This document shows, piece after piece, positions 1 through 64,000 of a stretch of 64,000 nucleotides of DNA. Position 1 is the first letter of the stretch. Each line of letters opens with the position of its first letter. Source of the stretch: an uncultured Anaerobiospirillum sp. (lineage in GTDB: Bacteria > Pseudomonadota > Gammaproteobacteria > Enterobacterales > Succinivibrionaceae); NCBI GenBank assembly GCA_944390115.1, contig CALXOW010000008.1:1-64000 (forward strand), read 5' to 3'. The position numbers were made by a program, and so were the translations under genes. The notes below the pieces were generated by a model, which worked only from the letters and a program-made list of their open reading frames with translations, had not been told where the DNA came from and made no database searches.

Positions 1-2
1 AT

Positions 3-47
3 TCGGCTCGCGTTAAACTGAAACACCTCTATCCTGAGCTGAATTAA
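3..47 (+). CDS. C-terminal end of an upstream gene (partial)
   Basis: The first 47 bases have one open frame, giving a short basic peptide (SARVKLKHLYPELN) that ends in TAA at 45-47. The other two forward frames stop at once. It may be the last 14 codons of a gene starting before the window. It is too short to name a family, and chance is a real alternative. Confidence 0.3.
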   Translation, partial: SARVKLKHLYPELN

Positions 48-558
48 GTGAAAAAATTAACGTTATTCTGTACTAGTACAGTGGAGACGGTTGGTCGTAA
101 GTGGTGCCAGGCGCATATTTGTGTGCAAAGTGAAGGTACGTTCACTTCCATACTAGTAACGTATTATCGTTCACTAATTAGCTGATGCATGGTGGTGGGC
201 ATAATTTCTGCAAAGTTTGGTGCAAGTTCAAAGCAGAAAGGCAGCTTTTGATCTTTTATGTTTGAGCCTTGCATGGGACCTTGAGTCCGACTCAGACACC
301 GCACTTCAAATCCAAACAGCACAAAAAGGGGAAGTTTTACCCAAGCGGTAGAACTAAGCTTGGGCTTGACCCTATCTTATTAAGATAATGGGGCAAGCAC
401 TTGAGCTCAGCTGCCAGTTGTGCTGAGAACTAATGGGCGCTAAAGTTAAGATGCTAGGGCACTGCTGATGCGCTAAGTAACCGAGTTTTAGGGTGTAATC
501 GTGCGCGGTACCATCCAACCCGGTTGAGACACGGTATTTGGTGATGTGAGGCGCTCTT
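48..558. other. Intergenic region before the solute-binding protein gene
   Basis: About 510 bases without a convincing gene. A short palindrome with TATCTTA near 372-387 could be part of a promoter for the next gene. The RBS of that gene (GAGG) lies just before 559. A minus-strand open frame across 372-656 has no family-like composition and overlaps the next gene, so I leave it out. Confidence 0.5.
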
Positions 559-1356
559 ATGAGATTGAGCAAGAAATTAATCTGCGGCTGTGCTGCGCTG
601 CTAGGCCTGATGTTTTCCGCGCCATCCCAAGCGATGGGCGAACTTGAGAACGTCACATTAACCGTTTATGTCAATCCGGTTGGTGCGCCACATGCCTACT
701 TGGAAAACGACATTACCCACCCACAGGGCTTAGATGTCGATATTATCTACGAGCTGCAACGTCGTCTGCTGTTTAACCTGCGCGATAACCGCATCTTCCC
801 TTTAGATCGCAATTCAGCTTTTGCCCGCATGAACGCCGGTGAGGCGGACTTGGTCGGTGGTGGTATCTCCTATACCATGGCGCGCTCCAAGATCTACTCT
901 TTCACCCCAATTTATCTCTCCTCGGGCCTTACGGTGGTCTATAGCCCACGCTTCCATCCAGAAATCAAAAGCTCCCAAGATGTAAAGGGTTTAAATGTTG
1001 GAGTCGAAAAGGGCTCAACTTCTGAGGACTATGCCGCTAAATTAGGGGCCAAGCCTACTTATTTCACCAACAATATCTTGGCTTTATTCCAAGTGGCCAA
1101 TGGTCAGCTGGATGCCATAATTTACGATCGTCCGCCAATGGATGATTTTGTCCTTGCCGTGCCGTCCGTAGGGCTTAAGACCCTTGATGAAACCTTTGGT
1201 GAGGAGGCCTGCCAATTTGCGATGGCGATGCCGAAGGATTCGGAATACGCAGATATCATTTCTGATACCATCGAGGCCATGATGATTGATGGCACCATGA
1301 ATGCTCTGCTGAAGAAGTGGGGCGTGGAAGGCTTTGTTGAAGAAGTCGGACGTTAG
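559..1356 (+). CDS. Periplasmic amino-acid-type solute-binding protein (SBP family 3)
   Basis: 265 residues. The N-terminus is a Sec signal peptide (basic MRLSKK, hydrophobic core, likely cleavage after SQA near residue 25). The mature part has the family 3 bacterial solute-binding layout: an early strand LTVYVNP, then a stretch with PQGLDVDIIYELQRR, a central GEADLVGGGISYTMARS and a late MPKDSEYADII segment. Such proteins capture polar amino acids or related ligands for an ABC importer, but no permease or ATPase gene is adjacent, so it may instead feed a receptor such as the chemoreceptor downstream. That link is inference from position only. The start is supported by GAGG about 8 bases upstream. 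The ligand cannot be told from sequence alone. Confidence 0.8.
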   Translation: MRLSKKLICGCAALLGLMFSAPSQAMGELENVTLTVYVNPVGAPHAYLENDITHPQGLDVDIIYELQRRLLFNLRDNRIFPLDRNSAFARMNAGEADLVGGGISYTMARSKIYSFTPIYLSSGLTVVYSPRFHPEIKSSQDVKGLNVGVEKGSTSEDYAAKLGAKPTYFTNNILALFQVANGQLDAIIYDRPPMDDFVLAVPSVGLKTLDETFGEEACQFAMAMPKDSEYADIISDTIEAMMIDGTMNALLKKWGVEGFVEEVGR

Positions 1357-1375
1357 GACAGAATAGGAGATCGCG

Positions 1376-1405
1376 ACAAGGGACACAGTAATGATCCCTT
1401 GTTTT
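1376..1405 (+). terminator. Rho-independent terminator after the solute-binding protein gene
   Basis: ACAAGGGA (1376-1383) pairs perfectly with TCCCTTGT (1395-1402) and is followed by a short T run. It lies 20 bases after the stop codon, which separates this gene from the chemoreceptor gene. Confidence 0.75.
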
Positions 1406-1574
1406 GTGCTAAGGTGACGCTGATTTTGCCTTAGGCGCGAGCTTAAGGTAGCTGGTGTGACTCATCGTTTTAGCTTGCAAGTGCAACTTGCAATTTATGA
1501 TGGGCAGGTGCTTGGAGGCGGTTGCTACCAAGTACGACGTTTAGTGGACTGTTTGGAAATGAAGGCTGGATGTA

Positions 1575-3251
1575 ATGAGTACTGCTGATTCTTCTGGGGG
1601 CAAGGGGTCATTCTGGAGCAAGCTTAAGATTAAGACCAAGTTATTGGTCGGCTTCAGTATCATCTTGATCTTGACCTGCGTGATTGCAGCGATCGCTGTA
1701 CGTGCACTCTTTGCGAGCGTTAATGTGGCTGATGATGTGCGTCGTTTGGTCGATACCCGCTTTGAAGCGGCGATCAATCTGGGCAATTCGGCGGTCGCTA
1801 CCAACAATACGCTTTCTGATTACCTCACTCCAGGTAATGTCAATGCGCAATATCGTGGCAAGTTTGAATCAGCCATGAGTAAGTTCGAGAGTGACTATGC
1901 TGTACTCAAGAACCAAAAAGGTACCTTCAATGGCCAATACAGCGGCTTAGGTAAGCAGTACGAGCAGTTCAAGCAGCTCTACAGTATGGTGATTGTCCCA
2001 TTAGTCGATGCGGGCAAGCCATATGATGCCTTATCCTTCTATCTGTCGGAAATGCAGCCGATTGCGATGCAAATGTCGCAAAGCACGGCCAATATGAGTC
2101 GCGTGGTGGTCAATAACATCAGCGATGCGGTCACCGCGATGCAAGATACCACTATGGCCTATATCGTGATGGCGATCGCCGGTGGTGTCGTGCTCTTGGG
2201 CTTTATCATTGCCATTTATGTGGCACGCCTCATTAGCGTCAACATCGCGGCCGTGGTCAATACTGCCAACGAGATCGCTCACAATAATCTCGATGTGGAT
2301 ATTAAGACCATTAGCCATGACGAGTTTGGTGACTTAGCTATTGCCTTACGTGTTATGCGCAATGACTTAAGCGACTCGATTGCGATGATTCGCGGCAAAG
2401 CTGACGAGCTCAATGGCCAGTTAGACGATACCCGCACCTCCGCTCAGTCGATTATGGACTCCTCGCGTGAGGCGGAGCAGCAAGCCATTACTGTGGCCGC
2501 CGCTGCCAACGAAATGGTTTCGACCACCCAAGAAATTGCTTCCAACTGCGAGCGTGCTGCGACCTTATCTGACCAGTCGAGCAACGTCATTCAAGATAGC
2601 GTGAACATGATTCGCGCTACGATTGAAGACATTCGCAACCAGTCGGAGTACACCAAGAACGATGCGGCTAAGGTTCAGGCCTTGGCTAAGCAGACCCAAG
2701 ACATTGGTTCGATTGTCGGTACCATCGATGAGATTGCCGCTCAGACCAATCTGTTAGCGCTCAATGCTGCAATTGAGGCAGCCCGTGCCGGTGAAGCTGG
2801 ACGAGGCTTTGCGGTGGTCGCTGACGAAGTACGTGCTTTAGCTTCGCGTACTAGTGCTTCGACTCAAGAGATTTCGGCGATGGTTCACCAGGTCCAAAAG
2901 GATGCTGCTGATGCTACCAACTCGATGAGCACTTCGGTTGATAATATCAATGCCGTAGCCGATCGCGCTGCTACGATTGAGGGTACCTTAAACAGCATCC
3001 TCGATAATGTCGGCCAGGTTAACGATCAGATCCGCATGATCGCCACCGCAGCCGAAGAGCAGACCACGGCCACGAGCGAGATCTCGACCAATATGCAGAA
3101 GATCTCGGCTGACACTGAAGAGATCGTCCGTGCCGCCGAAGAGGCCTCGGGTCATATCGACTCCTCGGTGGGTTCGATTGGCGAGCTGGTTAATAACTTG
3201 GCTCGTTTCAAGCTCAACCATTACCAGCGTCTCAGCCACCATCAACAATAA
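1575..3251 (+). CDS. Methyl-accepting chemotaxis protein
   Basis: 558 residues. A transmembrane helix near residues 23-43 is followed by a helical periplasmic part of about 150 residues (four-helix-bundle type). A second transmembrane helix lies near 195-216, then a HAMP linker ([13 protein letters not shown]), then the long coiled-coil signalling domain. The hairpin tip is nearly canonical, with [17 protein letters not shown] near residues 390-406 and [12 protein letters not shown] after it; this is where CheA and CheW bind. There is no C-terminal NWETF-like pentapeptide, so it probably does not tether CheR/CheB itself. The ligand is unknown. The preceding solute-binding protein is a possible partner only because it is next door. 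Confidence 0.93.
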
Positions 3252-3307
3252 TAGGCGGCTGAAGTTATGCTAGCTGCGCTCTGCTCCAGCCAAGAGTGTA
3301 GCTCCTT

Positions 3308-3342
3308 AAGGCACAGTGCTCCTCGTGGGCCCTGTGCCTTTT
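3308..3342 (+). terminator. Rho-independent terminator after the chemoreceptor gene
   Basis: AAGGCACAG (3308-3316) and CTGTGCCTT (3332-3340) form a perfect 9-bp stem followed by Ts. Confidence 0.75.
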
Positions 3343-3421
3343 GCGTCTTGGGCCGAAAGCTCAAGTTTTCTTTGGGGGTGAAGAAAAAGTTGTGATGTTG
3401 CGCGAACTTTTTCTTTGCCTA

Positions 3422-3430
3422 TGCTAAAAT
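3422..3430 (+). promoter_or_regulatory. Extended -10 promoter for rpsB
   Basis: TGCTAAAAT at 3422-3430 is an extended -10 element (TG, one base, TAAAAT). No good -35 box lies 17 bases upstream. It is placed to drive the rpsB message with a leader of about 300 bases. Confidence 0.5.
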
Positions 3431-3436
3431 GGCTTG

Positions 3437-3739
3437 CCTTTTATCCCGGTTAAATAAGCCAAAAGTGCGCAGGCGCATGGCTTAGGGCCAAAGGGCGTTG
3501 ATTCCAATTTATTAGTACACACACTGTTCACCAACGCTTTATCAGGGTGCTTTACGAAGGCTGCACAGTAGGCGCTAAGCTTTGGCTTAGTGCGACATGG
3601 ACTGGAGCAGTAATTGAGTGCACAAAAAGGCGCTGTTCCACTGGAGTCCCAGACTTGGGAAGGTGGGGTAGTTCCTGCGCTCAAGCGTTAAGTTTGATAA
3701 GGGGAGCAGTGGAGGCACAACCCATTAAAGGACTTTTTC
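3437..3739 (+). promoter_or_regulatory. Long 5' leader of rpsB
   Basis: About 300 bases between the predicted promoter and the rpsB start hold no gene. A stem of GCGCTAAGC (3572-3580) with GCTTAGTGC (3585-3593) over a 4-base loop is visible. In enteric bacteria the rpsB leader (t44/S2 leader) mediates autoregulation by S2, and this leader is placed where that would be. I cannot show that it folds into the known S2 motif; a covariance-model search would decide. Confidence 0.4.
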
Positions 3740-4501
3740 ATGTCTACTATTTCGATGCGTGATATGTTACAGGCCGGCGTTCACTTCGGCCACCAGACCC
3801 GTTACTGGAACCCAAAAATGAAGGGCTTTATTTTCGGCGCTCGTAACGGCGTACATATCATCAACCTCGAAAAGACCGTTCAGTGCTACGAAGATGCCCT
3901 GAACTTCTTAAGCTCCACCGTAGCTCACAAGGGCAAGATCTTATTCGTCGGCACCAAGCGTGCTGCCGCTGACAAGGTTGGTCCAGCTGCTCAGGCTTGC
4001 GATCAGTTCTACGTTGATCACCGCTGGTTAGGTGGCATGCTCACCAACTGGAAGACGGTTCGTCAATCGATCAAGCGCTTAAAGGAGCTCGAGATCCAGC
4101 AGACCGACGGCACCTGGGACAAGCTGACCAAGAAGGAAGCTCTCCTGCGTACCCGCGAGCTCGAGAAGTTAAACCGCTCCTTAGGCGGTATCAAGGACAT
4201 GGGTGGTTTACCTGATGCCCTGTTCGTCATCGATGCTGAGATCGAGCACATCGCCATCAAGGAAGCTAACAACTTAGGCATTCCAGTTGTTGCCGTAGTT
4301 GATACCAACTCCAGCCCAGAGGGTGTTCAGTACGTTATCCCAGGCAACGACGACGCTATCCGCGCTATCGACCTGTACTTAAAGGGCGTAGTTGAGGCTA
4401 TCAACGCTGCCCGTGCTGAGATGACCCGTGCTGAGGCCGAGCAACCTGCTGAGGTTGAGGCTGCTGCTGAGGGCGCTACCGAGGCTCCAGCTGAGGCCTA
4501 A
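3740..4501 (+). CDS. rpsB: 30S ribosomal protein S2
   Basis: 253 residues. The S2 family features are clear: [20 protein letters not shown] at the N-terminus, [21 protein letters not shown], the [14 protein letters not shown] signature, and [24 protein letters not shown] towards the C-terminus. S2 joins the 30S subunit late and supports S1 binding. The last 30 residues form an Ala/Glu-rich tail, slightly longer than the E. coli protein. The start follows AAAGGA. It begins the rpsB-tsf-pyrH-frr order typical of gammaproteobacteria. Confidence 0.98.
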
Positions 4502-4520
4502 TTAGCCCCAGAATATCTCA

Positions 4521-4566
4521 AGCGACCAAGCCCGCGACCATAGAGTCTGCCTGGTGCTTGGTCGCT
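4521..4566 (+). repeat. Perfect 11-bp inverted repeat after rpsB
   Basis: AGCGACCAAGC (4521-4531) pairs with GCTTGGTCGCT (4556-4566) across a 24-base loop, 19 bases after the rpsB stop. No T run follows, so it may be an attenuator, an RNA-stabilising hairpin or a Rho-dependent end rather than an intrinsic terminator. Confidence 0.6.
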
Positions 4567-5015
4567 GCCGCACCCCAACATCAGGGCGGCATTCCTTACT
4601 CTTTCTCTTTTTGTGCTGCCGCTAAGCTCAAGTGGCAAAAAATTGAGGCAACAACTAGTGCTATCTTGCTAGTGTGGCGTTGCGTTTAGGGGATCCTAAA
4701 ACCGCCCTCGGTTGCCGCGCTCAAGTTAGCTTACAGGTGTTAAAGACCTAGGCGACCTAGAGTCAATGCTGTAACTAACTTACGCCCCTTGAGGGTTAGT
4801 TTTGCTCCTACGTTAAGACTCTTTGCCTCATGGTTAAGGTTCTGCCTAAGCACAGCTTAGGGCCCCTTAAGGCAGCCGTGGCGCACTGAGGTTGAGGAGC
4901 TATTGGCCCACAACCCATCCATTAAGTAAGAATTGCCCTAAGTTCAGTTGGGACTAGGTGACAGCGATAAGGCCGCAGGCCTTATCAAACCGATTTCTTT
5001 GAGGAATAAAAACAA
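4567..5015 (+). promoter_or_regulatory. Structured rpsB-tsf intergenic region
   Basis: The 514-base spacer has no gene but several hairpins. AACTAAC (4773-4779) pairs with GTTAGTT (4795-4801). CCTAAGC (4845-4851) pairs with GCTTAGG (4855-4861) over a 3-base loop. GATAAGGCC (4966-4974) pairs with GGCCTTATC (4978-4986) over a 3-base loop, 29 bases before the tsf start. The tsf RBS is GAGGA. The spacing between rpsB and tsf and the stems suggest independent control of tsf. Confidence 0.5.
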
Positions 5016-5900
5016 ATGGCAAACGTAACCGCTGCCTTAGTTAAAGAGTTACGCGACATCACCGGCGCCGGTATGATGGACTGCAAGAAGGCCTTAGTTG
5101 CTACCGATGGTAACATTGAAGCAGCGATCGAGGAGATGCGAAAGAGCGGCGCCTTAAAGGCTGCCAAGAAGGCTACCCGCACTGCTGCTGAGGGTATGAT
5201 TGCCGCTGCTCACGAAGGCAATGAGGTTGTTTTAGTTGAGGTTAACTCCGAGACTGACTTTGCCGCTAAGAATGCTGAGTTCGTAGCTTTTGGTGAGAAG
5301 GTTGCTCAGATCGCTTTAGCTTCCAAGTGCGACGACGTTGAGGCTTTAAAGGCTCAGAAGTTCGACGATACCCAGACCGTAGGCGAGGCTTTAACCGCTT
5401 TAATCGCTAAGATCGGTGAGAACTTAGGCATCCGTCGTATTGCTCGTGTCACCGGTGACAACCTCGGTCTCTACGTTCACTCCAACAAGCGCATCGGCGT
5501 AGTAGTCGTCTTAAAGGGCGGCGACGCTGAGACCGCTAAGAACGTTGCTATGCACGTTTGCGCCAGCAAGCCAGACTTCGTTCACCCAGAGGATGTCTCT
5601 GAGGACGTCGTTGAGAAGGAGCGCGCCATCCAGATCGAGATTGCCGTTAACTCCGGCAAGCCAAAGGAGATCGCTGAGAAGATGGTCGCTGGCCGTATGA
5701 AGAAGTTCACCGGTGAAGTTTCCTTAACTGGCCAGCCATTCGTTATGGATCCTAACAAGACCGTAGGCGAGATGTTAAAGGAGCACGGTGCTGACGCTGA
5801 GTCCTTCATCCGTATGGAAGTAGGCGAAGGCATTGAGAAGAAGGCTGACGACTTCGCAGCTGAAGTTCAGGCTCAGATCGCTGCTGCTCAGCACAAGTAA
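5016..5900 (+). CDS. tsf: Elongation factor Ts
   Basis: 294 residues. EF-Ts is the guanine-nucleotide exchange factor that recycles EF-Tu from GDP to GTP form. The N-terminal UBA-like module carries the signature [20 protein letters not shown], and the TDF motif that invades EF-Tu appears as [13 protein letters not shown]. The core repeats follow, with [16 protein letters not shown] and the late [16 protein letters not shown]. The length is close to the E. coli factor (283). By eye leucine is almost always TTA, a sign of the local high-expression codon preference. Confidence 0.98.
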
Positions 5901-5936
5901 TCAGGTCAAGCGTTTGCTTGAGCCCTGTTTAACCAG

Positions 5937-6000
5937 ATAAGCTCAGTGTAGCTAAGTGGGATAAGGTGACCTTATCCCACCCAGCCCTGAGCTTATTTGG
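5937..6000 (+). terminator. Two-stem terminator after tsf
   Basis: An inner 11-bp stem, GTGGGATAAGG (5956-5966) with CCTTATCCCAC (5970-5980), sits inside an outer 10-bp stem, ATAAGCTCAG (5937-5946) with CTGAGCTTAT (5987-5996). A short T-rich stretch follows. A small hairpin, GAGCCCA/TGGGCTC, lies further on at 6023-6038. Confidence 0.7.
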
Positions 6001-6132
6001 CATTTGGAGACCGGATTTTAACGAGCCCACTTGGGCTCATGACCTGCATGGTAGCCCCTAAATTGAGGGTAGATCCTAGGGCTATCCCAGAGTAGGTCCG
6101 CATTGCTTGTTAAGGTAAGAGGCTTTAATTTA

Positions 6133-6855
6133 ATGACTTCATCAACCAAGTCCGCACGCCGCATTTTGCTCAAGCTCTCTGGTGAGGCGTTAGGTGGTGC
6201 CACCCAATTTGGTATCGAGCCGCCGATCCTGGCCGAAATGGCGCGCAACGTTATTGCCATCAAAGAGCAGGGCGTACAAGTGGCGCTGGTGATTGGTGGT
6301 GGTAATATTTTCCGTGGTGCTGCGCTGCAAAAGGCAGGTATGGACCGCACGGTCGGCGATCATATGGGTATGCTGGCCACGGTGATCAATGGTCTTGCGA
6401 TGCGCGATGAGCTGATTCGCCAAGGCGCACAGTGTGTGCTGATGTCGGCTCAAGGTATTGCCTCGATCACCGAGCAATATGCGGCGCAAAAAGGCCGCGA
6501 GCTGTTAGAGCAGGGCGCGATCTTGATCGTTGCCGGTGGCACGGGCTCCCCGTTCTTTACCACTGATACTGCCGCCGTGTTACGTGCGGTAGAATTACAA
6601 TGCGATGAAGTCTTGAAGGGCACTAAGGTCGACGGTGTGTACACGGCCGACCCAATGAAGGATCCAAACGCGGTTAAATATGATAGTCTCACCTACAAAG
6701 AGGTGTTAGCACACGAGCTTGAGGTGATGGACTTAACGGCGTTTGCTTTAGCTCGTTCGCATCACTTAAAGATCCGTGTCTTCTCGATGATTAATGAAGG
6801 TGCTCTGTTACGTGCGGCACTAGGAGAGGAAGAGGGAACCTTAATCTCGGACTAA
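6133..6855 (+). CDS. pyrH: UMP kinase
   Basis: 240 residues from the ATG at 6133, close to E. coli PyrH (241). It phosphorylates UMP to UDP with ATP in pyrimidine nucleotide synthesis and belongs to the amino-acid kinase fold. Visible motifs: [14 protein letters not shown] at the N-terminus, [10 protein letters not shown], the [16 protein letters not shown] helix, [20 protein letters not shown] and [12 protein letters not shown]. An in-frame ATG at 6103 would add ten unrelated residues. The 6133 start fits the family and has AGAGG 10 bases upstream. Confidence 0.97.
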
Positions 6856-6895
6856 CTGTAAGGCCGAACCCTCAGTCTCACAAGGAGAAACTTTT

Positions 6896-7453
6896 ATGGT
6901 TAATGACGTTAAAAACGACGCCCAAGCGCGCATGAATAAGGCCGTTGAGTCCTTAGGCAGCCGCTTAAACAAGATTCGTACGGGCCGTGCCCAGCCTGGT
7001 CTGTTAGACGGTATCATGGTTGATTACTATGGTTCGCCAACCCCACTGCGTCAGGTGGCTCAGGTCAACGTCGAAGATGCACGTACCTTAAAGCTGACGG
7101 TATTTGACCGCAATGCGATCAAGAGTGTTGAGAAGGCCATTCAGCAGTCGGGTCTGGGCTTAAACCCAGTAGTTGCAGGCGTCGACATTCGCGTTCCACT
7201 TCCTCCATTAACCGAAGAAACTCGTAAGGAGTTAGTTAAGGTTGTCCGTGGTGAGGTCGAGCAGGCCCGCGTTGAGATCCGCAACGTCCGTCGTGATGCT
7301 AACCAGAGCTTAAAGAGCCTGCAAAAGGACAAGCAGATTTCTGAGGACGAGCAGAAGGGCGGTGAAGAGCAGATTCAGAAGCTCACCGATGCTTCGATCA
7401 AGAAGTGCGATGAAATCTTAGCAGCCAAGGAGAAGGAGCTGATGGAGATCTAA
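6896..7453 (+). CDS. frr: Ribosome recycling factor
   Basis: 185 residues, as in E. coli. RRF works with EF-G to split the post-termination ribosome. The first helix ([15 protein letters not shown]), the [15 protein letters not shown] signature, [17 protein letters not shown] and the C-terminal helices with [15 protein letters not shown]-like pattern are present. The start has AAGGAG upstream. It follows pyrH by 40 bases and probably shares its transcript. A strong terminator follows. Confidence 0.98.
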
Positions 7454-7503
7454 CTCCCAGCCCCGCTCCCGTGATCGCAATGCCGATCACAATGAGCAAA
7501 ATG

Positions 7504-7541
7504 AGGCCTGTGCTCCCGCGAGTACAGGTCTTATTTTTTTT
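7504..7541 (+). terminator. Rho-independent terminator after frr
   Basis: A 12-bp stem with two wobble pairs, AGGCCTGTGCTC (7504-7515) with GAGTACAGGTCT (7520-7531), is followed by a T-rich run to 7541. It ends the translation-factor operon before the accessory island. Confidence 0.9.
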
Positions 7542-7604
7542 CAGGTACCAGCGCTATATTAAACATAATCTTGATAAAAAGTAAATAATTTGGCAATGAA
7601 CAGT

Positions 7605-7621
7605 CATTTTGCGCAGTTGGG
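7605..7621 (+). repeat. 17-bp repeat, copy 1 of 2 (promoter-like)
   Basis: CATTTTGCGCAGTTGGG occurs here and again at 8392-8408. In both places CGAAAT follows a few bases later and then a TAG/TAAGGT stretch. The second copy sits 98 bases before the hsdR start, so the sequence may be a duplicated hsdR promoter region. Confidence 0.6.
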
Positions 7622-7692
7622 CCGCGAAATGTGCTTTAGTAAAAGGTGTTCAAGGAAAAGACATAAGAGCAAGTGCAGCCTGTAGGCGCGAA

Positions 7693-7963
7693 GGGCGCGG
7701 CCGCCAGGACAGAGCGATCGGCGTAAACCGCGTTCCCAGCGCGCGTCCTCGTGACCAGCTTCAATTACAGCTGGCCCACCCGCCGCCGCCTGCTGCGCGA
7801 GTCAATCCAGCTAGGAGCGAGGCAAGGCGCGCCCTCATGCTGCGTGCTGGCTTGCGCCCCAGCGCGGTGCTGGACTCAAGGCAGGGGCGCGGCCGTAGGT
7901 GCGGAGTTATCTGCTCCAGCCGCGTTCCCGGTGCGCGTCCTCGTGATCAGCTTCAATTACGGC
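7693..7963 (+). repeat. Composite intergenic repeat, left array (units A1 and B1)
   Basis: Two related units of about 80 bases lie at 7693-7773 and 7884-7963, 192 bases apart. Both start with GCGCGGCCG and end with TCCTCGTGA(C/T)CAGCTTCAATTAC. Between them is a spacer (about 7774-7883) with GCGAGTCAATCCAG and GTGCTGGCTTGCGCCC. The same unit-spacer-unit layout, in the same orientation, recurs at 16246-16527. Each unit can form a GCGCGGC/GCCGCGT stem, and A1 has a CCAGCT/AGCTGG stem at its end. This is not a family I recognise. Confidence 0.8.
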
Positions 7964-8391
7964 AAGTACATGGGGATGATTAGGCCCAGCTTGATCTGAA
8001 GCGCGGTCGCTGGGGCTGAGCCGGTAGTGATAGCGCTGGAGCGGTGCGAGCTCGTAGGTGTATGGTAGGTTAATACTAGTCGTTAATTTATGCGTACTAT
8101 TTCGTAGTAACAGGTAAAACTAGTTGAATAAGCGAGTGCTGTAAGGTGCGTTTTTGTTATATATGTGATGTGGCTCACAATTTTGGCAGTAATAGAGGCG
8201 TTGAACGGCTTTTTTCGAGGAAAGGTTGTGTTTTGCGCTCTAATGAAATAGTAGGCGCGCAATAGTGCGAAGGTACGATGCGCTGCCTGTACGAGCTTTT
8301 CACTCTCGGCTTTAAGGGGTAATTCCTGATGATATTGGGCTTTTTACTTCAAACTCAACTTGCAGAGCTCAGCTCTGATGCATTGAGCGGC

Positions 8392-8408
8392 CATTTTGCG
8401 CAGTTGGG
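8392..8408 (+). repeat. 17-bp repeat, copy 2 of 2, upstream of hsdR
   Basis: This is an exact copy of 7605-7621, about 100 bases before the hsdR start codon. It may mark the hsdR promoter region, since TTGCGC is followed about 20 bases later by TAAGGT, but that spacing is poor for sigma-70. Confidence 0.5.
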
Positions 8409-8506
8409 GCTCGAAATACGCTAAGGTGAAAAAGAGCTCACTTTCGGTTGAGCCATGAAATCCTCAAGGCTTGTTTTTGGGGATAAAACCAAACCAGGGA
8501 GGTGTT

Positions 8507-11299
8507 ATGACACCAGAGCAACAAGCACGCGAGCTGATCGATCAACAGCTCAGACTGGCCGGTTGGCCAGTAGTGCCGCGCGATGAGGTCTTACCTAATG
8601 CCCCAGCGCAGGCAGTGTGCGAGGAGCAAATGCAGAATCAGCACCGAGCCGATTACACCTTACTGTTATACGGCCATGCTTGCGCGGTCATTGAGGCTAA
8701 AAGCCTCGCCGTTAACCTCTTAGCTCCAGCGGTCAAGGCACAAGCGGAGGGTTACACCACCTTGCTCAATCCGCAATTTCCTGCGGTGGCTCGGCCGTTG
8801 CCCTTGGTGTTCTTGGCCAATGGTCAGCGCATCCTGTTTCGTGATCTGCGTACGGACGTTGATTACATCCCGCTCCAGTGCTTCTTAAGCCCGTCACAGG
8901 TACTAGAACGCTGCCCTGAGCTTAATGAATATGTGGCTCAGGTTATGGGCAAGAGCTTTATGCGTTTGCCTGAACTGGAGCAGGGGGTACTGCGCACCTG
9001 CCAATTTGAGGCGATCAATAACCTCGAGATGGCGTTGCAGCAGGGTAAGCGTCGTGCTTATATGGTTATGGCCACGGGTTCAGGTAAGACCATTACCGCG
9101 CGCACTGCTCTTTTGCGCCTGTTTCAGCACAGCAATGTCCGCCGTGTGCTCTATCTGACCGATCGCACCAACTTGGGGACAGACGCCCTCACTACTTTCC
9201 GCAATTTAGAGGTCGAGGGCAAGTTTCCGTTCAAGGAACAGCTTCATGCCGCGCAACTCACTTCAGCAGAGCAACTAACTTCAAGCTTTACTGGAGTGCA
9301 CTTTGCCACGATCCAGCGGGTTAGCGCGATCATGAAGGGCCAAGAACTCAATCTTGCTAAGGACCAAGATCTGGTTGTGGAAACGCCAGACGAGGATTTG
9401 GTGGCGTGGTCCGATAGCCTGATGGAGACCGAATTGCCCGAAGAGGTTCCTGCGGACAGTTGCATTCCTTGTGACTACTACGACCTCATCGTGATCGATG
9501 AGTGCCACCGCTCGATCTACAATAAGTGGCGCAAGTTCCTGGATTATTTTGGGCAGCATGCCATTTTGCTTGGGTTGACCGCCACGCCTATTCCTGAGAC
9601 TGACCGCTTTTTCCAAGGCTGCTGCCTGATCAATTATTCGTTAGAGCAGTCGATCGCCGATGGTGTCAATGTGGGAATGATGGTCTATCGAGTGATGACC
9701 GAGCGCTCAGTCTATGGCGGTGCGGTCAATCCCGGTGAGCGTATGGAGGTGACATCCAACTACACCGGTGAGAGCAAGGATACTCAGGCGCAAGTGAGCG
9801 CTGAGTTTACGGCGCGCGCGATCAATCGTAGTGTGGCGTTGCCTCAGCAAGTGGAGACGATCATTGTCGCCTTTCGAGATGCCGTTTTCACCAAGCTCTT
9901 CCCAGAGCGTAAGTGCGATTTCAATCTGATTCCCAAGACCTTGGTCTTTGCTCAAAATCAGCGTCACGCTCGGATGATTGTCCAGACATTTCGCAAGGTC
10001 TTTGGGCGCAGTGATTCTGATTACTTTGTGGTGCAAGTGACCTACTCCGAACCCAACTGCGAACTGCTGATCAATAAGTTTCGTTACGACCAAGAGTGCC
10101 GTATTGCGGTGACCGTCGGCATGCTTTCTACCGGGTCAAATTTCCCAGCAGTTGAGATCTTGCTTTTTATGGCCTATGTCCGCTCAGAAGTGCTTTACAC
10201 GCAGATGAAGGGCCGTGGGGTTCGTTCGATTAGCGATGCTCTGCTCCAAGAGGTCACCCCAAATGCCTTACACAAGGACTATTGCGTCTTGTTCGATGCC
10301 GTGGGCGTTACCGAGTCGGAGAAGGCCATGCCTAGCCTTAACGTAGGGGAGAGCGTGCTGTCCTTAGAGCGCTTGCTGGAGCTTTTATCGCGCGGCGTGG
10401 TCAGCAACGACAATTTGCTCTTACTGGCCACTCGTTTAAATAACCTGGCGCTGCGGGGTGATCAAAATGAGCTCTTAGCACTCAAGCGCCTGGCACCTAA
10501 GCTCGATCTCCAAGGCTTAGCCTTAGACATTTGCCATGCCTGTGAACGCGGGTTGCCACCGTACCAATCAAGCAGTGCACCTAACTTGGAACGCAAGAGC
10601 TTGATTGCGGTATTAATGGAGGATCTCCCAGCGCGTAAGAAACTCCTTGAGATTAGCAAGGGCTACTTCAGGGTGTTGCCGCAACAGCAAGATCAGGTGA
10701 TCTATGAAGGCTTCACCTTCAAGGAAGCCGAGCATCAGGTTGAAGGTTTTGAGAGCAGACTCTCTAAGCTTGCTCTGGAGGAGCCCATCTTTGCCCAGCT
10801 CAAGCGCAATGAGGCTGATGCTGAGCTCTTCACCGCGTCCAACTTAAAGCTGATGAAGACTAATTTGGAGCAAAGCTTTGCCAGCTTCAATGTGCAACGC
10901 CTGTGGCGCTCATACGGGCTTTTGTTGCAAGACCAAGGTGGACGTACTGTAGTGCCACTCACCGCAGAGGATGAAGTGGCGCTGACCAATATTTACCAAC
11001 TCACGCGCTTTGGTTTCCACAACAGCCAAGAACTTATCTCCCTACACAACAGCGCGCGCTTTGCGCAGCGCTTTAACTTGTGGTGTGGTCAAGCGCAAAA
11101 CTCGCTGCCGATGGATCCTGCCATGCGTGAGCTTTACCGACTCTTGGCCCAAACCATTGTGCGTAGCGGTGTGATCACTGGGATTAAGGCGCTGCGTAAG
11201 ATCGACAGCGAGATTTTTGACAATATGCGCGACCTGCTCGGCATCAACGATTCCGATCGCGCTATTCACTCGCTCAATCGCTTTCTGCTAGCGGCCTAG
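8507..11299 (+). CDS. hsdR: Type I restriction endonuclease, HsdR (motor and nuclease) subunit
   Basis: 930 residues from the ATG at 8507, which has GGGAGG just upstream; a TTG at 8471 is a poorer choice. HsdR translocates DNA using ATP and cuts unmodified DNA as part of an R2M2S complex. The N-terminal PD-(D/E)xK nuclease is intact (D49, then E63-A-K65). The superfamily 2 helicase core shows motif I GSGKT at 191-195, TDRTNLGTDA, motif II DECH at 331-334 followed by RSIYNKWRKFLDYF, and motif III GLTATPIPETD. The later half has MLSTGSNFPAVEILLF and MKGRGVRS (motifs V and VI). The DECHRS/GLTATP style resembles the EcoAI/EcoEI group. All catalytic motifs are present, so it should be active. Confidence 0.95.
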   Translation: MTPEQQARELIDQQLRLAGWPVVPRDEVLPNAPAQAVCEEQMQNQHRADYTLLLYGHACAVIEAKSLAVNLLAPAVKAQAEGYTTLLNPQFPAVARPLPLVFLANGQRILFRDLRTDVDYIPLQCFLSPSQVLERCPELNEYVAQVMGKSFMRLPELEQGVLRTCQFEAINNLEMALQQGKRRAYMVMATGSGKTITARTALLRLFQHSNVRRVLYLTDRTNLGTDALTTFRNLEVEGKFPFKEQLHAAQLTSAEQLTSSFTGVHFATIQRVSAIMKGQELNLAKDQDLVVETPDEDLVAWSDSLMETELPEEVPADSCIPCDYYDLIVIDECHRSIYNKWRKFLDYFGQHAILLGLTATPIPETDRFFQGCCLINYSLEQSIADGVNVGMMVYRVMTERSVYGGAVNPGERMEVTSNYTGESKDTQAQVSAEFTARAINRSVALPQQVETIIVAFRDAVFTKLFPERKCDFNLIPKTLVFAQNQRHARMIVQTFRKVFGRSDSDYFVVQVTYSEPNCELLINKFRYDQECRIAVTVGMLSTGSNFPAVEILLFMAYVRSEVLYTQMKGRGVRSISDALLQEVTPNALHKDYCVLFDAVGVTESEKAMPSLNVGESVLSLERLLELLSRGVVSNDNLLLLATRLNNLALRGDQNELLALKRLAPKLDLQGLALDICHACERGLPPYQSSSAPNLERKSLIAVLMEDLPARKKLLEISKGYFRVLPQQQDQVIYEGFTFKEAEHQVEGFESRLSKLALEEPIFAQLKRNEADAELFTASNLKLMKTNLEQSFASFNVQRLWRSYGLLLQDQGGRTVVPLTAEDEVALTNIYQLTRFGFHNSQELISLHNSARFAQRFNLWCGQAQNSLPMDPAMRELYRLLAQTIVRSGVITGIKALRKIDSEIFDNMRDLLGINDSDRAIHSLNRFLLAA

Positions 11300-11474
11300 C
11301 ACTTTCGGGTGCAAGTGCTTGCCCCAAGTTAAGGCCACGAGTAGCCTGTCATGATAGGTAGCCTCTTAGTTATTTGGTGGGGATTGAGCGAAGCTGCGCT
11401 GGCTGGTGCGGGCGCAACTGGTCTAAAACCAACTGGTTATGGGGCTTTGGTTGCAACACAGATAAGGTCTTAGT

Positions 11475-12986
11475 ATGGCTTCGACATTGACTAACCCCAA
11501 GCACGTTGAGCAGGTGCGAACCCTGAGCAAGAAGCTCTGGGATATGGCTGATGTCGTGGTCGGCCATGGCGTAAGCTATACTGATTTTTGGGCAGCGTTG
11601 ACTTACTTGCTTTTCATCAAGATGGATTCTGAGCTCATAGATTGGGATGAACAATCGCACTTGCCTGAGTCCTGCCAATGGCAGAGTTTGCTCACTGCCT
11701 CAGATTATTTGGGCCAAGAAGTACCGTTACTACCAGAGCAGCGTCTTGCCCATTACAACGAGATCATTGCCACCCTATCTGCTTCTGATTATCCCGATGC
11801 GCTGGTGCGCGGCATTTTCGCTAAAGCTCACAACAAAATTGACCATCCGCTGTACTTCACCAAAGTAATTGAGATGATCGATAGTACCAACTGGCTTGAC
11901 TTGAGAACCGATGTGAAGGGCGCGCTTTATGAGAGCATCTTGGAACGCAATGGCCAAGATGTGCGCAGTGGAGCGGGGCAGTATTTTACGCCGCGCGTAC
12001 TGGTGCAAGTCATGACTGAGCTTACCGATCCTCGGCCCAACGAGTTGGTCTGGGATCCGGCCTGTGGCACGGCAGGCTTTTTAATCGAGGCCTACGACCA
12101 TATGCGCAAGCAAACCGATTTGGTGTCTGAGCTTGAGTTCATCAAAGAGCACGGTTTGCGCGGTCAAGACAACACACCGATCGTGGTGACCATGGCCTCC
12201 ATGAACATGTTTTTGCATGGCTTTGAGGGTAAGCAATCTCCGATTTCCTTAGGCGATTCGCTTATGATCTTACCTCAGGAGAAAGCTGATGTAATCTTAA
12301 CCAATCCGCCGTTTGGTGATCGCGCTAAGGGGGGAATATCGATCGAGCGCTCAGACTTTGTTGCCAAGACCAACAACAACCAGCTCAACTTTTTGCAGCA
12401 CATTATGTCGTTGCTCAAGGATGGAGGCCGGGCAGCGGTGGTGATGCCAGAAGGCATTCTGTACGATAAGGCAGGCAAGGAAATTCGGCGCACTTTATTG
12501 ACCAAATTCAACCTGCACACCATGCTACGTTTACCGCATGGTCTGTTTTATGTGGAGCGCATTAACACCTATGTGCTGTTCTTTACCAAAGGACAACCAA
12601 CCAGGGATATATGGGTTTATGACCTGCGCACTGACACTAACTTCTCGCTAGTAAAGAATCGTTTGCAGTTGAGCGACTTCGACGATTTTGTGCAGTGTTA
12701 TCAGGCCACAGAGCGTGGTACCTTTGGTCGGCGCGTAGAAACCTATGACCAAAAGAGCAATCCTAATGGTCGTTGGCGCAAGTTCACGGCGGCCCAGTTT
12801 CTTAACGACAAACTGTGCCGAATTAAGCTCCCAGTGTGGATGACACCACCACCCACTGAGTTCGAGCAGATGAGCTTAAAGCAACTATTGCTCGCCATGT
12901 CTCAAGCTTATAAGAACAGCAGCCAAGTTTTTGATCATCTACAAAGCGAGCTGAGTGTCTATATTAAGTTTGACGCCAAGGAATAA
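11475..12986 (+). CDS. hsdM: Type I restriction-modification DNA methyltransferase, HsdM subunit
   Basis: 503 residues. HsdM transfers methyl groups from S-adenosylmethionine to adenine N6 in the target chosen by HsdS. The N-terminal helical domain (LSKKLWDMADVVVGHGVSYTDFW) precedes a Rossmann methylase core. Motif I is DPACGTAGF from D194, and the catalytic motif IV is NPPF at 277-280. YESILERNGQDVRSGAGQYFTPR is the segment that typically precedes motif I. It lies 175 bases after hsdR and ends 4 bases before hsdS starts, so hsdM and hsdS are surely co-transcribed. AAGG lies upstream of the start. Confidence 0.96.
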   Translation: MASTLTNPKHVEQVRTLSKKLWDMADVVVGHGVSYTDFWAALTYLLFIKMDSELIDWDEQSHLPESCQWQSLLTASDYLGQEVPLLPEQRLAHYNEIIATLSASDYPDALVRGIFAKAHNKIDHPLYFTKVIEMIDSTNWLDLRTDVKGALYESILERNGQDVRSGAGQYFTPRVLVQVMTELTDPRPNELVWDPACGTAGFLIEAYDHMRKQTDLVSELEFIKEHGLRGQDNTPIVVTMASMNMFLHGFEGKQSPISLGDSLMILPQEKADVILTNPPFGDRAKGGISIERSDFVAKTNNNQLNFLQHIMSLLKDGGRAAVVMPEGILYDKAGKEIRRTLLTKFNLHTMLRLPHGLFYVERINTYVLFFTKGQPTRDIWVYDLRTDTNFSLVKNRLQLSDFDDFVQCYQATERGTFGRRVETYDQKSNPNGRWRKFTAAQFLNDKLCRIKLPVWMTPPPTEFEQMSLKQLLLAMSQAYKNSSQVFDHLQSELSVYIKFDAKE

Positions 12987-12990
12987 TGCT

Positions 12991-14970
12991 ATGACTTGCT
13001 TTAGCGCCTTGCGTTATCGCCTCTTAGAGCTAGCTTTATCTGGGAGGTTGTTGCCGCAGCAAGACAGTGAGCCAGTGGTCAAGCCCAAGAATGTAAGTCC
13101 GGCTTTAGATGAGGTTCCTTTTGCGCTGCCTAATAAGTGGCAATGGTATCAGCTCAATGATTTAGGACAAGTGTTCCGAGGTAGGACACCGTCGGACAAA
13201 ACTGAGAACTGGGACAATCCCACTATTCCTTGGATTACCGGGACTGATTTACATGCCAACCAAAGCAAGGGGGTCTATATTTGGGAGGGGGCTTGTGGTA
13301 TCACGGAGCAAGGATTACTCGAAACTTACGCTAAGTTGGTTCCGATTGGTGCTGTGATCTACACGATCACTGGTTTTAATATCGGTGATATTGCTATTAC
13401 CGCGCGTGAGTGCAGCATTAACAATAGCTGTTACGCTTATGTCCCAGATTTTGAGCTTATTAGCTCTAAGTGGGCCTATTATGTCCTGAAGTGGGCGACC
13501 CCAAAACTCCTATCCAAAGCATTAGGAACTACCATGCCGCGCATAGCGGCCGACGTTTTTGGTCAAACTTGGATTCCACTGCCCTCTCTCAAAGAACAAG
13601 AACGCATTATCACCAAGCTTGAGCACTTCATGCAGCAAATCGATCTGTTGGAGCAATCATATCGCTTACTGGAGCCGCTGGCGCAAGCAACGCGCGCTAA
13701 GGTGCAGCAATTAGCGTTGGCGGGGCAATTGGTGCCGCAGCAAATAGATGAACCTAAAGTTGAGTTCAAAGGTACATTCCCTATTAAAGAGGTCCCTTTT
13801 TCCATCCCAGATAAGTGGAAATGGCTATGTTTAGGCGATCTGGTCGATATTAAGTCGGGGGTTGATACCAAGGCAATGGATCAAGGCAATGCCAAGTTTT
13901 TGCGCATTGCTGATTTTTATGACGGTGAGGTCAATTGGGACAAGGTTAAGCTAGGTCAGATCTCAGCGGCGCGCCTTGATCTTGCGGACTTGCAGGTCAA
14001 TGATATAGTGATCGCTAAATCTGGTTCGATTGGTAAAGCTTGGGTAGTAGATCATCTTGATCCTAGTTGGCCATGCGTTTTCAGTGGAAGCTTATTTCGC
14101 TTGCGACTTAAGCCCAGCATTCCGGTTGAACCCAACTATCTCAAGCTCTATTTTCAATCGCAGCTCTTTGAGCGTCACATTCTGATCTGGGCTCACGGGT
14201 CGCTTACTAGGAACATAGGCAGTGACGATATAGCTGAGCTGCCGTTGTCTCTGCCGCCGCTGGGTGAACAGCGCCGGATTGTCGCGCGCGTTACGCAGCT
14301 CATGGCTTTGATTGATCAATTTCAGGATGCCTTCTCCTTTAGCAACTTACTTGCTCCGGAGACGCCGCCTAAATTACCTGAGCAGGCTTCGGAGCCCAAT
14401 CTCCAAGTAAAGTCAGCAGACATTGCGTCTGAGCCAGAGCCTCAGCCTGCTCCGCTCAAGCCTGAAGCGGCTGCTCCAACACCTGAGGTTACAGCGCGCA
14501 AGCTGGCACCTGATCCTGCCTTAGATCCTCAACCTGTGTCATCAGACATAGCATCTGAACCAGAGACTCAGGCCTGCTCGCTCAAGCCTGAAGCGGCTGC
14601 TCCAATACCTGAGGCCACATTGCGCAAGCAGGCAACTGATCCGGCCTTAGAGCCTCAGCCCTTGTCACCAGATATCGAGCCAGAGAATAAGTCCGTTCCT
14701 CTCAAGTCTGAAGCGGCTGCTCCAACGCCAGAGGCCACAACGCGCAAGCAGGCAGCAGAGCCTGCCTTAGAGTCCCAGCCCTTGTCATCTGACATCGAGC
14801 CTGAGCCAGAGACTCAGCCTGCTCCGCTCAAGTCTGAAGCGGCAGAGTCAACTGAGGTCCCACCATGTAAGCAGACGCAGCCTAAGTCCAAGCCACGGCA
14901 TAATAAAGCGCGTCCTGCCACCCAGCTGAACCTGCTCGACCAGATTGAGGCGCTCAACGATTGGTCGTAG
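12991..14970 (+). CDS. hsdS: Type I restriction-modification specificity subunit, HsdS, with a repeat-rich C-terminal tail
   Basis: 659 residues from the ATG at 12991 (AAGGA upstream; hsdM stop 4 bases before). The first 450 residues are a normal HsdS: a first target-recognition domain after WQWYQLNDLGQVFRG, a conserved helical region, then a second domain after KWKWLCLGDLVDIKSG, each closed by a PLPSLKEQERI- or LPPLGEQRRI-type motif. The two halves are related, as in all HsdS. From residue 475 the protein adds about 185 residues made of four Pro/Glu/Ala-rich repeats (42, 42, 40 and about 38 residues), then a basic stretch and the end QLNLLDQIEALNDWS. Typical HsdS proteins of 400-450 residues lack this tail. 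There is one hsdS only and no recombinase, so no sign of target switching by inversion. Confidence 0.93.
   Translation: MTCFSALRYRLLELALSGRLLPQQDSEPVVKPKNVSPALDEVPFALPNKWQWYQLNDLGQVFRGRTPSDKTENWDNPTIPWITGTDLHANQSKGVYIWEGACGITEQGLLETYAKLVPIGAVIYTITGFNIGDIAITARECSINNSCYAYVPDFELISSKWAYYVLKWATPKLLSKALGTTMPRIAADVFGQTWIPLPSLKEQERIITKLEHFMQQIDLLEQSYRLLEPLAQATRAKVQQLALAGQLVPQQIDEPKVEFKGTFPIKEVPFSIPDKWKWLCLGDLVDIKSGVDTKAMDQGNAKFLRIADFYDGEVNWDKVKLGQISAARLDLADLQVNDIVIAKSGSIGKAWVVDHLDPSWPCVFSGSLFRLRLKPSIPVEPNYLKLYFQSQLFERHILIWAHGSLTRNIGSDDIAELPLSLPPLGEQRRIVARVTQLMALIDQFQDAFSFSNLLAPETPPKLPEQASEPNLQVKSADIASEPEPQPAPLKPEAAAPTPEVTARKLAPDPALDPQPVSSDIASEPETQACSLKPEAAAPIPEATLRKQATDPALEPQPLSPDIEPENKSVPLKSEAAAPTPEATTRKQAAEPALESQPLSSDIEPEPETQPAPLKSEAAESTEVPPCKQTQPKSKPRHNKARPATQLNLLDQIEALNDWS
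14413..14898 (+). repeat. Four tandem 126/120-bp repeats coding for the HsdS tail
   Basis: Repeat units start at 14413, 14539, 14665 and 14785, each with TCA followed by an Asp-Ile codon pair two codons on. Periods are 126, 126 and 120 bases, all multiples of three. Each unit codes for a Ser-x-Asp-Ile start, a Glu/Pro stretch, LKPEAAAPTPE-like and RKQAxDPALEPQP-like segments. The units have diverged at both DNA and protein level, the fourth most. Confidence 0.9.
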
Positions 14971-15031
14971 CCGAAGCTTGTTTTCACGGGCTGGAGCTTA
15001 CTTGAACTGGACCTTAGCCTGCGCTGGACTG

Positions 15032-15838
15032 TTACTGCGGGTAAATGGTCAGAGCGTGGCCTTTGAGGCGCAAGAAGTCCGTGTTCTGGAAGCGCAGCAC
15101 TAAGGCCCCCTCGTTCTCGCTTACTAAGTAAGTGGCCGGAAGATTATCGGTTATGGCCGTGAGCGGCGTATTGCCCTGGAAGTAATCGGTGGTGATGGTG
15201 CGGCTGATGATCTCGCCTAAGACCTCATAGCTGGTAGGGTAGTCGATCACCACTGGGCTAGAGGCCAAGCTGCAAGTTCACCGCCATCGTTTCATTAGGC
15301 GCGTGGTTTAAAGCAGAGAACACGGAATGCTGGCAGGAGGCGAGAATTTGGCCGTGCTCAGGGCGCAGACTGACCAAGGTGCCCGGCTGCTGGGTACTTA
15401 GGCCTTAATTTCCCACGATTTTCAGACTAGAGGCCAAAAATGCCGATTTTAAGCCGTTTTGCACACAAAAGCGTTTCTATATTTTAAACTAGAATTCGAA
15501 CGAGAAAAACGAGCATAAAGCCTTATGGAATCATGGTTCTAGGCTTTCTAGTCTGAAAACCGTGGGAAATTAAGGTTAGGGCTTGCGCGAGATTAAAGGC
15601 TACGGTGGTAGCGCCACTGCCAGGGAGCAGGGACTGAAGCAAGATCTTAAGCATAAGGCGTCCGCCGTTGCGGACCAGCGTCCAAGCGCTGCTGCCAATG
15701 GTTGGTAAGCTCCGCCAACAGGGCAGAGTGAGCCAAGAGCGCCTGCAAACGCGCTTGGGCTTGGCGCTCGAAATAGTGCGGCACGCGGAAGTGCTGATTG
15801 CGCTCCAGGCGCTCCACGTCAAATGGGACTGCGGCCAT
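15032..15838 (-). pseudogene. Decayed gene of unknown function, interrupted by a MITE-like element
   Basis: Read on the minus strand there is AAGGAG then ATG at 15838, giving MAAVPFDVERLERNQHFRV and on to about residue 55. After a frameshift near 15670 comes LLQSLLPGSGATTVAFNLAQ. At 15575 a 173-bp element interrupts it. Removing the element and one TTAGG copy joins LAQAL directly to STQQPGTLVSLRPEHG in frame. A second frameshift near 15285 leads into PVVIDYPTSYEVLGEIISRT and the end LKGHALTIYPQ at 15032. The restored product would be about 210 residues. I do not recognise the family. The GSGATTVAFN stretch recalls a degenerate P-loop only superficially. Confidence 0.75.
15403..15575. mobile_element. 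173-bp MITE-like element with 29-bp terminal inverted repeats and 5-bp target duplication
   Basis: The left end (15403-15431) and the reverse complement of the right end (15547-15575) match over 29 bases with one difference; both begin CCTTAATTTCCCACG. The element is flanked by TTAGG on both sides (15398-15402 and 15576-15580), a perfect 5-bp target-site duplication. The interior is AT-rich and has no gene, so movement would need a transposase supplied elsewhere. I cannot assign it to an IS family. Confidence 0.88.
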
Positions 15839-16110
15839 AACCACTCTCCTTAGGTTCAGGTATCACGCAAGATGACCAAGGTCACAAGCGCTTTAGCATT
15901 CTTAACGACTTTAACATTAAGCTGGGGTGGGGCTTGTGAGGTCTTAGACAAAAGCGAAAACGCGATTATGGCAAATCTGTGACATAAATTGCAATTTTGC
16001 AACAAAGCACCGCCGCCAAACAACCTCTCAGCGCGCAGCGCGCGGCGCTCATGGTGCAGGCAGAAAGCCGCCGCTATGAGCCTGAGCCTCTAGGGGCTGA
16101 GAAACTGCTC

Positions 16111-16527
16111 AGGTGCGGTGCATTGCGCCCGGCCCGCTCCCGGTGCGCGACCATGCTTTGAGCCAGTGCGTACGCCCGCGCCGGTAAGGATGGGCAGGCC
16201 CTGCTGGAAGGTTCGTTCAGGCTTGGGTGCTGCCTGCAAGTAAAAGGGGCGCGGCCGTAAGTGCGGTGCGATCGGCGCCAGCCGCGTTCTCGGTACACAT
16301 CTCTCGTGACCAGCTTCAATTGCAACATGCCCACCCACCACCCCCGCCGCCGCCAGCTGCGTGAGTCAGTCCAGTTAGGAGCGAGGAGCCAGTTACGCCT
16401 TCCAACTTCGTGCTGGCTTGCGCCCAGGCTCGGTGCTGTTTTCAGCAGAGCGCGGCCGCCAGGGCAGAGCAATCTGTTTTAGCCGCGTTCCAGGTACGCA
16501 TCCTCGTGACCAGCTGCAATTGCAGCT
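16111..16527 (+). repeat. Composite intergenic repeat, right array (degenerate unit, B2 and A2)
   Basis: Units lie at 16246-16326 (B type, GCGCGGCCGTAAGTGCGG) and 16449-16527 (A type, GCGCGGCCGCCAGG), 201 bases apart, with the conserved spacer between them. A diverged third unit lies near 16111-16166. The order is B then A, whereas the left array at 7693-7963 is A then B, in the same orientation. A2 ends in the perfect palindrome AGCTGCAATTGCAGCT. Confidence 0.8.
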
Positions 16528-16743
16528 TGTGACCAGGTGCACACCTTGCCGACGGCGGCGAGCGATTTTTCCTTAAAGGCTGATCCCGCTTGTCTCGATG
16601 ATGGCACCGGGTATGCGCGCTGCCTCTTTTCTCAATCGGTGCTGTGGGTTTATCTGGTGCTCGATCTTACGGTCTTTGGGGTGGGGATCTGCCGCTAAGG
16701 GGATAAGCGCTGATTTTGCGCTTGAGACAGGGGCCACAATCCA

Positions 16744-16760
16744 CTAAACTGAGAGTTTAG
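16744..16760. promoter_or_regulatory. Perfect small hairpin upstream of uppS
   Basis: CTAAACT (16744-16750) and AGTTTAG (16754-16760) flank a 3-base loop, 70 bases before the uppS start. It could be an operator or a leader hairpin; the sequence alone does not tell. Confidence 0.4.
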
Positions 16761-16830
16761 CCTAAGCGCGGGCTCAGTCCCGGCTGCTATGCTAAGGCTT
16801 AATTTCTACCAACTTGTTCTTGGGTTGCTA

Positions 16831-17601
16831 ATGGCTGATCTTTCCTCTCCTGTTACTTCTAAAGCTGGTGCTGCCACGCTGGGGGCGCTGCCTAACCATG
16901 TGGCTATCATCATGGATGGCAACGGACGCTATGGGCAGAGGTTGGGTAAGATTCGCCTCTTTGGCCATCGCCAAGGCGCTAAGGCGGTATCGCGCACGGT
17001 CGAGGCCGCTGCCCGCCTCGGGATTAAGAACCTGACCTTATTTGCTTTCTCTTCGGAGAATTGGAAGCGCCCTAAGGACGAAGTTGATGGCCTTATGGAG
17101 CTCTTTGCCCAAGTGCTGCAAAGCGAGCGAGAACGCCTCCATCAAAATGGCATTAAGGTGCGCTTTATCGGTGACCTGACGCGCTTTTCGCCTCAGCTCA
17201 ATCAAGCCATTGCCGAGTGCGAGGAGCTGACCCAGAACAACAGCCATATGACCCTCAATATCGCCTTAAATTACGGCGGACGCTGGGATATCGCTCGGGC
17301 GGCACGTGCTTTGGCACGCGAGGTCGCGCAGGGCAAGCTCTCAGCCGACGCTATCGATGAGGCGCAGCTCAAGGCTCATCTGGCGGTCAGTGAGGATGTC
17401 GATTTGCTCATTCGTACCGGCGGGGAGCATCGCATCAGCAATTTCCTGCTCTACCAATGCGCCTACAGCGAGTTCTATGTCACCGACACTTTGTGGCCGG
17501 ACTTTGGCCGCGCTGATCTGGAGGCGGCTTTAGCCTACTTTGCCTCGCGTGAGCGTCGCTTTGGTATGACCTCGGCACAGGTGCAAGGTAAAGCACGCTA
17601 A
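16831..17601 (+). CDS. uppS: Isoprenyl transferase (undecaprenyl diphosphate synthase)
   Basis: 256 residues from the ATG at 16831. It adds eight isopentenyl units to farnesyl diphosphate, giving the C55 lipid carrier used in peptidoglycan and O-antigen assembly. The pyrophosphate-binding site MDGNGR (D29) is intact. FGHRQGAKAV, LTLFAFSSENWKRP, LNYGGRWDI and the RTGGEHRISNFLLYQ to EFYVTDTLWPDF region match the cis-prenyltransferase family. A Tyr replaces the usual Trp after MDGNGR. An upstream ATG at 16789 would add 14 hydrophobic residues; neither start has a clear RBS, and 16831 fits the family length better (E. coli 253). Confidence 0.95.
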   Translation: MADLSSPVTSKAGAATLGALPNHVAIIMDGNGRYGQRLGKIRLFGHRQGAKAVSRTVEAAARLGIKNLTLFAFSSENWKRPKDEVDGLMELFAQVLQSERERLHQNGIKVRFIGDLTRFSPQLNQAIAECEELTQNNSHMTLNIALNYGGRWDIARAARALAREVAQGKLSADAIDEAQLKAHLAVSEDVDLLIRTGGEHRISNFLLYQCAYSEFYVTDTLWPDFGRADLEAALAYFASRERRFGMTSAQVQGKAR

Positions 17602-17930
17602 CCTGGTTGCGTGCCCTTTACGTTCCCTTTACGCGTACGCTGCGTTCACGTATGCGCTATATTTGCGCAAAGTCGGGCGCGCTAAGATGAGCGCGCTCTC
17701 AGAGCGGCGTGCAAGTTATGCCTGCTCAGCACTGAGCTTAAAGTGAGTCAGTGCTAAGTTGGGCGTTATAGTGTGATTTTTGAGCGGCCGTTGGCCGCTT
17801 TTTTGTGGCCGCGTCTTGTGAGATGGTGCAAGTTGCGGCGTTTTGCTGCCCCATAAAATTCCGGCTGGCGGTAAGATAGCTGGGTGCCGTAAGGCACAGT
17901 GTTTGTTTTTTGGTTGGAGGAGTGCACGCG
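17602..17930. other. uppS-cdsA spacer with terminator
   Basis: The 329-base spacer has no gene. A terminator at 17783-17805 splits uppS from cdsA, which are tightly linked in E. coli. Confidence 0.5.
17783..17805 (+). terminator. Rho-independent terminator between uppS and cdsA
   Basis: AGCGGCC (17783-17789) pairs with GGCCGCT (17793-17799), and six Ts follow. A new promoter for cdsA would be expected downstream. Confidence 0.85.
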
Positions 17931-18803
17931 ATGGGCGTGAGAATAGTCACCGGCGTGGTGTTGATTGCTGTGGCGCTGCTATGGCTCTTTGTGGCAGATT
18001 ACGCCATCTTTACGATGGGCGCCTTGCTCATGTACATGATCGCAGCCTATGAAATGGGCCCGCTCCTCAAATACAAAAGCCGCATTCCCTTTGTCGTGAT
18101 TGCCGCGATCGCCGCGACCTTGATGTTTGTCGCCGCCCCTCCAGGTGAATATGTTGAGCCTAATGGTGCGGTCCCTATTTATATGAAGGCCTTGGTCGTG
18201 CTTGCGGTGCCGTTTTGGCTCGTTGCGATCTACCTCGTCAAGTCCTACCCTAAGGTTATCAAGTGGCATGACAATATCGCGCTTAATACCGTCTTTGCCC
18301 TCTTGATGTTAGTGCCGTTTTTGCAGGCGATCTTGATTTGCCGCGCCACCAATTACGCTGATAACTACTATGAAGGCGCTTACTTGCTCTTAGCGATTAT
18401 GGCCTTGGTGTGGGCGGCCGACTCGGGCGCTTATTTCACCGGGCGCATGGTTGGCAAGACCCCGCTCATGCCGGAGGTGAGCCCGAAGAAAACGCGCGAG
18501 GGCCTGTTGGGCGGTATCGTCTTTGCCATTGTGGTGATGTTCCTGGGCAAGTACTACGGCTTTTACTCCGACTTCCAAAATCATGAACTGGCGTTCTTAT
18601 GCGCCGCCTTTGGTGCCATCTTGTTCTCGGTCTTAGGTGACTTAACCGAGAGTATGTTAAAGCGTCTGGTCAATATTAAGGACTCGGGCAAGATCTTCCC
18701 AGGCCACGGCGGTATGCTCGACCGCATCGATTCGCAGCTGGCGGCCGTACCGATGTTCTTAAGCATCTACTGGCTGGTTGCAGGAGAGCTCATCTATGGT
18801 TAA
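17931..18803 (+). CDS. cdsA: Phosphatidate cytidylyltransferase
   Basis: 290 residues from the ATG at 17931, preceded by GGAGGAG. An integral inner-membrane enzyme that makes CDP-diacylglycerol from phosphatidate and CTP, the branch point of phospholipid synthesis. Several transmembrane helices are visible (for example VVLIAVALLWLF, FALLMLVPFLQAILI, GIVFAIVVMFL). The family signature near the C-terminus, S-x-L-K-R then KDSGKIFPGHGGMLDRID, is complete. Its stop codon overlaps the start of dxr by 8 bases, implying translational coupling. Confidence 0.96.
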   Translation: MGVRIVTGVVLIAVALLWLFVADYAIFTMGALLMYMIAAYEMGPLLKYKSRIPFVVIAAIAATLMFVAAPPGEYVEPNGAVPIYMKALVVLAVPFWLVAIYLVKSYPKVIKWHDNIALNTVFALLMLVPFLQAILICRATNYADNYYEGAYLLLAIMALVWAADSGAYFTGRMVGKTPLMPEVSPKKTREGLLGGIVFAIVVMFLGKYYGFYSDFQNHELAFLCAAFGAILFSVLGDLTESMLKRLVNIKDSGKIFPGHGGMLDRIDSQLAAVPMFLSIYWLVAGELIYG

Positions 18804-20130
18804 GACCACCAATCAATCAGGGGCTAGTGCCACCGCCGAGCAATTAGGCCGCAGTGAGTTCTTGGGCACGGAAAGCGGCGGGCCTATCTTTTTTCAGCCT
18901 TGCGCTAATGGCCCGACCGGCGTCACCATCCTCGGTGCGACCGGCTCGATTGGTCTGTCCACTTGCGAGGTCATTCGCCACAATCCTGATCGCTTCTATG
19001 TTCATGGTTTAGCCGCAGGCCATAACGTAGCTCAGCTCTTTGCGCAGATGCGCGAGTTTCGCCCAGCGCGCGTCGCCTTAAGCGATAGCGGTGCCGCCGT
19101 CGAGCTCAAGGCCATGGTTGAAGGCGTGCGCGGCGATGAGGGCAAGGCTCTGCGCAATATCGAGATCTTGGTCGGAGAGCAGGGCGTCTGTGAGCTCGCC
19201 GGAGACGGCGCCGCCGGTATGGTGGTGGGCGCCATTGTCGGCGCCGCAGGCTTAAAGCCACTCTTAGCCGCGATTAAGACTGGCGCGCGCATTTGCCTGG
19301 CCAATAAAGAAGCGCTGGTGATGAGTGGCCAGCTCTTCTTTAATGAAGTCAAAAAGAGCGGAGCGCAGGTGCTGCCGGTCGATAGCGAGCACTCGGCCAT
19401 CTTCCAATGCTTGCCCCGTGACTTGCAGCAAAACTTGGGCTTTTGCGCCCTTAAGGGCGCGGGCGTAGCCAAGCTGCTGTTGACGGGCTCGGGCGGTCCA
19501 TTCCGCGACACCCCGGTAGAGCAGCTTGCCGCAGTAACCGTAGCCCAGGCGATCAATCACCCGGTCTGGTCGATGGGCCCTAAGATTTCGGTTGATTCCG
19601 CCACCATGATGAATAAGGCCTTGGAGTACATCGAGGCGCGTTATCTCTTTAATGCCGGTCCGGACCAAGTCGAGATCGTGATTCACCCGCAATCGGTGAT
19701 TCACTCGATGGTGTCCTATCGCGATGGCGCGGTCTTAGCGCAATTAGGCGCGCCGGACATGAAGACCCCAATTGCGGTAGCTATGGGCTTTAGCGAGCGC
19801 ATCAACTCAGGCGTGGCCCCGCTTGATTTCACTAAGGTCGGCACCTTGACCTTCAAACAGCCTGAGCCTGAGCGCTACCCTTGCCTGTACTTAGGTATTG
19901 AGGCGAGCAAGCAGGGTCAAGCTTGCACCACTGCCTTAAATGCCGCCAATGAGGAAGCAGTCGCCGCCTTCTTACAAGAAAAGCTGAGCTTCTTGGGCAT
20001 CAGTGAAGTAGTGGAGGCAGTACTCAATCAACTAAGCGGGGAGTGCGCCCACAGCCTCGAGGAAATCTTGGCGGTCGATGCTAAGTCCCGTCAGCTGGCG
20101 CAAGCTGAGATCGCCAAGCGCGGCCGTTAG
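18796..20130 (+). CDS. dxr: 1-deoxy-D-xylulose 5-phosphate reductoisomerase
   Basis: 444 residues from the ATG at 18796 (CAGGAG upstream). It converts DXP to MEP with NADPH in the non-mevalonate isoprenoid pathway, feeding uppS. The NADPH fold begins at GATGSIGLSTCEVIRHNPDRF. The substrate and metal motifs LANKEALVMSG, LPVDSEHSAIFQCL, LLTGSGGPFR and SVDSATMMNKALEYIEA are intact, as is IHPQSVIHSMV. The first 45 residues before the NADPH fold form a Ser/Thr/Gly-rich extension absent from E. coli Dxr (398). In E. coli dxr lies before uppS; here it lies after cdsA. Confidence 0.97.
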   Translation: MVKTTNQSGASATAEQLGRSEFLGTESGGPIFFQPCANGPTGVTILGATGSIGLSTCEVIRHNPDRFYVHGLAAGHNVAQLFAQMREFRPARVALSDSGAAVELKAMVEGVRGDEGKALRNIEILVGEQGVCELAGDGAAGMVVGAIVGAAGLKPLLAAIKTGARICLANKEALVMSGQLFFNEVKKSGAQVLPVDSEHSAIFQCLPRDLQQNLGFCALKGAGVAKLLLTGSGGPFRDTPVEQLAAVTVAQAINHPVWSMGPKISVDSATMMNKALEYIEARYLFNAGPDQVEIVIHPQSVIHSMVSYRDGAVLAQLGAPDMKTPIAVAMGFSERINSGVAPLDFTKVGTLTFKQPEPERYPCLYLGIEASKQGQACTTALNAANEEAVAAFLQEKLSFLGISEVVEAVLNQLSGECAHSLEEILAVDAKSRQLAQAEIAKRGR

Positions 20131-20497
20131 CTTGCGGCGAGAGCTGCCAACTCAGAGTACAGCAGCCTGGGCAGGCCACTGCTCTAAGTGACAACGCGGC
20201 ACGCGGCCAAGCTGCCTCAGGACGCAAGCTGCCTCAGGGCGCTTGCTTGCGCGTGCGCTTGTTGTGTAGCTCGGACCTGATTTCTCGAAACCAAGCACGT
20301 GCTGTCATGCCGTCGGGCTGGAGGCACGCGGTGCCCGGCACGCGTTGAGCTGCTGCCGTGGCAGGCACGCACTGCCTAGCACTTCGTAGCAGGCACGTGG
20401 CGGCCTGAGTGAACCTTTCGCGCCGTGCGCGGTCAATTGAGTATCTTGTGCGCTCGTAGTAGGCGCGGTAATTTGGTCGATCCAAGGTGAGGATAGC
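20131..20497. other. dxr-rseP spacer with direct repeats
   Basis: The 367 bases are GC-rich and gene-free. CAAGCTGCCTCAGG is repeated at 20208-20221 and 20225-20238, and GGCACGC-type motifs recur around 20320-20400. The rseP RBS (GGTGAGGA) ends the region. Confidence 0.5.
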
Positions 20498-22330
20498 ATG
20501 GGCGGCGCGCTCTGGAATTTGCTCTTTTTCTGTATTGTTTTGGGTGTCTTGGTGACCATCCATGAGTTTGGTCACTATCTGGCAGCTCGCCTCTGTGGGG
20601 TTAAGGTCTATCGCTTCTGCTTGGGCTTTGGCCCGGTGATCTTCCGTAAGGTCCGCAAGAACGGCGAAGAGTTCGCGATCGCTTTGCTGCCCTTAGGTGG
20701 CTACGTCAAGATGAAGGGCGAGAGCGTCGAGGTCACCGCCGTTGAAGGCGCTGCGACTGACGCGGAAAAAGCCGATCAGGAAAAGGCTGCTCAGAACAAG
20801 GCTGCTCAGAAAAAGGCGGCGCAAAAGCCCGGTCAAGGCTGGGCTAATTTAGCCTCGGGATCCTTTGAGACTGATTTTGCTCAGATTCGCACTGGTACTA
20901 ATCCTGATAGCGCCTTTAGCACTAAGTCCACGGCGGCCTTGGTGCGTGAGGCCGAGCGCGCGGCGCAAGACAATCAGGCGCAGCTGAGTGACTCCTTTGC
21001 TGATAAAAAGATCTGGCAGCGCACTGTGATCATTGCGGCGGGCCCTGTCTTTAATATCATCCTCGCCTTTTTGATCTATATCGTGATCAATTCCTTTGGC
21101 GTGAGCGCTCATTTGCCCGTCGTCGATGGCATTGCGCCGGGCTCGCGCGCCTATGAGCTGGGCCTGCGCAATGGTGATTTGATCACCACCGTCGATGGCC
21201 GTGAGGTCTATACCGCTGGTGACGCTTGGATGAACCTGGGCAGTTTTGCCGGAAAAGAAGTCGATTTTACGGTCAAGTCAGACTTTGGCCGGGGCCCTGA
21301 GCGCACCTTGCAGTTAGATTTGACCGGCTTTGATGTGATTGAGGATGACTTCTTTGATTACATCGGGATGGGCCAAAGCTGGGGCGAAATGGCCGCCGAT
21401 GTCTCCTTTGTCGAGGCCGATAAGCCCGCCGCGCGCGCTGGGCTTTTGCCCGGTGACCTGATTGTCGCCGTTAACGGCACGAAGGTCGCCAATTTCTCAG
21501 AGGCGGTCGCCTTATTGCGCGCTGATTTTCGCAAGCAACAGCTTGATCTGTTAGGTCCGCTGCCTAAGGAAGTTACCGAGGAGTACATCGGCAAGGCGCT
21601 TAATGCCCCTTATGCCCCGATTAAGCTGACGATCGTGCGCCGTTACTGGGACGAAGGTATGCTGCCCCCAGATCCGGCCGCAGACTTTAGCGCTACCACT
21701 GATGAGGCATTCTTTGCGCGCGGACGTGACCCTAAGCTTAATCAGGCTTGGTATGACGGCTTAGAGGCAGTGGCGCGGGCGCGGGCGAGCGTGGCGCCGA
21801 CTTCCTCTGAGATGTTTGAGCTCACCGTAGAGCCTAATGTGACGGTTGACGGTCAAAATGGTAAGGTGCAACCACGTCTTGGGATGGGGGCGATTACCTT
21901 AGATGGATCGCTGGTGTGGACTGAGGTCAATTTTGGGCCAGTTGAGCTCGTGACCAAGGCTTTTCATGATACCGTCAGCGACTCGCTCTTGATTTTCCGC
22001 TCCTTGCACTCTTTGGTCTCAGGTGATATCGGCTTTAAAGCCGTATCAGGTCCCGTTGCGATCGCGACCGTCGCCGGTGAAACGGCGTCCTTGGGCCCAA
22101 GCTTCTTTTTGAAGTTCCTAGCGCTCTTATCGATCAACCTGGGTTGGTTGAACCTCATCCCGATTCCGGTGTTAGATGGAGGTCAGCTCTTGTATCTTGC
22201 TTATGAAAAGGTCATCGGGCGGCCCCCGAGCGTACGGGCGCAAAACTTTTTATCGGTCTTGGGTTTAAGTCTGATCCTAGGTTTGACCTTGCTGGCCATT
22301 TTCAATGACATCAGCTATTTTTGGCTTTAG
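20498..22330 (+). CDS. rseP: Site-2 zinc metalloprotease RseP
   Basis: 610 residues, much longer than E. coli RseP (450). An intramembrane protease that cleaves RseA-type anti-sigma factors and remnant signal peptides in the inner membrane. The zinc site HEFGH is at residues 22-26 in the first transmembrane helix, and the third ligand lies in PVLDGGQLLYLAYE (D560). PDZ domains occupy the periplasmic middle (VDGIAPGSRAYELGLRNGD and EADKPAARAGLLPGDLIVAVNG). Two additions explain the length: an Ala/Lys-rich insertion at about residues 80-168, before the second membrane helix, and an extra stretch of about 100 residues after the second PDZ domain. The last codons are copied downstream near the bamA promoter. 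Confidence 0.95.
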   Translation: MGGALWNLLFFCIVLGVLVTIHEFGHYLAARLCGVKVYRFCLGFGPVIFRKVRKNGEEFAIALLPLGGYVKMKGESVEVTAVEGAATDAEKADQEKAAQNKAAQKKAAQKPGQGWANLASGSFETDFAQIRTGTNPDSAFSTKSTAALVREAERAAQDNQAQLSDSFADKKIWQRTVIIAAGPVFNIILAFLIYIVINSFGVSAHLPVVDGIAPGSRAYELGLRNGDLITTVDGREVYTAGDAWMNLGSFAGKEVDFTVKSDFGRGPERTLQLDLTGFDVIEDDFFDYIGMGQSWGEMAADVSFVEADKPAARAGLLPGDLIVAVNGTKVANFSEAVALLRADFRKQQLDLLGPLPKEVTEEYIGKALNAPYAPIKLTIVRRYWDEGMLPPDPAADFSATTDEAFFARGRDPKLNQAWYDGLEAVARARASVAPTSSEMFELTVEPNVTVDGQNGKVQPRLGMGAITLDGSLVWTEVNFGPVELVTKAFHDTVSDSLLIFRSLHSLVSGDIGFKAVSGPVAIATVAGETASLGPSFFLKFLALLSINLGWLNLIPIPVLDGGQLLYLAYEKVIGRPPSVRAQNFLSVLGLSLILGLTLLAIFNDISYFWL

Positions 22331-22408
22331 GTCTGGGGCTAAATGCGCTCGGTTTGTGATCTGGGCGATTTTGGCTCTCAATGACCTGAGCTATTTTGGC
22401 TATAATAG
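22303..22408 (+). repeat. Duplicated end of rseP, second copy holding the bamA -10 box
   Basis: 22303-22330 (the last codons and stop of rseP) reappears with few changes at 22379-22408. Both copies start CAATGAC and contain AGCTATTTT followed by GGCT. In the first copy the end reads TTTAG (stop); in the second it reads TATAATAG, a consensus -10 box. Confidence 0.75.
22401..22406 (+). promoter_or_regulatory. -10 box of a bamA promoter
   Basis: TATAAT at 22401-22406, 80 bases before the bamA start. The -35 region is weak. Confidence 0.5.
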
Positions 22409-22485
22409 GCAATTTGTAGATCGCCTTCGCGCTTGAATCGGTCAAGCGGTGGAGGCACGAGCTCCCGTTGAGTTTTGGATTAACC

Positions 22486-24999
22486 ATGTTGAGTGATTTG
22501 AAGCACAAACAAGGCCCAGCCTTAAGCGGCCTTGCCGCTGCCGTGATGACGCTTGCCGCAGCTGCCATTGCACCTCAGTCGGCCTGGGCGGCACCATCTG
22601 CCGCGCAGGCAGCTATGATTTCGAGCCCGTTACAACATAGTGCGGCGGCTCCGAACTCTGCCGCCCTCTCAGGTAATGTGGTAATCCAAGATATCAAGGT
22701 GCGCGGTTTAAACCGTGTCAGCTTGGGTGCGGTGCTGCTGGCTCTGCCGATGCGCCAAGGCGATGTCGTCACTGCCGATAACGTGGCCTTAGCTATGAAG
22801 CGCCTGTATGAGACCGGCAACTTCAGCGACGTCTCCTTATCCTTAGACGGTTCAGTCTTAGTGGTCGATGTCGTCGAGAGCCCAACTATTGGCGCGATTA
22901 CCTTCGCCGGTAACGAGCAGATCCAAGAGGAAGCGCTGCGTGATGTGATCGAGCAGCAAGGTCTGCGCGCCGGTGAGCCGATCAATGTACGCTTGCTCAC
23001 CCAAATTGAGCAGTCCTTAGAGGACTTCTACCACTCGGCTGGTATGTACCAGGCTGACGTCAAGCCGGTGCTCACCTATCTGCCACGTAACCGCGTCGAC
23101 ATCAAGCTCGAGTTCTATGAGGGCGCGGCCGCCGCGATTGAGCAGATCAACATCGTGGGCAATACTGCCTTTAGCGAAGAAGAGTTAAAGGCTCAGCTTG
23201 AGCTGCGTGATGACGTCCCTTGGTGGAATGTGATCGCCAACTCGCGCTATGACGCTCAGAAGTTCACCGGCGACTTAGAGACGCTGCGTTCCTACTATAT
23301 GGATCGCGGTTATGTCCGCTTTAAGGTCGATTCGACCCAAGTTTCGATGACCCCAGATCGCAAGGGCTTATATCTGACCGTAGCGATCAACGAGGGTGAT
23401 TTATACACGATCGGTGAGTGCACCTTACAAGGCGATACCTTAAAGTATGGCCCACAAATGGAGCAGCTCATCACCTTAGAGCCAGGCTCGGTGTACTCGG
23501 CCCGTGAAATCACCAATATGGAGAAAACCTTAGCCAACTTCTTAGGTAAGTATGGCTATGCTTACTCCAAGGTCACGGCGGTGCCGGACATCAATGAGGA
23601 GACCAAGGTGGTCAACCTCAACTTCATGGTGGAGCCAGGCCAGCGCATCTACGTCACCAATATCAATATCACGGGTAATACCACCACTGACGACACGGTC
23701 ATTCGCCGTGAGTTACGTCAGATGGACGGTACTTGGCTCTCCAACGAGTTCTTGGATGCCTCCAAGGCCCGCCTCAATCGTACCGGCTTCTTTGAGACGG
23801 CCGATATTAAGCCACAGCGCAATGGCATCGCCGCCGATACCGTCACCTTAGAGACCACGGTCAAGGAGCAGCCAACCGGCTCGATCCAAGGTGGTATCGG
23901 TTACGGTACCAGCTCAGGCTTTATGCTCTCGGCCGGTATCTCCCAGAACAACGTCTTTGGTTGGGGTACCCGCGCTAGCATCAGCGCCTACCAAAATGAT
24001 TACCGTGAGCACGTCGATATCTCCTATACCGACCCTTACTTCACGGTGGACAATATCTCCTTAGGTGGCCGCGCTTACTACGATAACTTCCACGGTGACG
24101 ACGCCGACGTGGTTTCGTACGATAACGAGACCATCGGTCTTGAGGTCACCTCGGGCTATCCATTATCGGAGAATGTCTACGTCAGCTACTCGGTTGGTGC
24201 GACCCGTCAGGACATCACCTCCAATAAGCTCTTCTTGCAGGCCTTGGATTTCTGGAGTGTGTACGCTGATGGCAATAAGCCAAACAACACCTTCTACGAC
24301 TTCTCAGTCTCGGTGGGCTTATCGCGCAATAACTTAGACCGCTCGGTATTCCCAACCTCCGGTTCGCGCCAGAGCTTATCGGCCTTTGTCACCTTACCTG
24401 AGATTTCCGATCTCCAGTACTACAAGTTAGAGGCCCAGACCTTCCACTACTTCCCATTAAATAGTGGTCACGACTTCGTCTTTGCCGTGCGCGGCCGTGC
24501 TGCCTACGGTGATGGCTATGGCCAGGTGGACGGCTTAGATCAGAAGTTACCATTCTTTGATAACTTCTACTTGGGCGGCGACCAGTGGTTACGCGGCTTC
24601 AAGCGCAATAGCATCGGCCCACGCGCGATTTATCCGACTAGTAATAATAGTGCTTCCATCGATGACGATGATAATTTAGGCGGTAATGCGCTTTGGAGTG
24701 TGTCGGCTGAAATTATTGTGCCAACGCCATTCGTTTCGGAAAGTTATAAGAACCAAGTTCGTACCTCGATCTTCTTAGACGCTGGTGCGGTCTGGGATAC
24801 TCATTACGACGAGTACACCAGTGGCTATTCGGGCTTACCTGATTACGGCGATCCATCGAAGTTCAGTGCTGCCGCTGGTATTTCGCTCACCTGGATGTCG
24901 CCAGTGGGCCCACTGTCCTTTAGCTTTGCCCGCCCAGTTAAGGAGCAAGACGGCGACGATTCAGAGTACTTCTCCTTTGATATCGGTGGTCGCTTCTAG
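22486..24999 (+). CDS. bamA: Outer membrane protein assembly factor BamA
   Basis: 837 residues from the ATG at 22486. BamA is the core of the BAM machine that folds beta-barrel proteins into the outer membrane. A signal peptide with a long Ala-rich core ends near AWAAPSAAQ. Five POTRA repeats follow (first: [21 protein letters not shown]; later: [18 protein letters not shown] and [16 protein letters not shown]), then a 16-stranded barrel. The loop 6 motif that plugs the barrel appears as LRGF in [15 protein letters not shown]. The protein ends in the beta-signal FSFDIGGRF with terminal Phe. The RBS is poor; a TTG at 22468 is an alternative start. E. coli BamA has 810 residues. Confidence 0.97.
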
Positions 25000-25104
25000 T
25001 TGCAGGCGTTAAGCCAGGGCCTAGGCCTAGGTGCCGCTGGCCCATCGTTGCAGATTTGTTTTGAGCAAGGGCTGAGGCCCTTGTTTCTGGGAGTTCTAGT
25101 TAAC

Positions 25105-25647
25105 ATGTTGAAGAAAGTCTTATTAGCTTCTGCTTTAAGTTTTGCTCTGCTCGGTGCCAGCGCTCAAGCCGCTGACGCTCCAGCTGCCGCCCGTACCCCA
25201 ACCGTTGCTGTGTTCAATTTGCAATTAATTATGAATGATATTCCTCAGACCAAGGCCGTAACAGAGGCCTTAGCCAAGGAGTTTGGTGCTCGTGAGCAAG
25301 AGTTGCAAAAGATGCAGCAGAAGGGCTCCCAATTAGGGTCTGACTTACAAGCTGGTAAGTACAAGGGCGATGAGCTGGTCTCCAAGCAACGTGAGTTTGC
25401 TCAGCTCCAATCTGACTTCCAATTAAAGGCTCGTGCCTTGCAAGAAGATCAGCAAAAGCGTGTGTCTGAAGAGCAGCGTAAGATCGATATCGAGGTCCAA
25501 AAGGCCATTGATGCTATCGCCAAGGAGCGTGGCATTGATTTAGTTCTGCGCGGTGATGGTGGTATTGCTGTCTACTCTATCCCAGAGCTGGATATCTCCT
25601 CGGAGGTTATCAGCCGTGTTAGTGCTGCGGGCAAGGCCAAGAAATAA
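25105..25647 (+). CDS. skp: Periplasmic chaperone Skp/OmpH
   Basis: 180 residues from the ATG at 25105 (GGGAG upstream). Skp is a trimeric periplasmic chaperone that holds unfolded outer-membrane proteins for BamA. The signal peptide (MLKKVLLASALSFALLGASA, cleavage after AQA) precedes an OmpH-type body: a short strand PTVAVFNLQLIMNDIPQTK, a long charged coiled-coil hairpin (FGAREQELQKMQQKG to KRVSEEQRKIDIEVQKAI) and the closing strand IDLVLRGDGGIAVYSIPELDIS. It follows bamA as in E. coli. Confidence 0.95.
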   Translation: MLKKVLLASALSFALLGASAQAADAPAAARTPTVAVFNLQLIMNDIPQTKAVTEALAKEFGAREQELQKMQQKGSQLGSDLQAGKYKGDELVSKQREFAQLQSDFQLKARALQEDQQKRVSEEQRKIDIEVQKAIDAIAKERGIDLVLRGDGGIAVYSIPELDISSEVISRVSAAGKAKK

Positions 25648-25693
25648 CTCAAATTAAAGCAGATATGGGCGCCTGTGCGTCCGTACCAACCAC

Positions 25694-25722
25694 GCCACGC
25701 CCAAGCTCTGCTTGGGCGTGGC
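25694..25722 (+). repeat. Strong 13-bp hairpin between skp and lpxD
   Basis: GCCACGCCCAAGC (25694-25706) pairs perfectly with GCTTGGGCGTGGC (25710-25722) over a TCT loop. No T run follows, so it probably protects or attenuates the message rather than terminating it. Confidence 0.65.
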
Positions 25723-25794
25723 TGTAACTGTCATACGCGCTTGATCGAGCGCACGCAGCCTAATCGGCATACGCAGCTGTAGGGAGAGGATGGA

Positions 25795-26820
25795 GTGTTA
25801 GTCAAAGAGATTGCACAGCAACTGGGGGCATCATTTATTGGCGATGGTGACATCAACATTACGCGCGTGGCCAACCTTGCTACCGCGCATGAGGGCGACA
25901 TCAGCTTCTTATCCGACCCGAAGTATCGCTCGGCCTTAGAGACCTCGCAGGCCAGCTGCGTGATGGTCAAGCCTGAGCTCAAAGAGCACGTCAAGGGTGC
26001 GGCGATTGTGCTCAATGATCCGTACTTAGGCTTTGCCCGCGTGGCTCAAATGCTCGATACCACGCCACCGGTGGCAGAAGGGATTGCTCCAAGCGCCATC
26101 ATCCATCCTTCAGCTAAGCTCGGTGCCAACGTCGCAATCGGCCCAAATGCCGTAATTGGCGCTGAGGTCGAGTTAGGCGACAACGTCCAAATTGGCGCCA
26201 ACTGCGTGCTTGGTCCAAAAGTTAAGATCGGCGCTAACACCAAGCTCTACCCGCTGGTAAGCGTCTATCATGACTGTGAAATTGGCGCTCATTGCCTGAT
26301 TCAATCAAGCACCGTAATTGGCGGTGACGGCTTTGGCTACGCTAATGACAAGGGTGAGTGGGTCAAGATTCCGCAGACCGGCCGCGTCATCATCGGCGAC
26401 CGGGTGGAGATCGGTGCTTGCACCTGTATCGATCGCGGCGCGCTTGATAACACCATTATTGAGTCCAATGTCATCATCGACAATCTGTGCCAAATCGCCC
26501 ATAACGTCAAGATCGGCTACGGTACAGCAGTCGCAGGTGGCACCACCTTCGCAGGCTCGGTCACGATCGGTAAGTACTGCATTATCGGCGGCACGAGCGT
26601 CTTTAATGGCCATATCACGATCGCCGACCAAGTTACGATTTCGGGCATGTGCATGGTGATGCGCTCGATCACTGAGCCTAAGAGCACTTACTCCTCGGGT
26701 ATTCCAGCCCAGCCTAATGCTGAGTGGCGTAAGACCGCCGCGCGTGTGCTCCATATCAATGATATGTACCACCGCCTGCAAGAGCTCGAGCAAAAGGTTG
26801 CGGCCTTGCAAGAGCACTAA
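25795..26820 (+). CDS. lpxD: UDP-3-O-(3-hydroxyacyl)glucosamine N-acyltransferase
   Basis: 341 residues, the same length as E. coli LpxD, from a GTG at 25795 with AGGGAGAGGA upstream. It adds the N-linked hydroxyacyl chain in the third step of lipid A synthesis, in the cytosol. The N-terminal uridine-binding domain ([31 protein letters not shown]) precedes a left-handed beta-helix of hexapeptide repeats (for example [19 protein letters not shown] and [14 protein letters not shown]). It ends in a short helix [14 protein letters not shown]. The final codons belong to a 38-bp tandem repeat that runs into the spacer. Confidence 0.97.
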
Positions 26821-26902
26821 GCAAGGCGCTAAGCGAGAGCGCTAGGCAAGAGCACTAAGCAAGGCGCTAAGCGAGAGCGCTAGGCAAGAGCACTAAGCAA
26901 GC
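26809..26902 (+). repeat. 38-bp tandem repeat spanning the lpxD stop codon
   Basis: Two full units (26809-26846 and 26847-26884) and a partial third (26885-26902). Each starts CAAGAGCACTAAGCAAG. The lpxD stop (TAA at 26818-26820) lies in the first unit and its copies lie in the next ones. The copies are identical over their full length. Confidence 0.92.
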
Positions 26903-26904
26903 GA

Positions 26905-26934
26905 GGCCATGTCCGAATAGTGCATGGCCCTTTT
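26905..26934 (+). terminator. Rho-independent terminator after lpxD
   Basis: GGCCATG (26905-26911) pairs with CATGGCC (26923-26929), followed by C and four Ts. It lies directly after the 38-bp repeats. Confidence 0.7.
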
Positions 26935-27214
26935 ATTGTCGGGCTTTTTGCCTTATTCTATTGCGTTGAAGTGGAGTTTTGGCTTCCTGCAAATGCGCCT
27001 TAGGGTCGGCCTGACAGCACAGGGTAAATCAGCTAACTGGTTTTATTTGAGCACTAAGGGCCTAAGTGACTTGCAGGGGCGTAAGGCTTAGAGTACAAAG
27101 CTCAGGGTACTAAGTGATAGTCCCAAGCTGAGAGTGCTAGGCGGTTAAGGCTCATTTGCAGTGAGCTAGGCTCCATAAGTTTTCTGGTATTTGATGACCA
27201 CAGGGTGAATTGAA
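26935..27214. other. lpxD-fabZ spacer
   Basis: About 280 bases without a gene; with the repeats and terminator the lpxD-fabZ gap is 394 bases, much wider than in E. coli. I see no clear promoter. The fabZ RBS (AGGGTG) is at its end. Confidence 0.4.
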
Positions 27215-27691
27215 GTGACTTCGAGTAATGAGACCAACGAAAAGAAGACCTTAGATGTCGAGCAGATCATGTCGCTCCTGCCACATCGCTACCCGTTCTT
27301 GATGATCGATCGCGTCGTGGACTATAGCATCACCGACGAGCACAAGACCTTGCGTGCGATCAAGAACGTCTCCTTTAACGAGCCCTATTTCCAGGGTCAC
27401 TTCCCGAACAAGCCAGTCTTACCGGGCGTCCTCATTTTAGAGGCAATGGCCCAGGCCACTGGCGTCTTAGCCTTTACCATGGTCGGCAAGCCAGAGCCAG
27501 GCGAGCTCTATTATTTTGCCTCGATCGATCACGCCCGTTTCCGTCGCCCGGTCAAGCCAGGTGACCAGCTAGTGATCGATGTCGAGTACTTAAAGGAGCG
27601 TCGTGGTATCGCTTCCTTCAAGGGCGTCGCCACGGTTGACGGGGTCGAGGCTTGCTCGGCTGAGTTAATGTGCGCCAAGGTTCGTACTTAA
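27215..27691 (+). CDS. fabZ: 3-hydroxyacyl-ACP dehydratase
   Basis: 158 residues from GTG at 27215. A hotdog-fold enzyme that dehydrates 3-hydroxyacyl-ACP in fatty acid elongation and competes with lipid A synthesis for hydroxymyristoyl-ACP. [13 protein letters not shown] opens the domain. The catalytic pair is H62 in [13 protein letters not shown] and E76 in LILEAMAQ. The [14 protein letters not shown] strand follows. The length and the place between lpxD and lpxA are standard. Confidence 0.97.
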
Positions 27692-27722
27692 TAAGCGCAG
27701 TTCGCATTAAGCGCAGTTGCAT
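27692..27722 (+). repeat. Short tandem duplication after the fabZ stop
   Basis: TAAGCGCAGTTCGCAT (27692-27707) is followed at once by TAAGCGCAGTTGCATT (27708-27722), directly after the fabZ stop codon. Confidence 0.6.
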
Positions 27723-27825
27723 TCATGGGTGGGCGGACGAGCAGCGCACTAACGCGCAGCAGTGGCTCGGTTCGCACCCATTTGGGCCCGTAGGGTTAAC
27801 CTAAGCTTGCATCAAGGTGATCACG

Positions 27826-28743
27826 ATGGCAGACAATCAAAGCAGCACCCCAGTAACTAACGGCGCCCCAGAGGGCAAGGCCCCAAGCCACGAAGGCGAG
27901 GGCTTAACGGGATCTTTAGTGTTTGACTGCAATCCTAAATTTGCAGGCGCACCTGAGATTGATCCTAGCGCTATCATTGCTCCCAGCGCCATTGTGCGCG
28001 GCAATGTGGTGATTGGTCCTGAGGTGGTGGTGAAAGATCACGCCATCATCGAAGGTGAGGTCACCTTAGGCCAAGGTACGGTGGTAGAGCCCTTTGTCGT
28101 GATTCGTGGTCCGAGCGTCATCGGTAAGTACAATCACTTCTATCAATTCGCCTCGATCGGTGAAGCCTGCCAAGACTTAAAGTATCGCGGCGAGGCCACC
28201 AAGCTCTTTATCGGTGATCACAATACCTTCCGCGAGCACTGCTCGGTGCATCGTGGCACGACCCAAGGCTTAGGCGAGACTCGGGTGGGCAGCTACAATC
28301 TGTTCATGGTCAACACTCACGTGGCCCATGACTGCGTGGTGGGCGATCACTGCATCTTCTCCAATAATGCGACCTTGGCAGGTCACGTCACCATTGGCGA
28401 CTTCGTGATCTTCGGCGGCTTAGCCGCGATCCACCAGTTCGGTCGTGTCGGTGCCCACGCCTTTGTGGCGGGCATGGCCGCGTTGAATATGGACGTACCG
28501 CCTTATGTCATGGCCGCCGGTCACTATGCCAAGGCCTATGGCATCAATAAGGTGGGCTTAGCACGCCGGGGCTTTAGTGAAGAGCAGATCAGCGCGATCA
28601 AGAAGGCCTATGGTCTCTTCTACTTAAAGCACAAGACGGTCGAAGAGTCGCTCCCGCTGTTAGAGGAGCTGGCCGCGCAAGAGCCGGTGGTGCAACCATT
28701 CGTCGACTTCATTAAGGCTAACGGACGCGGCATTATCCGTTAA
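27826..28743 (+). CDS. lpxA: UDP-N-acetylglucosamine acyltransferase
   Basis: 305 residues from the ATG at 27826 (AAGG upstream; an in-frame GTG lies at 27817). It performs the first step of lipid A synthesis. About 45 N-terminal residues, rich in Pro, Glu and Gly, precede the normal start of the family (E. coli 262). Then comes the left-handed beta-helix with hexapeptide repeats ([34 protein letters not shown]). The catalytic His is H168 in NTHVAHDC. The C-terminal helices contain [19 protein letters not shown]. The extension has no recognised domain. Confidence 0.96.
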
Positions 28744-28828
28744 GGCCAATTGTCAGGGCGCACAGCGTCCTATTACAGCCTAAGACCTCAGGGCCTTGGG
28801 CTGTTTTGTTTAATCTGCTGGGAAATCC

Positions 28829-30298
28829 ATGGCTCAAGCACATCTCTACGGCTTAATTGCGGGCGAAGCCTCAGGCGACACCTTAGGTGCCGGCTTGATG
28901 AAAGCGATCTTACGCCACGACCCCGAAGCCAAATTCATCGGCATTGGCGGTCCCAAGATGATCGCGCAAGGCTTAGATTCGCGTTTCAAGATGGAAGAGC
29001 TTTCGGTGATGGGCATTTTTGAGGTGCTGTCCCATGCCGTGCCGATTTTGCGCATCAGAGCCAAGATCACCAAGCTCCTGTTAAAGGAGCGCCCGGTGGT
29101 CTTTATTGGCATCGACTCACCGGACTTTAACCTCACGGTTGAGCGTCGCCTCAAGGCCGTCGGCATCCCTACGGTGCACTACGTCTCGCCTTCGGTGTGG
29201 GCGTGGCGTGAGGGGCGCATGGAGAAGATCAAGCGCAGCTGCGACGAGGTCTTAGCCTTACTGCCCTTTGAAAAGGATTTCTACGAGCGCCATAGCATGC
29301 CGTGCACCTATGTCGGTCACACCTTAGCCGCGCAGATTCCCCAGGAGATCGATCAAAACCTGGCCCGTGAGCGCTGTGGACTCTACAAGAACTGCGTTGA
29401 GGTGATCGAAGGTAAGGTGCTAGCCGTACTGCCGGGCTCACGCCAGGGCATTATCAAGCGCATGCTGCCGCTCTATGCTAAGACCGCACGCCTCTTGCGC
29501 GAGAAAATCAAAGACCTAACCTTTATTTCGGTGGCACCGAACCACGACATTGCGGTCATGATCAAGGATATTTGGCTCGAGCATGCCCCGGAGATTTCGC
29601 TTACGGTCTTTGTGGGCAAGGGCCAGGATGTGATTGCCTCAGCGGATGTGTGCTTGCTCACCTGCGGCACTATTGCCTTTGAGACGATGCTGCTCAAGCG
29701 GCCGATGGTGGTGGCCTACAAGGTTTCCAAGTTTTCAGCGGCGATTGCCAAGCGCTTGCTCAAGGTCGACAAGTACTCGCTGCCTAATCTCTTAGCCCAG
29801 CGCGAGATCGTCAAGGAGTTAATCCAAGACGATTGCACCCCGATCAATATGTGCGCTGAGTGTATCCGTCTGTTGACCTCGGACAATCTCCTGATGAAAA
29901 AGGAGTTTGCTACCATTCATGAGCGTATTCGCACCAATACCGACGAACTGGCCGCGCGCGCGGTGTTGCGCCGGGCAGGCACCCTTGATCCCGACAAAGA
30001 AGAGCAAAGCAGCGAGACTTATCAGGACTTCCTGCACCGCACCACCAGCGCCGTGGTCGCTCATAAGGAGCCGGTCTTAGGAGATATCTCCACGAAGGTC
30101 TTGGACACGGCTAAGGGCACGAAGGCTAAAGAAGGCGCGGTGCCGCTCGAGCACGGTTTAGATGACGCCACCGTTGCGGAGCTCAAGCGCGAGGCTCAGG
30201 CCGAGGAGCCTAAGATTTCTTTAGACGCGGTGCTCACCAGCCCGGCGGGGGGCAAAAAGAGCAAGCGTCCGGGCCGTCCGCGCAAGGCCAAAGTTTAG
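28829..30298 (+). CDS. lpxB: Lipid A disaccharide synthase with C-terminal extension
   Basis: 489 residues; E. coli LpxB has 382. A peripheral membrane glycosyltransferase (GT19) that joins UDP-diacylglucosamine to lipid X. The N-terminus LYGLIAGEASGDTLGAGLM, FIGIGGPKM, IGIDSPDFN, VHYVSPSVWAWREGR, AVLPGSRQGIIKRMLP and the late LTCGTIAFETMLLKRPMVVAYK are all present. The last 100 residues are additional, rich in Lys, Ala and Glu, and end in KKSKRPGRPRKAKV, which resembles a DNA-binding AT-hook core (PGRPRK). Whether that tail binds anything is unknown. Confidence 0.96.
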   Translation: MAQAHLYGLIAGEASGDTLGAGLMKAILRHDPEAKFIGIGGPKMIAQGLDSRFKMEELSVMGIFEVLSHAVPILRIRAKITKLLLKERPVVFIGIDSPDFNLTVERRLKAVGIPTVHYVSPSVWAWREGRMEKIKRSCDEVLALLPFEKDFYERHSMPCTYVGHTLAAQIPQEIDQNLARERCGLYKNCVEVIEGKVLAVLPGSRQGIIKRMLPLYAKTARLLREKIKDLTFISVAPNHDIAVMIKDIWLEHAPEISLTVFVGKGQDVIASADVCLLTCGTIAFETMLLKRPMVVAYKVSKFSAAIAKRLLKVDKYSLPNLLAQREIVKELIQDDCTPINMCAECIRLLTSDNLLMKKEFATIHERIRTNTDELAARAVLRRAGTLDPDKEEQSSETYQDFLHRTTSAVVAHKEPVLGDISTKVLDTAKGTKAKEGAVPLEHGLDDATVAELKREAQAEEPKISLDAVLTSPAGGKKSKRPGRPRKAKV

Positions 30299-30367
30299 CC
30301 AAGTTTAATCCGGCGCCACCGCGCGCATAGGTGGGCACGCCCCACAGCTGAAGTTCCAGGAGGGATC

Positions 30368-31135
30368 ATGGCAGAGACCGAGCAAGTAGCCCCGAAGACC
30401 AAGACTGCTAAGAAGCCCCGTGCCAAAAAGGCCACAGTCATGGCGCCTTTTGCTTATCCCATCGACCCTAAGACTCATATTGTGTGTGGGGTGGATGAAG
30501 CCGGACGTGGTCCTTTGATGGGCGATGTGGTCGCCGCCTGCGTGGTGCTTGATCACGAGCACATGATTGAAGGCCTCAACGACAGTAAGAAGCTCTCCGA
30601 GAAGAAGCGTAATGCGCTCTTTCCGCTCATCAAGGAGCAGGCTAAGGCCTGGGGCATCGGGCGTGCCAGCCCGCAAGAGATTGATGAGCTCAACATCATC
30701 GGGGCGACCTTTTTGGCGATGCGCCGCGCTTACGACGAGATGTGCCAGAACTTTAAGCTACCTCAGGTCAACTTAGCGCTCATCGATGGCAATTTGGTGC
30801 CTAAGACGCTGCCGTGCTATGGGCAGGCCGTGGTTAAGGGCGATTCCAAAGTGCCGGAGATTGCCGCCGCCTCGATCTTAGCCAAGGTCACGCGCGATGC
30901 CGACCTCTACGAGCTCGATAAGCAATATCCGGAGTATCACTTTGCCAAGCACAAGGGCTATCCGACTGCCGAGCATTTGGCCCTCATCCGTGAGCTGCCG
31001 CTGTTGCCGTGCTATCGCGCAAGTTATGGCCCGGTGAAGGCCATTATCGCCGAGCGCTCGGGGCAGAGCGTGCCTGAGGTCAAGCGCAAGCCTGATCCAA
31101 CCCCATTTCTCTTAATCGAGCCGCCGTTGGATTAA
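30368..31135 (+). CDS. rnhB: Ribonuclease HII
   Basis: 255 residues (E. coli 198). It removes ribonucleotides and RNA from RNA-DNA hybrids. The catalytic start [16 protein letters not shown] holds D43 and E44; [19 protein letters not shown] and [21 protein letters not shown] complete the active site, and [14 protein letters not shown] follows. About 38 N-terminal residues are a Lys/Ala-rich extension. RBS AGGAGGG. It follows lpxB as in E. coli, but dnaE, normally next, is not here. Confidence 0.96.
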
Positions 31136-31199
31136 GGCTATTAGTGCTGATTTTGGCGCGAAGTAAGCCCCTAGGCGCGGGGCGGTGGTGCCCTTTGGC

Positions 31200-31219
31200 G
31201 CGGGGCGGCGGTGCCCCGC
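31200..31219. repeat. GC-rich hairpin between rnhB and accA
   Basis: GCGGGGC (31200-31206) pairs with GCCCCGC (31213-31219). A near copy of the arm region (GGCGCGGGGCGGTGGTGCCC) lies about 30 bases earlier. No T run follows. Confidence 0.4.
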
Positions 31220-31357
31220 AGGTGGAAAAAGGGCGGCATTTGCGCTAAAGTAACAAAGCTTAGGTCTAGGCACATGCTGGGCTTGAGTATGGTGAAGCCT
31301 ATGGGGCCAGATCCTATGGCGCTTTGAGTCTTGTTGTGGTGTACCTTCAGGTGTGCT

Positions 31358-32314
31358 ATGAATATTAACTATCTTGACTTTGAACAGCCGATTGCCGATT
31401 TGCTGGCTCATATTGAGGAATTAAAACGCCTGAGTACCACGGTGGGCAACGATGTCGATTTGTCCAATGAGCTCAAGCAGCTGGAGAAGAAGAATGTCGA
31501 GCTGACGAAGAAGCTGTTCTCGTCGTTGAGCTCGTGGCAGATTTCGCAGCTGTCGCGTCACCCAATGCGTCCATACACCATGGACTACGTGAACCGCATC
31601 TGTACCGACTTCCAAGAGTTAGCCGGTGACCGCGCCTTTGCCGATGACAAGGCGATCATCGGTGGTATGGCTCGTATCGACGGCATGCCGGTCATGATCA
31701 TTGGCCATCAAAAGGGCCGCGATACCAAGGAGCGCACCATGCGTAACTTTGGTATGCCTCGTCCTGAGGGCTACCGCAAGGCCATGCGCTTAATGCGCTT
31801 AGCTGAGCGCTTCAATATGCCGATCGTAACCTTTATCGATACCCCTGGTGCTTATCCTGGTGTGGGCGCTGAGGAGCGCTCGCAAGCAGGTGCCATTGCC
31901 GAGAGCCTCAAGCTCATGAGCGAGCTCAAAGTCCCGATTGTTTGCACTGTAGTGGGTGAAGGTGGCTCGGGCGGCGCTTTAGCGATCGGTGTCGGCGATC
32001 GCGTCAACATGCTGCAATTTGCCACTTACTCGGTCATCAGCCCAGAAGGCTGTGCTTCGATCTTATGGAAGAGCGCCGAAAAGGCTTCCCTGGCGGCCGA
32101 GGCGATGAACATCACCGCTGATAAGGTTAAGGCCTTAGGCCTCATCGACGAGGTCATCCCAGAGCCATTAGGTGGTGCCCACCGCGACTACGACACCATG
32201 GCCCACAACTTAAAGGAGACGATCTTACGTGAGATCGCTGAGATCAAGGAAAGCGGTATGGACAAGCTCCTTGAGAACCGCTTCAATCGCCTGATGTCCT
32301 ACGGTTACTGCTAA
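31358..32314 (+). CDS. accA: Acetyl-CoA carboxylase carboxyltransferase subunit alpha
   Basis: 318 residues from the ATG at 31358 (AGGTG upstream), equal to the E. coli length of 319. Together with AccD it moves the carboxyl group from biotin to acetyl-CoA to make malonyl-CoA. Features: the N-terminal helices ([19 protein letters not shown]), [50 protein letters not shown] and the oxyanion-hole segment [17 protein letters not shown]. The accD subunit is not in this window. Confidence 0.98.
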
Positions 32315-32344
32315 TCCTAAGTTAGCTCCCTTTGCTTGATCCTG

Positions 32345-32381
32345 CCGCCCGTGCCCTCAAAAGTACGGGCGGAGCTGTTTT
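32345..32381 (+). terminator. Rho-independent terminator after accA
   Basis: CCGCCCGT (32345-32352) pairs with ACGGGCGG (32365-32372), with a TTTT stretch a few bases later. The next gene starts about 20 bases downstream. Confidence 0.7.
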
Positions 32382-32393
32382 GGGGCCTCTCCT

Positions 32394-34046
32394 ATGCCCA
32401 ATCATTCTGCCTGTCCCCAGCCTGCTGACCATCGTTCAGTTGACTCTCAGGCCCTCCATGAATACCAAGTAGCGCTGCAAAACTTTCGTGGCTTGCTTGG
32501 GCGGCAGCGCCTAGCGCAGTTGCAGACGCAGCGCCGGGCACTGGGGACTGACCCCAGCTCCGTTGCCACGTATGCTATTACGGGACTAAATCAGCTTAAG
32601 CCTGAGCGCTTGGTGCCAGCTAGCCCTAAGTTAACGGCCTTAGCGCAGCAAGTTCTAGTAAGTCTTTGTGCTTTAGTCCATCACAGCCTGAGAGCAACCG
32701 ACCCCAGGAGCTTTAAATTAGTGGTGGGGCTGTCTGGTGGTGCAGACTCAGCCTTGGTCTTGGTGCTGGCGGCTAAGCTGCAAGAGCTTTATGGTTATCA
32801 AGTGCAGGCGGTGCACTGCATTCATGGACTTGATCCTGACGATGCGATCTGGCTTGAGCACAACCAAGCCTTGTGTCAGCTCTTAGGGGTGGAACTTGCC
32901 ACGTCGGTGCTCAATATTGTCTATGGCGGGGGCGTCTCACCTGAGGATGCCTCGCGCCAAGAGCGCTATCGCGCCTTGCTTAAGGTAACTCAAGCTAGCA
33001 ATGAGGCGGCGCTCTTGTTAGGGCATCAAGCCGACGATCAAATTGAGAGCTTCTTGCTCGCGTTAAAGCGTGGCTCGGGGCCGGTGGGCCTTGCTGGGAT
33101 GCAATTTATTGTGCGCGACCAACGCGGTACGATCCTAAGACCACTTTTAGACTTGCACAAGGACGAGGTAGAGCAGATCTTACGGCTGCTCGACCTACCT
33201 TATGTCTATGATCTGTCCAACTCCTACCTCAAATTTGAGCGTAACTTTGTGCGCCTTAAGGTCTTGCCCTTGCTCAAAGAGCGCTTTCCTGGGGTGGAGG
33301 GGGCGATTTTGCGCAGCCAAAAGCTGTGCCGCTATGAGCATGACTTGGCGCAGCGCCTGGTCACAGAGCAGCTCGCGCAGCTGCGTAAGGATCGCTTTAC
33401 CCTCGATTTTGCTCAGCTTGATTTAAATGATCGGGCCTTAGCCACGATCTTAGTGCGCACCTTTATTACTGAGGCAATCGGGAGCTCTTGTGAGTTCAAC
33501 ATCGTGGAGCAAGCCTTAGCGCTGATGGCGGCAGGGCACGATCGCAATGGTTTGATTACACTGAACGGCAAGTGGGCGCTCTCGACCTTTTTGCATTATC
33601 TCTGCGTCTATGAGCCCCTGAGCGCACCAGATGAGGCCAGTCTAACTGGAACCCATGAGCTGAAGCTCGGGCAGGTGCTACGGCTGGGGCCATATTGCTA
33701 TGAGCTGGTACCCGCAGCGCAGAAAGAAGTACAGGGGCGTAATTGCCCATATTTTGGCCTTGCGGGCACGAGCGTCTATCTCGACTTTGATTATGCGCGC
33801 GGCCAAGCGCTTAAGCTCAAGGGCCGAGCCTGCTCGCGCCCCATCAAAAAGCTCATGATTGAGGCTGAGATTGCGCCATGGCAGCGCGCCGCGCTGCCGC
33901 TCATTAAAGATGAATCAGGCAAGGTGCTGGCGCTAGGTGGAGTAGGTGCGGTGGCGGGGGCTTTAGAGAGCGTGGAGGGCGCTTTAGATAGCGCGAGCGC
34001 GCCGCGCTATGAGCTGCGCATCAACAAAAAGGCCCCGACGCCTTAG
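32394..34046 (+). CDS. tilS: tRNA(Ile)-lysidine synthase
   Basis: 550 residues (E. coli 432). It converts C34 of the tRNA-Ile CAU anticodon to lysidine so that it reads AUA. The PP-loop ATP site VVGLSGGADSALVL has SGGADS at 114-119. HCIHGLDPDDAIWLEHN, GHQADDQIESFLLALKRGSG, DLSNSYLKFERNFVRLKVLP and the C-terminal KGRACSRPIKKLMIE domain match TilS. About 105 residues precede the usual N-terminus; a later start is possible, but no better RBS is obvious. The 3' end overlaps a bidirectional terminator. Confidence 0.93.
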   Translation: MPNHSACPQPADHRSVDSQALHEYQVALQNFRGLLGRQRLAQLQTQRRALGTDPSSVATYAITGLNQLKPERLVPASPKLTALAQQVLVSLCALVHHSLRATDPRSFKLVVGLSGGADSALVLVLAAKLQELYGYQVQAVHCIHGLDPDDAIWLEHNQALCQLLGVELATSVLNIVYGGGVSPEDASRQERYRALLKVTQASNEAALLLGHQADDQIESFLLALKRGSGPVGLAGMQFIVRDQRGTILRPLLDLHKDEVEQILRLLDLPYVYDLSNSYLKFERNFVRLKVLPLLKERFPGVEGAILRSQKLCRYEHDLAQRLVTEQLAQLRKDRFTLDFAQLDLNDRALATILVRTFITEAIGSSCEFNIVEQALALMAAGHDRNGLITLNGKWALSTFLHYLCVYEPLSAPDEASLTGTHELKLGQVLRLGPYCYELVPAAQKEVQGRNCPYFGLAGTSVYLDFDYARGQALKLKGRACSRPIKKLMIEAEIAPWQRAALPLIKDESGKVLALGGVGAVAGALESVEGALDSASAPRYELRINKKAPTP

Positions 34047-34064
34047 GAACGTCAGAGCCTTTTG
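34026..34064. terminator. Bidirectional terminator between tilS and the convergent lipoprotein gene
   Basis: AAAGGC (34028-34033) pairs with GCCTTT (34057-34062) and GACG (34037-34040) with CGTC (34050-34053); runs of As before and Ts after make it work both ways. The tilS stop codon lies in the loop. Confidence 0.7.
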
Positions 34065-34114
34065 GATTAGGCAGGAGGGTACCTGCGGTTTGGAGATGCT
34101 ACAAATCGGTTGTG

Positions 34115-35812
34115 CTACTTCTTCTTGAGCATGACGCAAGCGTCTTGTGCGCCTAACTTGCAAGCTTGATTGAGGTTAGCACGGGCGCGGGTTGCACTCT
34201 TGGTGACACCGGCTCCGCTGTAATAAACCAGACCGAGCTTGGTGCAAGCGCTTGGGCTCTTGAGGGCGCAGGCTTGGGTGTAGAACTTAGCCGCCTCGGT
34301 GGAGCCACCACTTTCTTGCAATAAAGCCGCTGCTTGCTCGCAGCCTGCGGCCGACTTGAGCTCGCAGGCGCGGCGGAAGGCGTTTTGGGCCTCACCAGCC
34401 TTGCCTTGCTGCAACTTGCTATAGCCTAAGTTTAAGCAGGCATCAGGCGAACGCAGCGAACAGGCCTTTTCGTAGGCGGCAGTGGCGCTGCTTTGGGCCG
34501 AGGCAAAGCCACCGCTTTGGGCTAAGCATGCGGCATTAATGCCGCTATCGCAGGCCATGCCTAAGTGCTCAATGGCACTGGAGTGAGAGTTGGCTAAGGC
34601 CTCTAACAAGCCTAAATCGTAGCAAGCCACGCCATTGCTAAGCGAGCAGGCACTGCGCAGCGCGGTGCGGGCGTTATCGTTGCGGCCGATGACTTGCGCG
34701 AGCGATCCTAAGAATTGGCATGAAGTGTTATCACCTAAGGAGCAGGCTTGCTCTAAATAGTTGTAGCTGCTGCTTAAATTGCCCTTGACCAGATCCTCAC
34801 GGCCTAAGAGGGCGCAACTTGCTGGGTACTTAAGTGAGCACGACTTATCGTAGAACTGACGGGCGTCGGTATGGCGTCCAGCGCGATCTAAGCGATAGGC
34901 CAGAGCGTTACAGGCGCTGCCCTCATTTAAGTTACAGGCCTTGGCATAGGCCTCATTGCCCGCTTTGCTCTTGCCTTGGGCGTAGAGACGGTCACCTAAG
35001 CGCAAGCACGCAGTAGCGTTGGCGCCAGCGCACGATTGCTCATATAAGGAGAGCACGTCTTGGGTGGTGATCTTAGCCTTACCACTTTGCTTGGTGGTGT
35101 GCTTAGCAAGGGCTGCTAACTCATCGCCGCTCTTTAAGCAGAACTCTTGGCCGCCGATGGTGCAGCTTTGATTGAAATCGGAGCGGGCGGCGCTGTAGCG
35201 ACCAAAGGTGCTATGGACCATCGCACGCTGGTAGTAGGCCTCAGCCTTGAGCTTAGGATCACCCACGCGGGTAGCCTTGGTGTAGGCGTCGAGCAATTCC
35301 TCGCTGTAGTAGCGGCCTGGACGCCACTCATCGATGTCCATACCATCTTGGTAGGCACGGAAAATCATATTGCCCTTGAGCAAGCAGGCGCGCGCCTCTG
35401 AAGCACAGGCACGGCTTGCGACAATAATGCCGCTCTTTAATTCGGTGAGATTACCGCTGGTGCTGTAGTCATTAAAGGCATCTAAGGCCATAACCTCGCA
35501 GCTCTTGGCGCCACCACTGCGGCAGTCCTCGCGAATTAAGGCAACACGCTCATCTTCGGCTAATTTCTCATTTTGGGCCACGAGTACCGGGTCTTCTTCC
35601 ATCGGAATACCCTCAACCTCCGTGGTGTAGGCACCGCGCAGGCCATCGTAGTCATAGCCCCGGCCATTACCACAGCCGGTGACCAGCGTCGCCCCCACCA
35701 GGGCACTCAGACCTAAGGCCAAACCAAGTTTAGTGATGCGCTCACGCGTGCCCATCACAGCAGCTGCAGTGCGGCCTAGGGCAACTTTATTTGTGTGCTG
35801 GGGCTGTGTCAT
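34115..35812 (-). CDS. Sel1/TPR-like cysteine-repeat lipoprotein
   Basis: 565 residues. The signal peptide ends in a lipobox (LVTGC), preceded by MGTRERITKLGLALGLSAL; an in-frame ATG at 35755 would begin there, but the 35812 start has the better RBS (GAGAG). The mature protein is a chain of about 36-residue helical hairpins with paired cysteines (ACNLNEGSACNALAYRL, SCSLKYPASCALLGR, ACSLGDNTSCQFLGS), the Sel1-like pattern seen in Helicobacter Hcp proteins. Such repeats bind other proteins; the partner is unknown. It lacks the C-terminal tail shared by the next two paralogues and has ordinary local base composition. Confidence 0.85.
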   Translation of the reverse strand: MTQPQHTNKVALGRTAAAVMGTRERITKLGLALGLSALVGATLVTGCGNGRGYDYDGLRGAYTTEVEGIPMEEDPVLVAQNEKLAEDERVALIREDCRSGGAKSCEVMALDAFNDYSTSGNLTELKSGIIVASRACASEARACLLKGNMIFRAYQDGMDIDEWRPGRYYSEELLDAYTKATRVGDPKLKAEAYYQRAMVHSTFGRYSAARSDFNQSCTIGGQEFCLKSGDELAALAKHTTKQSGKAKITTQDVLSLYEQSCAGANATACLRLGDRLYAQGKSKAGNEAYAKACNLNEGSACNALAYRLDRAGRHTDARQFYDKSCSLKYPASCALLGREDLVKGNLSSSYNYLEQACSLGDNTSCQFLGSLAQVIGRNDNARTALRSACSLSNGVACYDLGLLEALANSHSSAIEHLGMACDSGINAACLAQSGGFASAQSSATAAYEKACSLRSPDACLNLGYSKLQQGKAGEAQNAFRRACELKSAAGCEQAAALLQESGGSTEAAKFYTQACALKSPSACTKLGLVYYSGAGVTKSATRARANLNQACKLGAQDACVMLKKK

Positions 35813-36087
35813 GCAATAGCTCTCAAAAAATAACCGAAAACATAGGGGCGCTTAAGCCCACGGCCTAAGCAGCTAAAAGTGAGAGCAAGCATACAAAATG
35901 CCACAGTCTTACCGTCAAAGAGGATGGATCTTAAAGAGCTCAAGTCTTAAAATGGTATAAGCATTACCTGTCTATCCTATATTTTTTAGGGGACAGAGCT
36001 ACTTGGTAGAATATGTGCGCATGTTCAGACGGCTACTTTGGGTGGCCCTATCACTAAATTGCAAAGAGTTTAACAAGGTTTATTGTT

Positions 36088-38628
36088 GTGACTAAAAATA
36101 TTTATTTTAAAATAATTTTCCTGTTACTGATGTCCTTTTGTAGTTTAATTGTAACAACCAGTTGCTCAACAGTTAACTCATTAGCTTCCTCGGTATCGAA
36201 TACAGTTGATGCATTGGCCTCGATAGTAACAGGTAATTCAAATAACAATAATAAAGTTGATGTTGGAGTGCTTCAACAGAGTTGCGAGATGAATAATGGT
36301 ATAGCATGTGCATATTTAGGATCTTTGTATCTTGTAGGCAATAACGTGCCAAGAGATATTGTTACTGCCAAAAATTTAGCAGAAAAAGGATGTAGTCTTG
36401 GAGATAACTCTGCGTGTGTGGTTCTTGGTTTAATATATTATTATGGCGAAGGAGGAATAGAGCGTGATTTTGCTAAAGCTAAAGATATATTTAAACAGAC
36501 ATGTAATTTTAATGATGAGCCTTCATTGAATTCATGCAGCTATCTTGCTAATATCTATATGATAGAATATGGACAAAACAAAGGAACTAAAGTAAGTCTA
36601 GAAGATACTAAAAATTTAGAGACCGCTAAAATACTATCACAAAGACTTTGTAATCTTAATATTGGTTTAGCTTGCTTTAATTTAGGTATAATGTATCAAA
36701 ATGGGGTGGGTGTACAACAAAATTTAGATAGTGCTTTTGCCGCATACCAAAAAGGATGTCAGTTAAACAATGGTGAAAGCTGTAATAATTTGGCAGATGT
36801 TTATTTTATTAAACAAGATTACAGTAAAGCAATTGATTTGTATAACAAAAGCTGTGATATAAATAATAGAATGAGTTGTGAAAAACTGGGGAATATATAC
36901 GAGCTTGGTTCGGTCACTACTCAAGATTTCACTTTAGCATTAAAGTTTTACAAAAAAGGATGTGATTTAGATTATGGGGCCTCATGTCGTGGATTGGGAA
37001 ATTTATATTTCAATGGAAAAGGTGTAAATAAGGATATTGCTACGGCTATGACTCTATGGCAAAAATCATGCAACCTTAATGACGGTACAGGTTGTGTTAA
37101 TCTTGGATATGCATATGAAGCAGGAATGGCAGGAGCTCGTGATTTTGTAACAGCAAAAACATTATACCAAAAAACTTGCAATGAGTTAAATTCAGGAATT
37201 GGTTGTGCCTACTTGGGCCATCTATATCAAGAGGGTTATGGTGTTACTCACAATTTGTCTACTGCTAAAAGACTATTTCAAAAGGGATGCGATCTTAATG
37301 ATGGTGTGGCCTGCAATTCTCTGGCCTATATATATCAAGCAGCTATTGGTGTAAAACGTAATATAGGTACTGCAACTTCATTATATGAGAAAGCATGTTA
37401 TTTAAATAACTCGCTAGGATGCTTTAATCTGGCAATGCTTTATTTTAACGGTGAGGGTGTAGAACGCGATTTGAATAGTGCACACAACCTGTTGAAAAAT
37501 TCATGTGATATAAATGGTCTTGGTTGTGGATATTTAGGATATCTGTATGAACAAGGTATTGGTGTAATTCGTAATGCAGAAACTGCTAAAAATTTATATC
37601 AAAAAGGCTGTGATTTGTACAACAATAACATATCTTGTAATCAGCTTGGTTTTTATTATATAAACAACAATAATGGGCAAAAACCGGATTTTATAGAATC
37701 CAAAAAATATTTTCAAAAAGCATGTGACCTTTATGAGGGGTCAGCCTGTGCTGTTGTAGGTGAGTTTTATCAAGATGGTGTAGCAGTTAACCGTGACTAT
37801 GATGTTGCTCTCAGCTATTTACAAAAGGGGTGTGAGTTAAATTCAGATTATGCTTGCTTTGCCCTTGGTAGTACATATAACAATGGTAGAGGTGTAGCTC
37901 GTGATTTAGCTCAAGCTAGAAACCTTTATCAAAAAAGCTGCGATATGAACTATGGTTTTGCATGTGCTCTTCTTGGGGAAATGTATCAAAATGGGAATGA
38001 AGTGGTAAAGCGCAGCTTAAAAACCTCTAGAGATTTATATCAAAAAGGTTGTGATTTGAACGTCGGCTATGCTTGTTCTCTTCTTGGTAATTTGTATCAA
38101 GAGGGAATTGGAGTAACTCGCAATTTATCTACTGCTAGAGATCTCTATCAAAAAGGTTGCAACAACAAAGATCCTTCTTCATGTGTATTGCTAGGTCATA
38201 TGTATCGTGATGGTGTTGGTGTATCTGTTGATTCTATTAATGCTAAAAATCTTTATAACATGGCTCAGCAATTATTACAAAAAAGCTGTGATATTAATAT
38301 GGGTTCTGACTGTGGATTGTTAGCTCAGCTTTATAGAGATGGCGTTGGAATAGAACGTGATTTGGATGTTGCTCTAAAATTATACGATAAGGCCTGCAAT
38401 TTAGGTAACAATGAATCATGCCGTCAATTAGAGTTACTCAAAGACAAAGACCATGCTTATAACACCGACCAGGCAACTAGTGCTAATACCGCTATCCTAG
38501 AAGCTCAAGCACAAGAATTACTATATTATCGCGACTATGTCTCTAAAATAGAAAATGAATTGGAGATGGTTAGAGGTTTTGTTCTTGAACGTGAGACAAA
38601 TAGAGATGTGTTTAATTTATCTAAATAA
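36088..38628 (+). CDS. AT-rich Sel1-repeat lipoprotein, large paralogue
   Basis: 846 residues from GTG at 36088 (AAGG 9 bases upstream). The signal peptide (MTKNIYFKIIFLLLMSFCSL) ends in a lipobox TTSC. About twenty Sel1-type repeats follow, each with two cysteines about eight residues apart (CDLNDGVACNSLAYIYQ, GCDLNVGYACSLLGNLYQ). The C-terminal 40 residues are a coiled-coil tail with YVSKIENELEMVRGF and ending RDVFNLSK, shared with the next gene. The DNA is far more AT-rich than everything around it, with many AAT/AAA/TTA codons, which points to recent acquisition. Function unknown; probably a surface or periplasmic scaffold. Confidence 0.87.
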   Translation: MTKNIYFKIIFLLLMSFCSLIVTTSCSTVNSLASSVSNTVDALASIVTGNSNNNNKVDVGVLQQSCEMNNGIACAYLGSLYLVGNNVPRDIVTAKNLAEKGCSLGDNSACVVLGLIYYYGEGGIERDFAKAKDIFKQTCNFNDEPSLNSCSYLANIYMIEYGQNKGTKVSLEDTKNLETAKILSQRLCNLNIGLACFNLGIMYQNGVGVQQNLDSAFAAYQKGCQLNNGESCNNLADVYFIKQDYSKAIDLYNKSCDINNRMSCEKLGNIYELGSVTTQDFTLALKFYKKGCDLDYGASCRGLGNLYFNGKGVNKDIATAMTLWQKSCNLNDGTGCVNLGYAYEAGMAGARDFVTAKTLYQKTCNELNSGIGCAYLGHLYQEGYGVTHNLSTAKRLFQKGCDLNDGVACNSLAYIYQAAIGVKRNIGTATSLYEKACYLNNSLGCFNLAMLYFNGEGVERDLNSAHNLLKNSCDINGLGCGYLGYLYEQGIGVIRNAETAKNLYQKGCDLYNNNISCNQLGFYYINNNNGQKPDFIESKKYFQKACDLYEGSACAVVGEFYQDGVAVNRDYDVALSYLQKGCELNSDYACFALGSTYNNGRGVARDLAQARNLYQKSCDMNYGFACALLGEMYQNGNEVVKRSLKTSRDLYQKGCDLNVGYACSLLGNLYQEGIGVTRNLSTARDLYQKGCNNKDPSSCVLLGHMYRDGVGVSVDSINAKNLYNMAQQLLQKSCDINMGSDCGLLAQLYRDGVGIERDLDVALKLYDKACNLGNNESCRQLELLKDKDHAYNTDQATSANTAILEAQAQELLYYRDYVSKIENELEMVRGFVLERETNRDVFNLSK

Positions 38629-38751
38629 CATTAGTAAGCAAACTCGCTATTTTGAGCAAGATAATGTACTGGCAAATGTTTTGTTCTAGCCCTATCAAGA
38701 GCTGCCACACAACAGATTGTCGCATAACAACACTAACCGAAGGAGTAAATT

Positions 38752-40149
38752 GTGACCAATAAGATAAAGCGCATAAGATATTTACTCGGCACCATATTTT
38801 GTTTGGCTGTTTTGACCAGTTGCACCGCAACCGAGTCTTTAATGGCAACGTTCTCGTCAATATCGCCAGAAGCGCAGTCTTTTCAAGAAAGATGTGAGCT
38901 CGGTGATAGCATGGGCTGCACCCAGCTTGGCATCATGTACGAGAAAGGCGAAGGCGTGGAACAAGATTTAGCGACTGCCAAAAATCTGCTAACCAAAGCC
39001 TGTGAGTTAAATGAAAGCAATGCCTGTGGTTTTTTGGCCTTTATGTACCTTAATGGTGAAGGCGTCGGTTCAGACAGTAGCAAAGCAGCGCAATTGTTAG
39101 AAAAAAGCTGCAACCTAAAGAATGGTCAAGCATGTTTTTCCTTAGGCAATTTGCTCGTTAAAGGTGATAAACTTACCTCTGATTTAACAAAGGGACGCCA
39201 ACTCTTGCAGCAAGGATGCGATCTAAATAATGGTGACGCCTGCGGTAACTTGGCCATGCTCTACTACAACGGCGTAGGTATGTCAGCTGATTATGCTACC
39301 GCCAAGAGGTTACTGGAAAAGAGCTGCGAACTCCAAAGCGGTCAAGGCTGTGGTTTTCTCAGTTTTCTCTACTTTGACAAAAAAGTACCATCATACAATC
39401 CTGTGACCGCACGCAAGTTTGCGCAAATTGGCTGTGACCTAAATGATGCCATGTCCTGTCAGTTTTTGGGCCGACTCTATATCGAAGGCATTGGTGGAAC
39501 CAGTGATCTGAACCAAGGCTTGACTTTAGTAGAGCAAAGCTGTGCCATGGGTGAAGGCGATGCCTGTGCTTATTTGAGCTCACTGCATCACATCGGCCCT
39601 ACCGAAATTCGTAGTAATAGCCTAGCCAAATCTTGGGCTCAAAAGGGATGTGATCTCAATGACGGTGTATCCTGCGCATTGCTTGGCAATCTTTTGCTTG
39701 AAGACAACGCTGCACAAAATATTGGGGAAGTCATTAACGCTTATCACAAGAGCTGTGAGCTCAACATAGGTCTGTCTTGTGCGCTGTTAGCCAATTTCAG
39801 TTCTATTGGGGTGGCACAGCATATTGGAACACCAGAGGCCCTTTTCCAAAAGTCTTGTGATCTTAATTATGGCTTGGGTTGTAGTTCCTTGGCTGAGAGC
39901 TATCTAAATGGCACTGGGGTCAAAAAAGATGTAGCGACTGCTAAACGTCTGTTCAAAAAGGGATGCGAGCTAAATGAGAGTCTTGCCTGTGCTCGACTTG
40001 AACAATTAACCGGTCAACATTATCAAGTTGTTAAAACTTCTGCTCATCAAGATAAATACGTCTCAGAAATGGAGGCGGCTTTGGATGAGATTAAAAATTT
40101 TGTTCTTGATTCGGCGCAATCTCGCGACATCTTCAATTTATCGCTCTAA
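38752..40149 (+). CDS. Sel1-repeat lipoprotein, smaller paralogue
   Basis: 465 residues from GTG at 38752 (AAGGAG upstream). The signal peptide ends in a lipobox LTSC. About eleven cysteine-bearing Sel1 repeats follow (GCTQLGIMYEKGEGVEQDLA, SCDLNYGLGCSSLAESYLNG). The tail YVSEMEAALDEIKNFVLD ... RDIFNLSL matches that of the preceding gene in spacing and end. Base composition is intermediate between the preceding gene and the chromosome. It is probably a tandem relative of the large paralogue and may be co-transcribed with it (123-base gap). Confidence 0.87.
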   Translation: MTNKIKRIRYLLGTIFCLAVLTSCTATESLMATFSSISPEAQSFQERCELGDSMGCTQLGIMYEKGEGVEQDLATAKNLLTKACELNESNACGFLAFMYLNGEGVGSDSSKAAQLLEKSCNLKNGQACFSLGNLLVKGDKLTSDLTKGRQLLQQGCDLNNGDACGNLAMLYYNGVGMSADYATAKRLLEKSCELQSGQGCGFLSFLYFDKKVPSYNPVTARKFAQIGCDLNDAMSCQFLGRLYIEGIGGTSDLNQGLTLVEQSCAMGEGDACAYLSSLHHIGPTEIRSNSLAKSWAQKGCDLNDGVSCALLGNLLLEDNAAQNIGEVINAYHKSCELNIGLSCALLANFSSIGVAQHIGTPEALFQKSCDLNYGLGCSSLAESYLNGTGVKKDVATAKRLFKKGCELNESLACARLEQLTGQHYQVVKTSAHQDKYVSEMEAALDEIKNFVLDSAQSRDIFNLSL

Positions 40150-40517
40150 TCATACAGGAGTTAGTGTTCTTTTTCTAAGATCGAAATCAGGGCAAAGAGT
40201 GCGTTTCTCGTTCAGCTATAACTTGATGAAGGGCTTACTTTAAGGTCTCTTAACAGATTGCTTAAGTGATAGGTTATAGCGTATAAAACCGATGTTTATC
40301 GCCTTTCACGCTAGAGGGGCGTGGGTACTGCGCGCCCTGGCGCGGGCGGTAGCAAGCAGCAAGTCTGACAAAGTTTTGTGATCTGGCCCATAAATATGCA
40401 CTTTTGCAAAAGGCTTTGCTATAATACGCCGTTCAGTGCCCGGACCGCCGCAGGATTAAGGCGTCCGCAGGCAATAATCTCAAAGTACTTTGACATTTTT
40501 TTATTTAGGAGCTATTC
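40150..40517. other. Spacer upstream of rpsT
   Basis: 368 bases without a gene. It holds the rpsT promoter at 40417-40425 and a GC-rich stretch near 40313-40360. No terminator with a T run is evident after the lipoprotein gene. Confidence 0.5.
40417..40425 (+). promoter_or_regulatory. Extended -10 promoter of rpsT
   Basis: TGCTATAAT at 40417-40425 is a perfect -10 box with the extended TG. The 17-base position for -35 reads TGCACT, a weak match. It lies 93 bases before the rpsT start. Confidence 0.7.
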
Positions 40518-40781
40518 GTGCCTAACATTAAGTCTGCTAAGAAGCGCGCTGCCCTCTCCGAGAAGGCTCGTCAACGTAACGTTGCTGCTCGTTCCAAGAT
40601 GCGTACCTTAATCAAGAAGGTTATCGCTGCTTGCGCTGCTAACAACAAGGAAGCTGCTGTTGCTGCTTTCCAGCAGGTTGAGCCAGTATTAGACCGCGCT
40701 GCTTGCAAGGGTTTGATCCACAAGAACAAGGCTGCTCGTCACAAGAGCGACTTAGCCGCCAAGATCAAGGCTTTAGCTTAA
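40518..40781 (+). CDS. rpsT: 30S ribosomal protein S20
   Basis: 87 residues, the standard S20 length. The N-terminus [20 protein letters not shown] and the end [20 protein letters not shown] are diagnostic. S20 binds 16S rRNA early in 30S assembly. The start codon is GTG (40518) with AGGAG six bases upstream. E. coli rpsT uses UUG, and a weak start is part of its autoregulation; a non-AUG start is kept here. Confidence 0.98.
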
Positions 40782-40800
40782 TCAGGCTTACTTGCCGCTG

Positions 40801-40835
40801 CAAGGTCAGGAAAAATCTCATGAGGCCTGACCTTG
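40801..40835 (+). repeat. 10-bp hairpin after rpsT
   Basis: CAAGGTCAGG (40801-40810) pairs with CCTGACCTTG (40826-40835). No Ts follow; it precedes the true terminator by 35 bases. Confidence 0.55.
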
Positions 40836-40869
40836 CTGGCGGTGCCACCACCGCGTTGCTCGGTGGGCT

Positions 40870-40926
40870 AAAATTGGCCGTAGGAGAGTTGCATGCTGCA
40901 GTTCTGCTACGGCCAATTTTTTTTTT
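40870..40926 (+). terminator. Strong rho-independent terminator after rpsT
   Basis: AAAATTGGCCGTAG (40870-40883) pairs perfectly over 14 bp with CTACGGCCAATTTT (40907-40920), with ten Ts from 40917. Confidence 0.92.
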
Positions 40927-40942
40927 CTTGCGCCCCAGCTCA

Positions 40943-41038
40943 GGCGCCGCTGTGAAGTCAGATTAAGGCGCCGTATGGAAGTCTGATCGCGGTGCTGCTG
41001 TTAAGTTAGATCGTGGCGCTGCTGGAAAGTCGGCAACA
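40943..41038 (+). repeat. Four tandem 24-bp repeats, diverged
   Basis: Units at 40943-40966, 40967-40990, 40991-41014 and 41015-41038, each exactly 24 bases. They begin GG(C/T)GC(C/T)G and carry (A/T)AGT followed by GAT or GGC near the end. They lie between the rpsT terminator and the sulfatase gene, within a spacer of 326 bases that has no gene. Confidence 0.75.
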
Positions 41039-41107
41039 TACTTGCAAGGCACAGCAGTTGGGGCTTAGCTTTGCCAGCCTCCAGGTCAATGTGCAGAGGA
41101 TTTAAAC

Positions 41108-42952
41108 ATGCCAGATGTGATTAAGAGTTCTAGACCAAACATCGTTTTCATTCTAACTGATCAGCTCCGAGCCGATTCGTGCGGCTGTTATGGTCAGAAC
41201 CCAGCCATTACGCCGGTTTTAGATTCTCTTGCGGCCCAAGGCGTGAAGTTTAACCATGCCATTGCCGCCCATGGCACCAGCACTGCCGCTCGTGGCATCT
41301 TACAAACCGGTAAACTTGCCTCGGACACCGGCTGCGTGGGCTTAACTAGCACGCTGCCACAAGGCGTTAAGACCTTAGCCCAGTACTTAACTGAGGCCGG
41401 TTATCAGACCGGCTATATCGGTCAATGGCAGCTGGCAGGCAACAAGGCGCTCTGTGATGACAAGGGCAACGTCACCGCTGAACAGGCGGTAGAGCTCAGC
41501 GAGCGCGGCGGCTATACCGGTTTTTGGCGTGCTGCTAACGACTTAGGTAACACCTCAGATAACAACTCAGGCTACGTCTTTGATGAGAACGGCGCCAAGA
41601 TCGAGTTTAATCAGGGCCGTAATGAGGCCTTAGTGGGCTTTGCCACTGACTTCTTGAACCAAGTGGGCTCAGAGCCGTTCTTCTTAACGTTCGCACCATT
41701 TGACCCAATGCCACAGCGCAAGCTCACTCCGATCGATTACCTGCGCCAGATTTATCTCCAGTACACGGAAAAGGTCAGTGCTCGCGAAAAGGCGGCAGAA
41801 GAAAACAATCGCGAGGCCTTAGCCGAGGTGCAAAAGCAAGAGCGCCTCAACAATCCTCAGCTAAAGGCAGAAGCCGAAGCCCGCGAGCGTGAGGAGCAAG
41901 AGCGCGCCCAGCGTAAGGCTCAAGAGCAAGCAGAGGAGCAAGCAGCTGAGCAAGCTAATAAGCAAGGCGCTGAGCAAGACGCCCCAGCAGTGGACGATGA
42001 AAAGGTCAAGAAACTGACCGTAAATGAGAATGAGGCCAGCCACTGGTGCTATCTGTGCTCAGATGAGATTGTTAAGTCGATTCCGCTCAAGTGCCACCCT
42101 CCGGTTGATTCCCAGATTTTCCGCCCAGGCTTACTTTTCGAGTACGACAACTACTTGGGTGAGTGCAAGCAGCTCGATAACGCCTTAGGTGCCCTCGTCG
42201 CCACCTTAAAGGATAAGGGCCTGTACGATAACACCGTGATCATCTTTGCTTCGATGTGCGGTACTTCCTTTAACTCGCGCAACGTCGACTTAAACTGCGC
42301 GACTAAGGATGAGTTCAAGATGCGCACCGGTGGCTGCCACTACGCTACGGTCAAGGTGCCATTAGTGCTGGCCGGTGGCGCAGTTAAGACCTGCCGCCCA
42401 GTTGATGATGTCGTCTCCAACTCCTCCTTAACTCGTACCGTCCTGAGCTTAGCCGGGGTTGAGGTGCCAAGCGATATCGTAGGCGAGGACCTGTTAACTC
42501 TGGCCCATACCGTAGATTCCCCTGAGGCCCAAGGTCCCCAGGGCAAGACCCCAGAAGGTCCAAACGAGCTGAGCTTACCACCACACGAGGGCACTATTAC
42601 TCCAGGTCGCGTCCAGCAAGCCTTAGTGCAGATCTCCGAGAATCGCTTGGGCCGCGCGATCGTCACTGATGAGTTTACTTACTCAATCTGCGCCCCAGAT
42701 GCTGACGCCAGCAGTGACCTGCACGCTGACCACTACAAGGACGACTTCCTCTATGAGGAGTTTAGCGATCCTTATCAGCTCTACAACAAGGTGCTCGACC
42801 GCTTATACATCGACATCAAGCTCAAGCTCAGAGAGCAGCTCTTGGATCTGATTGAGCAGACCGAGCAGATGCGCCCAACCGTCGCCGATGGCGAGCGTTA
42901 CTATCCTCCTATGGACGAGGAAGAAGAGGCCCCAGCTGAGCAGGCTCAATAG
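41108..42952 (+). CDS. Sulfatase family protein, serine-type
   Basis: 614 residues, without a signal peptide, so probably cytoplasmic. The alkaline-phosphatase-like sulfatase fold begins with PNIVFILTDQLRADSCGCYG (metal-binding Asp) and ITPVLDSLAAQGVKFNHA. The catalytic position is S58 in STAAR (58-62), fitting the S-x-A-x-R pattern oxidised to formylglycine by anaerobic radical-SAM maturases. DNTVIIFASMCGTS stands where the usual NTLVIFTSDHG lies, so a normal metal-ligand Asp is replaced; activity is uncertain. Residues about 224-297 are a Glu/Gln/Ala/Lys-rich insertion likely to form a coiled coil. No maturase gene is in the window. Phosphonate or phosphodiester hydrolysis are alternatives within the superfamily. 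Confidence 0.8.
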   Translation: MPDVIKSSRPNIVFILTDQLRADSCGCYGQNPAITPVLDSLAAQGVKFNHAIAAHGTSTAARGILQTGKLASDTGCVGLTSTLPQGVKTLAQYLTEAGYQTGYIGQWQLAGNKALCDDKGNVTAEQAVELSERGGYTGFWRAANDLGNTSDNNSGYVFDENGAKIEFNQGRNEALVGFATDFLNQVGSEPFFLTFAPFDPMPQRKLTPIDYLRQIYLQYTEKVSAREKAAEENNREALAEVQKQERLNNPQLKAEAEAREREEQERAQRKAQEQAEEQAAEQANKQGAEQDAPAVDDEKVKKLTVNENEASHWCYLCSDEIVKSIPLKCHPPVDSQIFRPGLLFEYDNYLGECKQLDNALGALVATLKDKGLYDNTVIIFASMCGTSFNSRNVDLNCATKDEFKMRTGGCHYATVKVPLVLAGGAVKTCRPVDDVVSNSSLTRTVLSLAGVEVPSDIVGEDLLTLAHTVDSPEAQGPQGKTPEGPNELSLPPHEGTITPGRVQQALVQISENRLGRAIVTDEFTYSICAPDADASSDLHADHYKDDFLYEEFSDPYQLYNKVLDRLYIDIKLKLREQLLDLIEQTEQMRPTVADGERYYPPMDEEEEAPAEQAQ

Positions 42953-42977
42953 CTTAGCTGAGCGGGCTCAATAGCAG
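42934..42977 (+). repeat. 22-bp tandem duplication spanning the sulfatase stop codon
   Basis: 42934-42955 and 42956-42977 share AGCTGAGC(A/G)GGCTCAATAGC. The first copy contains the real stop (TAG at 42950-42952). Confidence 0.8.
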
Positions 42978-42994
42978 CTCAAGCCTTAATTAAA

Positions 42995-43033
42995 CCAGCG
43001 CCCGTGACCCTCAGGTTGCGGGCGCTGGCGTTT
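42995..43033. terminator. Terminator between the sulfatase and the convergent lipoprotein gene
   Basis: CCAGCGCCCG (42995-43004) pairs with CGGGCGCTGG (43019-43028), a perfect 10-bp stem. Three Ts follow on the plus strand, and TTTAATT-like bases follow on the minus strand. Confidence 0.65.
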
Positions 43034-43077
43034 AGGGGGTAGGGCCAGCTGGGTCTAGTGGGTAGGGCCTGCTTGGT

Positions 43078-44244
43078 CTAGTTAGTAGCGGCCAACTTGG
43101 TTGGGCTTAATGCCTTGAGGTGTTGCTCCAGCTCCTTGAGGATTTGCTCTTGATGCTCGCGGTAGCTCTCAAGGGAGGCATTGCGCTCTTCCTTGGCTGC
43201 CTTTAAGCCTGCCAAGGCATGGCTGATGTTATCAAGATAATCGCAGATCTGATTGACCTCATCGCCCCTAAAGAAGGCCGTAGGGCGGGTGCACTTTTGA
43301 GCGTGGTATTGCTCGAGCTTTTTGAGCCCGAAGTTGACCTCGGCCTCGATGCCATCGGTCTTGCGCGTGACCTCATTCTTGATACGGGCTACGTAATCGT
43401 CCAATTTGTCTGGATAGGAGGTCACGATATGGTCTTGGTTGGTGCTGTTGTCACGCACCAAGAGACGGCCGTCTTTGAGCCAAATATAGGATAATCCCAC
43501 CGTGTCTGGGCCTTCGAGCAAGCGGTAGGTGCGCTCAATGGTGCTTAAGACGTTATCGTGGGCCTCAAGCAAATCGTGGCTGAAATTAGGATAGGCGATG
43601 ATGTGGGAGCTCTCACCATTTAACAGGTCGAGCACCTTGGTGTAGCTGACAAAGTTGGTGCTGTCCTCAAAGCGATAGCTCAAATCATAGTGGCCATCGG
43701 CCCAGCCCACATCGGAGTAGCCCAAGGTCGAGCTGTGACCTTGGAGCTTGCCATCAACCAGCTTGAGTACACTGGTACCCACCTCACTTTCAGCGCGCAG
43801 CACGCTGTAGCCTAAATAGGTGTAGAGCGCATTAGGCTCGTTAGGCTTGAGCTCAACCAAGAGCTCGGTGGTCTTCTTGCCGTTATCGGTGCGCACCACG
43901 CGCCCTAAACCCACCGCATGACCGTCTTGGCAGGCACCATCCCAGTACAAAGCGACTGTGCCTTGTTCGTTGTTGACTAAGAAAGGCAACAAGCACTTAG
44001 CGCTTTGATTCTTAGGCTGCATCGTCTCATCGTAGATATTGTTTTGATTGAGCTGCGATGACACTTGCTTGATCAGCTCATAATCACTGAGCAAGCGCTG
44101 CTCGATCTGCTGATTGGAGGCCACTTCTAAGGTTGGGCTTGCCTCAGACGCCTCAGGTGTGGTGTCAGTGGTGCTAACGCAACCGGACAAAGCTGTACTC
44201 AGCATGCAGCTGAGGGCAAGAGCTAAGCTTAATTTGTGAGTCAT
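43078..44244 (-). CDS. Lipoprotein of unknown function with a MORN-like motif
   Basis: 388 residues. The signal peptide MTHKLSLALALSCMLSTAL ends in a lipobox LSGC. After a Thr/Glu-rich linker, YWDGACQDGHAVGLGRVV resembles a single MORN repeat (Y-x-G-x-C-x-x-G-x-x-x-G-x-G). Two cysteines at KCTRPTAFF and QICDYL may pair. The last 60 residues are a charged helix likely to form a coiled coil. I do not recognise a named family. A good RBS (AGGAGG on the minus strand) lies before the start. It stands alone, convergent with the sulfatase. Confidence 0.75.
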   Translation of the reverse strand: MTHKLSLALALSCMLSTALSGCVSTTDTTPEASEASPTLEVASNQQIEQRLLSDYELIKQVSSQLNQNNIYDETMQPKNQSAKCLLPFLVNNEQGTVALYWDGACQDGHAVGLGRVVRTDNGKKTTELLVELKPNEPNALYTYLGYSVLRAESEVGTSVLKLVDGKLQGHSSTLGYSDVGWADGHYDLSYRFEDSTNFVSYTKVLDLLNGESSHIIAYPNFSHDLLEAHDNVLSTIERTYRLLEGPDTVGLSYIWLKDGRLLVRDNSTNQDHIVTSYPDKLDDYVARIKNEVTRKTDGIEAEVNFGLKKLEQYHAQKCTRPTAFFRGDEVNQICDYLDNISHALAGLKAAKEERNASLESYREHQEQILKELEQHLKALSPTKLAATN

Positions 44245-44528
44245 AGCAGACCTCCTAAATTGCAGTCAAAGCCTAAGCTCATCTTAGCATGCAAGCTCTA
44301 GGCATGCTCACGCCAGCACCTGGCATAACTTTTTTCCTGGGGCAGGAAACTTTTGGCCGCAGAGCCACTCTAAGAATATGAAAGCAATTTTTACAAAAGC
44401 GTTTTTATCTATCCCGAAGCGGCTCGAGTCTATCCCCTCGAGCCGCTTTTCCATCTGCGCGCAAAGTTATTGACACTGCTTAAGCCGCCCCCTATAGTGG
44501 CCCCAGAACCAATGCTGGGAGGATGGTC
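44245..44528. promoter_or_regulatory. Divergent intergenic region with an orphan plus-strand terminator
   Basis: 284 bases between the lipoprotein gene and the phosphatase gene. TTTCCTG (44333-44339) pairs with CAGGAAA (44343-44349) and is followed by CTTTT. AAGCGGCTCGAG (44417-44428) pairs perfectly with CTCGAGCCGCTT (44437-44448) and is followed by Ts. Nothing on the plus strand upstream needs a terminator here, so a small RNA ending at about 44450 is possible. Confidence 0.45.
44470..44498 (+). promoter_or_regulatory. Sigma-70 promoter for the histidine phosphatase gene
   Basis: TTGACA at 44470-44475 and TATAGT at 44493-44498 with a 17-base spacer, the best promoter in the window. The start codon is 30 bases further on. 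Confidence 0.85.
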
Positions 44529-45179
44529 ATGCGAGTTTATATGGTGCGCCATGGGCAAACGCAATGGAACGCAGTTAAGCGCCTGCAAGGGCAAAGCGAT
44601 ATCGAGCTTACCGACTTAGGGCGTAAGCAAGCTACCAATGCCAGTCACGGGGTCAAGGACATCCCATTTGATTATTGCTATTGCAGCCCTTTAAAGCGTG
44701 CCTACGAGACCGCTCAGCTTATTTGGGGCGGGCGCTCAGGTGAACTTATGACTGATGAGCGCTTAAAGGAAATTGCCTTTGGCCCCGACGAAGGGCGCGT
44801 CTTTAATCGCGAGCAAGCCGACCCCACCGATCCCATTACCCTCTTTTTTACCAAGCCGGAGTGCTATGTGCCCCATGACGGAGCTGAGAGCATCCCGCAG
44901 CTGGTGACCCGCGCTCAGTCCTTTTTAACCGATCTGTGCCAAAAGCACGGGGCTCAGGCTACCTCAGCTGAGCTGACGCCGCGTATTTTGATTGTGGCGC
45001 ACGGGGCACTGATTAAGGGCCTGACCGTGGCTTTGACCGGCCGTCCGCTTGAGCTCTTTTGGAACCACATTCCACCGATTAACTGCGCCATGGTGGTAGC
45101 CGACTACGACGCCCAGCACGGCTGGACCTTAGTTGATGAGTGCGTACGCTTAGCCGACAGCGTTATTTGGCAGGACTAA
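44529..45179 (+). CDS. Histidine phosphatase family protein (phosphoglycerate-mutase-like)
   Basis: 216 residues from the ATG at 44529, seven bases after GGAGG; the ATG at 44523 is too close to the RBS. The phosphohistidine motif is in MRVYMVRHGQTQWNAVKRLQG. DIELTDLGRKQA, YCSPLKRAYETAQLIWG, LKEIAFGPDEG and the second catalytic His in ILIVAHGALIKGL complete the branch-1 histidine phosphatase fold. Substrate may be a phosphorylated sugar or nucleotide (GpmB/CobC-like); sequence does not settle which. A strong promoter and a terminator make it a single-gene unit. Confidence 0.9.
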   Translation: MRVYMVRHGQTQWNAVKRLQGQSDIELTDLGRKQATNASHGVKDIPFDYCYCSPLKRAYETAQLIWGGRSGELMTDERLKEIAFGPDEGRVFNREQADPTDPITLFFTKPECYVPHDGAESIPQLVTRAQSFLTDLCQKHGAQATSAELTPRILIVAHGALIKGLTVALTGRPLELFWNHIPPINCAMVVADYDAQHGWTLVDECVRLADSVIWQD

Positions 45180-45204
45180 GCTTAAGCCTTCACAACCGCA
45201 CAAT

Positions 45205-45239
45205 GGCTCTGGCGCTTCACAGGCGCCAGGGCCTTTTTG
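45205..45239 (+). terminator. Rho-independent terminator after the histidine phosphatase gene
   Basis: An 11-bp stem with one wobble, GGCTCTGGCGC (45205-45215) with GCGCCAGGGCC (45223-45233), is followed by five Ts. Confidence 0.85.
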
Positions 45240-45638
45240 TTGGTGCGGCAGGGACGGCTGCTAGGGGCCAGTGCGGCTCAGGGCTTTTGCTCAGTGCTGC
45301 TGGGGCTTTGGTCACTGCTGCTCTAATTTGGTGAACTGCGGTGCCGCACTGCGCGCTGAGTGTACACGCGCATGGGGGCTTTTTGATGAAAAATGGCTTG
45401 CCAGTGCACTCGTAGGGCTATTGGGGGCGGGGGTCGGTTGTGCACTGTTGTTGTGCTGAAATCTAGGGAAATTCGCGCGCCATCACGCTTTTATCGCTAT
45501 AATTGACGCTCTATCTTAGGCCAAAATGGCATCAGCGCGCTTTTGGTGCGGAGCTTGGGCTCTAAGGTTGGTGGCTGAGTCCGCTTGGGGCTCAGTGTTG
45601 GAGTTGGTTTACGGTGCCTTGAATGGGGCTTGCACGAC
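45240..45638. other. Spacer upstream of ribF
   Basis: About 400 bases without a gene. It has degenerate direct repeats of CAGTGC(G/T)GCT at about 45269, 45292 and 45313, and a promoter at 45498-45503. Short open frames here have no family features. I see no FMN riboswitch. Confidence 0.5.
45498..45503 (+). promoter_or_regulatory. -10 box of the ribF-ileS-lspA promoter
   Basis: A perfect TATAAT at 45498-45503, about 135 bases before ribF. The -35 position is GC-rich and weak. Confidence 0.5.
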
Positions 45639-46625
45639 ATGCGTTTGTATCGGTGGTTGTCTGATTTTCATGGAAGTGAGCGCAAAATTGCCCTTGCGAT
45701 CGGCAATTTCGACGGTTTCCATGTGGGCCATCAAGCCGTAATCGCGCAAATGCAAGCTAAGGCGCGCGCTATGAATTTACTGAGCGCGGTCATGATCTTT
45801 GAGCCCCAGCCCTTAGAGTTCTTTGGGCGCGGTAAGACTCAAGGTGATAGCGCCTCAGTGGAGAGCGCGGCCAATAATAATGTGCCCGCACGCCTCTTCA
45901 CCATTCGCGATAAGCTGCGTATCTTTCGCGCGGCCGGTATCGATATCGTCTTTTGCATGACCTTCACCCGCAAGTTCGCCGCTTTAAGCGACGTTGAGTT
46001 TGTCGCGATGCTCGAGCGTATGCAGGTGGCGAGCGTCACCGTGGGCTCGGATTTTAGCTTCGGGCGCGGCGGGGCCTACCATATTGCCGAGCTTAAGGCC
46101 GCCTGTGCGACCCGTGGGATGGAGTGCTCGGCTATCGGTAAGGTCGAAGAAGAGGGCATTCGGATCTCGAGCACAATGCTGCGCTCCTTAATCGTTAAGG
46201 GCGACTTCTCGACTGCCGCTAAGTTTATGGGCCGTCCGTACAGTATCGCCGGGCGCGTGGTGCATGGTAATGCGATTGGACGCACCATCGGCTTTCCGAC
46301 CGCCAATATCAACTTAAACCGCCTGGTATGCCCATTAAGCGGCGTCTATGCGGTCAAGGTGGCCTGTAGCTATGGCCATTTTGAGGGCGTGGCCAATGTC
46401 GGACATCGCCCTACGATCACTATTCCAACCTTGCACAGCTTGCTTGAGGTCAACATCTTTAACTTCGATGCTGATCTCTACGGTCAAGAGATCGAAGTGA
46501 CCTTTGTGCACAAGATTCGCGATGAAGTTAAGTTTGAGAACCTAGACGCTTTGATCGCGCAAATCAGCGCTGATAAGGAGCGCGCTCAATACTTGTTAAG
46601 TTTGGAGGCGCCCATCTTACCTTAG
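45639..46625 (+). CDS. ribF: Bifunctional riboflavin kinase/FAD synthetase
   Basis: 328 residues from the ATG at 45639 (E. coli 313). It makes FMN then FAD. The N-terminal nucleotidyltransferase shows IALAIGNFDGFHVGHQAVIAQM (the (F/H)xGH-type site), MIFEPQPLEFF and VTVGSDFSFGRGGAYH, plus ISSTMLRSLI. The C-terminal kinase domain carries GRPYSIAGRVVHGNAIGRTIGFPTANI and VANVGHRPTI. An upstream in-frame TTG at 45585 would add 18 unlikely residues. No clear RBS is seen. It heads the ribF-ileS-lspA order found in E. coli. Confidence 0.96.
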   Translation: MRLYRWLSDFHGSERKIALAIGNFDGFHVGHQAVIAQMQAKARAMNLLSAVMIFEPQPLEFFGRGKTQGDSASVESAANNNVPARLFTIRDKLRIFRAAGIDIVFCMTFTRKFAALSDVEFVAMLERMQVASVTVGSDFSFGRGGAYHIAELKAACATRGMECSAIGKVEEEGIRISSTMLRSLIVKGDFSTAAKFMGRPYSIAGRVVHGNAIGRTIGFPTANINLNRLVCPLSGVYAVKVACSYGHFEGVANVGHRPTITIPTLHSLLEVNIFNFDADLYGQEIEVTFVHKIRDEVKFENLDALIAQISADKERAQYLLSLEAPILP

Positions 46626-46730
46626 GTTCAAGCTTAAAAAGCTAGAAAGTTTAGTGCAGCTTAGTTAGCTTAGTTAAGCACACCTTTCATTTGTTAATTG
46701 TTGTGGCAACAACACGTTAGGATGCAATCA

Positions 46731-49562
46731 ATGGCAGATTATAAGTCAACGTTAAATCTCCCAGAGACTGCTTTCCCAATGCGTGGCGACCTCGCTAAGC
46801 GCGAGCCTGCCATGTTAAAGAAGTGGGAAGAGCAGGACCTGTATCAGAAGATCCGTAAGTCGCGCGAAGGCTGCGATATGTTTGTCCTGCACGACGGCCC
46901 GCCATATGCGAACGGCTCAATTCACATTGGCCACGCAATTAACAAGACCTTAAAGGACATTATCGTTAAGTCCAAGACCTTATCGGGCTTTGACTCGCCT
47001 TATATCCCAGGTTGGGACTGCCACGGCCTGCCAATTGAGCAGAAGGTTGAGAGCGAGATCGGTAAGCCTGGTCAAAAGGTTGATGTCGCCCAATTCCGTG
47101 AGGAGTGCCGTAAGTACGCCTTAAAGCACATCAACAACCAGCGTGCTGACTTCAAGCGTTTAGGCGTGATCGGTGATTGGGAGCACCCATACCTCACCAT
47201 GGACTTCAAGACTGAGGCCGATATTATTCGCGCCTTAGGCAAAGCCATTGCTAACGGCCACTTCGTCTTAGGCTACAAGCCAGTTTACTGGTGCATGGAG
47301 TGCCAATCGGCTTTAGCTGAGGCTGAGGTTGAGTACTACGACGTCACCTCCGACGCAATCTTCGTCCGCTTCTTAGCTGACGACAAGGCTGCAGTCTTAA
47401 AGGCCTTTAACGTTGCTGACGTCGCTGAAGACGTTTCGTGCGTCATTTGGACCACCACTCCTTGGACCTTACCTGCTAACCGCGCGATCTGCTTAAACGA
47501 GAGCTTCGAGTACGCCTTAGTTCAGGTAACAGGGGACAAGGCTGGTTGCTACATCATGGCTCAAGAGTTAGTTGAGTCGGTGATGAAGACGATCGGGGTC
47601 GCTGAGGATGCCTACAAGGTTCTGGCTACCTGCAAGGGCAAGGACTTAGAGCTGTTAAAGTTTAAGCACCCATTCTACGATTTCACCGTACCAGTAGTGC
47701 TCGCCAAGCACGTTACCTTAGATGCAGGTACCGGCTGCGTCCACACCGCTGGTGGCCACGGTCTTGATGACTACACCGTTTCGGTTAAGTACGGTCTTGA
47801 GATCTTCAACCCAGTTGGTCCTGATGGCTGCTTCTTACCTGAGACCCCATTATTTGGTGGCCTCAACGTCTTCAAGGCCAACCCAGAGGTGATCAAGGTC
47901 TTAACTGAGCGCGGTGCTTTAATGCACGCCGATAAGATTGAGCACAGCTACCCACACTGCTGGCGCCACAAGACCCCAGTTATCTTCCGTGCTACCCAGC
48001 AATGGTTCATCTCGATGGATGGCCATGGCTTAAGAAAGCGCGCTTTAGAGGAAATCAAGAACATCCGCTGGATTCCAGCTTGGGGTCAGAACCGTATCGA
48101 GGCGATGGTCTCGCAGCGCGTCGACTGGTGCATTAGCCGTCAGCGTACTTGGGGTACTCCTTGCGCGGTCTTAGTCAACAAGGAAACCGGTGAGATTCAC
48201 CCACGTACCTCTGAGATTATCGAGAAGGTCGCTCAAGCCGTTGAAAAGAAGGGTATCCAAGCTTGGTGGGATCTCAAGATCGAAGATCTGATCCCAGCTG
48301 AGGAAGTCCCACTGTACTACAAGGACCCTAACACCTTAGACGTATGGTTTGACTCCGGTTCGACCCACTTCTCGGTGGTCGATCAACGCCCTGAGTTCCA
48401 CGGTCATGGTGCCGACTTGTACTTAGAAGGCTCCGATCAACATCGTGGCTGGTTCATGTCGTCCTTAATGCTCTCGGTTGCCATGAAGGATAAGGCCCCA
48501 TATAAGCAGGTCTTAACGCACGGCTTTACCGTGGACGACAAGGGCCGCAAGATGTCCAAGTCCTTAGGCAACGTTATTGCCCCACAAGAGGTCTGGGACA
48601 AGATGGGTGCCGACGTGCTGCGTCTGTGGATTGCCACGAACGACTACACCGGTGACATCGCGGTTTCGCAAGAGATCTTCAAGCGTTCGGCCGACGCCTA
48701 TCGCCGTATCCGCAACACCATTCGCTTCTTACTGGCCAACTTAAATGGTTTCGACCCAGAAACCAATATGGTCAAGTTCGAGGACATGGTTGAGCTCGAT
48801 AAGTGGGCAGTCAGCTTAGCTCAGAAGACCCAAGAGAAGATTATCAGCTACTACGATAACTATGACTTCCACTTAGTGATCAAGGAGCTGATGCACTTCT
48901 GCTCGATCGAGTTAGGCTCGTTCTACCTCGACATCATCAAGGACCGTCAGTACACCGCCAAGACCGACAGCTTAGCTCGTCGTTCTTGCCAGAGCGCCCT
49001 GTACATCATCGCTGAGTGCTTGGTTCGCTGGATTGCCCCAATCATCTCCTTCACCGCCCAAGAGGTTTGGGAGGTTATGCCAGGCAAGCGTGATGAGTTC
49101 GTCTTCACCGCTCACTGGTTCAAGCACGACAACCTCAAGACCTTAGACGAGAACTCGCAGTTCAACTCTGCTTACTGGGAGCGCATCTTAGCCTTCCGTG
49201 ACGAGGCCAATCGCGCCATTGAGGCTGCCCGTAACGCTGGCACCATCGGTGGTTCGCTCGAGGCTGAGGTTCAGGTCTTCGCTCAAGGCGACTTGGTCAA
49301 GGACTTACAGGCCTTAGGTGATGAGCTGCGCTTTGTCCTCATTACCTCCAAGGTTACGGTCACCGAGGGCGAGGCCCCAGCCGACGCCTTTGTGGGCGAA
49401 GGCTCCAAGCTTGGCTTTATCGTTACCAAGTCGAGCGCTCACAAGTGCGAGCGCTGCTGGCACTACGAAGAGGGTGTGGGCTCTGACCCTGAGCACCCAA
49501 CCCTGTGCCCACGCTGCTTAGAGAACATCCTGCACGGTGGCGAGACCCGCCGCTTTGCCTAA
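46731..49562 (+). CDS. ileS: Isoleucyl-tRNA synthetase
   Basis: 943 residues from the ATG at 46731 (E. coli 938), with AGGA upstream. Class I synthetase that charges tRNA-Ile and edits valine. The N-terminus [21 protein letters not shown] matches E. coli closely. The HIGH site is at 65-68 ([10 protein letters not shown]), the CP1 editing domain includes [14 protein letters not shown] and [11 protein letters not shown], and the KMSKS loop is at 607-611. The C-terminal zinc finger [10 protein letters not shown] ... CPRCLENI is complete. Leucine is mostly TTA and proline mostly CCA, as in the ribosomal genes. Confidence 0.99.
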
Positions 49563-49629
49563 GCGCTACTAAGCACTAGTCAGCATCAAGCAGCACCAAT
49601 CAGCACTGCCGCGCAGTGCGTGCTAATAG

Positions 49630-49665
49630 AAACCCGAGAGGTGAGAGCTTCTCGGGTTTTCTTTT
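49630..49665 (+). terminator. Rho-independent terminator after ileS
   Basis: AAACCCGAGA (49630-49639) pairs with TCTCGGGTTT (49650-49659), followed by a T-rich stretch. Degenerate repeats of CAGCA(C/T)-type lie between it and the ileS stop. Confidence 0.85.
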
Positions 49666-49730
49666 GTCCCAAGTGCTCATGCTATGATGGGCAACAAATC
49701 TGATCTAAGAAACCAATAACGGGAGTACCT

Positions 49731-50255
49731 GTGAGCACCATTTTCTCCAATCGCCGTCAGAGCACTGGCGCCAAATTTCTCTTAATCTCACTGATTATCA
49801 TTGGCCTAGATCAGCTCACCAAGTGGCTGTGCGTCACCTATATCGAGCAAGGCAGCTTTGGCATTGAGGTGCTGCCCTTCTTTAACCTAGTTCATGTCTA
49901 CAACTACGGTGCTGCCTTTAGCATCTTAGCGGACTGGGGAGGGGCGCAGCGCTACTTGCTTTCAGGTCTGGCCGTTATCATCACCTTAGCTTTAACCATT
50001 GCGCTCTTGCGCACGCGAGCCGAGCACAAGTGGACCTGCCTTGCTTACGCGCTCTTTATCGGTGGTGCTATCGGCAATCTCATTGACCGCGTCATCCTAG
50101 GTTACGTCATCGATTTCCTGCTCTTTTACTGGCGCGATGATAGCGGCGTCATCGTCTGGGCTTATCCAGCTTTTAATGTCGCCGATATCGCGGTGTGCTG
50201 CGGTGCCGCCTTGTTGGTCATCACCGCTTTGTTCGGTGGCAAGAAAGCTAAATAG
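49731..50255 (+). CDS. lspA: Lipoprotein signal peptidase
   Basis: 174 residues from GTG at 49731 (GGGAG upstream). An inner-membrane aspartyl protease that cleaves the signal peptide of prolipoproteins at the lipobox, needed by the Sel1 and other lipoproteins here. Four transmembrane helices are visible. The two catalytic Asp lie in GGAIGNLIDRVILGYVIDFL and PAFNVADIAVCCGA. The first conserved block is LDQLTKWL, then FFNLVHVYNYGAAFSIL. An extended -10 (TGCTATGAT near 49680) lies upstream, so it may have its own promoter after the ileS terminator. Confidence 0.97.
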   Translation: MSTIFSNRRQSTGAKFLLISLIIIGLDQLTKWLCVTYIEQGSFGIEVLPFFNLVHVYNYGAAFSILADWGGAQRYLLSGLAVIITLALTIALLRTRAEHKWTCLAYALFIGGAIGNLIDRVILGYVIDFLLFYWRDDSGVIVWAYPAFNVADIAVCCGAALLVITALFGGKKAK

Positions 50256-50574
50256 CTTCCAGGTCAAGAGCTCTCGGAGCGGGCGCGCCGAGAGTCGGCG
50301 CTGATGAGGTGGCATGGCGTGGACGGCGCTGCCGGTGCATGGCGTGGACTGCTGCCCGGTGAATGGGGCGCTGCGCCAGTCGTAGGCTGGGAGGCAGGAG
50401 GGCGCATGGGACAAGTCCGCAGTGGGGCGCGCGGTTGTGCGCGTTGGCCGGGGCGATGTGCGCAAAATTGCGCCACCTCCTGAGCTGGGAGGTAGTGGGG
50501 CGCACCCTGGGGCATAACTTGGGGCGCACCCTGGTGCAGAACCTGGGGCTAGGCCGCTGGACGAGCACAGACAA
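50256..50574. other. GC-rich spacer after lspA with direct repeats
   Basis: About 320 bases, G-rich, without a gene. Two repeats are seen: GCATGGCGTGGAC twice within 50310-50355, and a 24-bp tandem TGGGGCGCACCCTGG at 50496-50519, 50520-50543 and a partial third. Open frames of 80-120 codons on either strand follow the base bias and have no family features. Confidence 0.55.
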
Positions 50575-50604
50575 AAAGACCGGAGCGTCAGCTCCGGTCT
50601 TTTA
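50575..50604. terminator. Bidirectional terminator between lspA and melB
   Basis: AAAGACCGGAGC (50575-50586) pairs perfectly with GCTCCGGTCTTT (50591-50602) over a 4-base loop. T runs lie after it on the plus strand and, read the other way, on the minus strand. Confidence 0.9.
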
Positions 50605-50650
50605 GCTAATTAGGGGAGAGATTTACTTTTAGCTCAAACCTTGAATCTTA

Positions 50651-52114
50651 TTAGTTCTTGGCGGCGTTGAGCATTTGCTTTTCAATGGCAGATGGCTCTT
50701 GAGCTACGGCATCAGCCGTGAGCTTCTCCATCTTGCGACGGGTGATCTCGCGCTGGATCTTATCCAAGGTGTCGCCGTTTAAGTGGTAAACGGTGAGGTA
50801 AACCACTAAGGAAACAACGCAGATTAAGGTTGCACCGAAATAGAAGCTTAACATGCTGTCGATAGTTTCTTGGGTTTGCTCTTGATCTGGTAAGTAGTTG
50901 ATCCACGAGAGGTAAACACCTAAGAAGGCCGAGGCGATAGCGCCCGAGCACTTGATCACTAAGGTGTGTAAGGAGTAGTAGATAATCTCCGAACGCAGGC
51001 CTAAGCGGTAGTCACCAAAGTCCACGCAGTCGGCAACCATGATGAAGACCAGAATCCAGTAGATCGAGTTGGAGAAGCCGAAGATGATACCGGAAGCAAC
51101 GACCGAAGGATAAACTGGGAGCATGCCCCAACCTGCCATTGCAATCACGCCCGAATAGAGCAATGGTAAAATCAAGGCTAAAGCGAAGATTAACTTACGG
51201 CTGAAGATGCGGACTAAGACGGTAAAGAAGACGATCGAAGGAATCGTGACAATACCGGCCCATAACTGCATAACCGAGAACAGGCTGGCGTCGTGTAAGC
51301 AGTACTTGTAAATGTAGAGGTTGAGCGACTGCGAAACACCAGTACCGATAACGAAGCACAGAGCAATAACGATAAAGAAAATGAATTGCTTGTTCTTGGT
51401 AATAATGGTGAAAGCGTCCGAGAGCTTGAAGGTTTCACCTTCAGCTGGGGCGTAGTTCTGTTCAGTCCACTTGCAGGTGACTAAAGCCGAAGCGATAGCT
51501 AACAGGCCTGCAATCAAGCCATAGACGGCGTAGCCAAAACCATCATCGCCTTGGCCAAATAAGGCAACAGCATAGACACCAAGACCAGCGGCTAAATAGT
51601 TACCGATAGTGGCAGCAAAACGAGGATATGGCAGTAAGCCCTCACGCTCGTGCTTGTCTAAGGTGATGCAAGGAACCAGCGACCAGAATGGGGCGTCGCA
51701 GATGGTGTAGGACATACCCCAGCAGATGTAAACCACTGCTAAGTAAACGATCTGGGTGGTGCCCTCAAACATATGAGTGCAGAAGCACGCGGCTAAGAAG
51801 AAGCATTGCAGTAAGTTACCAGCAATGAGCCATGGCTTGTACTTACCCCAACGGGTGTTGACCTTGGTGACGATCAAGGCAAACAGGAAGTCATTGATCG
51901 TATCCCAGACACGGGCTACCAGGAAGATGACACCTGCGATGGTGGCTGGCACCTTTGCCACGTCAGTTAGGTAGAAGAATAAGAAGGTATTGACTACGCA
52001 AAGCGAGAAGTCCTTACCAAAGCTACCAAAACCGTACGATAGCTTGGTTTGCATCGATACCTTCGGGGCAATTGGCGCAGGAATCTCCTTGCCATTGATA
52101 TCGGTATTGCTCAT
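50651..52114 (-). CDS. melB: MelB-type sugar:cation symporter (GPH family)
   Basis: 487 residues with twelve hydrophobic helices. A glycoside-pentoside-hexuronide symporter that imports melibiose or another alpha-galactoside with Na+ or H+. The N-terminal half is close to E. coli MelB: TKLSYGFGSFGKDF, FLVARVWDTINDF (the two cation-site Asp of helix II), RWGKYKPWL, SYTICDAPFWSLVP (helix IV Asp) and ITLDKHEREGLLPYPRF. A charged C-terminal tail of about 35 residues follows the last helix. It lies downstream of the alpha-galactosidase gene on the same strand, with a structured 566-base gap. Confidence 0.9.
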   Translation of the reverse strand: MSNTDINGKEIPAPIAPKVSMQTKLSYGFGSFGKDFSLCVVNTFLFFYLTDVAKVPATIAGVIFLVARVWDTINDFLFALIVTKVNTRWGKYKPWLIAGNLLQCFFLAACFCTHMFEGTTQIVYLAVVYICWGMSYTICDAPFWSLVPCITLDKHEREGLLPYPRFAATIGNYLAAGLGVYAVALFGQGDDGFGYAVYGLIAGLLAIASALVTCKWTEQNYAPAEGETFKLSDAFTIITKNKQFIFFIVIALCFVIGTGVSQSLNLYIYKYCLHDASLFSVMQLWAGIVTIPSIVFFTVLVRIFSRKLIFALALILPLLYSGVIAMAGWGMLPVYPSVVASGIIFGFSNSIYWILVFIMVADCVDFGDYRLGLRSEIIYYSLHTLVIKCSGAIASAFLGVYLSWINYLPDQEQTQETIDSMLSFYFGATLICVVSLVVYLTVYHLNGDTLDKIQREITRRKMEKLTADAVAQEPSAIEKQMLNAAKN

Positions 52115-52680
52115 ATCGTGTTCCTTTTGCTGGAACCAAGGCTACGCAGCTGAACTAAGGAGCTTAATAAGGGCAGACCTTACTAAGGACAGAGCTTGGC
52201 CCAACTGTCGTGGGAATGGTGCCGTGCGACAAGTATGTGCTGCATGAGCTCACGCCAAGTAAGTCCATGCAAGTCGATTGCAAACCAAACGCGCAGCTTG
52301 CGGCAACCGATGTAAGCCGCAAGCGTGGCGTTTGGCCTGTTAGCGTGAGCTTGAGGCGCGCGCTAAATAGGGTTAACCACTAAAAAGGAGGCAGCAGTAA
52401 GTCCCAACCCTGCTAAGGAGGGGTGAGATCGGGCTTTCAGAGCGCAGTATCCACCGTGCTTTGAAAGCTGACCCCTCAATGAAGAGCACTTGGTGCCCTC
52501 ATCGGGAATTACCGCCACCTCGCTTGAGTGGTGGAGTCGGTAGCACCGCTCAGGCTGGGGAAGAGGTTATGAGTGACCTATGAGTGAGCCTGAGTTGGTG
52601 CGGTATTTCGTGCTGTTAACAGCCGGGGCGCATCTGGCCTATGACATCTATTGCCTAGGCAGATAGCCGTGCGCGGGGGC
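52115..52680 (-). promoter_or_regulatory. Intercistronic region between the alpha-galactosidase and symporter genes
   Basis: 566 bases without a gene. Two strong structures are visible: an outer GAGGGGT/ACCCCTC stem (52418-52424 with 52471-52477) around GCTTTCA/TGAAAGC (52433-52439 with 52462-52468), and GCTTGCGGC/GCCGCAAGC (52296-52304 with 52316-52324) extended by AAACGC/GCGTTT (52287-52292 with 52328-52333). Neither has a clear T run. They may set different levels for the two genes. A separate promoter for the symporter is possible. Confidence 0.5.
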
Positions 52681-54609
52681 TTAGCAGCGGGTGAAAACGA
52701 TGTAACCAGACTTAGGGATAGCAAGCTCCTGGACCTTGGCATCAAGCTCTAAGGTCTTGCTCTCTTGCTTTTGGCCTAAGCAGTTGAAGGTTGTTGCGCT
52801 GACCTTAGCCGGGGTCGAGCTCTTAACCACGATGCTCTGAACCATAGCACCGTTGACCAGAGTGACTTGCTGCAAGCTCTCGTCAAAGAGGTCAAAGATA
52901 TGGTCGCTGCCAATGACGCGTACTTGCTTGCCGTCCTTGGTGGCGCTGATATCGGTGTACATGAACTCAGGATGGGTGGCCTTGATTTGACCGTGCATCA
53001 AGAGGTCACGATGCTCTTCCCAGAAGGTGATCCAGTGCTTGACCATCGCCTTGTGCTCAGCATTGATGTGCTTGAAGTTGCACGAAACCTGCGGCACTGC
53101 AAAGAGGGTGTGGATGAACTGTAAGGACGAGCTCTCGACACTCTCTTGGGGCGACCAAGTGAACATATCCGCGTGCACTGCTGTCTGTAACGAAGTGGCA
53201 CGCAGATCGATCGTGGTCATACGATTCATCAGGGTGTCACTTGGGCAATCGTGGGCACGTAGCATATTGCCGTACTTGCGGATCATAGGGCCAATGTAGT
53301 TCTGACGGAACTCAACCAGAATCTCTGGCTTGATTGCCATCAGGGCATCACGGACCTCAGTCATCAGCATATCGACGGCATCTGGAATCGACTGGGTGTC
53401 ACGCGCAGCGTCGTAGGCGGCAGCCTTTTCATCGGCCTGACGTAAGTCGAACTCATCGATGAAGTCGAGCTTTAAGCCATCTAAGTTGTAGTCCTTGACC
53501 ATATTGCTGAAGGTGGCAACTAAGAAGTCGCGAACCTTCTTGTAGCGTGGGTCTAAGACATAGGCATCCCAGCGTGGGTTAAAGCACAGGCAGTAGTCCT
53601 TAAGCTCGGCGGCGCGCTGGGCCTTGCGGCCAATAAACGGTACCGAGAACCAGACCATGTACTTCATGCCAAAAGCATGAATGCGCTCGACGTGCTCACG
53701 CATGTGGGGGAAGCGCGTCTTGGAGACTTGCCAATCACCGCAGAAGGCATAGCCACGGTTGTTGTCATCGGTCTGCCAGCCATCGTCGACGATCACGGTC
53801 TTAAGACCGCACTCAGCGCCGAGCTTGCATTGATCCTCGATCTCTTGATCTTGCAGATTTTGTAAGAAGGCATACCAAGTGGAGTAAACCGGACCGTAGG
53901 CACCCTCAGGCACTGGCATCGCCTCAATGCCTAAGAAACGCTCGTAGAAGCGGGCCATATTCTCCACGGCGTTGAAGACCGGCATCAGGGCGCTGTCTAA
54001 GCGCAGAGTTACGTGGTACTCGCTTTGGGCGTGGGCTGGGGTCTCAAACAGGTCAAAGGAGACACGACCACAGGTCTGCTCCTCATAGACACCAGCGGTG
54101 ACCTTAACGATGTTCTTGCAATCAGACAGAGCAAAGGACAGCTTGTTCAGGCCTTCAGCCGAGTAGAAGGCACCCATTGGGGCTAAATTGCACAGGTGGG
54201 TGGTGATCGATGCGGTGTACTCGAGCATGCCCTTAGGACGGTAGTTCTTGCCTGGGGCAGCAATGCTTGGTAACCACAGCGACTGGACGTTATCAAGCTG
54301 GAAGCGAAAATCGATCACGGTGTGGGGGAGCACGACCGGGGCGCCGCTCTTGCTCTTTAAGGTCAAATCAAGGTAGCACACTTGATTGACGTCGCAGGCC
54401 TTGCTCTCAGGGCCAAATAAGCCCGCAGTGGCGCTGCTTTCCGCATCATAAGGCTTAGGGCCTTGACCATATTCCACTTGAGCCAAATCAGTGGTGTTAA
54501 CCTGGCGTAAGTTCCAAGTTACGACGATGTCGTCACTTGTAGCTGCGTTAGGGCTATCCATCACCTTAACCGTGCTGGAAACAAAGCCCCAATCTAAACA
54601 ATGTTCCAT
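52681..54609 (-). CDS. Alpha-galactosidase (GH36/melibiase type)
   Basis: 642 residues, no signal peptide, so cytosolic. It splits alpha-1,6-galactosides such as melibiose brought in by the adjacent symporter. The C-terminal two thirds is the catalytic barrel: YGPVYSTWYAFLQNLQDQEI, CGLKTVIVDDGWQTDDN, RVHAFGMKYMVW-like strands, and the nucleophile region DGLKLDFIDEFD with D382. The acid/base region appears as VEFRQNYIGPMIRKYGN followed by RAHDCPSDT, a variant of the usual GH36 site. The N-terminal 200 residues form the beta-sandwich common to GH36. Other alpha-galactosides could be the substrate; E. coli MelA belongs to a different family (GH4), so I give no symbol. Confidence 0.87.
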   Translation of the reverse strand: MEHCLDWGFVSSTVKVMDSPNAATSDDIVVTWNLRQVNTTDLAQVEYGQGPKPYDAESSATAGLFGPESKACDVNQVCYLDLTLKSKSGAPVVLPHTVIDFRFQLDNVQSLWLPSIAAPGKNYRPKGMLEYTASITTHLCNLAPMGAFYSAEGLNKLSFALSDCKNIVKVTAGVYEEQTCGRVSFDLFETPAHAQSEYHVTLRLDSALMPVFNAVENMARFYERFLGIEAMPVPEGAYGPVYSTWYAFLQNLQDQEIEDQCKLGAECGLKTVIVDDGWQTDDNNRGYAFCGDWQVSKTRFPHMREHVERIHAFGMKYMVWFSVPFIGRKAQRAAELKDYCLCFNPRWDAYVLDPRYKKVRDFLVATFSNMVKDYNLDGLKLDFIDEFDLRQADEKAAAYDAARDTQSIPDAVDMLMTEVRDALMAIKPEILVEFRQNYIGPMIRKYGNMLRAHDCPSDTLMNRMTTIDLRATSLQTAVHADMFTWSPQESVESSSLQFIHTLFAVPQVSCNFKHINAEHKAMVKHWITFWEEHRDLLMHGQIKATHPEFMYTDISATKDGKQVRVIGSDHIFDLFDESLQQVTLVNGAMVQSIVVKSSTPAKVSATTFNCLGQKQESKTLELDAKVQELAIPKSGYIVFTRC

Positions 54610-55932
54610 AGAGACAATTACCTCATGTAAGCCGTCACACGACGCGGGGCGTCAAGACGTAGTCTCAAGCGCGCGGCGTTTTGGACGCGGCAAGGAAAAG
54701 CTTAAAAGCGCAGTCTTAAGCTAATCCGGGGGAGTAAGGCAAAGTGTTGTCTCTGCCTTAACCCCAAATCAAAGGTGCTCAAGGCACCGGTGCACAGGGC
54801 ACCTCTTGTCTAGCTGCCAGCGCGGCTCTTTGGACCAACACACTCACCAAGGTCGAAAGTAGCGCGCACTGTAAGGTGGGCAAGAATGCTAGGTGCTAAC
54901 TGGCTTCCCAGCTCGTAACGCATAAGGCTTGATGCGGCTCAAGCACCAAGAAATCTTACGGGCGACGACACACCTGAGGCCTAGAGCTCAGCTCCACGCA
55001 CCAGAGAATGAACTGCCCCTCATAAGAGAGGGTACTTCGCTGTCGTGTAGTTATGGGGGCGCGTTCTGACGAATGAGGCTAGCTGTTCGCACCTGTTCGT
55101 AAGAAACAGTGGGCAGGTTAGCTCTAGTGCCACCATGAACTACCCAGGCTTCCTCTCAGAGGCCTAGTGAGCTTTTGCGCTAGAAAAAGCCTTTGTGAGT
55201 CTGCGGTTATCAAAGTTCGTCCGCATTTATAGGCGCACGCGCGATAACCATAGCTTCTCACGACTGGCGCTGATTATAGTGGGAAAGTTACGAACAGGTG
55301 TTAGTGATTACGAATGAATGCGTGAGCTAATTCACATTTTTGTGCGCTGATTGTTCGGAAAACGGAGGCCGGTCACAAAAAATGAAAGCTTCCTCCCAGC
55401 GCTTTGAGCACGCGGCAACCCCGAGTAAGGATGTTTGAAAACGGCTATGCTATGGGCTTTGCTGCCAACGACAGCTGAATTCAGTTGAGAGTTGGCTCTG
55501 GGCTCATGAAAGTTTGAGGCAGCTCAAACTTTACGAACATTTTGAGCGAACAAGCCGCGCCTTGCGGGCCACTTTTCGTTAAGATGGAGAGGTGATTTGA
55601 CATCTACGGGGTATTTTTGCGATAAGTAGTCCGATCGAACACCCTAAACTTATCACATGAGTGCACTAACAATGTTCGTAAACTCAGTGCTTTGCTATGG
55701 GGGCAGACACGGTTCAAACGCGGGCCTCAAGCCAGTTTGAGCCCAAAATAGCGTAAGATGGACAGACTAGTGCGCCCTGAACAGCAATAGCTGGGTGGGT
55801 TGCGTGCTTATTTTTTTTTCGTGTTGTTAGTTGTTAGTTAAGCCTCGTACCATCGCAAGCTAAGTAGTAATTAAGATTACTTCTCTCACGGGAGATCTGT
55901 ATTGAGGGTAACGGAGGCACAGTTTCTTTTTT
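54610..55932. promoter_or_regulatory. Divergent control region of the melibiose module
   Basis: 1,323 bases without a gene. TGTTCGTAA or its complement occurs exactly four times: 55094-55102, 55288-55296, 55531-55539 and 55673-55681; near matches lie at 55308-55316 and 55352-55360. A minus-strand TATAAT (55278 down to 55273) is next to the second copy, so a repressor there would block a galactosidase promoter. Hairpins in the presumed leader include TAAGGCA/TGCCTTA (54735-54741 with 54754-54760, flanked by Gs and Cs) and AGCTTAA/TTAAGCT (54699-54705 with 54716-54722). TAAGATGGA(G/C)AG occurs near 55580 and 55754. Confidence 0.6.
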
Positions 55933-57027
55933 ATGAATAGTGAGCAAATTGCCAGAATCGCCGGTGTGTCGCGCTCGACTGTGTCCAAGGTGCTGCACAA
56001 TTATCCGGACATCCCTGAGGATACCAAGCGCAAGGTCTTGCGCGTGGCCTCGGCCTACGGTTATAAGCCCGATGTCGTGCCGCAGCTTATCAAGAGTTCC
56101 TTTTCCAAGACCATTGGCATGTACTATTTCTCCAAGTTTGAGGAGAGTATCTTTGAGCGCTTCAACGCCAATTACAATATCGCGCTCTTAGTCAGTGTCT
56201 CCACGGAGGCCAAGCAGCGCGGTTACAGTGTGCTCTTTGATGTGATCGATCTAACCCGAGGTCAGGAGGCCTTGCTTGCCAGTATCGATGAGGACTTCAA
56301 CAATAAGCGCATCAGCACGGCTGTCTTTGTCGGTTTAGATGATGATTGCGGCTTTATTACCAAGCTGGCACGCCCGGATCGCCATATCATCGTGCTCGAT
56401 AAGGAATTTGATACCTCCACTGGCCTGCGCTGCCTCTTCTCCAATGATTTAAGCTCGGCGATGCGGGCCTGCAAGCATTTGTACGATAACGGCTTCACCA
56501 AGATCATGCATATCGCCGGTGACCAGCGTAAGCTCGCCGGACGCAAGCGCAAGGAAGGTTATTTGCGGGTGCTGGGCAAATTCAATAAAGAGTATGGCAC
56601 CAAGGTGCAACCGCTGATTATGGAGGGGCGCTTTACCATTGAGCATGGTTACAACAGTGGTAAGGCCTTTATCGAGCAGCGTCTGTACGAACAATACGAT
56701 GGCATCTTGTGTGGCTCGGACATGATTGGCGTGGGCTTTATCAAGTGCCTTAATGATTTAGAGCCTAAGCTCTTAGAGCGCATTGGCGTCATCGGCTTTG
56801 ACAATGAGCCTGAAGATGTCTTTGTTAAGCCGAGCTTAACCACGCTCGCGCCTGATTACCGCTACTTTGCGCGCATGATCTTCGATCTCGAGCAGAACTA
56901 CGAAGAGTTTAAGGCGGGCGTATCCGTTAAAATCGAGCAGCAGCTGTTGGTGCGCGATAGCTCGGTGCCTTATGCCAAGCGCCGCAGCAACTTGCCGCTG
57001 CAAGAGTACATTGGCGTACGCACCTAA
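55933..57027 (+). CDS. LacI-family transcriptional regulator
   Basis: 364 residues. The N-terminal helix-turn-helix reads NSEQIARIAGVSRSTVSKVLHNYPDIPEDTKRKVL, with the hinge helix ASAYGYKPD. The remainder is a periplasmic-binding-protein-like sensor domain (SKTIGMYYFSKFEES, AVFVGLDDDCGF, ILCGSDMIGVGFIKCL, IGVIGFDNEPEDVF, SLTTLAPDYRYFARMI). It is divergent from the alpha-galactosidase and symporter genes and is their likely repressor, relieved by an alpha-galactoside or galactose. The GGAGG lies 15 bases from the ATG, further than usual, so translation may be weak, as suits a repressor. Confidence 0.9.
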   Translation: MNSEQIARIAGVSRSTVSKVLHNYPDIPEDTKRKVLRVASAYGYKPDVVPQLIKSSFSKTIGMYYFSKFEESIFERFNANYNIALLVSVSTEAKQRGYSVLFDVIDLTRGQEALLASIDEDFNNKRISTAVFVGLDDDCGFITKLARPDRHIIVLDKEFDTSTGLRCLFSNDLSSAMRACKHLYDNGFTKIMHIAGDQRKLAGRKRKEGYLRVLGKFNKEYGTKVQPLIMEGRFTIEHGYNSGKAFIEQRLYEQYDGILCGSDMIGVGFIKCLNDLEPKLLERIGVIGFDNEPEDVFVKPSLTTLAPDYRYFARMIFDLEQNYEEFKAGVSVKIEQQLLVRDSSVPYAKRRSNLPLQEYIGVRT

Positions 57028-57080
57028 AACACTGCGGGCACAGCACAGCGCCGTGCGTACTTAGATGAGGGAGAGTAACG

Positions 57081-58028
57081 GTGGCCTTTAAAATTTTATT
57101 AGCCAATACCCGTGGCTTTTGCGCGGGCGTCGAGCGCGCTATTGGGGTGGTACAACGCGCCTTAGAGAAGTTTGGCGCCGAGCGCGTCTATGTCCTCCAT
57201 GAGGTAGTGCACAACAAGCACGTGGTGGCCGACCTTGTCAGCAAGGGCGCGCACCTGGTCGAGGAGTTAAGCGAAATTCCTGAGCCGAGCTCCAAGGTCG
57301 TGATTTTCTCGGCCCACGGTGTCGGTCTGGATACGATTGAAAAGGCCCAAGAGCTTGGTCTTACCATCATTGATGCGACCTGCCCCTTGGTCAAGCGCAT
57401 CCACACCAAGGTGGTTAAGGCAGCCCAAAATAATATGGAGGTCGTGATCATAGGTCACGATGGCCATCGTGAGGTCTTAGGCACCTTAGGGCAATACGCA
57501 GGTCCTAAGGACAAAGTCCACGTCATTTTGACCCCAGAGGATGTCGCCAACCTCTCCTTGCCTTTAGGGGAGCACCAGGCTATGTTTGCCACGCAAACCA
57601 CGCTGTCGATCGACGAAACGGCCAAGACCGTAGCCGCGCTCAAGGCCAAGTTTCCGCTGATCGAGGGCCCAAAGAACGACGATACCTGCTATGCGACCCA
57701 ACATCGCCAAGCTGCGGTCAAGCTTTTAGCCCAAGAGTGTCAGCTGGTGCTGATTGCCGGTTCGCAAAATAGCTCGAACTCGCGTCGTTTAAGCGAAGTC
57801 GCCCAGCAATACGGCGCTACTTCCTATCTCATCGATGATGCCAGCGCGATCACCTACGACATGTTACAAGGCGTGACGGCGGTAGGCGTCTCGGCCGGTG
57901 CCTCCGTTCCGGAGTACATCGTCCAGGACATTCTGACCACGCTCAAAAACAAGGGCGCCACCCAGATTGAGCCGGTAGGCGAGATTCAACGTCACATCAC
58001 CTTTGCCTGGCCTCAGGGCTTGGAATAA
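57081..58028 (+). CDS. ispH: 4-hydroxy-3-methylbut-2-enyl diphosphate reductase
   Basis: 315 residues from GTG at 57081 (GAGGGAGAG upstream). The last step of the MEP pathway, making IPP and DMAPP. The three iron-sulfur cysteines are C14 (TRGFCAGVERAI), C101 (DATCPLVKR) and C203 (NDDTCYATQHRQ). Substrate residues in VLHEVVHNKHVV, SAHGVG, IIGHDGHREVLGT and GSQNSSNSRRLSEVA are kept, as is VGVSAGASVPEYIVQD. In E. coli ispH follows lspA-fkpB; here the melibiose module lies between, and fkpB is not seen. Confidence 0.98.
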   Translation: MAFKILLANTRGFCAGVERAIGVVQRALEKFGAERVYVLHEVVHNKHVVADLVSKGAHLVEELSEIPEPSSKVVIFSAHGVGLDTIEKAQELGLTIIDATCPLVKRIHTKVVKAAQNNMEVVIIGHDGHREVLGTLGQYAGPKDKVHVILTPEDVANLSLPLGEHQAMFATQTTLSIDETAKTVAALKAKFPLIEGPKNDDTCYATQHRQAAVKLLAQECQLVLIAGSQNSSNSRRLSEVAQQYGATSYLIDDASAITYDMLQGVTAVGVSAGASVPEYIVQDILTTLKNKGATQIEPVGEIQRHITFAWPQGLE

Positions 58029-58060
58029 GCTCAAAGCCACGAGCAGCGCGGGCTGGGGCC

Positions 58061-58153
58061 GTATCGACTGGGCTTAGCCGAGTGGGACTAGCCGCGCCGA
58101 GTGGGACTAGCCGTATCGACTGGACTTAGCCGACTGGGATTAGCCGTGCCGAC
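58061..58153 (+). repeat. Degenerate GACTGGGA-TAGCC array after ispH
   Basis: Six units of 14 or 19 bases with consensus GA(C/G)TGG(G/A)(A/C)(C/T)TAGCC, some followed by G(T/C)(A/G)(T/C)C, starting about 35 bases after the ispH stop. They are part of a 345-base spacer with no gene. Confidence 0.7.
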
Positions 58154-58373
58154 TGGGTCGGCCTTTGCCCTTTGGGGCCGGTTTATCAGGTGGGGATAAC
58201 CCCCACTTTGAAGCCTGCTACTCCCAATTGCGGGGATAGCCGTGAAACCAATGCGCCAAACGCTTCAATTTTCGCTAAAATAACGCGGTTTTGGCGTCGA
58301 CCCCAGCCCCTAACCATAGGCTTGAGCCGGGGGTAGGGCGGGCGCTTGGTTTTCACATGGTATCTCTGTGGTT
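58154..58373. promoter_or_regulatory. Spacer before prfC with promoter-like element
   Basis: No gene. TAAAAT at 58276-58281 could be the prfC -10 box, like the TAAAAT before rpsB, but the -35 position is poor. No clear Shine-Dalgarno precedes prfC. Confidence 0.35.
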
Positions 58374-59966
58374 ATGGCTGATCAGAACTTTTTGCAAGAG
58401 GTCTCAAAGAGACGCACTTTTGCCATCATCTCTCACCCGGACGCTGGTAAGACAACGATTACGGAAAAGGTCTTACTCTTTGGTAGCGTCATTCAACGCG
58501 CCGGTGAGGTTAAAGGCCGTGGCAGCACGGGCTCTTTTGCGAAGTCTGACTGGATGGCCATGGAAAAAGAGCGTGGTATCTCGGTGACCACCTCGGTGAT
58601 GCAGTTCCCATACAATGGCTGTATCGTCAACTTACTGGATACCCCAGGCCACGAAGACTTCTCCGAGGATACCTATCGCGTGCTCACGGCGGTCGACTCC
58701 TGCCTCATGGTGATCGATGCCGCTAAGGGCGTTGAGGAGCGTACCCGCAAGCTCATGGAAGTCACGCGTTTGCGCGATACTCCTATCCTGACCTTTATGA
58801 ACAAGCTCGACCGCGAAACGCGCAATCCATTAGAGCTGTTAGATGAGGTCGAGTCGGAGCTGAAGATTTTATGCGCCCCAATTACCTGGCCAATTGGCTC
58901 GGGTAAGTCCTTTAAAGGCGTGTACCACATCCTGCGCGATGAGACCTTGCTCTATCACTCCGGCGAGGGCTATCACATCCAAGAGCGCCGTGTCATCAAG
59001 GGCCTCAATAATCCAGAGCTTGATGCGGCCGTGGGCGAGGACTTTGCCAAGGAGCTGCGTGAGAGTATGGAGCTTATCTCGATGGCCTCGAACTCCTTTG
59101 ATGAGGAAGCCTTCTTAGCAGGCGAGCTCACCCCAGTCTTCTTTGGTACCGCCTTAGGTAACTTTGGTGTCGACTGCATGTTAGACGGTCTCACCAAGTG
59201 GGCCCCAACCCCATTACCGCGCCAAGCTGACAGCCGTGAGGTCAAGGCCGACGAAGATAAACTCACCGGCTTTATCTTTAAGATCCAAGCCAATATGGAT
59301 CCTAAGCACCGTGACCGTATCGCCTTCATGCGCTTAGTCTCAGGCGAGTACAAGAAGGGCATGAAGATGCGTCACGTGCGCATTGGCCGCGACGTTCAGA
59401 TCTCCGATGCCGTCACCTTTATGGCAGGTGAGCGCGACCTGGCCACCGAGGCGGTCGCTGGTGACATCATCGGTATTCACAATCACGGCACCATTCGCAT
59501 CGGTGACACCTTCACCGAGGGCGAGGAGCTGCGCTTTAGCGGTATTCCAAACTTCGCTCCAGAGCTCTTCCGCCGCATCCGCCTCAAGGATCCATTAAAG
59601 CAAAAGCAGCTGTTAAAGGGCTTGGTGCAGCTATCAGAAGAGGGCGCAGTTCAGGTATTCCGTCCGCTCATCAACAACGACTTGATTGTGGGCGCGGTGG
59701 GCGTGCTCCAGTTTGACGTGGTAGTTTCGCGCTTAAAGCACGAGTACAACGTCGACGCCACCTACGAGAACGTCAACGTCACCACCGCACGCTGGATTGA
59801 GTGCGACGATCCTAAGGCCTTAGAGGAGTTTAAGGACAAGGTTCCAACCTTCTTAGCCTTAGATGGCGGCGACAACTTGACCTATCTGGCCACTTCAGGC
59901 GTGAACTTGAACCTCGCGATCGAGCGCTACCCTAAGGTCAAGTTCCTCGCGACCCGCGAGCACTAA
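58374..59966 (+). CDS. prfC: Peptide chain release factor 3
   Basis: 530 residues from the ATG at 58374 (E. coli 529); a GTG at 58368 would add two residues. RF3 is a GTPase that removes RF1 and RF2 from the ribosome. The G domain shows [18 protein letters not shown] (G1), [16 protein letters not shown]-like switch region (read as [18 protein letters not shown]), [16 protein letters not shown] (G3) and FMNKLDRE (G4). RF3-specific segments [25 protein letters not shown] and [12 protein letters not shown] follow. The end (ATREH) lies in the first of three 28-bp tandem units. Confidence 0.98.
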
Positions 59967-60060
59967 CGCGCGCGCCCCAGCCCGCGAGCACTAACGCGCG
60001 CGACCCAGCCCGCGAGCACTAACGCGCGCGACCCAGCCCGCGTGACCCAGCCCGCGCGCG
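59953..60060 (+). repeat. 28-bp tandem repeats spanning the prfC stop codon
   Basis: CCCGCGAGCACTAACGCGCG starts at 59953, 59981 and 60009, a period of exactly 28 bases. The first unit contains the last codons and stop of prfC; two shorter ACCCAGCCCGCG units follow to 60060. Confidence 0.92.
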
Positions 60061-60623
60061 TCTTGCTGCGCGCTTGCCGCTCGCTTTGCGCCTGGGCGGC
60101 TGAGCCTGCTGTGAGGCAGGCGCGCCGCTATCGGGCGCACTGGGGGGCCAAGATGGGCCTTAGGCGGAAAATTACGTGCGTGATGTCCTCAGTGCCGTGC
60201 TATTGGGGCGGGGCTCATCTTTTGAGCTGGCCTCGGTCAGGTTGGGATTGAGGCGTCGGTGCGGGGCACGAAAAGCAAAGACGAGCTGAGGGGCTTTGCT
60301 TGAGTCGCAACAATTTAAGCAAAGCGCAGGGCCTTGTTGGTGTCACCCACTGACAAGGCCTTTTTCTCTGCATTTGTAATATCGATAGGGGTCAAAATCA
60401 AGATAGATATGCCCATGTGACGTAGGTTGGAAATGTGGCAGCAAGTTCTATCGCTAGGTTTTAGATGCGGTTACAATAAGAATGGCGCATGTGGCAACAT
60501 TGGTTTTAGGGGCGCAAGTCACGGCCAATGCACGGCCTCATGGCACTGAGAGATTGGGTGGAAGTGCAAGGTCAGTTGTTTGAGGGCACTGGCCTGAGTT
60601 GATTTTGGGTCAAGGGGCACCAA
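60061..60623. other. Spacer between prfC and the hybrid kinase gene
   Basis: About 560 bases without a gene apart from the terminator at 60330-60366. Upstream of it is GC-rich sequence; an open frame of 69 codons at 60042-60251 reads through the repeats and is not convincing. Confidence 0.5.
60330..60366 (+). terminator. Rho-independent terminator after prfC
   Basis: GGCCTTGT (60330-60337) pairs perfectly with ACAAGGCC (60353-60360), followed by five Ts. Confidence 0.88.
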
Positions 60624-63600
60624 ATGGGTAAAACGTTTTGGCAAGTCTTTATCACCAGATTCTTGGTGACCTTGACGATTATTTTGTCGATCTTTGCGCT
60701 TTTTTTGTATCAGCGCATCAATACCTCCAAAGAAATGGCGCGCATGGCCGCGCAAGAGGCCTTAACTCATGTCGACATCGTGCTCAACACTATGATCGAC
60801 AAGACCAATATGATCGAAGGCTTTCTCCACTCCTTTGGCGAGGAGCGGATGCGTGAGATGGCCACCCGCCTAGATGGTAAAATCTACCTTGATGAGTTTA
60901 ACCTCTTCACCTCAATGCTCTATGACAGCCCGTCGATTCGCGCTCTCCAATTGCTGCCTGCGGGTATCACTCTGTATTCCTACCCCTTAAAGGGCAATGA
61001 AGCGGCGATCGGCGACAATGTGCTGGAACGTGAAACGCCGCGCGCCAGCGCGATCTTTGCGATGCGCTCAGGTCTTACCGTGGTCGACGGCCCTCATGAG
61101 CTGCTGCAAGGGAGCATGAGCCTGATAGCGCGTAACCCGATTTACTACCAAGACGGCACCTTTTGGGGCTTTGCCGTCATTATCCTGGCCTTGCCTGAGG
61201 TGATTGAGCCCTTGGGGTTAAACGACCTCTTGCGCCAAGGCTATGAGTTCGAGTTTGACTTCATTCAAAATGGTAATCCCACCACTATTTCCTCGAACCT
61301 GTCGGCACAAAATGCCAAAAACGTGATCGAAGAAACTAAGCTCTTAGCCGGACGCCGCGTCTGCATCAAGGTGGTTCCGCAAGAGGGTTGGGTCAAGTTT
61401 GAAGATGCCGTTTTAGAATTTACTTTCTTCTTTATCGTGGCGCTCTTGATCGCCTACTTAGGGACGCGCTATCGCCTCTCCTCCCTGCAATTGGTCAAGA
61501 GCCTCGAGAAGGAAAAGTTCCTGCGCCTGGTTACCGCCCAAGCCTACAAGGAAGCAGAGCAAGCCAATAACGCCAAGAGTGACTTCTTGTCGGCGATGAG
61601 CCATGACTTGCGCACTCCAATGAACGCCATTGTCGGCCTGTGCGTGCTGTTAAAGCGTGATATGGACAAGCCGCAGAAGGTGGCCGATTATTCGCGCAAG
61701 ATTAACGCCTCATGCCAGCATTTGCTCGGTCTTATCAACGATATCTTGGATATGAACAAGATTGAAAGTGGTAAGAGCACCTTCAATATGCGCGAGTTTT
61801 CGCTGGCAACCTTGATCGACAACCTCAATACCATTGTGCGTCCGCAGGCGCGCGCCAAGAAGCAGGCCTTTGAGATTAAGCTCCAGCATATCAAGCATGA
61901 GTTTTTGATTGCCGATAACTTGCGCCTCAATCAAATCCTGCTCAACTTGCTGTCCAATGCGGTCAAGTACACCCAAGTTGGTGGTCATATCAGCCTCATT
62001 GTCACCGAGGAAGAGGAGCGCTCCAACAATATTGCGCGCTACACCTTTGAGGTGGCCGACAATGGCATGGGTATGTCTAAAGAGTTCTTAGAGCATATCT
62101 ACGAGCCATTTGTGCGTGCTGATAATGTGATCGGCAGCGCGATCCAAGGTACGGGTCTTGGTATGACGATTACCCATAACTTGGTTAACCTCTTAGGCGG
62201 CAGTATTGCGATTGACTCCAAGGAGAACGAAGGTACCTCGGTGCGTGTGCACCTGTCCTTGAAGATCAAGACCGAAGAGGTTAAGGACAGTGAATTTTTA
62301 AAGATCTACGGCATCAGCCGCATCTTGCTCATCGACGATGAGTGTTCTGTCAGCGAGTCAGTCAGCCACACCATGAGCGAGGCGGGGGTCGAGACCTTCC
62401 ATGCCTACAATGGCAAGCAGGCCTTCTCCGCCTTGGAGAAGCTCGAGCAAGAGGGCAAGAAGATCGACCTGATTCTCTTGGACTTAGTGCTTCAAGATGA
62501 AAGTGGTCTTAACGTCGCTAAGGCCTTGCAGGAGAGCAAGTTCAAGGACATCCCGATCTTCATTTTGACCTCCTACGATTACTCCGATATCGAATTGGAG
62601 GGCATGAATATTGGCATCAAGGGCTTCTTGATGAAGCCGCTCTTTATCAGCAACTTAAAGCAAGCCCTGATCAATGCGGCCAACAACGACTCGCACCAGG
62701 AGCCGGAGGGCAATCACTCGGTGCTCGAGGGAATGCACATTCTGGCGGCCGAAGATAATGAGCTCAATTCTGAGATCTTGGTGGAGCTGCTCTCGATGCG
62801 TGGGGCCAATTGCACCGTGTGCTCAGATGGCGTTGAGATCGTGGAGAAGTTCAAGCAAAGCTATCCAGGTCAGTACGATTTCATCTTGATGGATGTGCAG
62901 ATGCCACGGCTCAATGGTCTTGATGCCACGAGGCAGATCAGAGCCTTGGACTTACCGCACGCTAAAGACATCACCATCATTGCCATGACCGCCAATGCCT
63001 TTACTGAGGATATTAAGGCTTCGCTGGACGCGGGCATGAACTACCATATTTCCAAGCCAATCGACTTAGATCTGCTGGAGGACTACGTGCGCAAGGTGCG
63101 CGCCGGTCACGCACCAAACCTCAGTGCTTCCTATGCGCCGACGGCCAAGCGTACCTCCAAGGAAGATGCCGCGCGCGAGGAAGAGGAGGCTGAGGCCCGC
63201 GAAAACCAGCAAGATTTAGCTAGCCTCGAGGCCACGGACTCCATTTCCTATGCGGCCACGCTCGCAGGCAGTGTGAACTTAGACGCTCAAGCCGCGCCCC
63301 GCTCGGCTGCATCGCCAGCTGCGCCCAGGCCAGCTACGCCACCAGCTACGCCCAGCTCCAAGTCCCAGCAAGGTCAAATGACCCAGCAAGAACCGGTTGC
63401 GCCAACACCGGCAGCATCTGAGTCCAAGGCTTTGTCAGGCTCGGCTGCGTCTGCAGCAGACACTCCGGATCTATTGCGTGCCGCTCAGAGCTCACAAGGG
63501 CCAAGCGCGCTTTTTGGTGCTTCCTTAAGCGCATCTTTGAGCGCTGAGCAGTTCAACACTAAGCTCGAGCACGATGATGTTTGCCGCTTTAATGTCCAGG

Positions 63601-64000
63601 CGGTACAAGATATTGCTGCCGCTGACGCTCAGGCGGCCCAGCAGCTGGCTGAAGCCAAGGCGCGCTTAGCCCACCTGCAAGCCAAACAAGCGCAACAGCA
63701 CGGAGAGCAGCCTGCCTCCGGCGCCGAATTTCAGTCCAGCGCTAACATTGAGACGGCCTCGAGTATCGTTTATCGCAATGAGCCCAACCATGATGGACTC
63801 TTTAACGCTGAGGCGATAACGGCCGAGCATATGCCCGAGCCTAAAGTCGACCCTAATCTGACTCTGGGGCAGCGCCTTGGGGCTAAGGTTAGTGCACTGC
63901 TCAATCACAGCAAGCAAACTCCCGAAGAGGCGGTAACGGCGCCATTAGCTGGGATGAGCAAGCTGTCGCCGACGATGCGTGCGGTGATGAGTTTAGTGCA
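60624..64000 (+). CDS. Hybrid sensor histidine kinase with two receiver domains (3' end beyond the window)
   Basis: Open from ATG 60624 (AAGGGG upstream) to the window end, 1,125 codons. A first transmembrane helix (VTLTIILSIFALFLY, residues about 15-30) and a second (FTFFFIVALLIAYLG, about 270-285) bracket a periplasmic sensor of about 240 residues. Then come HisKA with phospho-acceptor H327 in SHDLRTPMNAIVG and the HATPase with NLLSNAVKYT, DNGMGM and GTGLGM. Receiver 1 has the acceptor D620 (LILLDLVL), receiver 2 has D757 (ILMDVQMPRLNG). After about residue 825 the chain turns into an Ala/Pro/Gln/Ser-rich region of at least 300 residues, with no Hpt domain seen yet. Ligand unknown. Confidence 0.92.
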   Translation, partial: MGKTFWQVFITRFLVTLTIILSIFALFLYQRINTSKEMARMAAQEALTHVDIVLNTMIDKTNMIEGFLHSFGEERMREMATRLDGKIYLDEFNLFTSMLYDSPSIRALQLLPAGITLYSYPLKGNEAAIGDNVLERETPRASAIFAMRSGLTVVDGPHELLQGSMSLIARNPIYYQDGTFWGFAVIILALPEVIEPLGLNDLLRQGYEFEFDFIQNGNPTTISSNLSAQNAKNVIEETKLLAGRRVCIKVVPQEGWVKFEDAVLEFTFFFIVALLIAYLGTRYRLSSLQLVKSLEKEKFLRLVTAQAYKEAEQANNAKSDFLSAMSHDLRTPMNAIVGLCVLLKRDMDKPQKVADYSRKINASCQHLLGLINDILDMNKIESGKSTFNMREFSLATLIDNLNTIVRPQARAKKQAFEIKLQHIKHEFLIADNLRLNQILLNLLSNAVKYTQVGGHISLIVTEEEERSNNIARYTFEVADNGMGMSKEFLEHIYEPFVRADNVIGSAIQGTGLGMTITHNLVNLLGGSIAIDSKENEGTSVRVHLSLKIKTEEVKDSEFLKIYGISRILLIDDECSVSESVSHTMSEAGVETFHAYNGKQAFSALEKLEQEGKKIDLILLDLVLQDESGLNVAKALQESKFKDIPIFILTSYDYSDIELEGMNIGIKGFLMKPLFISNLKQALINAANNDSHQEPEGNHSVLEGMHILAAEDNELNSEILVELLSMRGANCTVCSDGVEIVEKFKQSYPGQYDFILMDVQMPRLNGLDATRQIRALDLPHAKDITIIAMTANAFTEDIKASLDAGMNYHISKPIDLDLLEDYVRKVRAGHAPNLSASYAPTAKRTSKEDAAREEEEAEARENQQDLASLEATDSISYAATLAGSVNLDAQAAPRSAASPAAPRPATPPATPSSKSQQGQMTQQEPVAPTPAASESKALSGSAASAADTPDLLRAAQSSQGPSALFGASLSASLSAEQFNTKLEHDDVCRFNVQAVQDIAAADAQAAQQLAEAKARLAHLQAKQAQQHGEQPASGAEFQSSANIETASSIVYRNEPNHDGLFNAEAITAEHMPEPKVDPNLTLGQRLGAKVSALLNHSKQTPEEAVTAPLAGMSKLSPTMRAVMSLV

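Follow-up and report, generated by a model that had tools for sequence, protein, structure and literature searches.

Four-residue tandem repeats of the TAEL type are located in the central part of type IC HsdS proteins. A study of such tetra-amino-acid repeats is among those cited in the accessible part of PMC6158711. Type I specificity subunits with the PF01420 domain, including those with solved structures (1yf2, 3okg, 5ybb, 2y7c, and 7bst, compared here by sequence), have two target recognition domains and two long helices, and their gene follows hsdM. The hsdS gene described here lies in a 64,000-nucleotide stretch of DNA from an uncultured Anaerobiospirillum sp., and we will use the term "window" for the whole of this stretch. 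It shares these features with the type I HsdS proteins but adds a 207-residue, predicted disordered repeat tail past the second helix. The tail repeats and the TAEL-type repeats are both in-frame protein repeats in HsdS; the latter are four residues long and central, whereas the former are 40–42 residues long and C-terminal. Since the window repeats begin at residue 475, past the second recognition domain, they are not a TAEL-type spacer. A repeat-built, predicted disordered tail of this length is a new feature on an HsdS, and its main explanation lies in what is usual for the lineage. Among the matches listed in a literature search covering titles and abstract openings, with subscription papers mostly outside its scope, nothing dealt with C-terminal HsdS repeats or clamp-bound type I enzymes.

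The cassette between the frr and uppS genes is identified from its sequence as a type I restriction-modification system, hsdR-hsdM-hsdS, with all frames open. Its genes and flanks are as follows.

6896-7453: ribosome recycling factor (frr), one flank of the cassette (Pfam match)
8507-11299, plus strand: hsdR, restriction/translocation subunit, an open frame with the start codon chosen here (Pfam ResIII, SWI2_SNF2, Helicase_C, and HSDR_N; PADLOC REase_I)
11475-12986, plus strand: hsdM, methyltransferase subunit of 503 residues (Pfam N6_Mtase, 1.8e-63, and HsdM_N; PADLOC MTase_I, 4e-130)
12991-14970, plus strand: hsdS, specificity subunit of 659 residues (Pfam Methylase_S, 2e-36, in two stretches)
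from about 16789: undecaprenyl diphosphate synthase (uppS), the other flank of the cassette (Pfam match)

The NCBIfam matches, including that to an EcoAI-like HsdR model, all fall under the curated cut-offs, and the cassette is therefore given no type I subfamily. In two other members of the genus, G009 and G010, the frr-uppS interval holds no match to the HsdR, HsdM, or HsdS of the window.

The start of hsdS was set at the ATG at 12991, giving 659 residues; a longer open reading frame of 671 residues begins at a GTG inside hsdM. Two Methylase_S (PF01420) matches are found in the gene, at 13129-13662 and 13807-14313. In the AlphaFold2 model, built with 63 sequences, the core has pLDDT values mostly above 90, and a long helix follows each recognition domain, at residues 200-243 and 424-448. 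The gene thus has the traits of a type I hsdS, namely two Methylase_S domains, a long helix after each, and adjacent hsdM and hsdR. As both the sequence and the model suggest, the core, in which long helices link the two target recognition domains, is expected to function like that of other type I enzymes. The 14 relatives chosen for alignment span residues 1-452 and stop near there. The parts of hsdS are listed below.

12991-14346, plus strand: hsdS core, residues 1-452, with two target recognition domains and two long helices (aligned relatives; AlphaFold2)
14347-14412, plus strand: residues 453-474, where the tail begins, not repeated (pLDDT under 50 from residue 458 on)
14413-14538, plus strand: repeat 1, 42 residues (TRF array and sequence)
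14539-14664, plus strand: repeat 2, 42 residues (TRF array and sequence)
14665-14784, plus strand: repeat 3, 40 residues (TRF array and sequence)
14785-14854, plus strand: incomplete repeat 4 of about 20-23 residues (end of the TRF array and reading of the sequence)
14884-14913, plus strand: basic stretch, residues 632-641 (sequence)
14923-14967, plus strand: C-terminal tip, residues 645-659, starting with QLNLL (14923-14937), a candidate clamp-binding motif (published pattern; local rate; low-confidence helix at 648-658)

The tail comprises 207 residues from about residue 453, and its repeats and tip together make up 185 of them, in agreement with the roughly 185 added residues of the original prediction. 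That prediction had described four 42-residue repeats; the array is real, but its units are 42, 42, and 40 residues long and are followed by a partial fourth. The spacing it gave for the repeat starts (126, 126, and 120 bases, all in frame) is borne out by the unit coordinates and by TRF, which reports an array at 14412-14843 with a period of 126, 3.5 copies, and a score of 525. When the codons of 14380-14967 were shuffled, none of 500 sequences gave a TRF array with a period of at least 60 at a score of at least 30. Over the same stretch only the hsdS frame is open, while the other five frames contain 5 to 19 stops each. Unit layout, shuffles, and stops in the other frames all support the earlier proposal that the tail grew by in-frame duplication and was kept open. 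The sequence shows that a 126-bp unit was duplicated in frame to lengthen the tail, and that the copies diverged afterwards. At the DNA level, units 1-3 are 85, 75, and 76% identical to one another, and the partial fourth matches them at 63-79%. Among units 1-3, pN is 0.15-0.17 against a pS of 0.27-0.35, a difference based on few sites that hints at constraint on the protein. The fourth copy turns into the basic stretch, which is followed by the unique tip. A wrong stop, or a frameshift such that hsdS really ends near residue 450, which had been named as a possible objection, is ruled out, as the tail is readable in the hsdS frame and in that frame alone.

The tail is predicted to be an intrinsically disordered extension. 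In the AlphaFold2 model, 167 of the 189 residues in 458-646 have a pLDDT below 50, and residues 648-658 form a low-confidence helix. On a FoldIndex-type scale, the two halves of the core score 0.19 and 0.22; the tail segments range from -0.02 to -0.17 and mostly lie near zero. The suggestion that the tail is a disordered arm is in line with this model. The objection that it might be a separate known domain is answered by the domain searches, with no Pfam or NCBIfam match inside the tail and no PADLOC match there among those listed (25 of 115).

The origin of the tail sequence was also sought elsewhere, in a comparison set with one genome per species, the own species included. A copy from another gene of the own genome was rejected (the second-best match has an E of only 0.395), as was a copy from elsewhere in 98 genomes, own included, where the best other match has an E of 0.0076 and a stop inside. 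For the last 32 residues, nothing else better than E 0.57 was found in 11 genomes of the genus.

The C-terminus was compared with those of other HsdS proteins by running a profile of the aligned cores against open reading frames of at least 300 residues in the collected loci. Of 201 hits, 63 were dropped as duplicates or incomplete, leaving 138 distinct HsdS that reach the C-terminal end of the profile. The loci are a non-random set, brought in by the window HsdS, by PF01420, or picked for long frames, so the sample should favour tails. Among these 138 proteins the C-terminal tail has a median length of 14.5 residues; it reaches at least 60 residues in 7 and at least 100 in 4, and that of the window HsdS is the longest (214 residues by the profile boundary). 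The fraction of P/E/A/S/T/Q/K/D residues in the window tail is 0.78, the highest of the 7 long tails, with the next at 0.62. In a search of GTDB contigs for close relatives, none was confirmed with the single sequence as query; with an alignment query the best 80 of 426 were confirmed, and a pattern survey of these best 80 loci found no comparable tail. In 512 plasmid and 10 phage records, all matches are below 60% identity and none covers 80% of the query.

Four HsdS proteins of the survey (L108, L251, L287, and L288) resemble that of the window in having extra sequence after the second conserved helix. Their additions contain 51-62% P/E/A/S/T/Q/K/D, against 78% in the window tail, and no repeats by eye. 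Those of L251 and L287 look alike, with about 65-70 residues of ordinary composition, and are possibly a folded domain. A shorter HsdS-like open reading frame of 306 residues (L276, from the gammaproteobacterium G194) shares with the window protein a repeated segment, here in a Q/P/T-rich end, but this segment is much shorter and different in sequence. The original view that the tail is unlike known HsdS ends therefore holds insofar as it is exceptional among the 138 C-termini, but in the own genome other, unrelated proteins carry segments with much the same composition.

Such stretches were counted as open reading frames of at least 120 residues that contain an 80-residue segment with at least 75% P/E/A/S/T/Q/K/D. 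In the own genome they account for 23 of 255 frames in 400 kb outside the window and for 3 of 38 in the window. In samples of 200 kb each, A. succiniciproducens has 10 such frames among 96, a genome from another genus of the family has 3 among 154, and E. coli K-12 has 2 among 171. Pfam domains are present in six of nine owners scanned (FliO, DEAD-box helicase, TerC, and FtsK among them) and absent from three. The sampling thus shows that the own genome and A. succiniciproducens tend to equip a range of unrelated proteins with disordered tails and linkers rich in A/P/E/S/T/K. Coding tandem arrays (period of at least 30 and a multiple of three) were counted as well: the own genome has 5 in 400 kb (12.5 per Mb), and samples of 200 kb contain 3 in E. 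coli (15 per Mb), 7 in A. succiniciproducens, and 0 in the other family member. As their density in the own genome does not exceed that in E. coli, the signal in the own genome lies in composition and not in repeat number. Two further own-genome frames overlap in-frame repeats, L162:8273-9382 with long periods of 105 and 78 bp and L178:2884-5952, which encodes a helicase-like protein, with one of 45 bp.

A TerC-family protein provides direct evidence that tails turn over in the genus by in-frame duplication or loss. In 8 of 11 genomes (3 were dropped by the extraction filter), its core is 83-99% identical to the own-genome core, while its tails are 35-108 residues long and 25-97% identical. 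Between the two closest genomes, the tail differs by one 9-residue in-frame unit.

Based on these observations, the HsdS tail is probably a lineage-typical disordered extension that is dispensable or weakly selected. It would be one instance of the A/P/E/S/T/K-rich disordered tails and linkers of the lineage. Its role is most probably that of a tolerated flexible arm extending from where the second long helix ends, its composition and tip being under weak selection at most. The disordered-tail habit of the lineage would then reach even a restriction enzyme, and a tail that is long and unusual does not have to signal a special function. What a neutral spacer leaves over, and what counts against this explanation, is that the tip is distinct from the repeats.

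The tip is central to another explanation, in which the tail would act as a flexible tether. Its C-terminal QLNLL would bind the beta sliding clamp and so bring the methyltransferase to DNA that has just been replicated, or the nuclease to foreign DNA in the course of replication. As far as the accessible parts of these sources go, the beta-clamp-binding pattern is Q-aliphatic-x-[L/M]-[F/L] with mostly negatively charged flanks (PMC11139829), and the motif of E. coli UmuC is QLNLF (PMC3716654). QLNLL (residues 645-649) fits the former pattern and is one residue off the latter motif. In pairwise alignment, the DnaE and UmuC of the own genome have QMDLL and QADLL at the places of the E. coli motifs, so leucine is last in both of these two. 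The HsdS tip shares with the bacterial DNA polymerase clamp-binding ends (QL[S/D]LF type, in the same parts of PMC3716654 and PMC11139829) the arrangement Q-x-x-[L/M]-[F/L] near the end of a flexible tail, but differs from them in being a candidate by sequence; no tailed relative was found that could show whether the tip is conserved. With its first residue 15 residues from the C-terminus of the predicted disordered tail, the motif is followed by acidic residues, but the side before it is basic, unlike the mostly negative flanks described in PMC11139829. Its surroundings are low-confidence and mostly unstructured in the AlphaFold2 model, with a weak helix from residue 648. Going by the rates in 310 local open reading frames (121,234 residues), the last 25 residues of a single protein should contain 0.0007 matches to the strict pattern, 0.0014 to QLxL[LF], and 0.005 to the published pattern. 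These rates have to be set against a motif that was noticed after the fact, at the end of one protein. The published pattern occurs in the last 25 residues of 2 of the 310 frames against about 1.6 expected, and there is thus no excess of such C-termini. It is also not a family trait, since only one of 137 other HsdS C-termini matches it (QASLL in L150, at an ordinary short end). The strict pattern is present inside a Na+/H+ antiporter, a DUF386 protein, and the window frame at 20498-22327 as well, and matches fall in other unrelated frames too. In the MutS of the own genome, the 792 residues covered, up to the stop, have no match. On balance, we regard clamp binding by the tail as unlikely. 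If the tip binds the clamp, a type I methyltransferase would be physically linked to replication, with a direct answer to how hemimethylated sites behind the fork get serviced. The more specific proposal of a leash to the replication fork, in which about 190 residues of disordered repeats and the motif would let HsdS-HsdM follow the clamp and methylate sites on new DNA, is doubtful too.

A contact with HsdR, HsdM, or another host protein, or a modulation of complex assembly or proteolysis, would suit the position of the tail at the end of the second long helix and its acidic repeats with a basic, possibly helical end. A related tail is, however, absent from the other HsdS surveyed (138 distinct C-termini), and such a partner-binding arm seems improbable. 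The in-frame tandem repeats could also be read as a contingency tract, in which changes in copy number switch the length of HsdS and hence its activity or specificity, and the TerC-family protein differs by a whole in-frame unit between the two closest genus genomes. Against this, the repeats have a long period, and the tail is not part of the segment that separates the recognition domains, so that a longer or shorter tail would not be expected to alter target spacing. The near-identical copies of a phase-variable tract are lacking as well; with units that have diverged to 63-85% identity, an active tract of this kind is unlikely. We therefore consider switching by copy number very improbable, and the original suggestion of a variable-length region, in the sense of a currently unstable copy number, is unlikely given the divergence of the copies. 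The lineage-typical disordered extension thus remains the preferred explanation of the tail.

The cassette as a whole can be compared with that of a sister genome, G003, whose contig ends inside hsdM, so that the comparison covers the hsdM end, hsdS, and the downstream side. The downstream flank of G003 is 90-95% identical to the window in blocks of 246, 3626, and 1152 bases. Just before this flank lie the end of an hsdM, with 40% identity over 122 residues, and an untailed hsdS, a 456-residue frame with 38% identity. The homology restarts about 50 bases past the hsdS stop in both the window and G003. The simplest reading of these alignments is that hsdM and hsdS, the latter with its tail, were exchanged together at one site. 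The block at 15020-15265 is 95% identical in G003 and 75% in G009, and one minus-strand frame in it is open for about 80 residues, perhaps as a gene remnant.

Pairs of direct repeats of about 75 bp, about 200 bp apart, flank the cassette at 7692-7958 and 16247-16524. The repeat block is 75% identical between the two sides over 278 columns, and more matches to it are found in the own contig C48 (starts 88, 383, and 669) and in G003. These repeats might aid the exchange of the cassette. Elsewhere in the window, a 38-bp tandem repeat at 26808-26901 has 2.5 copies with 100% matches and a period that is not a multiple of three.
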